Assembly: GCF_000006405.1 (NCBI RefSeq)
Contig: NW_003210538.1
Location: 132,653-196,652, forward strand
Length of the DNA: 64,000 bases
From: Perkinsus marinus ATCC 50983
Lineage: Eukaryota > Perkinsozoa > Perkinsida > Perkinsidae
Direction of reading: 5' to 3'
The notes under the pieces: generated by a model
What the model was told of the DNA's origin: nothing
The model's input: the letters and a program-made list of their open reading frames with translations, nothing else
The model's database searches: none
Position numbers and translations under genes: made by a program
Part shown: positions 1-64,000 of the stretch, piece after piece
Numbering within the stretch: the stretch's first letter is position 1
Layout: each line of letters opens with the position of its first letter

Positions 1-1311
1 AAAGCGTGACGGTCTCCGCACGCCACCTGCTTGGCCTTGACCCCCTCCAGAGCTTCGATCCTCGAGACGCTTCCCTCAACAGCCACTCTAACGGAGTTGG
101 ATGAGGGCAGCTCGCCATACGTGTCATCGCCCCAGCCATAAACCACTCCGGTTCGATCCGCGGCGAGGGCAAAATGCGCCCCAGCAGAAATGCTAGAAAT
201 CTCGACGTCGTTACCAAACTCATTCAGAAGCTTCGGCGTCGGTATGATCTGTCCGAACGCCGAAACCCCCCACTGGTAAAGAGAACAACACCGCACAACA
301 CGCTGAACCTCCAGGCTGATACCACTACCACTCCCCTCTACGGCTTGCTCCTCATGACCAGGTACCGCGACTGGACTAGATAACACAATGGCTTCCAACC
401 TGAACACCTCACCAGACGGTGTGTACCACAGACCAATGCCACTATGGATGGACCATGGTGTGTCGGGAGTGAATGCATGAGGACTAAAGGCCAATAGCCT
501 ACCACCTCTGTGTAGTTCCCATCTACTACGCTCTAGACTAGGGCATAGGGAAATGGTACTCGACTGCTGATTATACACAACTTGGCCCTCTCTTGAGATA
601 AGCCTATCCGAACGGACATAGCATCCATCAAATGCGTGTGCACTAGTGTCATCACGGCGTAAATAGACGTAGTGGCCCGCCAAAGTCAAACTGAACTGGG
701 CCACAGCTGACGTAGTAGTGTCTCTCAAGCATAGTTCCAAAGGGCTGGCCAAGGCATCAGAGGTTACCACCAGGAAGGGGTTGCACCGAGTAGCAACTGC
801 CCCTGGCTGAGCCGTGGTGATGACCTATGACAAACAGTACCAAACATTGGGAAACCCGAACTAAGGAAATTTCGATACAACTTAGGAAATTCTTATTGGT
901 TACCGTACACATCTACCCGGATTCGTATGTAAACAAGGAAACTCGCAACATGCTCGGCCGAGAAGGCCCCCCTCTCCGAGTGAGGTGGTGCAAGGAGGAC
1001 ACGCATGATAAGAGGAACGAATATATATTCCAATATCGGTACCCAAGCCCGATCATCCCCTTGATCGGCCAGATAGAAGTAAGCCGAGGGCCGACCTCTG
1101 GACCGCGGACACCAACGTACAAGTACTGGACGGTGATTGTAGTAGTCTCCGGAAAAGAAGTAGCTACCAGACATATCCTCCTTTCCTACCCAGCATGAGC
1201 CTGATGACAATCGTTCAGTCCATTGGGCGAACGCCAGTGTGGTCAACTAGATTCTTGGTAAGGTCTGGAGATTTTGTTGCGGTGAATACAACAACAACGA
1301 CAACAACAACG

Positions 1312-1367
<56 letters not shown>

Positions 1368-1380
1368 GACAACAACAACG

Positions 1381-1458
<78 letters not shown>

Positions 1459-1460
1459 GC

Positions 1461-1509
<49 letters not shown>

Positions 1510-1563
1510 GAAACAGAAACAGAAACAGAAACAGAAACAACAACAGCCATATTGCTGACTACC

Positions 1564-1612
<49 letters not shown>

Positions 1613-3519
1613 CAATATCCAGTCCAACTCCCTCCCGGCACAGCAATTGGCCATTACGCCCTCTCAAACACACTGTCAAAGCTAACGTATCAGTGGTGAT
1701 GACCTCCTCGCCTAGTGTCACCATCAACTCTTTCCAACTAAATGAGCTCATACCTTCAACCACGCTGACCGTCTCCACCTGATACCAACTCACTCGAGAC
1801 AAGCACAGCCGTCAGGGGGTACTTGACGAGTAACAAAAGCATAGCTACTCCTCCCACGGGCCGCGATGTGACCAACAGTGTAGCTTCCGCTCCCTATGAT
1901 GTCCAGTCGGCTCGGGCTACTCACATGACCTCCCTTGATAACTACAAAGGAACACTCTAGGAGTGTTGGGATATATGCTTGCTCTCCTCAGCTAAGCTTA
2001 GGAGTTTCTTCACTTACAATAGGAGATGGTATACGAGATGTATAGAAAACCAACAGGAATTCCGCAGAATCATCATATAGTCACCAACACATGAAGTGGA
2101 CCTTGTGCATATTTTCCCAGCCCGACACTGCATCTCACTATCGTATTCCCCACCGCTGCGTCTATTCTCACCAGAGTCTATGGTAGACCTCATCCTAAGC
2201 CCTATACAGTCGGCGTGGCCCCAGACCAGTACCTTACGAAAGGATGAGGCCTACCCCCAAGGAGCAACTACTGCCCTACCTCACCTGATCATCAGCATCA
2301 ATGCACAGGCTATGGTACGACCCCGTTGCTAAGGATGAGGCCACAAGCTCCTCCTCACTTGGGCCTATACGTACCGGAGTAACCTGCCGAGCTATGCGGC
2401 TCACACTACGAGAGACTCCTACCTCTCGAACGACTTCCTTTGTACTACCCACACCACATTGACCGTATTCATTCCTGCCGAAAGCATATACCCCACCTTG
2501 AGAACATCGTAGGAGAGCATGCCCAGCTCCAACTGAGACCTGACGAGAAGCCCCTCTAGCCGGGCTAGCACCCCGGGCCGTAGGTCATCACTTACTACTA
2601 CACAACGAGAAAGTGTCCAAATAAAGAAATTCTGGAAAACTCAGGAAAATTCCAGCAGGTTTTCGCATATTTCTTCGAGTGACGCAATGAAAATTCTGAA
2701 GAAATTTCGGGAAATTCTGGTTTTTTTTCTGAACATTTCCACACGGATTCGTATGTTAACGTGTATATCTAGTGAGGAAACTGTCAAGCTCCGCTGAAGA
2801 AAGCAAACATATTTTGCAGCGCTGCTATACTACCTCATCTATCCTACGATTAGCCAGCACGCCTCCCTCCAATACAATAGGGGCACTCACCAAAGCACCA
2901 TCTCGTTTTCCTGTCGACTTACTGCTAACCTACCCAGTAGACATTGCCGAATTAAAGACCCTCATGAGCCTACCACACGTGGCTGATCAGCATTAAAACT
3001 GAATGACCGCTTGCGATGATAATTCTTCTCACGACTGCCAACAGCCCCTTCTTGACCTTCCTCGGCATTACCAACATCAATGAGGCCAACGAAGGGCGCC
3101 CCATATACGAGCACTTTGGTATGCGTCTCAGCTGGTGGCGGTAGACGCAACCCTCCGCCTGCCAAAACAAGCGTTAGAGCATATCCCCTCCAATAGACGT
3201 CAGTAGTACCTTGTGCTTCATATGTGGCTGACAGGACGGTGGTGGAGTCGTGATCCAGGATGTCCACAAGAGCACGATCTCTAGTACCACTCCCGCCGCA
3301 ACAACGCATACATCAAAGGAGGTGACCAGTTGCTCCTACCAACCTCCCAAAGCCTCTGACTGAGTACTCAATGACAACTACTGCCTTTGAATAGGAAACT
3401 TCAACAACGGTGAGTATTACTACGAGTCTAGCTACGTCCAACGCGAGGCCAGACACAAATGTTATTATCAGCTCAAAGTACACCAGTGGGATAATCGTCA
3501 ATGATCGTAGTATCCTCAT
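1..3519 (-). CDS. RCC1-repeat protein with signal peptide (partial, 3' end outside window)
   Basis: Multi-exon gene running off the left edge. I start it at the ATG at 3519 because MRILRSLTIIPLVYFELIIT looks like a signal peptide. RCC1 beta-propeller repeats are clear in two places: 2545-2139 (GGVYAFGRNEYGQCGVG, then GSYHSLCIDADDQ and VLVWGHADCIGL across a 52-nt intron at 2233-2284), and 370-1 (LYQWGVSAFGQIIPTPKL, then AGAHFALAADRTGVVYGWGD). An open exon fills 822-1. Between the RCC1 blocks (about 1930-450) lie beta-rich stretches such as RCNPFLVVTSDALASPLEL and AQFSLTLAGHYVYLRRDD that loosely resemble filamin-type Ig repeats; that is weak inference. RCC1 propellers usually act as protein-protein interaction platforms or exchange factors; with a signal peptide this one would be extracellular or secretory. 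Three introns carry copies of a MITE, and one begins with a GTA microsatellite. The middle exons are uncertain. Confidence 0.6.
827..945. mobile_element. MITE fragment (internal part) in intron of the RCC1-repeat gene
   Basis: Shares the internal block of the window's MITE family: repeated AGGAAATT(C/T) words, then TTGGTTACCGTACACATCTA, a CGGATTCGTATGTAAAC stretch and AAGGAAACTC. Compare 2745-2785 and 26100-26160. Neither terminal inverted repeat is intact. An acceptor-like TCATAG at 823-828 (minus strand) ends the host intron beside it. Confidence 0.5.
1288..1611. repeat. Compound microsatellite: (ACA)n, (GAAACA)n, (CTA)n
   Basis: About 220 bp of ACA triplets with scattered ACG and one GCA, then about five AGAAAC hexamers (1509-1540), then 16 CTA triplets (1562-1611). 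All frames stay open, which creates long low-complexity ORFs on both strands that I do not believe. On the minus strand the CTA block reads GTAGTAGTA and starts directly after an exon-like sequence ending GGATATTG, so it probably forms the start of an intron in the RCC1-repeat gene. Confidence 0.9.
1961..2130. mobile_element. MITE copy in an intron of the RCC1-repeat gene
   Basis: Left end GAGTGTTGGGATATATGC, right end GCATATTTTCCCAGCCCGACACTG: an imperfect terminal inverted repeat of the family described at 26026-26201. The 8-bp flanks (CACTCTAG and CATCTCAC) match at only 3 of 8 positions, so this is an old or rearranged copy. It lies inside a 205-nt minus-strand intron (1934-2138); without the element the intron would be about 30 nt. 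Confidence 0.75.
2605..2824. mobile_element. MITE copy (degenerate) upstream of the RCC1 exons
   Basis: Contains the family's internal words (GAAATTCTGG, AAATTTCGGGAAATTCT, ACGGATTCGTATGTTAACGTGTATAT, AGTGAGGAAACT) and a right end GCAAACATATTTTGCAGCGCTG that is a diverged inverted copy of the family terminus. The left end is not clear and I see no convincing target duplication. It falls between exons of the RCC1-repeat gene, so it is probably intronic. Confidence 0.6.
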
Positions 3520-4976
3520 AGGACCCTCCTGGCCGCCTTAGCCGCCTTCTGCTTGGCCCTACGTTCCTTCTGGCTCTGCTTGCCCTTCCTGGAAGACTGA
3601 CCAACAGTAGCTGACCTCTCAGGGCTGCCCTCCGACTCCCCTCCAGCCTTATTATGATGATGTTTCTTCCCAGATGACTTCTCCTCCTTAGCTTGAGTAG
3701 CGGCCTGCTGCTGGACTTGACTGTAGAGTAGTTGTCGTATCTGCTGCTCAGCTTGCTTCCTCTGGATGTTCTGGACAAGAGCCTCCATCAACCTCTCGGT
3801 TTGCTCAGGCTCACTAGAGGAGGCAACCTTAGTGTGAGTCGGCACCGTCTCAGGGCTGGATTCGGCATCATGCGCAGAGACCTTCTCCGTCACATCCTTC
3901 TCAACTTCCACCTCAACCTCGGCCTTCTTCGCAGAAGCTTCAGGCATCGATGCGGTAATAGTTGCCGACGTCTCATTTTCAGTAGAAACGACCACCGGGG
4001 CCTCCTCGACCTTCGTAGTGGCCACAGGGGCCTCCTCGACCTTTGTGGTGGCCACAGGGGCCTCCTCGACCTTCGTAGCGGCCACAGGGGCCTCCTCGAC
4101 CTTCGTAGCGGCCACAGGGGCCTCCTCGACCTTCGTAGCGGCCACAGGGGCTTCCTCGACCTTTGTGGTGGCCACAGGGGCATCCTCGACCTTCGTAGTG
4201 GCCACAGGGGCATCCTCGACCTTCGTAGTGGCCACAGGGGCATCCTCGACCTTCGTAGTGGCCACAGGGGCCTCCTCGACCTTCGTAGCGGCCACAGGGG
4301 CCTCCTCGACCTTCGTAGCGGCCACAGGGGCTTCCTCGACCTTTGTGGTGGCCACAGGGGCATCCTCGACCTTCGTAGTGGCCACAGGGGCATCCTCGAC
4401 CTTCGTAGTGGCCACAGGGGCATCCTCGACCTTCGTAGTGGCCACAGGGGCATCCTCGACCTTCGTAGTGGCCACAGGGGCATCCTCGACCTTCGTAGTG
4501 GCCACAGGGGCCTCCTCGACCTTTGTGGTGGCCACAGGGGCCTCCTCGACCTTTGTGGTGGTCACCGGGGCCTCCTCGACCTTCTCTTCAGTATGGGACA
4601 TGACAAAAGTTGATTGTACAGCAGCCTTGGGCACTTGAGTAACTACAGTCTCCCTAACCTGCTCCTGACTCTTCTCGATAGGGGCCACCGATGTCGGCTT
4701 TGGCCCAGGGGTAGATGCAGCAGAGGTAGCCGGGGTCGGGACAGGGCTGCTCTCGGCCTCCCCCTTCCTGGACGGCAATACCGCAGCGACGCTGGTGGCA
4801 GTGACCTCCGATACACTCTCCACGGGCTTCTTAGAAGGAGAAGCCACCTTGAGGGTGTCAGCTACAGTAGCAGTAGGCTCAGGGGACTTAGGCCCTATCA
4901 CGGGTTTACTACTGCTAACTGGAGGTGGGGTCGGAGCCTTTGGCGATCCGAAACAGGAAGAGCAAGAATTACCCAT
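3516..4976 (-). CDS. Predicted N-myristoylated, palmitoylated protein with 20 x 10-residue repeats
   Basis: Single-exon ORF. I use the ATG at 4976 because it gives MGNSCSSCFGSPKAP: Gly2 with Ser6 fits the N-myristoylation consensus, and Cys5 and Cys8 are likely palmitoylation sites, so the protein should sit on the cytosolic face of a membrane. About 150 residues rich in Pro, Ser and Thr follow, then 20 tandem decapeptides of the type VEEAPVATTK or VEDAPVATTK (DNA 3991-4590), then an acidic stretch, a Gln-rich stretch and a Lys/Arg-rich tail with KKHHHNK. No enzymatic domain is visible. Its TGA stop overlaps by ATGA the ATG of the next minus-strand gene (3516-3519). Opposite-strand ORFs here are shadows of the repeat. 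A scaffold or cortical/cytoskeletal role would fit similar alveolate proteins, but no homologue is recognised. Confidence 0.7.
   Translation of the reverse strand: MGNSCSSCFGSPKAPTPPPVSSSKPVIGPKSPEPTATVADTLKVASPSKKPVESVSEVTATSVAAVLPSRKGEAESSPVPTPATSAASTPGPKPTSVAPIEKSQEQVRETVVTQVPKAAVQSTFVMSHTEEKVEEAPVTTTKVEEAPVATTKVEEAPVATTKVEDAPVATTKVEDAPVATTKVEDAPVATTKVEDAPVATTKVEDAPVATTKVEEAPVAATKVEEAPVAATKVEEAPVATTKVEDAPVATTKVEDAPVATTKVEDAPVATTKVEEAPVAATKVEEAPVAATKVEEAPVAATKVEEAPVATTKVEEAPVATTKVEEAPVVVSTENETSATITASMPEASAKKAEVEVEVEKDVTEKVSAHDAESSPETVPTHTKVASSSEPEQTERLMEALVQNIQRKQAEQQIRQLLYSQVQQQAATQAKEEKSSGKKHHHNKAGGESEGSPERSATVGQSSRKGKQSQKERRAKQKAAKAARRVL
3991..4590. repeat. Minisatellite: 20 copies of a 30-bp unit, with a 180-bp higher-order repeat
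   Basis: Exact 30-bp periodicity (unit of the form GCCACAGGGGCCTCCTCGAC plus CTTCGTAGTG) across 600 bp. Variants (GCG/GTG ends; CCT, CTT or CAT at the second position) recur in order. The block 4081-4260 is identical base for base to 4261-4440, a six-unit duplication including silent positions. Confidence 0.97.
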
Positions 4977-5003
4977 AGAAAATGCGAAGTAAACCGGGAA
5001 CAA

Positions 5004-5363
5004 ACGTAAGGGAACTTAATAATACCAATGATGTCACTAAAAAGTTGCACGAAAATTGCACGAAAAGTAGCGTCTCGAGTGACCCAACTCCACTACGTAA
5101 CGCAACAGAGTGGGATCGAAAAGGACACAGTACTCACGAGCCGACGATAGGCATCTAAGCTTCTAAGACTCGGTAGTGTTTATGGTAATCTAACTTGTGT
5201 GTGTGTTAACCGAATAGTGACAACATAGGACGTTAATTAGGCACCACCACTACAAGCTCAATATTAACCAATGATGACTACAGATGAAGAGATTCATGCT
5301 GATCCCTCTTAGAGAAAAAAGGATAGAAAATACAGTCATTGTAACATGGGAGTATTCATCAGT
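5004..5363. other. Intergenic spacer
   Basis: About 360 bp between the myristoylated-repeat gene (its upstream side) and the 3' end of the CDC14-like gene. I see no ORF, RNA gene or repeat of note; it is AT-richer than the flanking exons and should hold the upstream gene's promoter. Confidence 0.6.
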
Positions 5364-7567
5364 CTAATACTCCTCCACAGTGCTTGCGTCACTGACTCTC
5401 ACAACAACTCCGCTATTGGTGTTGTCGTTATTGTCATTCAATAGCAGACAAGATCGTTTAGCAGGGGGAACCGTCATAGCCAAGACCTTGGCAGCAGGCG
5501 GCTTGATATCATCGTTGGAATAGGCGGCTTTACGCTTCGGTGAGGCTTGGGTCGACTTCGACAACGACTGCTTCGACTGCCCATGCCCTGAGATAATCAA
5601 TACAATGACCACTAACATCTTCCAACTCGACTGTTGCCTTGATAACATTTACAAGAGCTCCATACAACCCCCCCAAGTTTACGTTGCATCAGAGCCTTTT
5701 TGAAGTCTTCAATGGCCTCATCCAATTCTTTCGAACTTTTACCCACGCAACCACCTCGAACGAACTCAGCCTGTTGGATACTCGTAAGGCTACCCGGACG
5801 CACTACACGTAGCCAGCCATGTAAGGCACCGTACTCTCCCTCAGGCCTATATGCTCATCATTATCAGCACACTCCAGCAACCAGACAAGGTCTTACCAGC
5901 CTAGGGCATGGACAATGACGTGAGCTATGAGGACGAGAGTACGACCAAGACCCGCGTGGCAGTGTAGAGCGATAGCCGCATTAGGACGCTTTTGTAAGAC
6001 CTAGGCCAGACAGATTGTGGCCATCCCTTACTGACACCCTCACCTTAGTCATGGACTTATACGCGGTGATGAGGACCTCTGCACTTGGTATGGAGCCGTC
6101 TCCTAGTGGGATATCCGTGTGCTCTATGGACTCAGGTAAGATAGCGTCAGGATCATACCAACCTATACAAGACAAGCGAGTCTAATACCACACCTCTAGT
6201 ACTTTATGAGATAATCAACACCAGAGAGTCTAATACCACACCTCTAGTACTTTATGAGATAATCAACACTAGAAAGTCTAATACCACACCTCTAGTACTT
6301 TATGAGATAATCAACACCAGAGTCTAATACCACACCTCGAGTACTTTATGAGATAATCAATACCGGAGTCTAATACCACACCTCTAGCACTTTATGAGAT
6401 AATCAACGCACCATATCGCTGCCCTCACTACGCGTTTCATCATTCCTTTCTAGCATCTGGTTGATTCTCAATATAAGGCCAACGTTGAGCTCCTGTAGCT
6501 TGCCCACTAGACTGACTTCACCGCTCTCTTCCGTCTGAGGCAGCGACGTAGGAGTCGTTGGCGGTGATCGAGACTCCGACATCGTATCCGAATCGAAATC
6601 TGAACAAGGTGTGGTATGACAATAATAATACTTTGCCACAGCTCACCAGATCTACTAATTAGACTGGTTCTGCTGAATCCATCATCAATAGTGACAGGAT
6701 CCGGCATTGCCAAGAACAGGCCAGGTACCACCCAAGTCGCGCTGTACTTCACCCTCAGAGCTCTCCACTCAGCTACATCTGGGTACCATCCCTTCTCGCG
6801 AGCAATAAGCAGTCCTCGAGCGCAGTCGATAGGCTTTAGCGCTGCCAACTTGGGCGTTGCGATGTACACGAATGGGTTTGGGAAGGCAGCAATACCAGCA
6901 GTAGAGAACATATCAACCACCGAATCACAAGAGTACCCTTTTCTCAATACCAGATAGCACATGAGCATGGTAACAGCATTCGATGCCGCCCCCACAAACG
7001 GTGAGGAAATCATGACCAAAACCTTACTCGCCTTAGCCGCCGATTCCACCTCAGATTCAATACTATCGCAGAATCTAGATATCTACACAAGCAGCATTCA
7101 CCACACTTACGCACTCCGAAGGATTCCTCCCACCTGCCAGAAGCTCATCGGACCAAAATGCCTATTGCTAGCTACTCCCTGATGCACATAGATAGCGCAG
7201 TTCAATGCATAGTCATTTTCAGCACAGTACAACACTGTTTCGCCACCAATGTGCGTGTCAATAAACTCCTTAGCATCCCCTGTAGGCTGAACCGAGCCTA
7301 AGGAGACCAAGCAGTCTCAACATGGCAAGTCGAGAGCCAACCTGGGGACTGATGCCTATGCATCTTTTTCACAGTGTTGGAGTGTTCTTCATGACACTTC
7401 ATATAGTCAACACATGTCTTACAGGTAGTAGGGACGTTACCAACCTAATCTCTGCTATGGTCGCCACCACCGCCTGACCTTCCTACCCAACAGAACTTCT
7501 CCGGGACAATCCACACAATCCGTGGCTGCTTCCCGTTCTCTGATGCACTGCTGGTGACTGAGCTCAT
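5364..7567 (-). CDS. CDC14-type dual-specificity phosphatase
   Basis: Multi-exon gene. ATG at 7567 (MSSVTSSASENGK); an exon ending near 7108 with HFGPMSFWQVGGIL; then 7060-6650 with NAVTMLMCYLVLRKGYSCDS and WVVPGLFLAMPDP, which match the CDC14 N-terminal domain and its W(I/V)(I/V)P-KFLAF landmark; 6606-6412 ending QELNVGLILRINQ; 6181-6045 with DIPLGDGSIPSAEVL; about 6001-5921 with the catalytic loop LHCHAGLGRT (Cys nucleophile and Arg present); and 5830 onward with LRVVRPGSLTSIQQAEF, matching the family's RPGSI-GPQQ block. The C-terminus is Lys/Ser-rich, as in CDC14 tails; its last splice is uncertain. CDC14 dephosphorylates CDK substrates at mitotic exit and, in flagellated protists, often acts at basal bodies. 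The most unusual part is the intron at 6182-6411. Confidence 0.85.
6182..6411 (-). repeat. Intron made of five tandem 42-nt intron-like units
   Basis: On the minus strand, between exon codons GAT ATG and ACT CGC, there are five near-identical 42-nt units, each ending in GTGGTATTAG and four of them beginning G-T directly. Spacers of 6, 6, 8 and 8 nt (ACTCCG, ACTCTG, ACTTTCTA, ACTCTCTG) separate them. Each unit is the size of a normal intron here and carries its own GT and AG. Separate removal of all five would leave 28 nt and break the frame, so removal as one 230-nt intron is expected. Confidence 0.9.
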
Positions 7568-8046
7568 GACAGGGGGGAGTGAGACGTGGAGCAATCACCA
7601 GAGTTGGCGCAAACAAACACTACGACCAAACCCGGTACACTTCCATGTCACCAAAAGACACCTCTAACAACAGAACAGAGATATTCACAGCTGCCGCAGC
7701 TGAGCTACGCTTCGATAGTTCCTATTTCTAGTGGAAATGCCAATGTCTTCGCAAACCCACCGAGCGATGCCTGGCAGGTTGCTTACTATAACATTGACAC
7801 GCCTCGGTCCGTACAGCCGTAGGAGTTGACAAAGGCCGCTCACAACACTCACAACCACATCTCAGAAACCGCAGAAACACATTGGCAACGAAGCGAAGGA
7901 CCTTTTTTTCAATAGAGCATCATCGACCCGCTCAAGCGTCATACTTCTTAGTATATCTATAATACATAGATTGATAAAGAACAAACTTAATCCAAGTCAG
8001 CCACATTGGTAGCACCTGAAACTACCTCTAACCAACTACTACCACC
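7568..8046. other. Intergenic spacer
   Basis: About 480 bp between the CDC14-like start and the 3' end of the next minus-strand gene. A 78-codon plus-strand ORF (7586-7822) lacks any recognisable feature. A TTTTTTTC run occurs at 7902-7909. No RNA gene seen. Confidence 0.5.
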
Positions 8047-9882
8047 TCAACTACTACTCTTAGTCTCATTGCCCGAGGGCATAGCACTCATTTTCAAAGG
8101 GCTAACTCCTTTATCAGAAAACATCTGCTCATCATTCACAGCATCCAACAACTCCTCAAGGCTCAGACATGCCACAGGACGCTGTTGAAGGTCCGGCCGT
8201 GGGAATAGAACCTGCGCATAAACACTACGCACGTAGCATCAAGACCAAGGCCCATAACAACCCCAAATCTAATGAGAGTAGATCCGTAGCATTCCCATTG
8301 TAGGGTCGAGCCAAAGCCAGATGCCCTTGCCTATTACATAGACTATATCACTCTTCTTACACCTCTCCGACTGAATGAGCGGTGACCCAGCAGCTGCTAC
8401 CATATAACTGCACAAATATCCTATACTAGGCCAAGTAGCCTCGCAACCACTCCATACACAAATTGTAATTCCTTCCTCTTGTCGAACTTGCCACTATCGA
8501 TAGCATCCGATATCGGCTTCATCAACTTCGCCGCGTCCTTCATAGCTGTTAGAATAACAATGTAAGTAATCGAGCTAATAATACTTATATTACTTTTGGT
8601 GATAGCAACAACTACGCCACTCTTATCGTCGCTCGCCTGCAACAACCTCATCGTAAGCCCTTCCTCGTTGGTACCTAGACAAGTACACTAAAACATTCCA
8701 TAATACGATATGAAATAACCTCACTTTTAACCACATATTTTTTTAGGGATTTTTATATATAATATCTACTATACTTATCATCAAGCTTTACATGATCAAA
8801 GATCTATACCGATCTTCACAGAAATATGCCAAAGCCAATAATACTTATAATAAATCCTGGATCGCTATTAAGAAGCATAATACAACTACTTACCTTCCAG
8901 ACGATCACTAAGACCGTCGATGAGCTCGATAGGGGTAGAATCCCCAAGCGCATCGATACCCTCCGGCCCAGCCTTGATCATCTTCACAATCTCCAACTGC
9001 TGCGTCCGCTCCAACCGAGTATGCTCCTTAGCAAACGCCTTGTCGTTGGTCATATACCTGACCAATGAATCCCCTACCATCACACAGACAACTCACTTCC
9101 CAACAGCACTATGCAGAACTGCCTTGTTCACAACAATATCCGCATATCGAGCAACAACCGCTGCCTCAGCCGAGTCGTTAGCTTCCTGCAGGCCAACACC
9201 CAACTCGGCTTGATCAGCCTAAGGTAGCAGCACTAGACCAGTGGCCGGATCAAGGGCAGACTACATCAACTGGATGCGGGTGCTTCCGCCAGAACTCCTT
9301 CAGGGTCTTCCGTAGTCGCGCCAATTTCTCACTATTCATAGTCTCCAGGATCTTCAAACACATGTCCACTGTGAGAGCCTCGGGCATCTCGAATCCTAAG
9401 CCCAATAAATACATCAAATTCACCCGTATGCTACTACCTGGAATGATAGGCATCTTCCCCTTGGCCGCCGAGGCGAACATATCCTCTACTCCTTTCTCGA
9501 ACTGTTGTATATGTTCATCATTCTCGTACCGCTTCTGGGCCGCCTCTACCTCCTCCGCCGTGACACCATACCTACTCCAAACATTCCATGGTTAAGTCAA
9601 TGCCGCATTGAGTACTACTTCTGAAGCACCTGTTTCTGCGTCTCCTCAAGCTTCTGCTGAATGCCCTGCTGGAGTATCATCTCGGTGAGCTGATCGTCCG
9701 TCATTTGAGTGGACAACCCCTTCTGAGCCAATGCGGCCTTGACACGTTCTGAAGAGACGAGATACACATTCATAGTATACAATTCATTCACTACGAGCCA
9801 TCTGAGCCATCTCCATGAGAACACCATGCATGTCAACAAGCAGATCGTCGGTGATGAGCTTCAACTTCTCCAAATCCAACAT
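8047..9882 (-). CDS. Hypothetical multi-exon protein, helical, no recognised family
   Basis: Series of minus-strand exons joined by 40-60-nt GT-AG introns. ATG at 9882 gives MLDLEKLKLITDDLLVDMHG; then KRVKAALAQKGLSTQMTDDQ with a Gln-rich helix; RYGVTAEEVEAAQKRYENDE; the exon at 9480-9256 with MPIIPGSSIRVNLMYLLGLG and LRKTLKEFWRKHPHPVDV; ADQAELGVGLQEANDSAEAA; HTRLERTQQLEIVKMIKAG; MKDAAKLMKPISDAIDSGKF; and a last exon ending NETKSSS. Residues are mainly helical and charged; I find no catalytic motif, signal peptide or membrane segment. Exons near 8240-8420 are guessed. Frame continuity over roughly ten junctions and strong codon-like composition make it a real gene; the function is unknown. Confidence 0.5.
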
Positions 9883-9980
9883 TTCCTCCTCGTCGTTGCC
9901 TGATCACCCATAATCGATATATCGGCAGAGCTACGGCGGCCCTCCCTCAACTGGAGAGTTGAAAGCCGTTCATATGGTTG

Positions 9981-10213
9981 CTATTCCACAGAGGTTACAA
10001 TGCAAGCATAATACGCCTTACTCTTGCGCAGTCGTTGTCGTCGAGTGTATAAATAGTATGCAGCCCCCAGTGCTAATGTACAAGCGCTCGCCCCAGTAAC
10101 GATCTACAATGAGATAAGTCATGATGGCTGTCAGTAAATCAACATACCTTAGCGCTTTTAGATAGACCATGCGACTTGGGCTGGGCAGTGGCTTCAAAGG
10201 CTTCTGAAAACAT
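9981..10213 (-). CDS. Small single-pass membrane protein (62 aa, two exons)
   Basis: ATG at 10213, intron 10104-10147 (44 nt, GTATGT...TGTAG), stop at 9981. The protein begins MFSEAFEATAQPKSHG, then a hydrophobic stretch IVTGASACTLALGAAYYLY followed at once by TRRQRLRKSK, a classic positive-inside flank, and a short tail. The single membrane segment near residues 23-41 suggests an organelle or ER membrane protein. Too short for the usual ORF cutoffs; supported by the clean intron and the membrane topology signal. Lies about 100 bp upstream of the hypothetical gene at 8047-9882, same strand. No family recognised. Confidence 0.5.
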
Positions 10214-10836
10214 TGTAAGAAAGGAACCACAAACACTGAGGTGGGAGAAGATCCAGAGAGTTGGAAATTCGATGCAACCGATTTAACAATCTTGAAGACA
10301 GCAGCGCTCCGCTCACAGTGCAGTCCAGCTCTCTACCTATGTAGCTCGGTAGGCAACAACAAACGTGGTCAATGAGGTTTCGGAGTCCGTCGAAAATATC
10401 AGGACAAAGATAAGGCATCTACCCGTTGACACTACATGAACACTACTAGGGATGTGAATGAAACAACCATGCAAAGCAGTTCCGTGACGGCACCATCTCA
10501 TATGATCCTACACGCCTATCGGCCGGGCCTTACAGGGCTGTGAGCGTTTCAGTGACTTTTCTGCATTACGTGAAGACCCATCACGTAATGCAGTTCAGTC
10601 GTGATTAGCCTCAAATTTTCCGGGAAAGTTCCACATACCACAAGCTGCCCAAACAAGTCGACGGGAGCGTAACATCCCACAGCGCATCCAGAGGGTGTCT
10701 CAAGGACATTCGCGGCTAAGATGCGCAATACTTCACTTAGCGCGCGCCCGAGTAATCGATAAAAACACGACGCAGCAATGTTCCATCGTCGACCCAAACA
10801 TTTCCATGGCAGTAGTTCTCTTCCACATTCCGTAGC

Positions 10837-12048
10837 ATGCTGCTGTCGTTCGCATCGTCGAGTCCTGGCCCGCTGCCTCCCGAGTCGGCCAGTAGCGTTA
10901 CGAGTCCTCCAGTGCCGAAGCGAGGCATACCAAGAGGGGAAGGGGTAAGCCTCTGAAGCTGAGGGAAGCCCACGTCTCGATTCAGGTCAAGGTTGCCTTG
11001 AGGGAATGGTCAGGGATGTATCATCGGCGACAAATAGAGATATCTGAGATGACTGCTCACGTAGAGTCGCTGAAACGCCAACGGAATGCGCTGTTGAGTG
11101 AGGTTACTGAGCAAGACACCAAGCTGGCGTCTCTGGATACACAGTTGATCAAACAGGTGGACCAGGGAGCCATCATATTCAACCGGGTGCACACCTTTTC
11201 TTTCAGAGGGATGAGGAGATCCCGGCGATCAAACTTCGTTATGAAAATGCGACAAAATTGAAGCACGATCTCGACCGTGAAGTTATCGAACAGCGGACAG
11301 CTACTCGGGATCTATCAAAAAAGAGGACAGCTCTGACGCAGGATATCGAGCGGAAACGAAGCGAGCTGACGTAAGCACGTTAGTGGTTGAGGTAGGGTCT
11401 ATAATGCTGACTCAGGAGTGTTAAGGCAAGGAGGGACTCAATCGCGACGAAAATTCGGGAGCTGGCGGACCGAAGAGAGCGTGCTGAAAAACAGAAGGCC
11501 CAACGTGAAAAACAGCTGGGCAGGGGACTTGAGAATCTGAGGAGAACTCAAACCGACATCCTCATGGCCCAACGAGACATAGCAGCTCTGAAAGAGGGTA
11601 TGTCATAACTCGTCTGTAGAGGACTACATGGACTAGGATCAGGTATCAACGTCTGTGTACATTCTACCAGCGGTGGTACTGGCCTGCCCGTCGGCGCTCG
11701 AGGCATACCCTCTGCTGTAGCACCTCATGAACGGCTAGCAACAGCTCCCTCTGCCGCTAAGTGAGCTCTCAATGTTATCCTACTACGATGGGAAGCCTAT
11801 CAGGTGAGATATTGATTTTGCTTCAGATCCGATGAGTTCCCAGTAGCTAGTGCCACGCCTCGTATCGACTCGGATTCGGTGAGTTCCCTGGGGTCGAGTG
11901 TCGTATTGAAAGTTGTATGTCCTAGATGCAGGCACCGAAGAGTGCGAGGTTTAGGAGGCCCCCACCAGGGATGGTCTCACTGATCAACGCTGCAGCCCCT
12001 GTCTCTACCAGCAGTCCAGTAGAGATTATTGAGAAACCATTAGAGTGA
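10837..12048 (+). CDS. Coiled-coil protein
   Basis: Exons: 10837-10944 (ATG at 10837, SSSPGPLPPESASS); 10986 onward with EWSGMYHRRQIEISEMTAHV and a long heptad-like helix; RDEEIPAIKLRYENATKLKH; SVKARRDSIATKIRELADRR; and RENLRR-type helices to about 11598. A low-complexity Ser/Pro C-terminus follows, ending VEIIEKPLE before the TGA at 12046-12048. Introns are 41-50 nt with GTAAG or GTGAG donors and phases that agree across six junctions. The central ~180 residues are almost pure coiled coil, so a structural or cytoskeletal role is likely, but no family is recognised. The true start could be further upstream: another open plus-strand frame exists at 10620-10835. Antisense ORFs at 10737-10973 are shadows. 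Confidence 0.55.
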
Positions 12049-12741
12049 TGGCATTTACCAGTCTATATGATGTACATGAACCACCATCTGTCGTCGCCCT
12101 TGTTGTTCTAGTTGTCAGTGGGAGGGTTTCAGAAATCGTTGGTTGCTCACACTAACCATTCGGATTCCGGAATAGAACTCGACAAGTGACCATCACTACC
12201 TCTTTATCAGACAATATACGAACGTGAATCAAAGCTGGGGTAGAGCATCAGTGTTAGCCAATGTGCTAGCTTACTGTGCATCAGCACGTGTTAGCTCGCT
12301 TTGAAGATATTGGTTGTGTTCTATGAAAGTATGTGTTGGGCATGGGAATTCTGTATATCAGGTTTTTTCGAGCGTTAAGAACCTTTACGAACACTGCAAC
12401 ACTTTGAGCTGAGACCAAGGAACTTGCTAGGGTGAAGGAAGTGCTCTGTAACGACGGCACATGTTTTCAAATGAGTATCCTCTTACTAAAAAGGACAGCT
12501 ATCACAATAAACTCAGCTCAACACAATCAAAATCGCTAGTAACCTGCTAATAGAAAGTATCATCATGTTTCTTAGTTGTGGTATCAGCTTCCTTAGTAGC
12601 GTGATTGGGGAGAAGTGACTGAGTATTGGGTATTGATGATATTACTAATTCTCTGTTACAGGCTTCAGAACCAGAGGCTGATATTGAGCCACTGCTGTTT
12701 TTTACATTGTTCAGTTTTTTGTCCTATCTGTTTCTTTGATA
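12049..12741. other. Intergenic region upstream of the CD36-like gene
   Basis: About 690 bp between two plus-strand genes, AT-rich towards the right. No ORF with coding character, RNA gene or repeat is evident. It should contain the promoter and 5' UTR of the CD36-family gene. Confidence 0.5.
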
Positions 12742-15196
12742 ATGGCCTCCGACAACAAAGCAGGGAGTTGCTGCTGCCGGTGCAAACCCTGGGTTTTCTT
12801 CATTCTGTCTGCGGTTGCCGTTGTGATATCTATTGTCTGTTTTGTCATAGCCATAGTTGCTATGGTACCGTTTTATAATGCCTTTATTGATGGCATTAAC
12901 TATGGACGGTTCATCGATAACACCTACCAGACCACTGACTGTGAAAACATGGTTGCTGGTGATGCTACCTGTGGTGGGAAGGCTTATGATGCCTGGCTCA
13001 TGAGCTCTGATGAACTGTACAACACATGTATGAGTGATCAGGAACCGTCATCAAGTGCTGTTGCGCTCAGTTCGGCGTGGTGTGATGCCAGCTCCGATGA
13101 CTGCTCCAAGGACATGTGCCAGAAGGGTATGCAGTATGATTACTATGCATACAACTTGACTAATCCTGAGGAGGTTTTGAAGGGTGCAAAGCCTATTGTG
13201 CAAGAGCTTACTCCTGTGCACACGGCCATGAGCATCACTAAGAACGAGTCCTCAGTTGATACTGATCTGTGGAATAAGGAGGGTATCGCCCATTGGCAGG
13301 AGAAGGACGAGTATGTCTTCTTCAAGGACGATGAGACTGACCTTATGAACCGGAAGGTTACTGTTGGTAACTTCGCACTTTTGAGTAATCTTGAAGTTGC
13401 TGATATGTTCTTGAACCCTATTGAGATGATCGAAACTGTTGGTGGTATCATGGCTTACCATGTTATGTCCAACAACTTCGTCGACGGGTATGGTAACTTG
13501 AGTGCTACGACAAGGGCGGCTATTGAGAAGGAATACAAGACACCCGTCAGTGCTATCAGGGATCAGTATTTCGAAGGTGGTCTTGCTAAGGCTCTTGGTG
13601 CTGCAAATGACGACTCTGGTGAATTGTCATTGGAACCTTTCGCTGATTTGTTCGGGAAGAAGTCAGACATGGTATTGCCTACTAGTATGGGCAGCGACTA
13701 TTTCGGCTTTGCCTTTGGTTGCCCTGCTAAGCAAGATCGGTCAACTGGTAGTTGCCATCTCGACTCTAACAATGCGGAGGACAAGTCTTTGGCGGAGAAT
13801 ATTGACTCTACTTTTTCCGCTAGCGCCAAGAAAGCTTTGTGGAACCTTATCTACGGTACCAAGATTTCGGACACTAAGTCTGTGCTTACTGCTCTATTGC
13901 AACTGAAGATGATGGTCAAGCCGAATGAGCTTAAGTCCTTCCTTACGCAAATGCGATATGCTGGTTCGTACGCTCTCTACATTTGCCTTGGTTGAGCACT
14001 CTCTCTTGCCTGTCACTGATCCTTCTTCTGACAGTACGATTCGGATACGACTACTACCCAAGATCGTCAGCTGACAGTTGGTGAGCTGTTGGGATNNNNN
14101 NNNNNNNNNNNNNNNNNNNNNNNNNNNNNNNNNNNNNNNNNNNNNNNNNNNNNNNNNNNNNNNNNNNNNNNNNNNNNNNNNNNNNNNNNNNNNNNTTTCT
14201 GCTACTACTTATCCTGTTACCGAACAGTATCGTGCCAGCTTCGTGGAGGACTGGATGGGATTGTATTACTTCAAAATGTCCAACGGCATGGAGTACAACT
14301 GTGCATTCGATCCCGATTGCACGGCTCAGGATGAGTTCAAGGCAAATGGTACATGCACTCCTGATGATAAGTGTCATCCCAACTATGCAGCTGGTTTCGA
14401 TGTGAAATACGTGCCGGGTACTCTGAATGGTCACGGTACAAACGACTACCATAAAGTTGGTGCTATCGACAAGATGTTTGTCAGTCCTGTGTTCTCAACG
14501 GCTGAGATGAAGCTTACTAAGAAAGACCAAGATTATAATGGGGCTACTATTGATGTGTGGGATCTCGCGGACCTGGCTTTCCGGAATGAGAACTGTGATG
14601 GTTCAGAGGATGATAGTCGAGGAATCGATTGCGACTCGCCTTATCTGACTCTGAATTTGGGCACGTTCAGTTCTCCGAAACCGAATCTAGTGAGGACTCC
14701 TATCTATGCCTCACTACCTCATTTCTACCAAGTTGAGGGTTCCTCCTCGATCAAGAACTGGTATCCCGGTGATCGCGTTGAGATCAAGAGCTGTTCGGGT
14801 TCTGAGGAGTGCGATGATGCTGACAGAGACTTCAACTGCGAGATGTGGACTGAGCCTATCACTGGTGCTCTATTGAAAGGTGCATTGAAGCTGCAGATGA
14901 ATGTTATGATGCCCTCTGTCGCTGATACCCAGTCTGGAAAGTTGTCAGATGAAGTTTTGATCCCGGCAGTGTGGGTTGATGAGCATCAGCTGGCCTATCC
15001 ATACCAGATTGACTCTATCAAGCAGCTCCAGGGTGCTCCCGGTCTATTCGAGTTGGTTATGTGGTTGGGTATCGGCTTCGGTATTGTCTTCCTATTGTGT
15101 GCTGGTGCACTTTTGTACTTCGGCTGGAGACGCCGTCGTGCACTCAGAGATCTTATGTTGCAAAAGAAGCCATCTGGAGCTACAGAGTTGCTTTAA
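12742..15196 (+). CDS. CD36/LIMP-2/SR-B family scavenger receptor (interrupted by a gap)
   Basis: Two-membrane-span topology. The N-terminus is MASDNKAGSCCCRCKPW, with a Cys cluster likely palmitoylated, followed by a hydrophobic segment (about residues 18-45). The C-terminal membrane segment LVMWLGIGFGIVFLLCAGAL precedes a basic tail GWRRRRALRDLML and ends at the TAA at 15194-15196. Family landmarks in the large Cys-rich ectodomain: QLTVGELLG before the gap, YASLPHFYQVEG, EPITGALLKGALKLQMNV and IPAVWVDE. I use the ATG at 12742. The family binds lipids, lipoproteins or lysosomal enzymes and forms a lipid tunnel. A frame change at 13984-14035 implies an intron (GTTGAG...TGACAG, 44 nt), but the phase into the TVGELLG frame does not fit cleanly; an assembly error beside the gap is possible. 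The rest is intronless, unlike its neighbours. Confidence 0.88.
14096..14195. other. Assembly gap (100 N) inside the CD36-like gene
   Basis: Run of exactly 100 N, the usual placeholder for a gap of unknown length. It removes part of the ectodomain coding sequence. Confidence 0.99.
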
Positions 15197-15305
15197 GGTT
15201 TTTGTTATGCGATGGTGTTTTGTACTCAGAGAGTACATGCTGCTAAAGGAGGTTCTTGCAGTTACAATGGTGCTCTAAGGTTTTTGCTTTGCAATGGTGT
15301 TTTGT
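15193..15305. repeat. Imperfect direct repeat of about 31 bp after the CD36-like stop codon
   Basis: TTAAGGTTTTTGTTATGC plus GATGGTGTTTTGT at 15193-15223 recurs with a few changes at 15275-15305 (CTAAGGTTTTTGCTTTGCAA then TGGTGTTTTGT). The first copy overlaps the TAA stop, so a local duplication of the gene end is likely. Confidence 0.7.
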
Positions 15306-16214
15306 CTCGAATACTTTGCCACGTTACTGTTGCTGATAACAACGAATTATTATATGCTTCACCATTTGTCTATCGATTTGCTCGTACAATACTAATATGC
15401 ATGTGTGGACCATTTAATCAGCCCTTGACATAAGATTATGGACGATTGTTCAGCTCTGCACGGCTACTGGTTTGAATAAGTACTCTGAAGAGCGTAGGTG
15501 GTGATACCTGCTGCTCGGAGTATTAAGTTTGTTCCTTGTGACTCTAATAAGAAGTGAGTTTAGTTACCTCAGTTTTGGGGAGATATACATGGCGATGCTG
15601 TTGCTTCTATCGATCTGGTTGCCCGTAGTATCTGATGTGTTCGAAGGTGATTGCTGGATCTGGTCGGACTCAACATTGACATCCTTGGTGCTAACATATT
15701 AGACCTTTGCCGAACTTGGAGTTAACATTGAGAATCCTGTGTGCACGGCAAATCATATAGCTCCGAGTTATTAGTTCCTAGGGAGTCGGTTAACATCTAT
15801 GCGTAGAGCTCACGAACAATTACCCCAAACTTCCTGGCCTCATTGAGCTCTCTAAGAGAGTCGTGTCCGCGGCACAAACACGCATTTCTGGAGTAGACGC
15901 CAACCAGAGACAATCCAGGAAACCCATTTGTAGCATAGAGAGTACAATACGACTGTTAGAATAGAGTAGAAGCGTTGTTACTTTCAGCACCTAGGTTCTT
16001 CCCAAAACAACGTGTTCCTAAATAACGAAGATTATTAGTCGTTATGAATCGATATCGCGGCCCTGAGTAACAAGCTGGTTCAGTAACCACTTCTACAACA
16101 CGGGAGATACCCGAATCGGGAGACTCAGTGAGAATTTGACGAGTTACTCTCCAGCTATTCCAGGAAGCCTCGTTGGCTACCACACTGGAACACGATTCGA
16201 GCCGATTTGTGATA
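15306..16214. other. Convergent intergenic region
   Basis: About 900 bp between the 3' ends of the CD36-like gene (plus) and the CCDC148-like gene (minus). Contains only short ORFs without coding features. No RNA gene or repeat recognised. Confidence 0.5.
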
Positions 16215-17979
16215 CTATGTATTCCGGGGAACCATGCTGAGCATAACCTCGTGACCACTCTCGGACATATAGAGGCCGGCCTCGAACAAGGCTGCTTGCA
16301 GTCGATAGCGCGGATCTTTCTCAAGGTCATCGATCCCATACCCGTCGCGGCGGAAGATCTCTCTGGGCAACGGGTGCTCACCGGTGGTTTTCTTATGTGA
16401 GGGGATTGCAGATAATCTTTCTGGATCCGCCTCAACCGTGACTCTGAACTTTTGAATGGCGCGTTGGATGCGGAGCTTCCGTTGTTCAGCTTCTGCTCTA
16501 CAAGCCTCCTTCCTGCACTCCTGTTCTGCTGCTCGAATCGTCGCCATTTTCTCTCGATAGGCTACGCGAGCTGCCAGCATCTTGCGTTTGGCACGCCTAA
16601 GTTCCTCGTCACGGAGCTTCTCCACGACATCTTGTCTCGCCTTCTCCTTCATGATTTCCTCCTTGCCCCTACCGTGTTCTTCCACTCTTTTCTTCAACGC
16701 CTCGGTATACTGTCGCTTCTGCGCCTCTTTAGCGGCCTCTCTCACCGACGCAGCTTCAGCACGCTCTCTCGCTTCAATTCTCTCACCAGCCTCCAGTGCC
16801 TGCTTGAGCGCAAGGGCTTCATCAAGCCTCTCTCGCAAGGCTTGTGCCTTCACTAAAACCCGAGTTCTCTTCTCCAAGGCAGCGACCTCCTCGACCTTCC
16901 CTTCCGCCCAGGCCTTGTACTGCTTCTGAGCCGCATGCAGCGCCTCGAGTCGCCTCTCACGCCATCGACGGAAAATAGCCCGTCTTTCTCTTCTCAACAA
17001 CCCAGCGTGTGTGGCCAGCCGTTTTATCTCGGACGCCCGCTGCTTCGACACTCCCGGGAAGAGCAGTTCGAGGGCCGTCCCGACAACCCCCGCATGGAGG
17101 CTCAGCTGACCACACTGGGGAAGCACGTCCATCAACGCAGCCTTCACAGCCTTGATCTTGGCTGATGATGTCGTCAACTGTTCACAACACTTCTGGTTGA
17201 TTTCCTCCAAAACTTTCTCGTACTTGACGATGACTTTTGGCAGCTCCAAATGGCGACTCCCCTCCTCCAAGAGCTCTTCTTCTGCATCGGACAGGTTCTC
17301 AATGTCTCTAGATACCACCCCTGTGGTTTGTGCATTTGCAACTATCTCCAGTGCCTCCCTTATGCTGTCTCTGTGCCCGATTAGATCTACGACGGGTTCC
17401 TCCTCTAATTCGCGATGTATATTGCTTATAAGCTCCAGAGTCTCATCATGAGTCCACTGGCCGACCCTAACGCCCTCTCGAAGGGCCAGTATCTGAAGGC
17501 AAGGGCCCAGCATGTGAGTACTGCTAGCCGCAGCACAACACCGGTGATAACAGCCTCTGGGTGAACTCCTCTGTACTGATTTCAAGCTCCTCATGCAATG
17601 CTTGAATCTCCGAGTCATAGCCCGACAAAGCCTCAACAGCAGCTCTGGTTTCTCCGTCAAAAATCAGTTCTGTCTCTTGGTACAACCTGAGGCACTCCAT
17701 GAGCCGAGTTACCGAAGGTGTGGTATCAGATCAAATCACGAGCAGCCACGGCCAAGAGGTAATGCACGTTCATGAGAATCATTGAACACGATTTTGACCA
17801 AAAAATTATGAAGCATTTTCCTTCCTGCACTTTGCGGTCGCCATCCAGGCATCCTTTCTCCGCTGTTCGCGACTAACATCGACGTGTTTCCGCATTTTGC
17901 ATGTGATTCCCTCAACCTTAGTGTAGATCTCTTGGGTGCGGGTACGAGCTCGTTCGAGTGACCTCAGCTTTGAAGGCAT
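16215..17979 (-). CDS. CCDC148-like coiled-coil protein (probable flagellar/ciliary)
   Basis: Main exon 17492-16215 encodes a long Arg/Glu/Ala-rich coiled coil (for example KRQYTEALKKRVEEHGRGKE). It ends in a conserved-looking C-terminal block: ADPERLSAIPSHK, then REIFRRDGYGIDDLEKDPRY, then RLQAALFEAGLYMSE. This ordering (DPxR, hydrophobic-GY, D-RF/Y, AL-EAGL) matches what I remember of the CCDC148 C-terminus. A 49-nt intron (17493-17541) joins it to an exon with LYQETELIFDGETRAAVEAL. The N-terminus is uncertain: either ATG at 17700, or ATG at 17979 (MPSKLRSLERARTRT) spliced through an intron of about 150 nt that contains no internal AG after its first bases. CCDC148 proteins are associated with cilia; that would fit the other axonemal genes here. 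The antisense plus-strand ORFs are shadows. Confidence 0.6.
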
Positions 17980-18607
17980 GATTGACAACAGAGCGGCACA
18001 CCCTTGGATTGAGATGGCGTCACCACCATCACACCCGGCGTGCGCGCAATGGTGCCGGCGTTTTCTGCTCTATGAGCCTTTTTGCAGAGAAAGGCATGCA
18101 GACCGTTAGTCAAAGCATGTGATCGATAGGGCAACTACTTGAGAGAAATCATCTGAAGAATCAAGCAACATGCGTGTTTTAACGGGACACAGTGTCACAA
18201 CCGATTTCATTATTGACGATCTTCAATTTTACGATGACGTGTCAGTCCGAAGCGCATCCTCGAAGGCTCAACCGCTCGTATTGAGCTTCTCAGTCCATCA
18301 CTGGAGCATTCAGGCAGAGCGGTGGAGAACTGATGAATCATCAGTACTCCATCGCTAGCTGCTAACTCCATCATCCTCATCAGTGCTGATGATAGAGTTT
18401 TGCGCAATTACTGTTGGCAACTGGGACTAGTTCTAGAGAAAAAATTGAATGGGATGAGCTTCTGGGAATAGCCTAACTCCCGTTCTAATAGTACAGCATT
18501 AACAACCTACTCGTGGCAACGTTTGTCGAGGTGGGCCTTGGGGACTACCATGAAATTGCCCGTGTGGGAGCCTCGCTGCCGCTCGTAGTTGTTCACCCTT
18601 CGTTGTT
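17980..18607. other. Divergent intergenic region
   Basis: About 630 bp between divergently transcribed CCDC148-like (minus) and NOC2-like (plus) genes, so it should hold both promoters. Two short opposite ORFs near 18170-18407 have no recognisable content. Confidence 0.45.
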
Positions 18608-21600
18608 ATGGTATCTAAGAAGGCTTCCAAGAAGTTCAATAAGGCAAAATCAAAGGTGTCGGCTAAGGCGAAACAGAAAGCGAAGCTCACCGATAAGATT
18701 AAACGTAGAGATGAGATCAAGGAGAGCAAACGGAAAGGTTATAGGGGTGGCTAGTGACTCCCTTGCCCTATGGTGGTCCCTATTCAGCTAAGCTCACCGA
18801 GGCAGAGTTAGGGGGACCTGAGGAGGACATGGACGCAGAGCTAGATGCTCAGTTGGCCGAGATAGGTAGGCAACTGGAAGTGCAGTGAAGGGCGGAGCGA
18901 AGGGGTGTTCTTGGTGGTGTAGGCTCCGATGACGAGGCAGTGTTCTGTGTGCCTGATGGTATGGAAGGCGAGGAGGAGCTCGTGAGGGCTCTCAACGAGG
19001 GGGAGGACAAGACGGCTACTCAAGAGGGTATTGTGGTCTTGATTGAATTGGTGTTGAAGGCAGTGTTTAGGGGCGGACGATGATGAAGCTGATACGCATA
19101 AGAGGGAGCTGGAGGCTCTCAAGGAGACCGATCCAGAATTCTATAAGTGGGCATTCGTCTGAGGCGCTCGAGCTTGGGAATGAACGAACTGCTTGCAGAT
19201 TCCTTCAAGAGACGGATCAAGACTTGTTGGAGTTTGGCCAGGGTGAAGAAGAGGAGGAGAAGGGCCCTAGAGCGAAGGAGAGGAAGCAACCGCAGGCTAA
19301 GGCTGACACTGGGGTAGTAGGGGGCCTTATAGCCGCTCTGGGAACGACTCTTGCAGAAGCTCGTTACCATAGGTGCTTACGATGGAGCGGTTGAATGAGC
19401 TGACGGAGGCAGCTGAGGGGAAGAAGGACGGCAATAAGTCGCTGAAGGCCCTCCGAGCAGTCCTCTCAGCCTATCGGGTGGCCAGTCGCATGAGCAGGGG
19501 AGAGGCGAAGGAAGGGGCAGAGTCCGAGGAAGGTAGTGTGGCAGGGGTCTAGGGGTATGTGGGCCAGCTTGGGCCCTTAGGAAACGACTCAGCTGCTCCT
19601 GGTATTCGCATTGAGGATGCGACAGTGTTTAACGCCGTATTGGAGTGGACTCTGAAAAAAGTAGGAAGGGCAGCTTAGGTGTTCACTGCGAGGAGGTTCC
19701 CGGCAGGCCCCGGAGCTCCTGGACCATCATGACAAGCAAGTTGCCAAGACCAAGGGGACCGCTGCTGCTGTTGCCGGGGGCGGCGGTAAGACGTTTATGC
19801 TGGGCCGTTTATTCTGGAGTGAAAGTCTCAACTTATTGCAGCAGCTTACTGACCTCGACACACAGGAGTTTGTAATACTATGAGGATCTTAAGAGGGTTT
19901 AACGTAGGGTGGCATGGGCAGGTGCTGTGGCAATTGGGTAATGGTAGTGCTTTGAAGTACCTCATGCAGTTGAAGAAGTTGAAGCCGCTAGTAATAAATG
20001 AGCTCTGCAGGAAGTGGGCAAAGGGAGGTAAGCCGACAAAGAGGGGAGGGGGTGGGCCCAGCGTGGTCTTCCTCAGCTGCCCAGGGCACCAAGTTGGCGG
20101 CCTTCTCGGCGCTATACAATCTGGTGGGGCAAATACTAAAGGGTGGTGCTTCCTCTAAGAAGGGTATTGAAGGGGCTGGGCGGGAGGTTGAGGGTATAAT
20201 GAGGCGGATGTATAGGGCGTAATGATAGGGGCATGCGGGGTCCTTTCGATAGATCGCTGCAGATATGTCGTATCGTTACAGAGGGTGCCTGCCCTCACAC
20301 ATAGGCAGTTGTCGGCTTGTCGGTTCATGGAGAACTGCATTGCTGAGATGCTCACACTGGAGCCCCAAGCCGCCTATCGTATCGCGTTTACGAGTAGTGA
20401 CCTCTGCCTCTACTTGGGCACGCTGAACGTGGCTCGTATAATAGGTATTCGTCAACTTGGCGTCATATTGCGGTCGGCTATGAAGGCCCAAAGCAAGGGC
20501 ATCAAGTCGATTACTCCTGGGCAGCCAGCTGGGGGGTCTAAGGCAAGCAAAGCGGCAGCAGGAGGAACAGCTGGTGTGGAGGCGGTGCGTCAACTGTATA
20601 GTGTATGCTATGTGAGAAGCTCTGCGGTGTGGGTTGCTGCTATGGAACGCCTACCGGAGCAGTTAAAGGACTTGGTAGTGGACTGGAGGGGCGACTTGTT
20701 ACGAGTTGTTGTTGGTGTAGTTGCACCCGCTAATGGTGATACTGTTGTCTGCGGCTAAGTCCAAGGAAGGCCACACTGTCTATTTGCCCTTCATGCTGCA
20801 TATGCTGGAGCTCGCCAACTCTCTAGCCGAAAAGGCTAATGTCTTCGCTCCGCTCACTTCCCTTCTGGTATGGCGCTGGTGATGTACAAGAGCGTTGGTG
20901 ATCATCTTCTCCAGCTCCGAGGGTTGTCGAACTTAGCGGCTAAGGAAAAGCAGCAGACCAGTACTAGGCGACCAGCCACTGCCTCTACTGACCTGAAGCC
21001 GACTCAGGTAAGGCGCTTCGCTCCGCCGCCATTTTCGATGTTTCTGCGTCTTAGGTGGACCTCGTTGTGAGGGTGTCCGAGAGGCAACTTGACAACCGTC
21101 CAACTAGCCAGGCTTTGCGGAAGTAAGCTTCTCCTGAACTCTGTGTGTATTCACGACAGTGTACATATGGTCTCTTTAGGTACCTCCTATTTGTCCTCAC
21201 ACACCACTTGGCCTTGCTGGCCCGCAGCCCGTCCTATCCCGAGATCACTACTCCGTTGATGACACATCTCAAGAGGCTACAGAAGTCCAACCTAGCAGTC
21301 AAACATGAGGTAAACACCAAGTCGCTGATCACTCGTCGGGCTGTGGGAGTTGGACTAGGATTGGCAGGGCGTGGTTGCGATTTTAGTTGAAGCCGTTGAT
21401 TGCCTTGTCGGAGGAGACTTCAGCCCAAGTCACCCGCATGAGGAGCTCTCTGAAGTCCCCACCAGAGCAGTTCATGATGTAGGGGCGTTGGCGCTCTTCT
21501 GCTCTACAGCGGCAGTGACGATCGTTTCAGTTACACCTATACCGATACTGCTATGGGGAAGGCCTATCTACAGCAGCAGAAGCAGAGGGAGGAGGAGGAG

Positions 21601-21959
21601 AAGAGCAAGATAGAGGCGATGATGAAGGGCGATAAGGAGATCGAACAGCGGCTAAAACGCCAAAGGGTAGTGTAGGGGTATGCTGGGGTCCTTTGGAGCG
21701 GACTACGTGTTAGGCCGAGGAGACTGGCGAGACTGAGGAGGGCCCGGCTAGGAGTAAGCGGTCTCTGAAGCGTCAGAGGCAGAAGGAGAAGAAGAGACGT
21801 AAGGACTTGTTGGGTATTGGGGTAATTTTATGGCGCGCGACGTTGTGTTTAGAAGCATGGTTGGCCGCCCAGACTGCTGCAGCTGAGGCTATTGGAGAGG
21901 CAGCTCAGCAGGATAGTGTACATGAGATGACCTTTTCGGATTCGGAAGGAGAAGACTGA
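18608..21959 (+). CDS. NOC2: NOC2 family nucleolar complex protein (ribosome biogenesis)
   Basis: About 17 small exons with 40-55-nt introns. ATG at 18608 begins a Lys-rich basic segment (MVSKKASKKFNKAKSKV), followed by an acidic linker and the NOC2 signature pair THKRELEALKETDPEFYK and FLQETDQDLLEFGQGEEEEE at 19100-19265. Then ATVFNAVLEWTLKK; RFMENCIAEMLTLEPQAAYR with IRQLGVILRSAMK (20320-20490), the conserved 'FMrN-L-elf-D-aYqhaF-yIRQLAiHLRnA' region; LHPLMVILLSAAKSKEGHT with VYLPFMLHMLELANSL; and a basic KRSLKRQRQKEKKRRKDLL stretch ending SDSEGED at the TGA 21957-21959. NOC2 pairs with NOC1 or NOC3 to move pre-60S particles from nucleolus to nucleoplasm. The stop is only 119 bp from the next gene's ATG on the same strand. 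ORFs on the minus strand are shadows. Confidence 0.85.
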
Positions 21960-22078
21960 GGGGACCTTCATGTCTACTACTGCGACAGCAGCAACGTTAT
22001 CCATTGCTCGGCAGAGGTTTCATCTTACCAACGTCGGAACGTTTCTTGTAAGGAGAGGGTGGAGTTGAAGTGCTTACA

Positions 22079-22313
22079 ATGACGGTTTCGCGACTTGACG
22101 TCAGTTTCATGATTTTGATGCATATAGAGAGATATGAAGATGATGCCGAACGACTAGCCTTGTTAGAGAGAATGCTCGCTAAGGGTGGCGCACTGGTGAC
22201 GGCGGAAATTTGCTCCTTTCTGGACAGCATGAGTGTTGGCAATTTCATAGCTACCTCGCGTAGCGTGGAGCAGATCTTGTGGGAGGAAGTGCCGGCTGAG
22301 TGGAAGAGAGCAG

Positions 22314-22344
<31 letters not shown>

Positions 22345-23402
22345 GGTATGGTAGTCAGCAATATGGCGGGTTAATACGGTAGGTGTTGAGTACCGTTCTT
22401 TCTTACTCACACATGGTTTTCATTTTATAACTTTCGGCCGTTCATTTTTTTGATCGGATAGGGATCATCCCCATAAGAAGAATTGTATGCAGTTTCTGTC
22501 AGGACGATGTAATCAGCAGTGCTTCTGGACTATGCATCTGATAGCTACCCCTGCTACGTGTGGTCGTCTTTGCTGTGCTGGACGCTATTTAAGTCCTATG
22601 CTATGGAGTTTACGTCTAGAGGCTCAGCCAGAACAGCCACTGCGCCACGCCCTGTTGAGGTCACCAATCACGAGGTCGTTACGACGGCTGGAAGTGAACT
22701 GTGGGAATGTTGATATTAACCCATTACTGCCTGTGCTGAGAGAGTGCTGCTTGGAGGAGCTGGAGATGGAGAACGTAAGCAGGGTGGTAGCTATTGCTCG
22801 ATAAATGATGTTATTGAAGTTTCACCCGGGATATGGAAAACACTGCATGGTGTGAATATCGGGTTTTTCACCACTTCACGTAAAACGGGTTGTGAAACTC
22901 CAATATCAGATCGACGATTTTGAGATGGTGCAGCCATTGCTGAAGACATCTTTAAAGGAGATAAGACTGTCTGCTGCACGGGAATGCCGCTGTTCCGAGC
23001 TGGAGTTTCCGCCTGGGATGACTTGTCTGAGAGAGATACAGCTCAATTCGGCCCGAAGGGGTAGGCTGTGGGGGGAGGGGTCGGGTCTTGAAGGCTGCCT
23101 CTTAGGCGTTTGCCATGTACCTTCCCGCTCGCTACGGAACGTTCTTGAGGCGGCAGCGAATCTACGTTGGTGTTCTTTGACAGGAGCTACTACAGACAAT
23201 GATGAGGTGATGGCGCTCGGACGTGACCGTGGTGCCCATACCACTCCATTCCAAATTCGTCCCTCCTGTTCAGGACCTTATCTGTGCTCTATTTGTACTA
23301 TCATTCCTCGACGACCTACAACTTTTTGATGTTTCCTTTAACCCGAGTCACGGATGGGGCATGGACCCTTACCGTTTATATCAGCTACGCCGCAGACTGT
23401 AA
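22079..23402 (+). CDS. F-box/LRR-like protein (tentative)
   Basis: ATG at 22079. The first exon ends with LVTAEICSFLDSMSVGNFIA plus TSRSVEQILWEEV, which has the spacing of an F-box helix region. An intron follows that begins with a (GTA)n run (22314-22345) and ends near 22503. Later exons contain LRR-like strands: SPITRSLRRLEVNCGNVDIN, ECCLEELEMEN, SLKEIRLSAARE, MTCLREIQLNSARR, LRNVLEAAANLRWCSL, and a final FLDDLQLFDVSFNPSHGWGM before LRRRL and TAA at 23400-23402. F-box/LRR proteins recruit substrates to SCF ubiquitin ligases. The repeat pattern is loose, so the LRR call is moderate and the F-box call weaker. A MITE begins 70 bp after the stop. Confidence 0.45.
22314..22345 (+). repeat. (GTA)n microsatellite at a 5' splice site
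   Basis: About ten GTA/TAG triplets start exactly at the donor GT of the F-box/LRR-like gene's first intron (exon ...GAGCAG, then GTAGTAGTA). Confidence 0.85.
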
Positions 23403-23472
23403 GTAGTGGGGGGAATGGTATTCAGAGTTTATAGTGCGTTACATGAGCATGTTCACTGCCCCGAGTGAAGAG

Positions 23473-23644
23473 CAGTGTTGGAATATATGTTCGCTTTCCT
23501 CAGCTGAGCTCAGGAGTTTCCTCACTAATTATAGGAGTTTATATATAAATCAGAATAGAAATGTTCAGAAGCTACCAAGAATTTCGCAAAATTTTCACCT
23601 GACTTTCACAAGGTAGTTGGCCATGTGCATATTTCTTCACACTG
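23473..23644. mobile_element. MITE copy between F-box/LRR-like and C3HC zinc-finger genes
   Basis: Left terminus CAGTGTTGGAATATATG, right terminus GTGCATATTTCTTCACACTG (inverted). The flanking 8-mers GTGAAGAG (23465-23472) and GTGGAGCG (23645-23652) match at 6 of 8 positions, as expected of a decayed hAT target duplication. Internally it holds CAGCTGAGCTCAGGAGTTTC and other family words. Confidence 0.85.
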
Positions 23645-24493
23645 GTGGAGCGCTTCTTTTCGAATCAGTCAATAACAATAAAGCGGGGGTACAACCCCCC
23701 TATTGGAAGTTCCTCTCCCGTCTTGTTGAAGTGCATGGGTTTGGGCGTATTGTTGTGTTCTTTTTTTAGTTTCCCGAGCTACCCAATATTCTGCGCTAAC
23801 GAAGAAGCCTCTGCTATATGTGTATGTAGGGGTCTAGGGTCAGCACCAGTAGAGAGACTACGTGAGAGCTATCTTACTTGCCTCTGGTCCCGTAGTGGAT
23901 GGACACCAGAACGCCTAGCCTGTTGTGAAGTTGGAGTTGATAAACTGGAGTGTCGGGAGTGCGAAGAGGTAAACACATGTTGAGGTCATTTGCTCACCTC
24001 TTTGAGCCAGCGTGGGAATATATGCGCATGGTCAACTACGAGGTTTCCTCATAGTTTCCGTATTTTCACCAACACATGTAGTTACTACATGTGTTGGTAA
24101 AACTCGAGTAAATAGTCGTTGGTTTTTGTATACTTTTACCCATACATATTCCCAAGTCATGTATGGATTTTCAAAATGTAGTGAGGAAACTTACACAGGA
24201 GCTCAATTTAGGAAACCAAACAAATATTCCCACACCGCTTTAAACGGTATTGTCGAAGCATGAGAATGATAGGTTTCTACGGTGGTCTTCAGATACTAAA
24301 TTGGTACTCATCCAGTAGTGTGGTCCCTACAGTTTCTCATGTAGTTGAGAGGGCAGTATGTGGGCGTTCCCCTCCGCCCATCGTCCGCAGCTGTGCTGAA
24401 GCCAGGCACCAGGCCCTTGCTGTCCGTCCCTGCCGATCGGCGGCGCCTCCTTCACGACTTTGGAGGAGCATCGCTACCTTCTTTGGTCTGTAG
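23623..24493 (+). CDS. C3HC zinc-finger (NIPA/ZC3HC1-like) protein, tentative gene limits
   Basis: The key exon (about 23840-23968) reads ERLRESYLTCLWSRSGWTPE and RLACCEVGVDKLECRECEE, the order of the zf-C3HC domain in NIPA/Rsm1 (W, then L-CA--GW-like block, then L-C--C). The preceding exon reads NNNKAGVQPPYWKFLSRLVE. Two starts are possible: the ATG at 23623, which lies inside the right terminal repeat of the MITE and stays open into the exon, or ATGs at 23443 and 23449 upstream of the MITE, in frame only if the element is absent. A 324-nt intron (23969-24292) contains another MITE. The exon after it, towards 24493, is poorly resolved. NIPA proteins are nuclear and work at the nuclear basket or in SCF complexes. 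Confidence 0.5.
24008..24237. mobile_element. MITE copy (230 bp) in an intron of the C3HC zinc-finger gene
   Basis: Left end CAGCGTGGGAATATATGCGC, right end CAAATATTCCCACACCG (inverted). The flanks CTTTGAGC (24000-24007) and CTTTAAAC (24238-24245) match at 6 of 8 positions. It contains an internal hairpin: ACCAACACATGTAGT and its exact complement separated by one base (about 24073-24103). It is longer than other copies. Confidence 0.85.
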
Positions 24494-24538
24494 ACAGCCC
24501 TTTACTCTGACTCGGTCCATCGATTCTGAACCGCTTGT

Positions 24539-24697
24539 ATGATTTATAGTTTTTCAAAGTCTATTAGCAAAGCCTCCCTCTGCAATGTCAAGTGGGACGG
24601 AGGTATTAAGTACGCGGTAGCTGGTATCTTTTTCACTGCCTTAGCTGTCGCCTCAGTGGTTTGCCTTACGTCAGCCGAGTCACGGCGTTGGTGGTGA
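24539..24697 (+). CDS. Possible small membrane protein (52 aa)
   Basis: ATG at 24539, TGA at 24695-24697, single exon. MIYSFSKSISKASLCNVK precedes a hydrophobic stretch YAVAGIFFTALAVASVVCLT. It lies in the 240-bp interval between the C3HC gene and ATP12, same strand. There is no homologue I recognise, and it could be chance or part of a 5' UTR. Confidence 0.25.
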   Translation: MIYSFSKSISKASLCNVKWDGGIKYAVAGIFFTALAVASVVCLTSAESRRWW

Positions 24698-24730
24698 TTG
24701 ACTTGCCCTTGTGTTCTTGGGAGTGTCGCT

Positions 24731-25772
24731 ATGTTGTTCTCTGTGTGTGAGTTACTGTCCCTCTGATGTCCCTTCGGCAGAGTCATCGGCTTCTGGCTGC
24801 CCTGCCTAGCAACACTGCGAGGGCGCATAAGCGTTTTTATGATGTGGTGAAGGTAGCGCGGAATGGCATTGACGAGGGAGGAGGATGGACGGTCCTTTTG
24901 GACGGCAAGTAGGACGGTGGGTAGTGAGGAGACTGAAAAGACTATGTGACCTCAGACGATTGTCTACTCCAGCTAAGCACCGACTGGCACTCCCTTCTGA
25001 GGGGCTCGCCTTTGCAGTAGCAGAGGAGTGGGCCGAACAGGACAAGTTCATACGGCCACAGTAAGTGAAGACAGTACGGTTGGTTGTAGTGAGGCTTGGT
25101 AGCTTCATGCCGTTGATGGCGTTGGCAGCGACAACTATTGACTTGACAGCGAAGGATATGAGCGCAGTGGTTGAGAGGAATCTCCACTACTTGAACACCG
25201 ACTTGACTTGCTATGGGGAATACCCTGAGTGGGGCGAATACAGGAGGTGACACCTTTCCTGACGTTATCAGTCACCGTGGGCTCAGTTTCGTGTCCAAGG
25301 AATTCGACTGCAAGATAGCCTCATGTAGGGGCATATCACTGCCGAAACACTCAGAAGGAGCGGTACTAGTGAGAGCTTTGTTATTCGATTAATGGGCTAT
25401 ATAGGATGCGGCACTGAGAGCGTATTTGAGTACCCTTACCCCATGGGAGCTCACAGCCTTTGATGAGATGAGCAGAACGGCGAAGTCTGTTGTGATCGCC
25501 CTCAACTACTACCTCGGAAATACCTCTCTAGAGGAGGTACTATCCTCTGTTGCATGAGAATAGGCGATTGCTGATCATGTGCTAGGCATGTAGGGCTTCG
25601 GTTTTGGAGGAGTTGGAGAATAGAGGCAAATGGGGAACGTAAGTTTGGTATTTGGTGGTGATATATGCCCTCTCGCTGCAGTGTGGAAGGAGACCATGAC
25701 GTGTCGGACCGGACGTTGAGGATGGCGATGGGGGCAGCGAAGTTCTTTGCAGAGGAAAGCCGCGCCGATTGA
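24731..25772 (+). CDS. ATP12: ATP12 family mitochondrial F1-ATPase assembly chaperone
   Basis: Short first exon (ATG at 24731, MLFS) then RLLAALPSNTARAHKRFYDV. The family blocks follow in order: GGGWTVLLDGKRLSTPAKHR; LALPSEGLAFAVAEEWAEQD; FMPLMALAATTIDL; RNLHYLNTDLTCY; WELTAFDEMSRTAKSVVIAL with NYYLGN; then ELENRGKWGT spliced to VEGDHDVSDRTLRMAMGAAK and FFAEE, ending at the TGA 25770-25772. These match ATP12's 'L.tP-....vPse.lA-avA-EW', 'D-i-yl.tDt.cy' and 'WG.vEgdHD' landmarks. ATP12 binds the F1 alpha subunit in the mitochondrial matrix and is essential for F1 assembly. The middle exons (25250-25440) are only partly resolved. The RPA12-like start is 104 bp downstream on the same strand. The minus-strand ORFs at 24544-25253 are shadows. 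Confidence 0.85.
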
Positions 25773-25836
25773 CGACTCCTCAATGCCTTAGTTTCTCCCT
25801 TGATAACTCTGCGTTTGCCTGTTACGGAATTAGGGA

Positions 25837-25874
25837 GTTGTTGTTGTTGTTGTTTAGGCTTGTTGTTGTTGTTG
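25837..25874 (+). repeat. (GTT)n microsatellite just upstream of the RPA12-like start
   Basis: Two blocks of GTT/TTG triplets separated by TAGGC, ending two bases before the ATG at 25877. If transcribed it lies in the 5' UTR. Confidence 0.8.
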
Positions 25875-25876
25875 GG

Positions 25877-26828
25877 ATGTCCTCATTCCGTCCTCATGGG
25901 CCCTTCGGTCCTCTCGTCCCTGCAGTCACATCTAGTGAGTGGCTGAAGAGGAAGCCTCTGGGGTATAAAGACCCCGCTGAAAAGGATTCTTCTGAGAAAG
26001 ATGTAATAGCAAGGTCTCTCCCTTTCAGTGTTGGGAAATATGTACATGGTCGACCACATGTGTTGGTAGCATTATGAAAATTTCGAGGAAATTTTCTCGT
26101 TGGTTATTGTACACTTCTACTCGAATTCACATATAAACTTGTATATAAGTGAGGAAATTTCTGAGCTCAGTTGAGCAAAGCGATCATGTTTCTCATTACT
26201 GCTCCCTTCGGCTCTCAGCGCGAGGGGTCATCAATCGTGGTGTTCAGATGGAACTGTGCGCTGACGAGTCAGAGTTGCCTGAGTGGGCTAAGGTCTCCAA
26301 GGAGGAGTACTTCAAATACGAGAATATGTTCTGTGGATGTACGGGAATAGTAGTCGTATGAGAGTTGTTGATATCATGAATAATCTCAGACTGTGGTTCT
26401 TTCTACGACCAAAGACAGCGGGGTCAGTACTCGGTCTGCTCTAGATGTGGGGCTAAGCGGGATCGTAAGCTCTAGGATCTCGCCGAGGAGTGGTATGAGT
26501 CGCATCAGGATTCGTCACTGGACCGCTGATGGAGTCCCATGCCGTGTTGGACTATGGTGAGATGAAGGTGTGGATGAAGAACATCATTGATGAGGAGGAG
26601 GGCAAGGAGAAAAAGGACGATAAAAAGATGGCTTTAGTAAGATTCCTAAACGCTTCTGGCTTCAAGGCAGCTGCTCATCGGTATCGCTCTTAGGTGGATG
26701 AGGAGTGCCCGAAGTGCAAGAATCCCCGTATGGCCTTCTGGACTCAGCAGTTGAGGAGTGCCGATGAGGGCCAAACGGTGTTCTACGAATGCCAGAAATG
26801 CGGCTACCGTTTTAACGTCAATACTTAA
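25877..26828 (+). CDS. RPA12: RNA polymerase I subunit RPA12-like zinc-ribbon protein
   Basis: The C-terminal zinc ribbon is canonical: EECPKCKNPRMAFWTQQLRS then ADEGQTVFYECQKCGYRF, ending FNVNT at the TAA 26826-26828. The RSADEGQTVFY loop with its DE acidic pair is the catalytic hairpin of the TFIIS/RPA12 ribbon that promotes RNA cleavage. The N-terminal ribbon is assembled across a 51-nt intron near 26339-26389: MFCGYCGSFYD, then YSVCSRCGAKRD, giving two CxxC pairs. An N-terminal extension (ATG 25877, MSSFRPHGPFGPLVP) comes from an upstream exon joined through a 245-nt intron (26003-26247) that contains a MITE. The extension is unusual for RPA12, so RPB9-like or a second start at 26248 (MELCADESEL) should be considered. 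The middle exons (26450-26540) are uncertain. Confidence 0.75.
26026..26201. mobile_element. MITE, best-preserved copy (176 bp, 8-bp target duplication)
   Basis: Starts CAGTGTTGGGAAATATGTAC, ends GATCATGTTTCTCATTACTG. The flanking 8-mers CTCCCTTT (26018-26025) and CTCCCTTC (26202-26209) match at 7 of 8 positions. It has no ORF of its own. Short size, terminal inverted repeats starting CAGTG and 8-bp duplications are hallmarks of non-autonomous hAT elements. Confidence 0.9.
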
Positions 26829-27445
26829 CCCCCTTTCTCCTCCTCACTACCAGCGTTGTTGCTTCCTCGATTACGTCAACGTATACTGCCGTTGTGGTCG
26901 CTGTAGTGTTTGTTAAGGGCAGGGCCTCACCTAGGGGTGATGGGATAAGTTATGAAGGCCCATGCATGGCTGTCCACTCAAGGTTTTTCCTCTCTTTTAT
27001 CACAGCTGAAGTATAGTAGCGTTGCTGTGGATGAGCTGAGAATAATATGCAACATTGACGTTTTCCCTCATGTGGACGCTAGGAATTCCAATACTACAAT
27101 GCTAGTTCTGCACTCGGGCAAAATCGTTCAGCGCGTCTTTGGTTGAGTTGAATTGAAAACTCTCAAATAGAGTCGTAAGAATATTAGTTTGGTATTCCAC
27201 AGAAACCTTGGGTAAAATATCAACCAAGAGAGTGAAGCATTATATGATGGGGTATAACGTTATTCAAAAGTTATTAAAAAGTTAAAATTTCCGGTAAAAA
27301 ATTCGAGTCGACCTGGAAATGGTGTAGTGTTAGAATTTCCATCGCGACCTCCACCTTCCACGGAGTCCAGGTGTGTCCTTTCGTTCGGTAGTATCATATT
27401 GTTGGAATCCTCACTAATCGTCAGGAAGTTTTCCCATTTGCGTTA
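26829..27445. other. Intergenic region
   Basis: About 620 bp between RPA12-like and dihydrolipoamide dehydrogenase genes. It includes a 64-codon plus-strand ORF (26952-27146) that I cannot support as a gene, and an AT-rich stretch (27250-27300). Confidence 0.45.
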
Positions 27446-29519
<2,074 letters not shown>

Positions 29520-29911
29520 GCATTCGAGTAACTTTGCTTTTTATGTTTCGCTCTATTATTGATATAGCGGCGTTACCATATCACATTGTTGCGTATACTC
29601 AGTGGGAGAGAATACCTGTACTTTGATGATGAATATCTGGTATGGTTAGTGAGGCAGGCGATGATCTCTCGAACATAACATTATGTTAACATAATCATAA
29701 CATATACGTATTTTCTGCTTCAGCAGCATCTACGTTATTACCATAGGTGCTGTTGATGTAGGAAGTATATGTAACAGGATGATTGACATGGACAGTTGCC
29801 TAGCTGGACGTTGTCGGGAAGCTCTCCGAGGGCTTAACTGTACATTGTCATGTCGAGTGTCATGTCTCATCTACATCTCGTACATCTACATCTCTACATC
29901 TACCGTAGCTG
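29520..29911. other. Intergenic region before the second gap
   Basis: No gene seen. Ends in (ACATCT)-like short repeats and CTACCGTAGCTG directly before the N run; the CGTAGCT word recurs in the hairpin on the other side of the gap. Confidence 0.5.
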
Positions 29912-30011
29912 NNNNNNNNNNNNNNNNNNNNNNNNNNNNNNNNNNNNNNNNNNNNNNNNNNNNNNNNNNNNNNNNNNNNNNNNNNNNNNNNNNNNNNNNN
30001 NNNNNNNNNNN
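29912..30011. other. Assembly gap (100 N)
   Basis: Exactly 100 N, flanked on the right by a 25-bp inverted repeat that may have caused the assembly break. Confidence 0.99.
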
Positions 30012-30067
30012 ATCGACCGTAGCTTGCCTTTATCTCTTCACGGAGATAAAGGCCAGCTACGGTCGAT
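30012..30067. repeat. 25-bp inverted repeat (hairpin) at the gap edge
   Basis: Arms 30012-30036 and 30043-30067 are complementary with one mismatch; the loop is six bases. Arm sequence begins ATCGACCGTAGCT and ends TTTATCTC. Confidence 0.95.
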
Positions 30068-30305
30068 AGATTCTCAGAATTCACAGACTGCGAAATCATG
30101 GAGAAGCAGTCGCATTCGATATCATAATCAGTCGAAATCATATGTTTAATCTCTCGACTGCCTCTGGAACCGGAGTAGTCTGTACTCTCAAAGGGTGGAG
30201 AAAATGAGACTGCATTCGTTTGTTGTCGAAATCGTCCTAGGGACGCAGATCAGGTAAGTTATATTTAGCCTCACAAGCTGCCCGACCAGCTCAGGCACTT
30301 CAAAA

Positions 30306-30344
30306 AGCAGGCACTTCAGTTCAGGTTGAACTGAAGTGCCTGCT
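30306..30344. repeat. Perfect 18-bp inverted repeat with 3-nt loop
   Basis: AGCAGGCACTTCAGTTCA, loop GGT, then the exact complement. The word CAGGCACTTCA also occurs once more just upstream (about 30293-30303). Confidence 0.95.
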
Positions 30345-30382
30345 CTTTAGGGAAAATAGTCCGATTACAATACTTCAAATAG

Positions 30383-30583
30383 ATGCTTTCTTTACACTCT
30401 GATATCATCCAAAAAGGCGTCATTTGGGGGCTCACTGTAGGGGCTGTCCTCATGTTGCCACTGATCGCCCTCATAGTCAACCCAACACTTAGTAATTGTG
30501 CTTATGGTAGCGGAGATAACAAAGGGGTCAACAGAATGTTAATGCACCGTCTATATTGTACTTGCGTGCCACCGCTAATGTAG
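30383..30583 (+). CDS. Possible small membrane/secreted protein (66 aa)
   Basis: ATG at 30383. A hydrophobic segment VIWGLTVGAVLMLPLIALIV follows a short N-terminus (MLSLHSDIIQKG), resembling a signal anchor. The rest lacks features, and the downstream part might be intron. There is no homology I recognise; supported only by the membrane segment. Confidence 0.25.
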   Translation: MLSLHSDIIQKGVIWGLTVGAVLMLPLIALIVNPTLSNCAYGSGDNKGVNRMLMHRLYCTCVPPLM

Positions 30584-31573
30584 CATACCCAATCCGCGTC
30601 CAGCAACACTCATTCACGCGCAGACTCGGCGCTCGATTTGTATCGCACCCCAGAAATATCCCTCTGGGTAACATCATGAGTGAACGTTCTCTGATATAGG
30701 ATCTTTGAGCCTCGATTAAAGAACCTCCCCCCTGCACTCCATTCCACTACTGTTGTCTTCGGATGTCTACCTCAGACAATCGCGAATCGCGATGATGAGA
30801 CACGTGTAGGTTGGCACGTAAACCTACACACACGAAGAAAGGTAGCAGGCCATGGCAGAGCACTATAAACTCGGAGGACAACAAGAAACGCAACGTTCTG
30901 TGGAACACTTGATCTCAAACATCCTCTAGTAATGTTGACAACATTATGCTGATGTCATTCAGTCACTGCTTGTGGTTCGCAATGCACTGCGCAGTACGTG
31001 GGAAGGAAGCCTGCGCTTCGTCCATGAGAACAATGGAATCCTTGGAGCCTGAAAAGAAAAAACTTGGAATCAAGTAGTGTTGCGTTGAACTGCATAGCAA
31101 CTGCCACGCGAAGGACGCCAGCTGCTCCCCGTTCAAGTTTGGAATAGCAGCTTTACCTTGTGATAGCGGTTTATCTCTGCTAGTGACATGTCACCCCTAT
31201 CACTCACGCTCTTCAGCAGGGGCATTAATAGGTATTAAAAACGCTCTACTACAATACATGTGCGTTAACTGCATAGACTACCTAGCTCATGTTCTTTCGC
31301 CTCTTTACCGTTGTTGTAGATGCCCGTAAAACTGTGCTTAACACAAGAGCACAGTTGAGCCGAGAGGCAGTATTGTACTTGCGTACACGGCAATAAGGAG
31401 AAGCTGTGGTAAATAGATCATTCACGTGCGCACAAGTGGCGCAGTACAACCTATAACGGTATATGCGTCGCAGAATCTATGGAGGCATAGCAATACCGTC
31501 TCTTCACTTTGCCCCTCGCCTATTTACAGACAGTAACGATGGCTAACTTATTCCTGATCCTATCGCATCAGGT
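30584..31573. other. Intergenic region
   Basis: About 1 kb without a supportable gene. No tRNA or repeat seen. Confidence 0.45.
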
Positions 31574-31987
31574 ATGAAATCCTTTTTAATGGCCATTATC
31601 TCTGTCGTTACCGGTCTCCTAGCAACGAGCGTTCTACTGAGTGCTGCGCCATCTGGTAGCTACTGTGCGGCTCCTCACACCGAATTCGGCAATGGCTCGG
31701 TCAACCTCACCATAACAAGCTCGAGAACCTTCGACATCAGAGCTTCGTATCGTCCTCGTCATGGTCCTAGAGCTTGGGGGAGTAAGACCGGCGTTCCTTA
31801 CGAGTACATTCCATCAACCGGCGAATTCAAGCTCACAGACATCACCAAGCTGCTAGCCCTGGCCAGTAACATTGCCGCGCCATTCGCCCCCCCGATACTC
31901 ACCAACTTGACATTCGACGGGGCCATACGGGTCAACCTGAGCGGCTTTGACCTTGGCATTTATCCTCTCTATTCATGCAGACGTTGA
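31574..31987 (+). CDS. Small secreted protein (137 aa)
   Basis: Single-exon ORF, ATG at 31574. The signal peptide MKSFLMAIISVVTGLLATSV is followed by SAAPSGSYCAA, then beta-strand-rich sequence (SVNLTITSSRTFDIRASYRP; VPYEYIPSTGEFKLTDITKL; ILTNLTFDGAIRVNLSGFDL) and ends LYSCRR. Two Cys residues could pair. Asn-linked sites (NLT, NLS) fit an extracellular protein. The layout (signal peptide, P-x-G-x-Y-C, strands, 'vPY-y-pstGefkL') resembles small secreted families expanded in Perkinsus-type protists as I recall them; that resemblance is an inference and the function is unknown. Confidence 0.6.
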   Translation: MKSFLMAIISVVTGLLATSVLLSAAPSGSYCAAPHTEFGNGSVNLTITSSRTFDIRASYRPRHGPRAWGSKTGVPYEYIPSTGEFKLTDITKLLALASNIAAPFAPPILTNLTFDGAIRVNLSGFDLGIYPLYSCRR

Positions 31988-32561
31988 GGCACGCCCCTCC
32001 CTGTGTGGAGTGTCGCGATTAATTTTCGAGAAGTCGTAATATTTACCTTTCCCATTCGCACGAGCTTTTACACGCTTTGTCTCTGAAAGCTCGCATTCAA
32101 TCAGCCCTTGTATCCAAGCCAATCGCCTGTTGTGCTCAGTATGCCAGCGAGACATCCATGATCTCCGTATCGGGGGGAGTTTCTAGAAGAGGCTCGATTT
32201 TTCCCCTGTGAGTCGAAGCCTGTGAGTTCCCTCCTCATGTGAGAATTCCTCATCTAGTTATGAGGATTTTTTTATAGGGCTGTACAAACGTCACATCTAC
32301 CAACCATGACGTGCACACGCTTGACAACTACTGAGAGGAATCATTTGTGAGTTCACCCTACGTGTTTGTGGAACTGTGTCTTTTACTCGTTTTCTTTCTA
32401 GCTTCACCCTTATAATTCTGCTGCCACGGGATCACTCGATCCCAGCAGAATGATACTGTATCTCTGTATTATGATACGATCAGTACTCACGCACATCCTT
32501 TCGCGTCTATACACGTCGCACACGAGCATACAGAGACATGAGTATACTAGATAGAGCGTAG
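31988..32561. other. Intergenic region
   Basis: About 570 bp between convergent genes; no coding or RNA feature recognised. Confidence 0.45.
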
Positions 32562-35500
32562 CTACTGAGCAGCCCGAACCTCCGGCGCGGGAGGAATCGC
32601 CATACCATAAGCCCAGGCACGAGCACACGTAATGGCGTAGGCGAAGTCCTGCATGAACATAGAGAGAGACATGTAAAACCTCACTTACCTGCACTATCAG
32701 GAGGCCCTTGTCCCCTTGGTCAAGATTGGCGAAAAGCGCCTCGTCATCACAGCCAAATAGAGTATCAAGGGCGGCGTGCCCTCGTCCTGTAGGAGGTTTC
32801 GAGTGAACGCTTTATCGATGCAATACAACTCACCCCTGGGAGTCATTATCCAGTCTCGCTTCGTCGCAGCCGCCAACAGGCGTGCGAAATCAGAATACTT
32901 TACCTATACAAGTACACGGCGATCATTCTTCGGAGAAAAAACTGAATGCCCTACATATCCTCGTCTGCGAGGATCGAAATAAGCCATGGCTTGTGCTGGA
33001 CCACCGAAGAGGGAGTTCACCAATTGCCCGAAAGAGGCCAATGATACCTAAAGTGACCTCAGCCCGCGGGACCTCCAGTCAACTGCCAATACCTCTCTCT
33101 GAGACCTTATACCCCGAGGGACCAAGCCCACGGGATGCACTTGTACTGACACTAAGCGGGGCTCGTGCTTTTTTCCCTCAGCAGTTGGAGGACGGCTTTC
33201 CACTGCCGGCTGTGGCACGCCACTTCTAACGGTTTTACTTCCGAACAAATTCGGCGAGGAGCTCGACGAGAATAGCGTTTGGGACGAAAGCCTCGTCATT
33301 TGCGTTAGAGGCGGAAGGCCAGGGGGAGGTCCTTGACTTTGGACATCCTTCGTTGGTAACTCGAGAGATCTGCTATTAAGCTTGGTTCCTGAGCACGATG
33401 ATCGCGCTCTCACTCAACAAGCTATGACTTACTGTATCGCGAGGGCGGCCCGGCGTTCGACGCTGATGGTGGTACCAATAGTTCGCCACTTGTAGTCTTC
33501 GGATGCTCCTCTACTGGAGGATGTACAGACTGAGGTACTCCATCGAATAAGGTCGGCAACAGCCTTGAGATTGCCACGTCTGCCAAGACTGTGTGTGAGC
33601 TCGTCCTCTCAGGAGAGACTGCCATGTCGGTCCAACTGTTCGAGCGTGGCAACGCTTCGGGTCCTGCGAGGGGCTGCTCATGTGGAGACTGTGACGACGT
33701 GGTTTTCAGTGATAGTAACTAAGCCAATGTCGAGATGGACCACAACTTACAGCCACAGTAGAGATACCTCTCGCAAGTGCCTGTTCTCTTCCTCCAACGA
33801 CGCCCTCAATGCCTTCAACTCCTCATTTTTCCTCATAAGATGCTTATACTCTGGCGACTGTTGAGACGCTCTTCTGGCCGTCGGTGCGCTAACAGCCTGA
33901 ACCACAGAGAATCGGCAACTCCTAAATGACCCGGGGAACAGACCGCAGCAGGAGGTTCCTTCCCACCCTCAGGCGACGATAGCACTATAGCTTGCGTCGT
34001 CCCCGTGACACTGTGTAGGAGCTGCATAGGAATACGCAAGTCCCTCTTTAGACGTTTGAGGATCTCACCGTTGATCTTCTGCGACGAGTATTGTTGGTAG
34101 CAGGCGTGTTGTCGATTGAACCCTTCAGTTGTTCGATCTCCTTGTTTAATGAGGCTCTGGTGGAGAACTCCGTTAATGTTCTGATAAAGACTTGACGAGG
34201 TTGCTCTACCATCAGATTTCTCACTTCACATCAGCCGGCTCGTCACTCCACGCATCCAATAAGCGACCCTCCATAGTGTTGAAGAAGCTACCAGTTCGGA
34301 CCTCTGACGGTGTGAACCCGCGCTGCATGGCAAGGCGATGAGGCAATGATTCTCACCATGACGTTCCACGGTATCCATCTGTACACGGTGATAGAGATCT
34401 CGCATCACGTCGAGTTGGTGACGGAACCTCTGGGCACTCCAATAACACAGGACCTGTGGGACTCTCAGTGGCAGCAGGCCGCCGCCCCTTCCACCGCCCC
34501 ACCGTAGCATGGATGCCGTTGTCCTCTTCCTCAGAGTCGTGAAACTGGAGTAGCCGAATAACGACCAAGTCCCGTGCTGGTGAGTTGTATACGTCCCAGA
34601 TGAGTTCCACTTCGAACCTAGTCGCAGAAAGTCCCCCCTGGTCACGACATATGCAATTGACCTCAAGTTCGCATCTGGCCGCAATTCGCTTGTCATATCG
34701 TTGGCCTCATCCACCAGAGGGCAGATGCTTCTAAGGACCTGATCGCTCAGGTACTCCCAGCGAGATCGGTCACAAGCGATACCACACCTCGAGAAACTCT
34801 TCCATCCGCTCCTCATCCAGCTTGTTCCTGACCTCCTCAATGTAGTAACGGAGCTCCTACAGTATGCAGTACTGCGGCTTGTCGTACTGAAACTCACCTG
34901 GAAGGCCTCACTGGAGTCATCGTGGATCATCTCCCTGGCGAAATCATCGAATCGAGCACCTTGGGCATCAGCATTCTCAGTCTGAAAGAACCCAGTATGC
35001 TCGCTCGGTCCGCCACCGCCCGGCTGGCCTTATTCGCTTCTGGTGAGTTCGGGAGTATGAAATTCATGCAGTGGACGCGGCCGAATATGACCCTGTCGAG
35101 GTGGCGTAAACGTCGTGGTGGGTCCTCAGGACGAAGGACCTGAGTCGAGCCCCATTTAAGGATCCCTTATAGTAGGAGGTCCACTTTGCCGTTGACGAGG
35201 ACTCGGCCTCCCGCCTCGACCCCGCTGGCCGTTAGTGCTATGGTGAGCCTCTGATTGGCATGGTTGACCACTTGGCAAAGTGAAGAGGGCAGGCCGATAC
35301 CCTTGAGGACCATTTGACACTCAGCAGAAGAGCTTCCTATAACAGTAACCTGACAAAGAGGGTCGACTTATGGACAATTCACCGCAGGGGGTCTTACAGT
35401 GTCGGGTTGGAAGTAGTAGATGAGAGAGGCCGACAGCATCGGGTCCTGTGACACATTGAGCATGTACGGTGTGTCATCACCAACACCGAACACGGCATTG

Positions 35501-37629
35501 ATCTCAGATGAGGAGAGGCCTCTGTCAGCTAGGGCCGATTCACGCAGTCGCAACATTTCCTTGGACGCTGCCAGCTGAGAGGAAACTGGTATTTGGTTAT
35601 AGTGGGCAGGAAGTGTTCAACCCACTTGGCTCGCGTGACTCCTCCTGAGGTCAGTCACGAGCCGCTCTCTTTCCTGTAACTCTTCATTCAACATCGCCAC
35701 CTCGGATGATAAGCTCTTAGACTCCTGCGACTGCAACTGGCGACGTAGGCTACCGATCTGTCGAGGCAAATGGTACTTCGTCACGCGCTACGCAATTGTC
35801 ACCTCTTGTTGCAAATCTTTGAGCAGCTGTTCGTTCCTGTCGATGTTGACCTTGGCGGGGACCCGTACCTCCTGCACGGCAGCAGCGAAGCGCAGAGTGG
35901 AAACGCTCTCGTCGAGCTCAGTTCTATCGGAACCACTACTGACCCAGCCAGGTGAGCTCCTCACCGTGATGGGCTTATGCAGGCTATCATAAAGGTCTTG
36001 GAGTTGCCCGCGAGAGAATCCTTAAGGAGGAAGGTCAGTTTAGAGGAGCGGAATGGAATCCACGACGATGCAGCAGCATTATGCGAACCTTATTAAAAAT
36101 GTTTGCTCCCTAGAGAAAGAACGACTAGATATCCCACCTTTGCTGGAGGCACCAGGGCCGCGCTCCGTCAGATGCTTTATGACCATACCCAGTGTACTCA
36201 AGCTCTGATTTATCGAGTTGGCCTCTCTGAATGGGCAGTAATGTTAACCTCAACTGCTGTGAGATTCCGAGGAATCTTACCTCAGTACAGAGCCCGTACT
36301 GTTGGTTTTCTGTTGTCTTTCACTGCCAGCTAGATCGATTAAATTAATGCATGAGCGCAGCTTAGGCCCGTCCTCTGACGGACGACACTGAGATGAACGA
36401 CTTTAGCTTTCTGTAAGCTCTGGTGTAGAAGCCACCTCCAAGCGAATCCTGCAAACTGCGTGGCTACGACTCGAGTGCGGGTTCATGCAAGTGACCGACT
36501 CCGCCCGGCGTCTGCTACCAACTGACCAAGCGGTGAATCGCCTCAATCGGTTCTTCTCGTGAACGTACGCTGGAGTAGCTTTTCGAGTTCCACCGGAGTC
36601 TGCAGCAGAATCTCTGTGAGATCTCTGACGTAGACCCCCAAGCCCGGATGCTCCATAACGGTGAGGTCTCGATTACTGAAGGAGACAAGAAAGGCCTTTT
36701 CGAGGCAGTTGCAGAAAGAGGCTACTCGTCTTCCACAGCCAGAAGATCTCTGAGGTGCTCGTTGTAGATCTCGAGATACGACATCCACACCCTCAGCTGA
36801 GAGAAGGAAAAATTCGAAACTTGCCCAGGACCAAAGATTCAAAACATGCCCAGGACCAAAGATTCAAAACATGCCCAGGACCAAAGATTCGAACTATGCT
36901 CCGGAACAAATACTCAAGAGCATGTCACCCAGGCAGGGCACCCTCAACGTTCACTCAGCATTATGTAACACATCAGTTGGTTTTTATACAACGATGACGT
37001 TTAGGGCTGGCGAGCTGTCGACACAAGTCTTGCATGGACACGGAACAGGATTCTCGGACGAAGCAATTACATCACTCCCACCTACGTCTTTGACTGAGCT
37101 TTGCCCAGCAGTGAATAGGCTCTCACTGAGCCTAGGTATAATACCACGATACTCTCTCGAGTACTTAACAGGATCACCATGCATGGTATACGACTTGCCG
37201 GAGCCCGTCTGGCCATATGCGAACAGGCAGCCATTAAAGCCTCGTAGACCTATAAGCGATCGTCATCGCGCTGATCCGGGGTCAACTCTTACTGTTTTGA
37301 AGAATCCTGGTTCCAATATTTGAGAAGATGGCCTCCTGACTCGCCAAGGTGGCATTAGACAGCTCGCTGTTGTCAAAGACCTGGTGCACTGTAAAGCTTT
37401 TGACGCTACTGTGTCTGCCAGCCTTAGCCTGAACAGAGCCCCCCAATGCGTTTCCAAGCGACAACCAGGATCCGCCGCCTACTGCAATAACTATAGTATT
37501 ATCTCCCTCTCGCCCGATGCAAGGCTCGCCCGGTTGGTTCCCTGGCCATGACCGGATACGTACGACGACACTGATGTTGCCGGCCTCGGCACTCTCCGAT
37601 GTGGACTCGAGTACCTCAGCGTCAGACAT
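32562..37629 (-). CDS. Kinesin-3 family (KIF1/Unc-104-like) motor with FHA domain
   Basis: ATG at 37629; [12 protein letters not shown] opens the motor. P-loop [16 protein letters not shown] (37230-37185); [15 protein letters not shown] (36775); [14 protein letters not shown]; switch [12 protein letters not shown] (36490); switch [18 protein letters not shown] (36330); [35 protein letters not shown] (36060) and the neck ([12 protein letters not shown]). Then a coiled coil and a kinesin-3 FHA domain: [56 protein letters not shown]. Then [13 protein letters not shown] and [18 protein letters not shown], matching KIF1's post-FHA region. Kinesin-3 carries vesicles to microtubule plus ends. The tail is Ser/Pro-rich; it either stops near 33048 or, through a 45-nt intron, continues to a stop at 32562 ([20 protein letters not shown], weakly PH-like). 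Introns are 30-60 nt except one of about 290 nt with 25-bp repeats. Confidence 0.88.
36813..36913. repeat. 25-bp tandem repeat (about 4 copies) in a kinesin intron
   Basis: CATGCCCAGGACCAAAGATT plus CAAAA repeated three times with few changes, then a degenerate fourth copy (TATGCTCCGGAACAAATACT). It lies close to the 3' splice site of the intron between the P-loop exon and the MSYLEIYNE exon. Confidence 0.9.
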
Positions 37630-37809
37630 GTGGCGATGTTCAGAAATATAGTCGGGGCCACTGCAACTGATAACCCTCCCTGGCCGTAGAGATTGGAAAC
37701 TCGGCAACTGTCGCGGTATTTGGTAAATCTACCGTGCTGTATCACATGTAAAGATGAGGCTGACAACTAAGTACATCAGGGAGGGCCAACCTCCGCTCGC
37801 ACAGCGTGT

Positions 37810-39739
37810 TCATTCGGGTATCTCAAGACTAACTACAGGTCCTGGTGCCGGGCCGAGAGTCGCCGCGAGCATGCTGCGTTTGCTCCAGTCGAACGCGTCG
37901 GATTTGAAGCGTTCGAGTGGTAGGTCACGCGTTGCTGACGAACGACTCTTGCTGCATTCCGTCGGTTTCAGCAGTGAACATCGGCTCGGCATCTGTCGAT
38001 CTGATGAGCTCGAACGAACGCGTCTAGTCCTAGTCGGGCGCGGTGTCACGGTTTTCCACCGAGACCAACCGCCACCACGAATGCTAGCAGCTGAGGGCCA
38101 AATGGTTTGCACCGGTTTCACAGGCTCCCGAGAGCGCGCCCTCGGCGATGATAACAGCTTCCGCAAGCTCTGCTCGGTCGTCTCTGGTCGCGGAACTCTC
38201 ACTTTTGTCCGTGGACTTAGGTAGGATAGATCGATCTCCGTAGTCTCATTTCCAACCATTGGATATCCCCGCGGCGGGTCCAAAGTTTGCCACCGAGGGG
38301 GCTTAGATGATAGTAGCGGCTTTGCTGGAGGTGTTCTCGCTGGCTCTTTCAAACGCGGGCTTCTAGTTCGGAGTAATTGCAACAGGCTCGGTTGGTCGTA
38401 GTAAACCGTTGATAAATTGCCTCTGATTTTATCGTAATCAAATGTGAGCATTTCTTCGTGCGCCTTACTCGCGTGCTTTCGTCTTACGCTCGCCTTACCC
38501 TCGTCCTTTCGTTCTTCGCTCGCTTCCCGCTTCTCGCGCTCAGGTTTCTGTGGGGGATCGCCTGAGATCTTCAACAGTGGGATGGTTGGTAGCGGCTCTT
38601 TCGGCGGTGGAATCGCAGGAGGCGGCCGAGGACTGCCAGGGGGCAGCTCAAGACGCATGCCGCTGTTCTTGAAGACACCAGAGAAATCTCTACCAGCTTG
38701 GACACCTTTCGTCAACTTTCGATAACCAAAGACACCTCTACGACTGAGTAGACCTCCTTGCAAGTCCTAACGGATAAGCAAATGCCTTCGATTAGTCGTT
38801 CGAAGACTACTTCACGGGGTATGCGGGTTTCCGCGTGGATTTTCTTCGGTGTACCACGCAACTGGGTCCACAACTTGGCTGAATTCCGCAACATGAGGAT
38901 GGCGACCTTAGCACGGGTCCAATGGGAGCCACTATCAATAGCGGCATCGATCTCGGCATCACTGAGCGGTGACCTCCAACACACCAAAGGTCATACTTGT
39001 CCTTTACCTTTGTTGGATGTTCAACTTGGCCATCACGAATCGGCACCGACGGTGGCATCGCTCCAGCTCCTTCTGGGCTTCTGACATTTGCCTCGAGTGA
39101 TTTGCGACAGCCTGGCCGTATTTCGACTGAATGGACACAACAATGTTAACAAGCGAACGATTCTATCCCACCTTGAACTCTGTGGACGCCTGTTGTATTG
39201 CCAACTCCACCATGCGTGCCGCATTCTCAGGGAGTTCAGATTCCGAATAACTTTCGACCTTCACCGTGGATGTGTCCTCCACACTGCTAGTCGTCGTAGC
39301 CGTCCTAGCATAACAACAGCTAGACTGATTCCATCAATGAGGATATGAGTGTCAATATCATAGCCAAGCCGGGCTGGCAAGCGACTCACTTAGTCGAATG
39401 AACTTCGCCCTTCCACGCAGCTGTCTTGGTAGTGATGTCCTCTTTCAGGTCAGTCAGTGTCTCGTCCTCGAAGGTGCTCCCGATGGCCTCTAGCTGCTCA
39501 TGCAGTTTCTTGCTAGTTGCGGTAATCAGGTCACAAACCTAACAACAGCGCCTAGCCGCACAGAGCTGATGATACCACACCTCGGCCATTTTCGCATCGG
39601 GTACTTTACACTGCAGAGTCGATCCGGCGCCAACGGCAGGGACGGCGATCCTATTAAGAGTTCGATAAGAGTCATGACTCTCATTAGGGTGTACCCACCT
39701 CACTATCAAGCTGTGATCTACCGAAGGGGTCTCCATCAT
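37810..39739 (-). CDS. Hypothetical basic, proline-rich protein
   Basis: Six or so exons joined by 34-45-nt introns: ATG at 39739 (MMETPSVDHSLIV), KMAE, then VCDLITATSKKLHEQLEAIG, SELPENAARMVELAIQQAST, SKYGQAVANHSRQMSEAQKE, SPLSDAEIDAAIDSGSHWTR and GTPKKIHAETRIPRE. The large last exon (about 38768-37810, 317 codons) contains polyproline (GSPRPPPAIPPPKEPLP), many Arg/Ser and Lys/Glu stretches and ends VVSLEIPE. The N-terminal half looks helical and might be a coiled coil; the C-terminal half is probably disordered. No family recognised. The first exon is doubtful because another exon-like stretch lies upstream (39776-40272). It ends 181 bp from the kinesin start, same strand. Confidence 0.5.
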
Positions 39740-39775
39740 CTTTACGGAAACTCAGCTGGCTACTTTTTCGATTAC

Positions 39776-40272
39776 TTACAAATTGACGAACACAGAATCG
39801 CGACATATGTTAAAGAGAAATACTCGCATTAGCATCACGCACACAATCGTTGGTAGCAGGACGGTTCCGTCCCAAGACCTCGGCATAAGTATAATACTCC
39901 TTAGATCGGTATCTTTGGGAAGTATGCCCACTCCGGCATCCCACTTGCCCTCGACAGTCGCGGAGTTCTTCAGGTGAAGATCTGTACAAGTCCAACTGAA
40001 ACATAGTGTAGCTGTCCAAATAAGGAACAACCTTCCTTGTCTGAAGCATCCTGAAGGTAACAGTGTTCGACAGCTGAGTAGACGTAGTAGGGCCTCCATG
40101 GCAAATCAAAGTGATATCCAAGCGACACCAATGCAACCAACCACTGCTGTGCCGACCCGCTGGGCATGGAAGGGACGGCAGCCTTCTTACTCTTGAGAGA
40201 CCAAATACTTGCCCGCTTCGTCGTCGATGTAATGAGCCAGGACGAACTGCTACGAATCTCCGTCAATACCAT
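39776..40272 (-). CDS. Possible upstream exons (unassigned)
   Basis: Open minus-strand stretch with coding-like composition: STTKRASIWSLKSKKAAVPS, then LVALVSLGYHFDLPWRPYYV and YSAVEHCYLQD, followed by another frame with NSATVEGKWDAGVGILPKDT. Could be the 5' part of the gene at 37810-39739 or a separate gene. I cannot fix its splice sites. Confidence 0.25.
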
Positions 40273-40938
40273 GAGCTAATTTCAGTGTCGATACCCCCCC
40301 CTCCTGGACCATTCCCAAGAGCTCACTCACCGAGCCGAGAAGAGCTAGCCTGCAATTGAGAAGAGCTCCGATGGGTGGGGTGTTAGAAGATACCTCCTTC
40401 CTCACCTGCTCAACATCTGGCCCTTATAGATGATATCCTGACGGTTCCGGTAAGGCGTGAATAGTAATAGTATTTTTACGGATGGACCAAGTCTGCCAAC
40501 TCTCTCGCATGCCCACCAATTTCAGCTTACTCTTCCTATGCAGATACGACAGTTATCACAGCAAAATACGATGAGAGCCGCTTTAACTAACGACACTGGT
40601 GGTAATGGAATTTTGGTTGTTCGAGCGGGGCTAGGCTACCGGAGGCTGGTTCACCGTTATTTGAAGGTGTACTATCGTTGCTGGTTGCCGATCGGCTGTG
40701 CATCCCCGCTCGTAGCTACCTCTAATAGATTGCCATAAAGGGTTATGGCAAATGACAACCTGTCATTGACAAGGGTTGGAAATGGTTGGAAATGATGATA
40801 ACAAAACGATTTTACACGTGTGAAAACGTCCAAATGGCAGAGGTTTTGACTCATCTTTAATCGTCGCGCTCAAACTCGTTTGGGAACGACCGAACTACAA
40901 ACTGGGTGAGTTGTACCAGTTCATCCTATTTACTCTGA

Positions 40939-42364
40939 ATGACCGATAAGACACCAGAATTCTTCCGTGTGCGTGTCAGCGATTTGGGCTCTCGAGAGAA
41001 GACTGAATTCGTCCGTTCCGCAGCGGACATCGTCTACGCCCAAACCCTGGCCGATCGGAGTAAGCAGTTCTCGAAGGCCTCCGAGGAGTTTACTGGGGCT
41101 ATGAAGCAGATCTTGGACCGGCGGTTTGGGGAGGACTGGAATGTTTGCGTCGGGTTTAAGGTAATAAGCTCACTTTGAAGTAGTCGTCACTATTCTGAAA
41201 ATTTGGCGATAATTTTGGTGGAACTGTATCCCACCACTTCTGGAATTGCTCCTGAAATTACTTTTTCATGAACGACTCAGGTCACAGCGGCGGCCATGTC
41301 CGCATAAGAAAGTCAAATTTTACTTTGTGATTTTGTTTGCGGGCTGTTTATGCGTTTTGTTCATAGACAGTCGTTCATGTAACATAGTGAACTCCCCGAG
41401 AGCTCCTATAATCATTAATGTTGTGCATTGCTCTACATGGTTCGAGGCTGATCCTCGTCCTGAAAATCGGTCGCCAGAATCGTTATAGCTTCTACCTTAG
41501 CAAGGACGTATGAGACCTGTCTATTACTTCTCCAAAAATTGAGTCGGGAGCCCAGGCGCTGCAAGACTACTTCGCTAATTTCCCTCTCCCTGCGTCCATT
41601 TCTAACGTATAATATTTCGCGGAATAATTTACGCACGGTTTAAACCTGATAACTCCATCGTCGTCAGTAGTAGTTATTAACAATCTCAGGCCGGCTACGC
41701 CCTCAAGTCCCGTAAGAAGGAGTCGGCTATCGTCCTCCGGAGCAAAACCAAGGATGCATCACAGCTGCTAGTTGTATGCTGGCGGAGTCCAGCGTTCGAG
41801 ATACTCGACCGTGAAGTGAGATTTGCCAGAAGAGTGGTACGTCAGGATTGGATTTCACAGGTTGTCCGTCTGCAAGCCAGCAAACAGATCGAGGCCGAGG
41901 AGGGCATAGTCGCTGAAGTGAAGGGTGGTGACTCAAATAGAAAGGTGAAGATCTTGCAGCAACCCAAGGTCGTACCACGCCATTTCCAACACGGCTCGAA
42001 ATCATGACCACCCTCCCAGGTCGACGATCCGACCTATAGTCCCGACACCGCGGTCGTCATCGAGGAGGTCACCAAGTTAGCTCAGTCAGATGAGCTCTGG
42101 CCTAGTGACAAGCAGGACCTAGCGATAACGATACGCCAGCACCTTGGTGCCCGTTTCGGTGAGGATAACACTCCTGAGGTTCGCCTGGAGTGCATTCTAG
42201 GTCCGTGCTGGCACGTGCTGACCAGCGATGGTGAGATTATGCTGCGTACGGCGGATAAGGGGGTTGATGCTAGCCTTACACTCCAAGTTGGCAAGACAAA
42301 GTACTTCTTATATGGTCTAGGATTCACATCCACTACTCTAAGGCATCAGCTCATATGTTGGTGA
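40939..42364 (+). CDS. Dynein light chain LC8-type protein with two LC8-like halves
   Basis: Exon 1 (40939-41160): MTDKTPEFFRVRVSDLG, then SAADIVYAQTLADRSKQFSK and MKQILDRRFGEDWNVCVGFK, matching the LC8 helix 2 and 'W-CIVG-NFG' strand. The best continuation is the exon at 41690 (AGYALKSRKKESAIVLRSKT, then QLLVVCWRS) through a 529-nt intron. After a linker (VVRLQASKQIEAEEGIVAEV), a second LC8-like half reads KQDLAITIRQHLGARFGEDN, ECILGPCWHVLTSDGE and LTLQVGKTKYFLYGLGF. The last residues (HQLICW) and the TGA at 42362-42364 lie in a MITE remnant. LC8 is a dimeric hub bound by dynein intermediate chains; a fused double domain would be an internal pseudo-dimer. An alternative exon 2 at about 41289 (HKKVKFYFVILFAGCL) is possible. 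Confidence 0.55.
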
Positions 42365-42487
42365 CAATATGAAAATTCTAAGAAAATTTCGCAAAATTGT
42401 AATTGGTTCGTGTGCATTTCTACCAGCATTCGTACGTGAACTTCTTGTATGGTTAGTAAGGTTACCTTTGAGTATTATGTTCATGGT
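42346..42487. mobile_element. MITE remnant overlapping the LC8-like gene end
   Basis: CATATGTTGGTGACAATATG, AAAATTCTAAGAAAATTTCG, CAGCATTCGTACGTGAACTT and TATGGTTAGTAAGGTTACC follow the internal part of the 26026-26201 element in order. No intact termini or target duplication. A 103-codon ORF (42369-42680) starts in it and is probably spurious. Confidence 0.6.
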
Positions 42488-42680
42488 TCTAATTTTTAGG
42501 ATTATTATTTTCCGTCACACCCAAGCGTCCACTGGTCTGCTGTCCTCCCTCACTCCCTCGACTTTGGCCGAGGCAATGCCGACCATTATGATGGTCTTGC
42601 TGGCACTGGTCTACATATACCATAGAGGAGTCTGCTCCAACCCTACGATTGCCGCACTCCTACCAGATGTAAACCTCTAG

Positions 42681-42708
42681 GTCCCGGGTTCGATTCCCAG
42701 CGAGGGCA
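42681..42708 (+). pseudogene. tRNA-like 3' half (T-arm and acceptor) with Pol III terminator
   Basis: GGTTCGATTCC is an exact B-box; it sits in a near-complete T-arm and is followed by a seven-base acceptor strand CGAGGGC and discriminator A, then seven T (42709-42715) and CTAG. No matching 5' half (GCCCTCG) or A-box is found in the 200 bases upstream, so it is a truncated tRNA or a relic. Confidence 0.5.
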
Positions 42709-42720
42709 TTTTTTTCTAGG

Positions 42721-43098
42721 CCGCGCTTGCTTTGTGCCCTTCTGATGACGCCTGGTTCACCGGCGTACTCTATCAAGTTGCAGGCAGGTCTCAACTCTCC
42801 TATTCTATTATAACTATTGCTTCTCAGGCGCAGTATTCATCCTAAGTGTAGTACGGAAGGTTATGAAGGTCGTGGGCCAGGCCACAGGTCGCCGTCGAGA
42901 GCTTCACCAGATGAGAGAACACCAAGAGTAACTTGATCGGATCAACGTATCGAAATCTACACCCTTGTCTCCCTGGTTTCTCATCAAACGAGTATTGTGC
43001 TGTCAATGTAGTCGAGGTTAGTTGTATCCCGTCGAGGACGATTCTATCGTCACGATCAAAAGTCAACCGTCACTCTTCTAGTTGAGGTCATCTACCGA
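42721..43098. other. Intergenic region with an unassigned minus-strand open frame
   Basis: A 74-codon open stretch on the minus strand (42842-43066; RDDRIVLDGIQLTSTTLTAQ, YVDPIKLLLVFSHLVKLS) has coding-like composition but no ATG. It could be one exon of an unseen gene. Confidence 0.3.
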
Positions 43099-44698
43099 AT
43101 GTACAATAAGACTCCCCCACATAGGCGGCCTCCTAGTGGTCCCTATAGTAGTACAGTAGCACCTTATGGTCTACCACAGAGGCTGCCTCGTTACTCCAAC
43201 AAGTCCTTGGTCATCATCAACCCACCCAATGGAGGGGTTTCGGCTAGTCCTCTTAGCCGTACTCCTCCCTCACAAGACGCTAGTAACAGGTCACAGCAGA
43301 GTGGCCCTGCCCGGCCCTTGTTGCTACCTGGGGTGATGCCCAGGGAAGGGGTTATTACCCCTCCTGAGTTCGACGAGGATAAGGTACCCCCCGCTCACTT
43401 GAGGGGAAGATCATTCCTCTGTTCAGGCGGCTAACATGGACAACGTCGACTTTGGTCTTCACGACGTCTTGGGATACTACGCAAGGCAAATGTCCAAGAT
43501 CAGTGAGTCTCCTGGCCAGTGTTGGAATATATTTTCGCTTCCCTCAACCGAGCTTGGGAGTTTCCTCACTAATTTTAGTAGTGTATACGAACTCCAAGGT
43601 AGAAGTGTACAGAAACCAACAATATTCAAATAACAATCTCCTCAGAATTTTCAACACGTGTAGTTGACCATGTGCATATTTTCCCAACCCCCCACTGTTG
43701 CTGGCCATCATCAATATGACTGTAGGGACAGACATGCTGGCTGTGAGCGCATCCCAGGCGGTCATTGATGCGTCCCAAACTGAGACGGACGTCTCCCCGA
43801 TGTCGATCGATCCACCAACGCCCTCTGCTACCACAACTGAGGTGCCCGGCTCGCTGATTCTGATTTGTCCTCGCTGAGCGGTTCATCGCAGACTCCGAGT
43901 CGCTACAGTAATTTGACATGGACGCCCAAGCAAGGCAGTCAGAGTAACACCTCTGCTACATCCCGAGTATCAGTTCAGGGGGATCACACTGGTCGTAGCT
44001 GGTGAGTCTCCGGCCATCTTGTCGAACTGTTATGGTGGACTCAGGGACCAGGGAGGATGGGGAGGAGGCAGTGGGAGGAAGAATCATCGTGGCGGACCGG
44101 CAACCCCTGGTTCGAGGCAGTCAGCACGTTTACCCTCGGCTAAGATGGCATTCAATCCTAATGAAAAACGTAGGCCATCCAGGAGGGTTGATTTGGTTAG
44201 CCGATTTGGTGTGGCTAATGCCAGGGACTACGTTACTGATGAGAAATGTGCCTAACGATCTCAACCAAGAAGGCCTGGTCGACCTTATCCTCAAAATATG
44301 CAAGCAACGAGGAAAAAGTACATCACTTGAGCTCATCTGAATATTCCAGAATCCACTTTAGGAATTCGAGTGAACTTTTTCTATGCTCCGATGGACTCTG
44401 GTACCCGACGAAATCTGGGATATTGTTTCGTTAACTTGCAGGAATCCATGATGGCCAAAGACTTCGAGGAGAGTACCAATTTATGGTTCGCCATGCACCT
44501 GCTGTGAATATTCTTCCCTCAGTATTCACGGGCTTGGAACTCCGAGGGGCCGGTCGAAAGCGAGTAGACTGCCAATGGGCAGTTCTACAAGGCTTCACTG
44601 AGAACGTCCGCCATTATAAGAATTCCTCGACTGTTATGGACAAGGATAGCTCCTACTGGTCGGGCCAGACTTCTAAAGATGCTTTCAAAAGCCTGTGA
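43099..44698 (+). CDS. Mei2-like RNA-binding protein (RRM_2)
   Basis: ATG at 43099; a Pro/Ser-rich N-terminus (MYNKTPPHRRPPSGPYSSTV) typical of low-complexity RNA-binding proteins; a Gly-rich patch (DQGGWGGGSGRKNHRGG). The Mei2 C-terminal RRM is built across introns: NEKRTTLLMRNVPNDLNQEG (44155-44270, joined by the intron GTAGGC...GCCAG), then RVNFFYAPMDSGTRRNLGYC and FVNL (the conserved YDFFYLP-DF-...GYAFINF), then FTGLEL, and DCQWAVLQGFTENVRHYKNS, matching 'vsyA-iQG'. Mei2-type proteins bind RNA and control meiosis or development in fungi, plants and protists. A 223-nt intron (43503-43725) contains a MITE. The C-terminus is uncertain: it stops at 44698 (FKSL), or is spliced to an exon at about 44800-44900 (MPEVLDSTPSKQSYPG). 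Confidence 0.8.
43517..43697. mobile_element. MITE copy (181 bp) in an intron of the Mei2-like gene
   Basis: Left end CAGTGTTGGAATATATTTTC, right end GCATATTTTCCCAACCCCCC then ACTG (inverted). Flanks CTCCTGGC (43509-43516) and TTGCTGGC (43698-43705) match at 6 of 8 positions. Removing it and one flank would leave an intron of 34 nt. Confidence 0.88.
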
Positions 44699-45026
44699 CC
44701 GGCTTTCACTATACGCGATGAAATTCTGCTTGTCATCTAGTGTCATTAAGTTCATTGTAGGCCTCTGATATTTGGTCCAGATCAGCGTCGACAGACCTTC
44801 CCACCGATTATGCCAGAAGTGTTGGACTCTACCCCCTCGAAGCAGTCCTATCCGGGCAACAACGGCGCTCCAATGACTCCAGCTAGACCCAAGGGGTGGG
44901 TCGTCCATAGAGAACAGAGGAGTTATTCATTGCTCGCTACAGACGCATTCCAGCTCCACAGTCAATCCGTATTGTGGGGCCGCCTGACGCTTTGAAGCCG
45001 GGGCCTATTCTGATGTAAGTCGTAAA

Positions 45027-45062
45027 TGCTCCTGCCGGGATTCGAACCTGCGATCTCCGCAG
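45027..45062 (-). pseudogene. tRNA-like 3' half
   Basis: On the minus strand GGTTCGAATCC (exact B-box) is followed by CCGGCAGGAGCA, resembling a T-arm end, acceptor strand and discriminator A. There is no 5' half (GCTCCTG) upstream and no T-run downstream, so it is a relic or chance similarity. Confidence 0.35.
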
Positions 45063-45870
45063 GTATCTTTGCAAATTCGGGGAAGTTCGGGAACTTAATT
45101 CACAGAACGAGATTATCGTATGAATCATGCTTGACAAGCATTGCTTGTATCAACACACAGTTCCCTTTTCTCTCATTAGATAGATGACGACGGCCATAGC
45201 TATTCGGTGGCCGACTGCAGTTTTGGGGACTCCACTACAGCCGAGCGTATCCTATCACAACGGAAGCACTTCATTAACGGCCTCCGTGTTAGAATCGAGT
45301 AAATTCTATAACACATCATCACCCTCCACTAACACTTTGTTGTTCAGGCGATCGATCTTGCCGGATACTCGAAGAATGTTCTACTAGTATGCTACTTTGA
45401 ACATGTCTTCTCATATTCGAGCTTTCCTCGAGTGGCCGTTGCACTGCCCTATACTTGTGTTACCGTAGTGACCACGAAACAGGAAAATGTTATCGCCGAC
45501 TTGACGAACATGTGGGCTCTGCAAATTTCTCTCAACTTCGCATGAAATGCGGTATCAAACATGACACGATCCGTGAGAAGGGAACATTTCCCCTTTTCAT
45601 CGAGTATTCGAAGATTGTACATTTAACCCTAGCGCACCAACGATTTTACATTGAATTATCGTCATACGATTCCGCCACGTATCAGCAGCGCGCGCATTGA
45701 CTTTCCAAAGGTTCTCTCCCTGCTTTGATAAAGAAATTAACCGTTCAAGTATAACCGTATCAATATACTCGGCAACTCAATACCAAGGTCATCATGTTAC
45801 ACTGACATGGCGGCATGCTACTGTTGATTCACAACACAACGTACCAGCTTTTCCTGCTGTTCAGCATCGC
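45063..45870. other. Intergenic region
   Basis: About 800 bp between the Mei2-like gene and the dynein intermediate chain 3' end. Several short ORFs on the plus strand have no recognisable features. Confidence 0.4.
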
Positions 45871-48800
45871 TCATCTGAGGAACCTAATAGAGAACAAAAC
45901 TGAACCTTGGTGAACCATCGACACGCTCACTTCGCAATTGTGCAGTCGCATGACTTCTACCCTTCCCGTGCTATCCCCTGCTACCAGCACAGGAGAAGTG
46001 GGGGCGAACCCGACTGACACTGCGCGATGCCAACGATCGTGTCCGAGGTCATTGACAGGATAATGCACCTTAAAAAATGATAGGTAGCTGCACTAAGCTG
46101 GACAGAAGCTCACTATGATGGGGTCCAATGGGCTCCTGTGTATATCCCACAGCTCCACTCTGCCATCATCCATCACTCCGGCAAAGCACGTAGAGTTGTG
46201 GGGGCACCAAGAGATATCATTGACCTAAGCTGAGAAAGTCCCATAGTGTACTCACAGCGAAGAATACCGCATCGCAAAGATCCGTTGATTGATAGTTCTG
46301 TAAGGGAGTATTTGTGGCTATTCCAATTCTTTCAAAGGCGGCCGAGTCAGCGCGTTTGACCATATAACTGCTGCTACCTATGCGGAGGGGTCCGAGGTGA
46401 TAACAGGAAATTAATGGTCCCACTACCACGACGCGCTTCCATCGGTATGGACTTGGTGGACCATAGCTTCATGGTCCAATCAGCACTACAGGTGAGGAAG
46501 GCCGGCAGCCAGAAGGGATTACATCGCACCTGCACGCATGCTCAGGGCCTCCTAGGAGATACAGTGCAACCTTATAAACAGCAGCTGCATGGCCGTGGTA
46601 GGTCTCCAGGTAGTGTTCGTTATAGCTCGTAGAGCAGCGATGGACCAGCCCATCACTAGTCCCGACCAAATACATAGACGGATCTTGCTTCAAAAAGTCC
46701 ACACAGAAGCCGCAGCTTTGCCTAACTTGAGCTCATCACTCACACTCCAACTCCGCTCACCTGAATGCCAGTCCGTCCTGACGACTCCTCCCCCCGCTGT
46801 CCTGCGCCCCCGTATTGAGGACGTTGGTAGCGAGATCTGGGTTGGCCGATCGCTTCAGCGACATAAGCACTGCCCGTTCTAGTCCCTAGCAGAGAAAGGA
46901 TGCATTACAGACCCTCTACAGGTGCCCGGAGATGATCTACTGATAGGAGCCTAAGATTGCCAGCCGTCTCACCTTCCGCATGTCCCATTGTATAACCTTA
47001 CCATCAGCCCCGACCGATATAAGGTTCTCCCTCGGGAACTTATCAGGCCCCCTATCAACCTGGGAGCGGCACTGTAGTGATGCTACACTAAAGCCAATGA
47101 CTGTACCCATTGTATGTCCCACACCACATCAGTATGCCTGCTCGCTACGTTCGATATCGGACCTCCGCCCTGCTGATGCTGACCACCACTACCCCGTTGC
47201 TGGGCTCCTCCAGCCGACGCTCCAGATTGCGTCGCGGAACTGAGTATCTACATAGCACCACTCTCCTCGAGGTACGTAGTAGGATTATAAGCTGACAGGT
47301 GAGTCGGCTTTCTGACGGAGGTCCCAAATTGCAAGGCCGCCATCCTGCATACCAACTGCTAGCAAGTTGGGGTACGTATCGCTGAATGCCACAGATGAGA
47401 CCTGATGAATAAATAGGAAGGACGGTATCACTAGATAAATGTGTATCTACCCCGGCTGTGGTCTTGAGGGCACGTTCCGGGTAGAAGGGGTTTTTGAGAC
47501 TCCAGAACAGTACTGCTCCACCGCCGGAGGCTTTCCATGTGGTATCACAGTTCCCTGGAGAGAAGCCGGGCATCGCGAATCATTACTCTGTATCCAGTCA
47601 CGAACCATAGGATGCACAGAGGAGGTCCTGGTTGAACTGATGCCACTTGAGATTGGTTACGGATAACCCATGAGTTAGGGACGTTGCTTCGAAAGTGAAG
47701 AGATGCTGAGGGCGATAGTAAGCAGGCGTCGTCTTAGGGAGGCTACCATCACCTCCATGCTGGACTTAACGTCACCATCCTGCTCAGTGTCATCCTCTTC
47801 CTGCTCGGTCTCTTCAGGAGTCACATCTGGCTTGACCTCAGATTGTTCAGGAGTTGCGCTCTCTCGGCGAGATGGAACTTGCAACTGGTTCGGATCTTGG
47901 GCGCCTCTGAAGCGGTTTCACCATTGTGAGCATCAGCGCACATTTCGGCGAAACCATTGATCTCGCCCGAATCACTCTGCGCGGAATCGAATCTGATTAT
48001 CGAGGGGCTCACTTGTTAGATAGGGCAGATGACCTTCGACTGGCCGAAGGGTCAACAGCGTTAGAAAGAGGGAAGCTATCGATAAACTTCTGTTCTCTCT
48101 CGGCCAGTTGGGCGAGTGTTGGATAATTACGGTATCTAACGGCCGATTGGAAAACCGTCTATGCTAGAATGTCTACAGAAGATGGGCGTTGTGATATTCG
48201 TTTTGGCTTAGAGTTCTCTCCATCACCCTGGCCGCTTCCCGTAGCTCGATAGGTATCAATAGGTTGCTGCCCATAACCCATCGTAGGGCAGGGGCATCCT
48301 CCTGAGTAGCCGCAGTCATCGCATGCACTGCGAGTATCAGCGTACCCGCTCCGTTTCCACTGCTTGCTTATCTTCGACGGCCCCTCCTGAAATCACGTCA
48401 TTCTCAAACACGTCAGGCGGATCCACGAACCATCTTGATCTCTACGGAGGAGTGCGCTCTCTTCGACTAGCTTCTCAGAGTTGCCTGCTCCCATGCCTCG
48501 AGTCAACTTCTTGGGCGAACTAGATCGATTGCCCTGCCCACCGAGGCATGCTATCGTCCACATCACGTAGTTGCGTAGTTACCCCCTTCGTGGAGCTGCC
48601 CTTCTTAGATTGAGCAGCAGTGGTCCTCGAGGTCTCCTTGGCAACATGGGAGAGGATTGCCTCAGAGGAGGTCTCGAGTAGACATCCAGGCTTGGCTAGA
48701 GATTCCGTGGACTGAGAATCGGAATGTGATCGTGCTCACGCCGTGATGGAGGTCGTACGGTCTCCTCAACATTCCGTTGACATTCGATCTGGATCTGCAA

Positions 48801-49694
48801 GTCGGTCGGAACAAGCTCTTCTCTGAAGCTGTCATGTATATCCCAAACAGATGCATTAACTCCGAGCGACGAGGTTGCTAAAATGAAAAAATACTGGAAC
48901 CGAGAATCGAACTCGGGACCTACTGCGTGTTAGGCAGTCGTCATAACCAACTAGACCATTCCAGCGATGCTCAAAAACGAAATAAACAAGTGAGAACGAG
49001 ATGAACAGTCATGTGCCCTCATATCGACAATGTCAACTCACACTGGCCGATCACAACTCCCTCACCTGGTGGATCCGTGAAGGTCTCCTTCATCTTCTGA
49101 GGATAGTTCAGAGTTTGCGCATGCTGGCCTCGGAACTGATCAGGTGCGTTCTGCTTGCGGTTCAACAGAGCCTCGTAGTTCTCATTCTCGGCGATTATCT
49201 GGACACAACCAGGACTTTCCAATTACCGTGCTGAATGACTTACCTTGTCGTACGTCTCCTGTCCTTCACTTGCCGCGACGCTGGGTATATCAATAAGAAC
49301 TGTCGTTGGCGTCTCCGTAAGTCTTATCTCTATCATCCGCTCTTCCCGGGATTTGACCTGATACGAGAGATTCAAGACTTGCAACAAGTCGTTCTCAGCA
49401 GCTCCTCAGAGCGTTGCCTACGCGCCCAATGAGAATGGAGATTTACCTGTGCTCTTTGGAGGGAATGCGATCCCAACGATATGTTCTTGGGGGTATCCCT
49501 GATATACCCATCAATGAGCTTCACCTCAATACAAAAGCTCTCTACGATGAATGCCGCTTTCGTTCTTCCACTTGTCTAAGTTCCTCCTTCAACTCTTCCA
49601 TCACTTTCCGTGGCATTGTCTTCAGTACGGTCTCCTGTTGATCCTCCTGCTGTGGTGCGCTCAGAGGTTTCGGCGTAACGTCGCGACTGCACAT
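45871..49694 (-). CDS. DNAI1: Axonemal outer-arm dynein intermediate chain DNAI1/IC1-type (WD40)
   Basis: Many exons. ATG at 49694 (MCSRDVTPKPLSAPQQED), a helical N-terminus, then DQFRGQHAQTLNYPQKMKET and FTDPP, matching IC1's 'NQFNFSERAAQTLNYP-RDRETFTEPP'. That exon is joined across a 188-nt intron (48878-49065) to ATSSLGVNASVWDIHDSF (IC1 'TQWEIYDEY'). WD40 region: GGGAVLFWSLKNPFYPERAL; WDMRK (46985); DFLKQDPSMYLVGTSDGLVH then RCSTSYNEHYLETYHGHAAA (IC1 'YLVGTEEG-I-RCSKAYSSQYL-TY-GH'); ISWCPHNSTCFAGVMDDGRV ELWDIH; and PVLVAGDSTGRVEVMRL ('IVGDDRG-V-SLKLS') before the stop at 45871. The protein anchors the outer dynein arm and binds LC8, which is also encoded nearby. A tRNA-Val gene lies inside the 188-nt intron. 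Some middle exons are only roughly placed. Confidence 0.85.
48892..48965 (-). tRNA. tRNA-Val (AAC), inside a DNAI1 intron
   Basis: 74 nt including discriminator A. Acceptor GCTGGAA pairs with TTCCAGT (first pair G-U); D-arm TGGTCTAGTTGGTTATGACG; anticodon arm ACTGC-CTAACAC-GCAGT gives anticodon AAC; T-arm CCGAGTTCGATTCTCGG. It is followed at once by TTTTTTC, a Pol III terminator. No tRNA intron. It lies in the sense direction within the DNAI1 intron 48878-49065, and the terminator merges with the intron's 3' splice site (TTTTTTCATTTTAG). Confidence 0.95.
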
Positions 49695-49733
49695 ATAATC
49701 GTATCAACGTAGTTGAAGCCACCAATTACCCAT

Positions 49734-50018
49734 CTAAAACGACGTAAGTACTCGTTGGTCGCTCTGGAGTACGTGTAGTAGTCTTATTAATAAGGCCCGT
49801 GAAGAGGTGTTGGTGTACCTATTATAAAGCCGTACGTTTCTACCACCATATGGAGATCTCAGAGTCACCTGCTTGGTTCCACCAGCATTCAGACGCTTAG
49901 ATTCAACAGGCCGTGTTTTGGTGGATATAGCTGATCGCATAGTCGGGCATACAAATACTTTCCCTAATAGTGATAACTGCTCAGCTCCAACAACCAACAT
50001 AACATCAGCGATCACCAT
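49734..50018 (-). CDS. Possible mitochondrial ribosomal protein (bL21-like), tentative
   Basis: ATG at 50018: MVIADVMLVVGAEQLSLLGK then VFVCPTMRSAIS and GGTKQVTLRSPYGGRNVRLY, with a donor-like GTACAC after NR (about 49817). The 'lLVvGaeq-sLlGK-fv' start and a basic second half recall bL21m, where 'lLVGt--FTLIGKPLL' is typical. The similarity is faint, the 3' exon is not resolved, and a further open minus-strand exon lies at 50429-50680 (MVRRSLLEQARCAAFKEARV). Treat the name as a guess. Confidence 0.25.
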   Translation of the reverse strand: MVIADVMLVVGAEQLSLLGKVFVCPTMRSAISTKTRPVESKRLNAGGTKQVTLRSPYGGRNVRLYNRYTNTSSRALLIRLLHVLQSDQRVLTSF

Positions 50019-53000
50019 CGACCCGAGCAGCGTCTACCTTCCGCAGTACATCCAGTATTAACAACCCAATACGGCCAAGGCAAGGGAGAAACACAAAATG
50101 AAGACCCAGGCGGAATGCTCATCAAGAGCATCCCTGGGAAGACCCTGATTTAATAATGCATTCAACATGCGAGGTAGCGCTCATCATTCAAGTCGACTGT
50201 TACACGACCGCGTCTAGTGAACTCATCACTAAAATTACAGTACTACAACTGGCCTCCGGTACCAGCTGGTAAGCCGCGACCTCCAATACGAACTAGCTAG
50301 ATGCCGCAGGTCTCTAGGTCTTGTTCACGGTTGGACATTCCTACTATTTGCCTCCATGGCTCCCGCGACGTGGATCTCAGCTCCCAAAGATGCTTGAGGA
50401 GCCGGGGGCTTGCTGCTCGGGGCAACCACTAGTGTGTCACCGACAAGGTATCACCAATTCTCATATGATACTTCGCTATAAATTCCAACCGTCCATCTGT
50501 CGCTCGAGATGGTACAACCCGAGCTTCTTTAAATGCTGCACATCTAGCTTGTTCTAGTAAACTGCGTCTCACCATAATAGTAGCGTGGCTCTCGATCTTC
50601 GTAGAGAGCTCTCCCCCTCTGTCACGCTTATCATGCGGTAGGAGAGTGTAATTCCTCAGACAAGGCGTTTCCGTATTCAAAGAGATATCGGAGAGTAACG
50701 AACCTCACGTGGCGAATGTGCCTACATGCAGGAGCGCATCTTGGTTACAGACCGCACCATTTGTCACGCTGGAAGGTTCGAAAGCAACGATAGTCGCCTT
50801 AATGCTGTGTTGATTCTCGCAATGCCTCAATGCATAATGTCAACTGAAAGAAGAGGATAAGTCAGGGCTTGGGGAGTCCAGGGGTCCAGGGGCGGACGAT
50901 ACGAGTGAGAGAGGAATGGGAATAGGCTTCACAGGAGAGAGGATAGAAACCTGGAAACTAGAAGGTGAAGATAATCGCGCAGTGGAAAAATGAAAATGGC
51001 AAACGAAAATTTATCCGCAGCGGAGCGAAGTTACCGAGAAGTCGAGCGATCTTCACATCCACTTCCGTTCCAGAAGTTTCGCAATCAACTTTTTCTCTTG
51101 CGAGGTGCTCTGTTGTTTGTCCATATGTGTGTTCGTCTTTTCAATAGGGCACCGAAAAGTTGTGATTGTCCTTGGCTCTCAACCGCTATAACCTTTAGTA
51201 TGAAGGCCATCTATGCTGGTGGATATATCCATGCCGACCTCTTCCTGGCAAGTCAATATTCGCTATTCTCTTTATGGGATGTTCTACACACTTGCATCAT
51301 AGCATCCAGCGAGCACTACATGTGTCTTGGTTAGGATACATGCGGTGCTCGCGACTCGGAGTGGACGACTACTCTGCGTGAGGGCGCAATATCAGCACTG
51401 ATGGGTGTATTTCTCCTTCTTTCGCCTCAACTCGCTTCGTTGTAGCTGAAAGCATTTGTAAAATCGCCATGAGGTGATGGGAGTCAATGGTGGATCAAAA
51501 TGGACGATGTTGGGTCCGAGATAGTTTACATTCTCACTGCGTCATTGATAAAGTAAGAGCCCTGTCATGGAACTTATACGTGTTCAGCGATTTGCCTTAC
51601 AGCAGTTCGGAAAATATACGTTATACGATCCACGTTGGTGTTGTTTTGTTCTAGTCTTCAATGTGAGGGAAACGTAAATATAGAGGATTTCCTGTATCGT
51701 CTGACTGGCTTCAACTGGGCGAACTAACACGCAATACTTTTTGCAGGCTTCTTGCACTCGTACCAGTCTTGTTCATGATGACGGTGATGATGCCCTCGAC
51801 GATGATCCGCTAGCAGGTCAGCTGAGGGGGTTGATCTCGGTAGTAGGGCTGGGTAGTAATTCAGGCCTTGGAGGGCCAGGTGGAGCCCGGGGGCTACGTC
51901 GTTGTCAAAGTGTTTAGTTTTGTTGCCCTTGGGTCGCTCATGACTCTCGTAGTGCAGCTCCCAATGAAGTCATTGTGTTGAGTATCACTCAACGAGTAAG
52001 TTCGCTACTTATGTCATGGGTATGATAGTAGCGAGGAGAAGCTCGTGCTCCCTTGACACGACCGGGAAATCCAGCTTTGAACGCAAAATAATCTTCACCT
52101 CAGCGTCATCTCCTTCTACAGCAGTCATACTGTGAAGGAAGTGGTGTAGCTGGTTCCAGGAGCGGTCAGGCCTCGAGTTGAGGCTCTTGTGTACGGACGA
52201 CAACATCATCGTCAAGACGTCGGGACGCCATAAGTAGCAGTCAACTGTTCTCTATGAGATGGAACAGGTGAGAAGAGTGTTGGTGGTGGAGAGTATGAGG
52301 AATGCGGGATACATACTGTTATAAAGCGCCTCGTACCACTGTGCTATTCAGAAATTCACCTGCGAATAGGGACACTATACCCTTGCAGAAGAATTTTCCA
52401 TGCACGAGTAATGAACGTATTTTAATTGTTTGGATGCACATAAATGCTTTGGGTAAGCGGAAAGAGGATCGTTTAGTTCGGTCCCCAAGTGGCGATTTCA
52501 ATTTCACGGGTAAGGAATACAATTTCGTGAATTTTTCGTGATGGACTTTGCCCGTCTGGAGATGCCAGAGTGTGTGATTGCAGCGTTCAGATGGAATGCC
52601 GTGATCGAGTTTAAAGAGAGCATAAAAGAATTGAGAGGGCAAGACACAGCTGTTGTGGAGGGCTGGGGACCTCACAAATATGGTACGGAATCCCCATCAA
52701 CTTACGCACGAGATCACCATTGTGGGCAGACAACATCACAAAATCTTGCCGTGTGACGGTCGGGTATTGTCTCCTGAAGCCGATATGAAATTCTGATAGA
52801 TTTTAAGATTACCAAATTGAGAAGGTAAATCGTATGTAAGACATCCTCCAGCACTTCGGGCGAGCGAGATTTGAATTATCATGTAAGTTGGAAGCATCCA
52901 CAGACCTGAAAGCATTATCGAGAATGAGCTAAGCATGATACGTGAAATGGTGCAAGCATTATCGAGGAAGTTTTTAAGTGGCAATAGGCGAGAATGGTTA

Positions 53001-53262
53001 TGTCTCGCTGAGTTACTTGATGAAAAGTTGAGCATTTGTAAGTTGGGCAAGTCGCGCCCGATCTTTGGTCCATTTCATATATCCAACCCTGGTCTCGTCT
53101 CGTTTGTCAATTAGACTGTATCATTCATCTCTCTCGGTGGAGCCCCTTCTATCGAAGTCTATGCCCTACAAGGCTAGACTAGGGGGTTCGGTCGCCTTCT
53201 AGTACCGCTGTGACAGGTTGTCGCTGGCAATGCTCTCCTTAGTTTGTCCAGATAGCTACTGA
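50019..53262. other. Region without a supportable gene
   Basis: About 3.2 kb. It contains scattered ORFs of 60-118 codons on both strands (for example 50990-51334 plus, 52009-52215 minus, 52319-52675 minus), none with a recognised domain, signal peptide or convincing splice partners. An open minus-strand exon-like stretch at 50429-50680 is the best candidate for coding. No tRNA or MITE seen. Confidence 0.4.
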
Positions 53263-56200
53263 ATGCATAGCATACTAACGGGATCAATTCGCTCTACATT
53301 AATCGTCTTTGGGAGTCTCATTTTCGTTACTGGGGGTGTGCAAAGGGGAAGTTCCACACAGGACAGGGTACGCTGTGATGAAGTGACGGACGAGTGGTAT
53401 GAGTTTTGCGCTCAGACCGCGGACGCTCTCGCAGATCAATGCACCGGTATCGTGATCAAGGGGAGACACTTGACGAAAAGTCATCTGTCTAAGGCGATGT
53501 CCACGCGGGACTACCCCTACACTCTATGGGTAACTAGGACTACGTAGAGAGCTTCGACGATCCTATCTCGTAGACCGTTGGGGAAGCCCGTGGAACCTTT
53601 ACGAAACACTCTTGTGAGCAAGTGAAGACCTCCCCGAGAAGGAACAAGGAGCTGCAGTATGAAGTGCAAACTAAATGCGATGGTCTGCCAACGACACTCT
53701 ACTTCAATGACGAGGAGGCCGCCGTAGACTTTGCCGTGCGATGGGGTCATCTCCAGACGGTAAATACATAATCAACCTTCGAGTCATTTCTGACGGCCCT
53801 TCCCCAGTATGAAGTGGATCCGGCGGTGCTGCGCGATGGCTGGGTCAGCAAGAACCCCTTCGCGCGATTCGCTGTTTTCAAGAAGAAGTTGACTGCTGCT
53901 CATGTGAACTTCGACAGAAGTTGGAGGCCGGTTGAGAGATACCTAAAGGTGCCTCTGATGGCTGTTCATTCTGTTGGTCGAAGTGGATCTCGTTCAGATT
54001 GGCAGCAAGACATATGTCTACTGTGAAGGGGTGTCCTCTGGACCTAGTAGTAAGAGTGACAAGTGGAAACTCCGTGTGACTTGCACTAAGGAGAATTCTA
54101 AAAAGACGAGAGCGTTCGATATAGAGTTCAAGAACAAGGACAGTGCGACGAGTTTCGCCACAATATGGGGAGCGTATACGACGGAGGTGAGCAATTTCGT
54201 GGCGCAGTGACGGTAAATCCCCGGTATTGTCCTCGTTCAGGTGCCGATACCTGCGAGAATGATCAAAGACTCGACCATCCAGGCGGCCGAGGTCCTCGTC
54301 AGTCCCGCCACTGGACGAGCAAGGAAGAGAGTTCTTCGCGTAGGCTACTTGAAAGAAATGCGACACTGGAGTCGTGTTTCAGCTCGGAGATAAGAAACCG
54401 AGAATCTGTCGCGGCGTAGCTGACGTCTTGTATAAGGGTGATGCCGCTGATGTCGTTGCGGAGTGCGATAAGCAGCTACTGACGATACCATTCGGTGCCT
54501 ACCAACGTGCAGAGAAGTTCGCTGCCGTTTGGGGTGGTTTCAAGAAGGTCTGCGTCTTCTCTCCCTATCAATGTTAGATGCCAGTGGTCATCGTTCAGGT
54601 GGATGCGGATATTGTCGAGAAGTGTTCCAAGATGGAGATAGCTGGTCATCCCGACGATATCGTCAGAGCAACGTCAGACGTCGTGTCGCTGGGCAGGAAG
54701 ATCGCCGCGGGCCGCCTGGAGGTAGCCATTGGCTTTCATTCTCGCGCAGGACTTCGCTCCGCTACCCCTAGAACTACGTTGTTGGCCTTGTCAGCTTGGG
54801 ATTAGAAAACAGGTGTACTGTTTTACTCAGACCAGTGATGGCTCGATGCTACGCTGTGCGCGCGTGAGTGAGCCGGTATCATACGAGGGAGGCATCGACA
54901 AGTACGTGGTGAAGACCAAGTGCCAGGGCCGCACTACTAAGGTTATCTGCGATGACGAGGATGCTGCCTGGAGATTCTCAGCCCAGTGGTCACATTTCCG
55001 TGCGGGAGTAAGTCACACTATTTTCACTCTCATACAACAACTTAGCTTCAAATTGCTCGATCCTTCAACACCTGTCATAATGGAATCTTGTCATTGTCGT
55101 AATAGGTCTCTACTAACCTCGGTCTAGTGAGTGCCTCCAAGCGTGTTGATGTCCACCACAATGGCAAACGCTTACCGTTCACGCTTGTCACGGCTAACAT
55201 CGAGAGCCACGTGACCTCGCAGAACGTTCGGATGCGCTGGCTTGGGGTAAGAGCCTCTCCTTCCGACTCCTTTAAACTCTCATCTCAGCTTCGCTATGCT
55301 GGCACATCCATTAAGGACGATTTGGATCTATCTCGACAATGGTTCGTCTGCTCCAGGGTGAAGAATATCAAAGAGACTGATGGCGGTATGACCATCTCCC
55401 CTCATTTTAGTCATGAAGAGTGTTTCTGCTATTCAGGCGAATTCCACGTCGTCACCACCTGTGGCCTGTCAATTCGCAATCGCATCCCCACTCCTGAACA
55501 CAGTGACAACGAGGTGGACGTTGTCTTTACTAAGAGGGACGAGGCATACGACTTCGCCATGCAGTGGGGTCAATACAATCCGGTGGGTCTATCCTGTATC
55601 TGTGATTGCTTTGATCATTGGTATGATGCCAGGTGAATGCTCGTGACGTCGGGGTGATGTATGCAACTGAACCCGTGGTAGATCTGGTCACTGCAGGCTT
55701 CTACCGCGATACGTTTTCTGGGAAACTGACGGGGAGGGTGTTCACAGTAAGATGGCGCTTCTAATGGAGCTCTGATTCACGGCATGTCTGCAGACTCGGG
55801 ACACTAACTTCGAATGCGGTGCAATATCTGCTCTGGAACAGCAGACCAACGGTGATGTTCATATTCGGACTGAGTGCTCGGCCGAGCGGAAAAGGGAATA
55901 TCTCCCTTCGGCTGACGTAGGATGCCGATTTCCAATCGTCCAAGAGGCAGATGGTCTTCTCGTTCTCAGACAACACTGGCGATGAAGCGGGCTGAGGCAG
56001 CTGTGAAATGGGCTGTCAAGTGGGGAGATGTTGCCAATCCTGAGGTGGGTGTTAATAGCATTGTCGGGTCGCAGTTGAACTTCACTGGCTTACATCACCG
56101 TAGCAGAACTCTCGAATTATGGGTTGTCAGATCCACATGGCTGCGGCTATGGTATCTGGCGCTAGTGCGAACGTTGAGGGCCAGGTCACAGGGACTGTGA

Positions 56201-59200
56201 GCATCGCCAAGTTGGTCTATGCCCCGACGGGAGCTCTGCATAGTAGGGTTATCGAGGTGAGGTCGACTGTAGATGGACAAGCTCGAATTCACAATGGATA
56301 TCTTGTCTCAGATCAATGACGACAGCGACAAAGTGTTCGTCTATAACTGTGAAGGCGTCTCATCGGACATCGCCGTTCAAGGCACTTCGTACACCGTCAA
56401 GGCAAGGCCTCGGCGCATCGGGTCTCTCGATAACCCTCCCTTATTGAACTATCAACACCCTCAAAGGCCATCGAATTATCTATACAGGTTTTGTGTGGAA
56501 CTTCCACTGTTCACGTAACCTTTCCCAGCCAAGAACTTGGAGTTGCTTTCGCTCGCTATTTCGGCGGCATGCACAACGCTAATGTAAGCATAAGAACATT
56601 TATGCAATCACTAGGCGAGTCTAGCTACCACTGCTGCGCGGTATCACAGAAAATCATCACAGTATGTTATCATGCAGATTGAATCTGATGCGGAGTTCAT
56701 CGGATCGTGTCCGAGTGCCGTCATTGGCACCGGTGGTGTTCACGAGTTGAAACACGCTCGGCTGCGAGAAGAGACAGGCACCGGTGAAGTGAAGAGGATT
56801 CTTGTTGTGAGACACTTCCAAGCACGTTTGAGTCTTGCGGAATTTCAACCTTGTGAGGTTCACGGAGAAGAGAAAGAGCTCAGCTGTTCTAACATTGTGA
56901 ACCCTCCACAGTTCGATGACGGTGTGTACAAGATATCAGTCATTTGTGAATCGAAGCCTGTCACGATCACTTGCACGGACTCCGATCCAGCTGTGCTCCT
57001 CGCCACTAGATGGGGTGCATATCCTCGTTCGGAGGTCAGTTTTCTAACCGAGAGGCTGGGGGGCATTAGTTACGATGTTTCTATTCAGCTCGGAGTTGAG
57101 CTCTATCCTGGAGTGTGTTCGAGCGCTCGACTGGGGAATGACGAAGGTTGGACTGTCACACGACAGACCGTCACCATGACAGGAGCAAGCAGGAGTTTCG
57201 TGGTAGGTCTACATTAAAGTGGCAACATAACTTTTTCGGAGCGCCTTGGTTACTCTCGCACTCTTGCACAGCTCCGGTGGCTCAATCGGATAGAGCGTTG
57301 GACTTCTAATCCAAAGGTTGCGGGTTCAAGTCCCGCCCGGAGTATTTTTTCTGTTCATCCTCTATCCTCGAGTTGCAGGTTGAGAAGGCTGGAACTTCCA
57401 CCCAAGTCACTTGCGACGGGCTGCAGCAAAATCCACAAATCGTATCTGATGGAGTCGAAATAAGCATTGACTGCCGTGAGGGAAGTTCTGGAACCCCTAA
57501 GAAGGTGAGATGTGGGTAGACAAACGGGGAACTTGATTTTTTGTGGTGATTTATTTTACTTTTACGACTGAATGCGTAGTGATACGAATATTTCAGTTGG
57601 AACTGCTCTGCAGTACTCCGTTCGACGCTATCAGGGTATGCAAAGGACCTCTGTTTGAGAAACAAGATGCTGTGGTGAGTCTAGGTGTATCCTTTCCTGT
57701 GGGTACCTGTCATCAGGTGGAAGTCGGCAGCAGAGTTCGCAGCGCCTGCGACACTGTCACAGTCTCTGGTCAGTCGACATCGATGCACCTGACATCAGCA
57801 AGCATACAGGGCACGACTGTGGTCGTCGATGTAGGGTATCGGCTCATTCTCTTCTGGCTACTTCCCATCTCTAGGTTGCGGCTGCTGATGAGTCGAACGC
57901 ACAACAGTTCTCTTGCACACATTTCTTTGGATCTCCCGAGGCCACTGATCATCAGACTCTCGTTCTCCGTGCGCAGTGCGGAGAGGAGGTGGATCATACG
58001 AAACCAGGAAGATCCTAACTGGCAACCACCTCCCTTAGATATTAAACTTTGAATGCAAGGACACGGCTGCGGCGCTGCAGCTAGCTACGTTTGGGCAGAT
58101 CGACCAGCCAGCAGTAAGTCGATCGTGTACGTTAGGAAAGTCACAGTCTATATTGTAGATCGCCCTCCAGCAAGGATTGATCAACTCTTGCGCTGAGGTG
58201 AAACAGGAAGGTATTTCGAATGCATTCACTCTATCAAAGGTGACACGTGAGTTGGAATCTGTCGAGTTGTATGTTAAACTGGTAGGCTACGTACCGGCCT
58301 AGCTTCGTGAAGACATCGGGTTACTCCTTCGTCATTGGCTCGGAGCAGGATCTTAAAAGATGGTTAACGGTACGGAGGCCATGTTCCCGGGGATGAGACC
58401 GATTTCGACAGATTACACTGAGAAACGATGACGAGCCGGGTTACGAAGACTCTGACTTTTTGCTCTCCTGCAACGCCGTGGGCTCTTCACCAGAGCCACT
58501 CTCCGCCCTTGATAGGAGCGCTGACAAGTACAAAGTAACCGTGGACTGTGAAAGCGCTCGAGGAACGGGTGGGAACACCAAAGTAGAGGTAGGTGCGGTA
58601 ACTATCACCATTTTGTTGGATAAATTGAACATCAGGTGTTATGTGATGATTTCCATAACGCCATGCAACTTGCTACAGTTTGGGGCTCTCTGGATAGTTC
58701 ACAACCGGTAGGTTCCGCTACATCAACGCTCCATCTGTCGCACTTCCAATCTGTAGGCGAATATAGAGTTGAAAAGCCTGCATACTCATCTGAAGGCAGC
58801 ATGGCTTGACACTACGAAAGTGGAACCCGATACGGTTCGCATGTTCGTCGCGCGCCCCGAGGGAGAAAAGGACGAGGGAAGCATCCTTCAGGCAAGTCTA
58901 GAAGCCGTGGAGAGGAGAGACTCTTTCCTTTTTTAGATTCGCTCAAGCTCCTACAAGTGCGACCCTAATGCAGCGCACCGCGTTTACTTCAAGCAATTCT
59001 TCTACTATGTTACTATGCATTGTAACGAGCTTTCACAGGATAAGGTCACCCTGGGGGAGCCACACAAGGTGACGCTCATTGCCAACAATGAAGAGGCTGC
59101 GCTCACTATCGCGCGAGCCTTTGCTAAGATACCTGTTGACAAGGTAAGAACTATTCGTTATTGTTGAACTCCCACTGTCAAGTGTGCCTTGCTGAAAATC

Positions 59201-60132
59201 GTCCATGGCAGGTGTGGATTGATCACACGCTGTACTTCGCTGGCGAGGAAGGAGCTACTATGATCGGCGATACCCAGACTGCTTTGACGGAGGCATACGT
59301 GAAGGTCTTCCCGAGAGAGTACCTACTGGATGTAAGGACTCTATAGCGTTGTGGAGAATTGAAGCTTGGCTCGCTTATTAGTTCAGCGGCGCGTTCCAGT
59401 ACAGCTGCAATGAAGCCTCGCAGGCTCCGAAGTACACGTCAGACAATAGGTATGAAGTTACGCTAACATGTGGCAAGCGTGACGATGATGATGAGCCGGA
59501 GCAAAAAGATCAAGTCGTGACCATCGCCTTCTCCACGGATTCCAAGGCCATTGGTTTCTCTAATGCATTTGGAGGCCTACTGTACCACGAGGTGAGGAAT
59601 GACTCAGCCGGTCGAGGAGTCTATCCAGTAGCTTTGTCATCAGGTTGAGTTCGATTCCACTATCCTTCATACTGTGGACTACATCTCACTCGTAGCAGAA
59701 CAGCATATGCAAAGGGAAGAGATATACCCACTCAAGAGAGCTACCGTGGAGTTCGATCTCAATGGTCGTCTCACTTCTCGTCGTATCGAGGTGAGCTGAT
59801 GCCCAGCTTGTGGCCGCGCCCTCATCTTCCTTTCTCAGTTTTTACGTGCGGATGAGCATTACGGAGGTGGCAACGGCAAACGCACTTATCACCCCGTTAA
59901 ATTCGAGTGCGATGAGGAGCTCCTCCTTGACCGCAAGGCTGATACATCTGGTCGCATCATCGCCGCGACAGTAACTGCGACATGTGTTGAGACCTATGGT
60001 GGATTCCATCAGCAACATAGCGATAAGATTAAGGTTGCTATGGCCTTCCGGAGATCCCCTGATGCTGCGGAACCTTTCATGAACTGGTGGCGCGGAAACT
60101 TTAAAGTTGTTGATAATAAAGAGGTGTTATAG
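53263..60132 (+). CDS. Large secreted protein of about thirteen related Cys-containing modules
   Basis: ATG at 53263 with a clear signal peptide (STLIVFGSLIFVTGG), then many exons to the TAG at 60130-60132. Modules of about 60-80 residues recur: an aromatic-x-C start, a central V/L-x-C, a strand, then D-x-A-x-x-F-A-x-x-W-G-x-Y at the end. Examples of the end motif: DEEAAVDFAVRWGHL (53750), DSATSFATIWGAY (54170), AEKFAAVWGGF (54540), DEAYDFAMQWGQY (55570), EAAVKWAVKWGDV (56030), GVAFARYFGGM (56570), PAVLLATRWGAY (57020), AAALQLATFGQ (58090), AMQLATVWGSL (58685), AAALTIARAF (59115), AIGFSNAFGGL (59575). Introns fall near module ends, suggesting growth by exon duplication. No transmembrane tail is seen, so it is probably secreted or surface-attached. 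One intron (57203-57378) contains a tRNA-Arg gene. I recognise no family; a repeated-domain adhesin, wall or extracellular matrix role is speculation. Confidence 0.65.
57271..57344 (+). tRNA. tRNA-Arg (TCT), inside an intron of the modular secreted protein gene
   Basis: 74 nt including discriminator A. Acceptor GCTCCGG pairs with CCGGAGT (first pair G-U, as in the tRNA-Val here); D-arm GGCTCAATCGGATAGAGC; anticodon arm TTGGA-CTTCTAA-TCCAA gives TCT; T-arm GCGGGTTCAAGTCCCGC. It is followed by TTTTTTC. Sense orientation within the host intron 57203-57378; the 34 bases between the tRNA and the acceptor GTTGCAG are T/C-rich. Confidence 0.97.
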
Positions 60133-60484
60133 GCCAATGAGGCTTGAGCTACGATGTTAAAGTATTTTACTTGTTATTTAATAAAGGCTTGTGGGAATTG
60201 TGCTTCAGCATGATGTTTTTATGTACTTCGTGTAATGTACCGAGATGCGTGTTTATCAGTTGTTATGGTCGTCAAATCTGTTGCGTTGGTCAGTAGAAGA
60301 GTCGCAGTAAGCAAGTGACCATTAGGACGAGACCGTGGGATAATGAAATTGGGCACACGCCGTTTAGATCTCAAACGACGATTCATGAAAGTGTGACATG
60401 CATCTCCGATGTCCTCATTACTACACCTTTTCAATCTCAAATTCAACAAGTGGGAGGACAAATTAGATAGATGAAATTTGATTT

Positions 60485-60650
60485 TTGACGAGTGAAAGGA
60501 GTTTTCACGAAATGAAAGTTCAAATTCGAAATGAAAGTTCGATTTTCGTAGACCGGTTGAAAGTGAAAGTTCAAATTCGTAAATGAAATTTATGAATTCG
60601 GAAACGCAAGTTCAAATTCGTCGAACACAAGACCAATTTCGACCAATGAA
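60485..60650. repeat. AT-rich degenerate repeats of a TGAAAGTTCAAATTCG-like word
   Basis: AATGAAAGTTCAAATTCG, GTGAAAGTTCAAATTCG and GCAAGTTCAAATTCG plus shorter partial copies (AATGAAAGTTCGATTTTCG) within about 165 bp downstream of the modular gene. Confidence 0.7.
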
Positions 60651-60655
60651 AGCTC

Positions 60656-60679
60656 ACGAATCCATACTTATGGATTCGT
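60656..60679. repeat. 11-bp perfect inverted repeat
   Basis: ACGAATCCATA, loop CT, TATGGATTCGT. It directly follows the degenerate repeat block; could form a hairpin in a 3' UTR transcript, but no T-run follows. Confidence 0.85.
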
Positions 60680-61957
60680 GATGAAAAAGCATTCGTCGGG
60701 ACAGCGGTTGTGACAGGGAAATGTTTCGCTCTGTTATCATCGTGAGAGCGCCGTTAATGAGGTTATCCGCATAAGCAGCCTTTCGTAGGCTGACGAGAAT
60801 GTGGCTTTGCCTCTCTCCTTTGCGATGTACTGTAGCGGTGCATGCAAAGCACAGGAGTCCTCGGCCTGCATGCCAGTATATGATGCCACGTTGAAATCAC
60901 ATTTGTAGCAGAAGATTGTCATCGATAGACGGAATGGAGCGTCCCCTTGCTAAGGCTATTAACTTTTAGATTGCCGTGATCTCTTGGCAGCCTCCTGATG
61001 GGTGTTGCGAATGCAATCGCCGTAGAGATCGCACGGCGCAATGGATGCATTTGACTGATGCCGCCTCCACCTCACACTCCGAGCATGCACTGTTCGATGA
61101 GCACTCTGAATGGTCCACTCTATAGTATGTTGAATGCACTGCGACCATACACGCATCGCGGAAAATGTGATGGCAACTACCGCTCACCCAGCACCCCTTC
61201 GCACTCGATATAGCAACTGTGGAAGACCGACTCCAATAAAAGTACGGTCACTGCTTAGGATTGGCCTGAATCATGACGTTCGACGAAAGCAATGTGCAGA
61301 TATCACGTCACGAATATTCCACTGTCGAACCATGTAGAACAAAATAGCTCAGAATGAGCGGGATAAGACACTACCCCCCACTTCCTGAGCTGTTTCTACG
61401 TTATATATGCATCTCTCTCCCATTCCGCGTCACTCATTTCCTATTTCTGGGAGTCCTGGATTCGAATCGACTTTACCCAATCGTTGAGCTCATCAGGGCA
61501 GTCTATACTGTATACATGGCCAACCCCCAACGTGACCTCCATCCATGCTGGGCTTCCCTCGTCAACTCTTGTGACAACCCTCCACTCCCAACGATGTCTA
61601 CCTGAAACTCGCAATTCAACTTGTGCAGTCGATAGACATGTAGGTCATCTACGATCTCCGTGTCGAGCTTCTATCCACCCCTACATGAGAGGCATGCGGA
61701 AGCCATCACAATAGAGAGATTCCCAGGCAGCAATGAAACCTGTTTCACCAATACGGCTCCGGTGATGCAAGGCGAAACTTTACTGTTGAATTTCGGTGAT
61801 ATCGTACGGCATTGACTAACTTCCCAACTCAACAATTGTGTCGAAATCACCTTTCAAAAGTGCTATCGACAATGCTAAGCAACCTCGCCTTAATCGTCTC
61901 TAGAGGTTCTCACATTAGAGCTACACTCCGTGAGACTTTGTAAACAACCCACTAGTC

Positions 61958-62252
61958 TTAATCAGTGGCCTCCTCAGCGCCACCAGTACTGCTAGCCACN
62001 NNNNNNNNNNNNNNNNNNNNNNNNNNNNNNNNNNNNNNNNNNNNNNNNNNNNNNNNNNNNNNNNNNNNNNNNNNNNNNNNNNNNNNNNNNNNNNNNNNNG
62101 TTGCTTACCCTTCTTCCCGATGCAGGGGCGGCCTTCTGACTACTACCAACGTTCCTCCTATGCAGAAGGTTTGTACGAGCGCCACCCACAGTCTGCGCAG
62201 GGGAGGCACCGTTGGGGGGAGTGTTCATGGTGGTTTCGGATCCCTTGGTCAT
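61958..62252 (-). CDS. Short gene interrupted by an assembly gap (possibly Sec61-beta-like)
   Basis: ATG at 62252: MTKGSETTMNTPPNGASPAQ, then ARTNLLHRRNVGSSQKAAPA and SGRR, ending at a GTAAGC donor beside the gap. On the other side of the gap an exon reads ASSTGGAEEATD and TAA (61958-61960). A Ser/Ala-rich N-terminus with a central basic patch is seen in Sec61-beta subunits of the ER translocon, whose membrane segment would then be hidden by the gap. The C-terminal exon without a membrane segment argues against it. Low confidence in the name. Confidence 0.35.
62000..62099. other. Assembly gap (100 N)
   Basis: Exactly 100 N; hides part of the gene at 61958-62252. Confidence 0.99.
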
Positions 62253-62310
62253 TTTAAAGAAAAATGTATCGTACTAACCTAGTAGCAACTGAGCCAATGT
62301 CATTAGACCT

Positions 62311-62344
62311 AAATCGAAGACCTAACCCGCTCAGCCATAGGGCC
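62311..62344 (-). pseudogene. tRNA-like 5' fragment (Leu/Ser-type D-arm)
   Basis: On the minus strand GGCCCTATGGCTGAGCGGGT looks like the acceptor strand and D-arm of a class II tRNA (A-box TGGCTGAGCGG). No B-box or complementary acceptor strand (ATAGGGCC) follows within 120 bases, so it is at most a truncated copy. Confidence 0.3.
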
Positions 62345-62645
62345 ACAACATATCGATAATTAAGGAAGGCGTGGTATGAAATTCTAGCCATCGACCACCA
62401 CGAAAGCAAGAGAGAAATCGATTGCACGGGCGCGCGCTAAAACATCTTACCACTCCACTCCGAAATCACGATCGACACCGGATCAACTCAACGCCCTATG
62501 GTGAGAGACACGTTCCGCTTGTTAGGAGCAAACGATGCACTTTATCGCTGAGGTTTTCCCCGTCCGTTATCAGAGAGAATACAACTTATAGTAAAGGGCG
62601 AATCTTTAATTTACCAAACCCAAGGCAGTCCAAGTCAGAGAAACG
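62345..62645. other. Intergenic region
   Basis: About 300 bp at the 3' end of the DUSP12-like gene. No gene recognised; the 79-codon plus-strand ORF has no features. Confidence 0.45.
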
Positions 62646-63758
62646 TCATTCTGTAGGATAATAAGGTTTAGGTAAGCTCACAACCTCCCCGGGCCGTATC
62701 GGCAAGTCGTCCACTCTCGATGCATGCAGCTGCATCGCCGGCGCTGTGAACTTTCCGCAGCTACACTTAAGTCCATACCAATTCCAACTGCCCAGCTTGG
62801 CCCCACAGGTACACAGGAGCGTCTGCGTGCTGACAAACTCCGCTCCGCTGTTGGTCGACTTAATAACGTCTACCATCCATTCCATAACTTCTATGAAGTA
62901 GCTGGTGCACTCCTTTCCACCATGAACAATGTTCATATCACCACACAGTGTTCGCGAACACCGGCCACATCGCAGTCGTCGTCTCGTCCCCCTCCCAGGT
63001 CGTAAAGCAAGGATTGCCTCTCGCACTGCTTGCGGTCGGCTTTCGAATGAAAGACTATATTTCCGACAGATACGTAGGTAAAGCACATGCGGCTCTTCAG
63101 CGTTCACCACCTTACTAAGGAGGAAGTTCACTTTCTCCTCAGGCCTCTCCTCCCCGACCTCATCCCTATACAACTCGAGGAGAGCCCCCCGCCAGTCGAA
63201 CCCCTCCTGCTTCGGCTCTTCAATCACAGCCCCCTCGGCAGTTGAATCAGCCAATCTTCTGCCTGCCCAATACTGCCGGTGCTCCTCTGTGTCGAGACTC
63301 ATGTCAAACTTGTACGTGCTTCCCCACTGCCTCAGCTGCTGCCTGAAATTCTCTGATACCTCAATGCCCTCCTCCTTCTCATGGACCATCCCTTCGACCA
63401 GGTCGAAGTCGAGACCCCATGCCTTCATCAGATACGCGCAAATCACAGCCGCACTACGGCACCTGCCAGCCTGGCAATGGACCAGCACTTTGCCATGGTG
63501 GTCGAGACAATACTTCATGAACCCCACAGCCTTATCGACATGCGGGAGGATGTCGTCCTTACCATCATCCCATAGCGGCACATATTCGAAAGCGATCCCC
63601 TCAGGAGCCTCTGCCAAGGTTTCCCCTTCAACTACAGCGTTGCATCTTAGTATTGCCGTGATGCCCCGTTTGCTGCGGAGACGGGACCTCTTCAAACAGG
63701 CATCAGCCGCCTCTTGATCTCCAATGAAGATTCCAGGGAAGATCTCATGTAGAATCAT
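62646..63758 (-). CDS. DUSP12/YVH1-type dual-specificity phosphatase with C-terminal zinc-binding domain
   Basis: Intronless 370-codon ORF, ATG at 63758 (MILHEIFPGIFIGDQEAADA). The dual-specificity phosphatase domain (about residues 1-160) carries the signature VLVHCQAGRCRSAAV (HCxxGxxRS: catalytic Cys and Arg present), with the general-acid Asp likely in EYVPLWDDGKDD. The C-terminal YVH1 zinc-binding domain (about residues 255-360) has CGRCSRTLC, then LLCTCGAKLGSWNWYGLKCS and CGKFTAPAMQLHASRVD, matching 'C-kC--kLGSFnWyG-QCsCG-w--PaFqlhk-RVD' of DUSP12. YVH1 releases MRT4 during 60S subunit maturation in fungi and animals, so with NOC2 and RPA12 it adds to the ribosome biogenesis genes here. 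Length is close to the family norm. Confidence 0.93.
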   Translation of the reverse strand: MILHEIFPGIFIGDQEAADACLKRSRLRSKRGITAILRCNAVVEGETLAEAPEGIAFEYVPLWDDGKDDILPHVDKAVGFMKYCLDHHGKVLVHCQAGRCRSAAVICAYLMKAWGLDFDLVEGMVHEKEEGIEVSENFRQQLRQWGSTYKFDMSLDTEEHRQYWAGRRLADSTAEGAVIEEPKQEGFDWRGALLELYRDEVGEERPEEKVNFLLSKVVNAEEPHVLYLRICRKYSLSFESRPQAVREAILALRPGRGTRRRLRCGRCSRTLCGDMNIVHGGKECTSYFIEVMEWMVDVIKSTNSGAEFVSTQTLLCTCGAKLGSWNWYGLKCSCGKFTAPAMQLHASRVDDLPIRPGEVVSLPKPYYPTE

Positions 63759-63847
63759 CTCAAAGCTGACCGATTAGCGACAATCGTTACCACCCTTCAC
63801 TCAACAGAGGGAACATCAAACAGAAACTCTGCATGACAAATAACTGT

Positions 63848-64000
63848 TCACAGACTACCGTTCTCGCTCTTCGAATCTTCATCGTCATCAACTTCCACGA
63901 TTTCCCACTCCTCTAGCAGTTCCTGCTCCCTTTTTATCTGCTGCAAGACTTTCGCTATGCGGTCCTCCGATCCCTCGCGCCATTCCTGAGAAACTCCACT
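63848..64000 (-). CDS. C-terminal part of an unidentified protein (5' end outside window)
   Basis: Open minus-strand frame entering from the right edge and ending at TGA 63848-63850: GVSQEWREGSEDRIAKVLQQ, IKREQELLEEWEIVEVDDDE, then SKSENGSL. Charged, helical and acidic at the end. It ends about 90 bp upstream of the DUSP12-like ATG, same strand. Too short to name. Confidence 0.5.
   Translation of the reverse strand, partial: SGVSQEWREGSEDRIAKVLQQIKREQELLEEWEIVEVDDDEDSKSENGSL

What the first reader, a model, noticed from the sequence alone, without database searches (positions are those of the whole stretch)
48878..49065. tRNA-Val gene nested in a DNAI1 intron, its terminator continuous with the 3' splice site
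The intact tRNA-Val(AAC) is in sense inside a 188-nt intron whose boundaries are fixed by strong protein conservation (FTDPP joined to ATSSLGVNASVWDIHDSF). Directly after the tRNA's discriminator comes TTTTTTCATTTTAG and then the exon, so one T-rich tract appears to serve both as Pol III terminator and as polypyrimidine tract/acceptor. Host pre-mRNA transcription through a tRNA, and Pol III transcription through the intron, would compete or cooperate.
Basis: partly seen in the sequence, partly recalled or inferred. Interest (0 to 1): 0.75.

Follow-up and report, generated by a model that had tools for sequence, protein, structure and literature searches.

The report
tRNA gene fused to splice site
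In the oyster parasite Perkinsus a complete tRNA gene sits inside an intron of a flagellar motor gene so that the tract ending the tRNA gene runs straight into the signal ending the intron, and a similar layout appears in several other genes of this genome, which makes the interplay of two RNA polymerases and the splicing machinery testable.

Summary
ARAGORN and Rfam (64.5 bits) call an intact tRNA-Val(AAC) at 48965-48892(-), inside a GT-AG intron 49065-48878 whose junction (FTDPP|ATSSLGVNAS) is ungapped in 97 of 98 homologues that span it (112 found). Trailer: TTTTTTCATTTTAG, then exon. The genome is Perkinsus, almost certainly P. marinus (34 copies of its published spliced leader). The host is not DNAI1 but a DNAI4/WDR78/IC138-like inner-arm chain. 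The second haplotype keeps the layout with an identical tRNA. It recurs: among 72 tRNA locus clusters, sense tRNAs end 9-14 nt before the acceptor in three genes with homology across the junction (dynein chain, class III cyclase, NME7-like), 18 nt in one with repeat-level support (104-nt intron, 73-nt tRNA), and 16 nt in a weak fifth. At a strict score a gene-finder gave 4 of 64 tight sense cases and 0 of 64 antisense, against 0.95 and 0.07 with mispaired flanks; at lenient scores the excess is small. Intronic tRNAs are known (C. elegans), so this is a new variant of a known kind: terminator and acceptor fused, the tRNA sometimes filling most of the intron. No RNA evidence was available; dual use of the T-tract is inference.

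The parts
48878..49065 (-). 188-nt spliceosomal intron of the DNAI4/IC138-like gene that holds the tRNA gene (GTGAGG...TTTTAG)
   Evidence: Read; junction protein ungapped in 97 of 98 spanning homologues. A gene-finder that may put exons over the tRNA chose an acceptor inside it; with the tRNA barred from exons it chose this acceptor but a donor 24 nt further downstream.
49060..49065 (-). 5' splice site GTGAGG
   Evidence: fixed by phase and by the homologous proteins. GTGAGA in the second haplotype.
48892..48965 (-). tRNA-Val(AAC) gene, intact
   Evidence: ARAGORN; Rfam 64.5 bits.
48947..48958 (-). internal A box TGGTCTAGTTGG (consensus recalled, not from a call)
   Evidence: Sequence.
48904..48914 (-). 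internal B box GAGTTCGATTC (consensus recalled)
   Evidence: Sequence.
48929..48933 (-). CTAAC in the anticodon loop: branch-point-like by recalled consensus, untested
   Evidence: Sequence; inference only.
48886..48891 (-). T6 run directly after the discriminator: Pol III terminator and start of the polypyrimidine tract (dual use inferred)
   Evidence: identical in the second haplotype.
48878..48881 (-). 3' splice site TTAG, 14 nt after the tRNA end
   Evidence: junction supported.
49066..49198 (-). upstream exon (IIAENENYEALL...FTDPP)
   Evidence: Homology; preceding intron 49243-49199.
48759..48877 (-). downstream exon (ATSSLGVNASVWDIHDSF...); its 3' end was set by eye against P0002
   Evidence: Homology. 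The P. chesapeaki partial protein P0002 begins TTSIGVNAS, that is at the first full codon of this exon.
57271..57344 (+). second tRNA of the window, tRNA-Arg(TCT), apparently sense inside an intron of another gene; acceptor 34 nt downstream
57203..57378 (+). 176-nt predicted intron around that tRNA-Arg (SRSFV|VEKAGTS, phase 0), from locus L013 positions 1433-1608
   Evidence: the 78% identical paralogue keeps the tRNA in the same predicted intron.

Best explanation
A working Pol III tRNA-Val(AAC) gene lies in sense inside a spliceosomal intron of the axonemal DNAI4/IC138-like gene of P. marinus, placed so that its T6 terminator is also the pyrimidine tract of the intron's 3' splice site. Shown: intact tRNA, intron limits by homology, fused T-tract and acceptor, presence in both haplotypes, similar cases in other genes. 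Inferred: Pol III starts at the internal boxes and stops in the T-run, giving an ordinary pre-tRNA; Pol II reads through, and the spliceosome uses the same U-tract and the AG 9-18 nt after the tRNA. Inferred: tRNA genes landed in the short introns typical of this genome, and those next to the acceptor are tolerated in sense because their terminator supplies or preserves the pyrimidine tract. In the shortest case (104 nt, 13-nt leader) the branch point would have to lie within the tRNA, so splicing and tRNA folding should exclude each other on one transcript.
For: Intact tRNA. Junction by homology. Haplotype copy. Other cases: class III cyclase, Pfam PF00211 E 5.8e-23 across the joined exons, trailer TTTTTTCCTCAG; NME7-like, PDB E 2.7e-14 across the junction with one extra residue there, trailer CTTTTTCAG after the Rfam end; uncharacterised gene on C153, 104-nt intron, trailer TTTTTCTTGGTTTTTCAG, internal-repeat BLAST E 2.4e-4 across the junction; a gene on C343 with a predicted kinase domain upstream, in frame but otherwise weak. 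Gene-finder at score gain >=35 with acceptor <=20 nt: 4 of 64 sense, 0 of 64 antisense; mispaired flanks 0.95 and 0.07 per 64. Paralogous hosts of tRNA-Arg(TCT) differ at 61 of 300 and 29 of 126 exon positions, 33 of 68 leader and 14 of 34 trailer positions but 0 of 74 tRNA positions, which fits a tRNA kept functional in an intron. P. marinus introns run 39 to 1622 bp, mostly under 100 (PMC3101222, passages).
Against: No RNA evidence for transcription of this tRNA copy or for the splice. Without the distance limit the gene-finder shows little orientation bias (gain >=35: 4 sense, 2 antisense, mispaired 1.9 and 1.7), and at gain >=10 with acceptor <=20 it gives 6 sense and 3 antisense against 3.19 and 1.69; an open-frame test alone gave 9 sense, 6 antisense of 67, mispaired mean 5.35, max 8. 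Tight cases were first picked partly by eye for T-run plus YAG, so their T-run excess (first run >=4 in 5 of 5 against 12 of 64 loci outside my tight and intronic lists; counted, test) is circular in part. An in-frame alternative acceptor GTAG lies inside the tRNA and would add 14 residues. RNA folding did not favour the cloverleaf in the DNAI4 or NME7-like introns. Identity of tRNA copies can also come from gene conversion.
Confidence: 0.6

Rival explanations
1. Mirtron-like route: the tRNA is cut by RNase P and RNase Z out of the host Pol II transcript or the debranched intron, so its expression follows the host gene; Pol III contributes little.
For: In the tightest case the excised intron would be just a 13-nt leader, the 73-nt tRNA and an 18-nt U-rich trailer. 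The idea is raised but untested for C. elegans intronic tRNAs (PMC4999229, passages); Drosophila RNase P RNA is made from a host intron by Pol II (PMC4287351, passages).
Against: A and B boxes and a T-run of 4-7 are kept; the Drosophila RNase P RNA genes, by contrast, lack Pol III signals. An antisense intronic tRNA exists in this genome too (L073 in a PP2C gene), which splicing cannot release.
Confidence: 0.15
2. Neutral coincidence: tRNA genes land in introns at random in both orientations; the T-run is only a terminator, and a nearby AG serves as acceptor without functional coupling.
For: Both orientations occur: apparently sense in an acyl-CoA dehydrogenase gene, near a globin-like gene and in the Arg-TCT host genes; antisense in a PP2C gene and apparently in a DAAF9-like gene. 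In the open-frame test 58 of 67 clusters show no tight sense candidate. C. elegans intronic tRNAs are no more frequent than expected by chance (PMC4999229, passages).
Against: Tight cases at the strict score: 4 of 64 sense, 0 of 64 antisense, three with homology across the junction. Even then the T-tract must act as polypyrimidine tract, since in the NME7-like case only CTTTTTCAG lies between tRNA and exon.
Confidence: 0.2
3. The exon model is wrong and the acceptor lies inside the tRNA (for example GTAG at tRNA positions 43-46), so the tRNA partly codes for protein.
For: The frame is open through the T-loop (ORF 48929-48696), and the first gene-finder preferred an acceptor in the tRNA.
Against: No insertion at the junction in any of the 98 spanning homologues, nor in the three displayed PDB alignments. 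The P. chesapeaki partial protein begins at the exon after TTTTAG.
Confidence: 0.05

Closest known systems
Intronic tRNA genes of Caenorhabditis elegans (PMC4999229; passages read)
   Same: Nuclear tRNA genes nested in introns of protein-coding genes; 44% of 609 tRNA genes, 56% of the intronic ones in the host's orientation.
   Different: The passages I read describe no fusion of tRNA terminator with the host 3' splice site and no intron mostly made of tRNA.
nimtRNAs of human introns (PMC7722341; passages read)
   Same: tRNA-like sequences in introns that influence splicing of the host.
   Different: Mitochondrial-derived look-alikes, acting best near the 5' splice site in reporters; here nuclear tRNA genes next to the 3' splice site.
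Intron-embedded RNase P RNA of insects and crustaceans (PMC4287351; passages read)
   Same: A normally Pol III RNA nested in sense in a host intron.
   Different: [quoted passage not shown] here boxes and T-run remain.
Mirtrons (recalled; named in PMC4999229)
   Same: A small RNA whose ends nearly coincide with intron ends.
   Different: No evidence that splicing makes the tRNA ends; the tRNA 3' end lies 9-18 nt inside the intron.

Membership tests
Nuclear tRNA gene | Full covariance-model match with anticodon | tested here: met
   ARAGORN; Rfam RF00005 64.5 bits, model 1-71.
Nuclear tRNA gene | Internal promoter boxes and T-run terminator | tested here: met
   Sequence (TGGTCTAGTTGG, GAGTTCGATTC, T6); consensus recalled.
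Nuclear tRNA gene | Transcribed and processed | not testable with these tools
   No RNA data on hand.
[quoted passage not shown]
   By protein homology across the junction.
Intronic (nested) tRNA gene | Spliced in vivo across the tRNA | not testable with these tools
   No RNA-seq on hand.
DNAI1 (outer-arm dynein intermediate chain 1) | Closest full-length relatives are DNAI1 orthologues | tested here: not met
   112 homologues: the two best are named inner arm I1 intermediate chain (P. marinus) and WD repeat domain 78 (P. chesapeaki); names further down include Dynein axonemal intermediate chain 4; no printed name reads DNAI1, though some are cut short and many records have none. The short junction peptide alone scored best against Chlamydomonas IC78.
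Mirtron-like RNA | RNA ends made by splicing | not testable with these tools
   Would need small-RNA ends and a splicing block.

The most novel reading that the evidence does not exclude
P. marinus has a class of tRNA-filled introns in which the tRNA gene supplies the intron's body, branch point (CTAAT in the D arm of tRNA-Arg(TCG), CTAAC in the anticodon loop of tRNA-Val(AAC)) and, through its Pol III terminator, the polypyrimidine tract. Each host transcript must then choose between folding as a tRNA and being spliced, linking tRNA supply to expression of flagellar and signalling genes.
Probability: 0.18. Interest if true: 0.85.

Novelty: new variant of a known kind. Interest (0 to 1): 0.58.

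Why it matters
One short tract would have to satisfy Pol III termination and 3' splice-site recognition at once, and in the shortest intron the tRNA takes up 73 of 104 nt. That gives natural test cases for how Pol II passes an active Pol III gene, whether tRNA folding competes with spliceosome assembly, and whether introns can shelter or shape tRNA genes. It also warns annotators: the gene-finder that I wrote put an acceptor inside the tRNA, and the P. marinus protein that the search returned lacks this part of the gene.

Tried and rejected
Pseudogene or decayed tRNA: rejected. Read-through of the intron in the upstream exon's frame: rejected, a stop lies in the leader. Single-codon coding score for the tRNA flanks: too weak to classify. 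Open-frame test: no clear excess. Reading 3.3 kb of the host region in one frame with stops as X against Pfam: no family. Empty-site comparison for the C153 gene: two paralogous stretches (75-78%) align only from within the exon after the tRNA intron and carry stops, so no empty site. Search for homologues of the C153 protein: none at E <= 0.001 among 7997 scored candidates. RNA folding of introns: inconclusive, the energy model does not fold even the isolated tRNA-Val as a cloverleaf; the row labelled L066 took a neighbouring tRNA-Thr by mistake and is not used, and the 'tight' class of that call holds that tRNA-Thr locus (L054) wrongly, so I count five tight loci and not six. ARAGORN adds one base at each end of the C153 tRNA and one at the 3' end of the C137 tRNA; the lengths given here follow the Rfam ends, while scripts used ARAGORN's. 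One search failed by an index error and was redone. The 5' leader dinucleotide CA was not more frequent at the loci listed as intronic (5 of 9, the L054 row included, against 39 of 63). A branch-point consensus of Perkinsus introns was not derived. Genomic DNA of other Perkinsus species was not available here, so presence or absence of the tRNA in relatives is untested.

Full report
What is there. On the minus strand the window holds an intact tRNA-Val(AAC) at 48965-48892 (ARAGORN; Rfam 64.5 bits, model 1-71). It lies in a GT-AG intron, 49065-48878, 188 nt, phase 1.

Organism and host gene. The genome (G000, 54.5 Mb, 347 contigs, unnamed) holds 34 exact copies of CCGTAGCCATCTTGGCTCAAG and none of the reversed control. 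This is the published P. marinus leader PmaSL1 without its first base (PMC3101222 and PMC9399869, passages). The best protein match is a P. marinus ATCC 50983 protein (P0001, 392 residues); a spliced alignment to the window scored 726 of 784 after penalties for 11 introns, which by my reckoning leaves about one mismatch, so the species is almost certainly P. marinus. The host is named inner arm I1 dynein intermediate chain, WD repeat 78 or DNAI4 in relatives; no printed name reads DNAI1, though some names are cut short and many records have none. The short junction peptide alone scores best against Chlamydomonas IC78. P0001 is N-terminally truncated and lacks the region of the tRNA intron; the P. 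chesapeaki protein P0002 is partial and begins at the first full codon of the exon after it.

Are the intron limits right? The joined peptide ...KETFTDPP|ATSSLGVNASVWDIHDSF... aligns without a gap in the three PDB alignments shown. Of 112 homologues 98 span the junction by BLAST; 97 are ungapped within 8 columns, one has a deletion, none an insertion (25 rows displayed). An in-frame alternative acceptor (GTAG inside the tRNA) would insert 14 residues. My first gene-finder nevertheless chose an acceptor inside the tRNA; with the tRNA barred from exons it chose TTTTAG, but with a donor 24 nt downstream of the one that homology supports.

The other haplotype. Contig C70 carries the same region (97% over 221 bases), including the neighbouring tRNA-Arg. 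Between haplotypes the tRNA differs at 0 of 74 positions, the trailer at 0 of 14, the leader at 5 of 100, the upstream exon at 1 of 133 and the downstream exon at 7 of 119, gaps counted.

Is it unique? I collected tRNA loci by the Rfam family (63 of 4410 first-look candidates were scored), by this locus (34 matches), by tRNA-Arg(TCG) (14 matches) and by tRNA-Lys (48 matches). Not every match was fetched: parts of the tandem arrays and many tRNA-Lys matches were left out. The fetched regions gave 149 ARAGORN calls in 72 clusters. Tight sense cases, trailer lengths by Rfam ends where Rfam listed the locus and by ARAGORN otherwise: the dynein gene (14 nt); a class III cyclase on C215/C231 (12 nt, TTTTTTCCTCAG; Pfam PF00211 E 5.8e-23 over the joined exons); an NME7-like gene on C137 (9 nt, CTTTTTCAG; PDB E 2.7e-14 with one extra residue at the junction); an uncharacterised gene on C153 (18 nt; 13-nt leader + 73-nt tRNA-Arg + TTTTTCTTGGTTTTTCAG, 104 nt in all; no homologues at E <= 0.001, but an internal repeat aligns across the junction, E 2.4e-4); and a gene on C343 with a predicted kinase domain upstream (16 nt; in frame only, and the gene-finder preferred another acceptor).

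Controls. In 64 clusters with 700-nt flanks the gene-finder gave, at score gain >=35 and acceptor <=20 nt, 4 sense and 0 antisense cases; mispaired flanks gave 0.95 and 0.07 per 64. Without the distance limit the figures were 4 and 2 against 1.9 and 1.7. At gain >=10 with the limit they were 6 and 3 against 3.19 and 1.69 (all). So the excess rests on the strong cases, three of which also have homology across the junction. An open-frame test alone was not decisive (9 sense, 6 antisense of 67, mispaired mean 5.35, max 8). Looser intronic tRNAs seem to occur in both orientations: sense in an acyl-CoA dehydrogenase gene, antisense in a PP2C gene (Pfam E 5.6e-21 over the joined exons) and apparently in a DAAF9-like gene.

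Signs of function. The tRNA-Arg(TCT) of this window (57271-57344) also appears to lie in a sense intron. A paralogous host differs at 61 of 300 and 29 of 126 exon positions, 33 of 68 leader and 14 of 34 trailer positions, yet the tRNA differs at 0 of 74. This fits selection on the tRNA, or gene conversion among tRNA copies. T-runs of at least 4 directly after the tRNA occur in 5 of 5 tight loci and in 12 of 64 loci outside my tight and intronic lists (counted; Fisher test, p 5.5e-4), but I had picked the tight loci partly by that feature.

Mechanism. Published P. marinus introns run 39-1622 bp, mostly under 100 (PMC3101222, passages). Without the tRNA the C153 intron would be 31 nt and the C343 intron 35 nt, below that range; the cyclase and NME7-like introns would be 60 and 55 nt. 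I infer that tRNA genes entered short introns near their 3' ends, or introns shrank around them, and that in sense the terminator can serve as polypyrimidine tract. In the C153 intron the leader leaves little room for a branch point and the best candidate lies inside the tRNA (CTAAT in the D arm; consensus recalled), which predicts that splicing and tRNA folding exclude each other. None of this is shown by RNA.

Known ground. C. elegans keeps 44% of 609 tRNA genes in introns, 56% of these in the host's orientation; that paper raises, without testing, tRNAs spliced out like mirtrons (PMC4999229, passages). Human intronic tRNA look-alikes alter splicing (PMC7722341, passages). Insect RNase P RNA genes lie in host introns and lack Pol III signals (PMC4287351, passages). 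My searches listed no paper whose title or shown abstract start reports a tRNA terminator fused to a host acceptor, or intronic tRNAs in Perkinsus; the lists were capped and the library lacks most subscription journals.

Verdict. A real arrangement, seen with homology support in three genes of this genome and with weaker support in two; a new variant of intronic tRNA genes. The dual use of the T-tract is likely but unproven.

Noticed in passing
57203-57378 (+): The other tRNA of the window, tRNA-Arg(TCT), also appears to be in a sense intron (phase 0, acceptor 34 nt downstream), in a gene without a named family; the 78% identical paralogue on C223/C267 keeps the tRNA in the same predicted intron.
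   Followed up: partly
G000 contigs C56, C282, C9, C69, C197 (loci L007, L008, L072, L076): Tandem arrays of tRNA genes: Val AAC/CAC on C56, alternating Cys and Arg(CCT) units of about 373 bases on C282 and C9, Lys on C69 and C197.
   Followed up: no
L079 and L088: tRNA-Lys in an acyl-CoA dehydrogenase intron; the closely similar copy on C243 carries a degenerate tRNA.
   Followed up: partly
L073; L050: tRNA-Ile antisense in a PP2C intron and tRNA-Val(CAC) apparently antisense in a DAAF9-like gene.
   Followed up: partly
L031, within about 150 nt upstream of the tRNA-Thr: By eye, a decayed tRNA-Thr-like stretch beside an intact tRNA-Thr near a globin-like gene.
   Followed up: no
45880-49300 (-): The P. 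marinus protein P0001 for this gene is N-truncated; its start MPGFSPG falls in what appears to be an intron, so that model misses several exons.
   Followed up: partly
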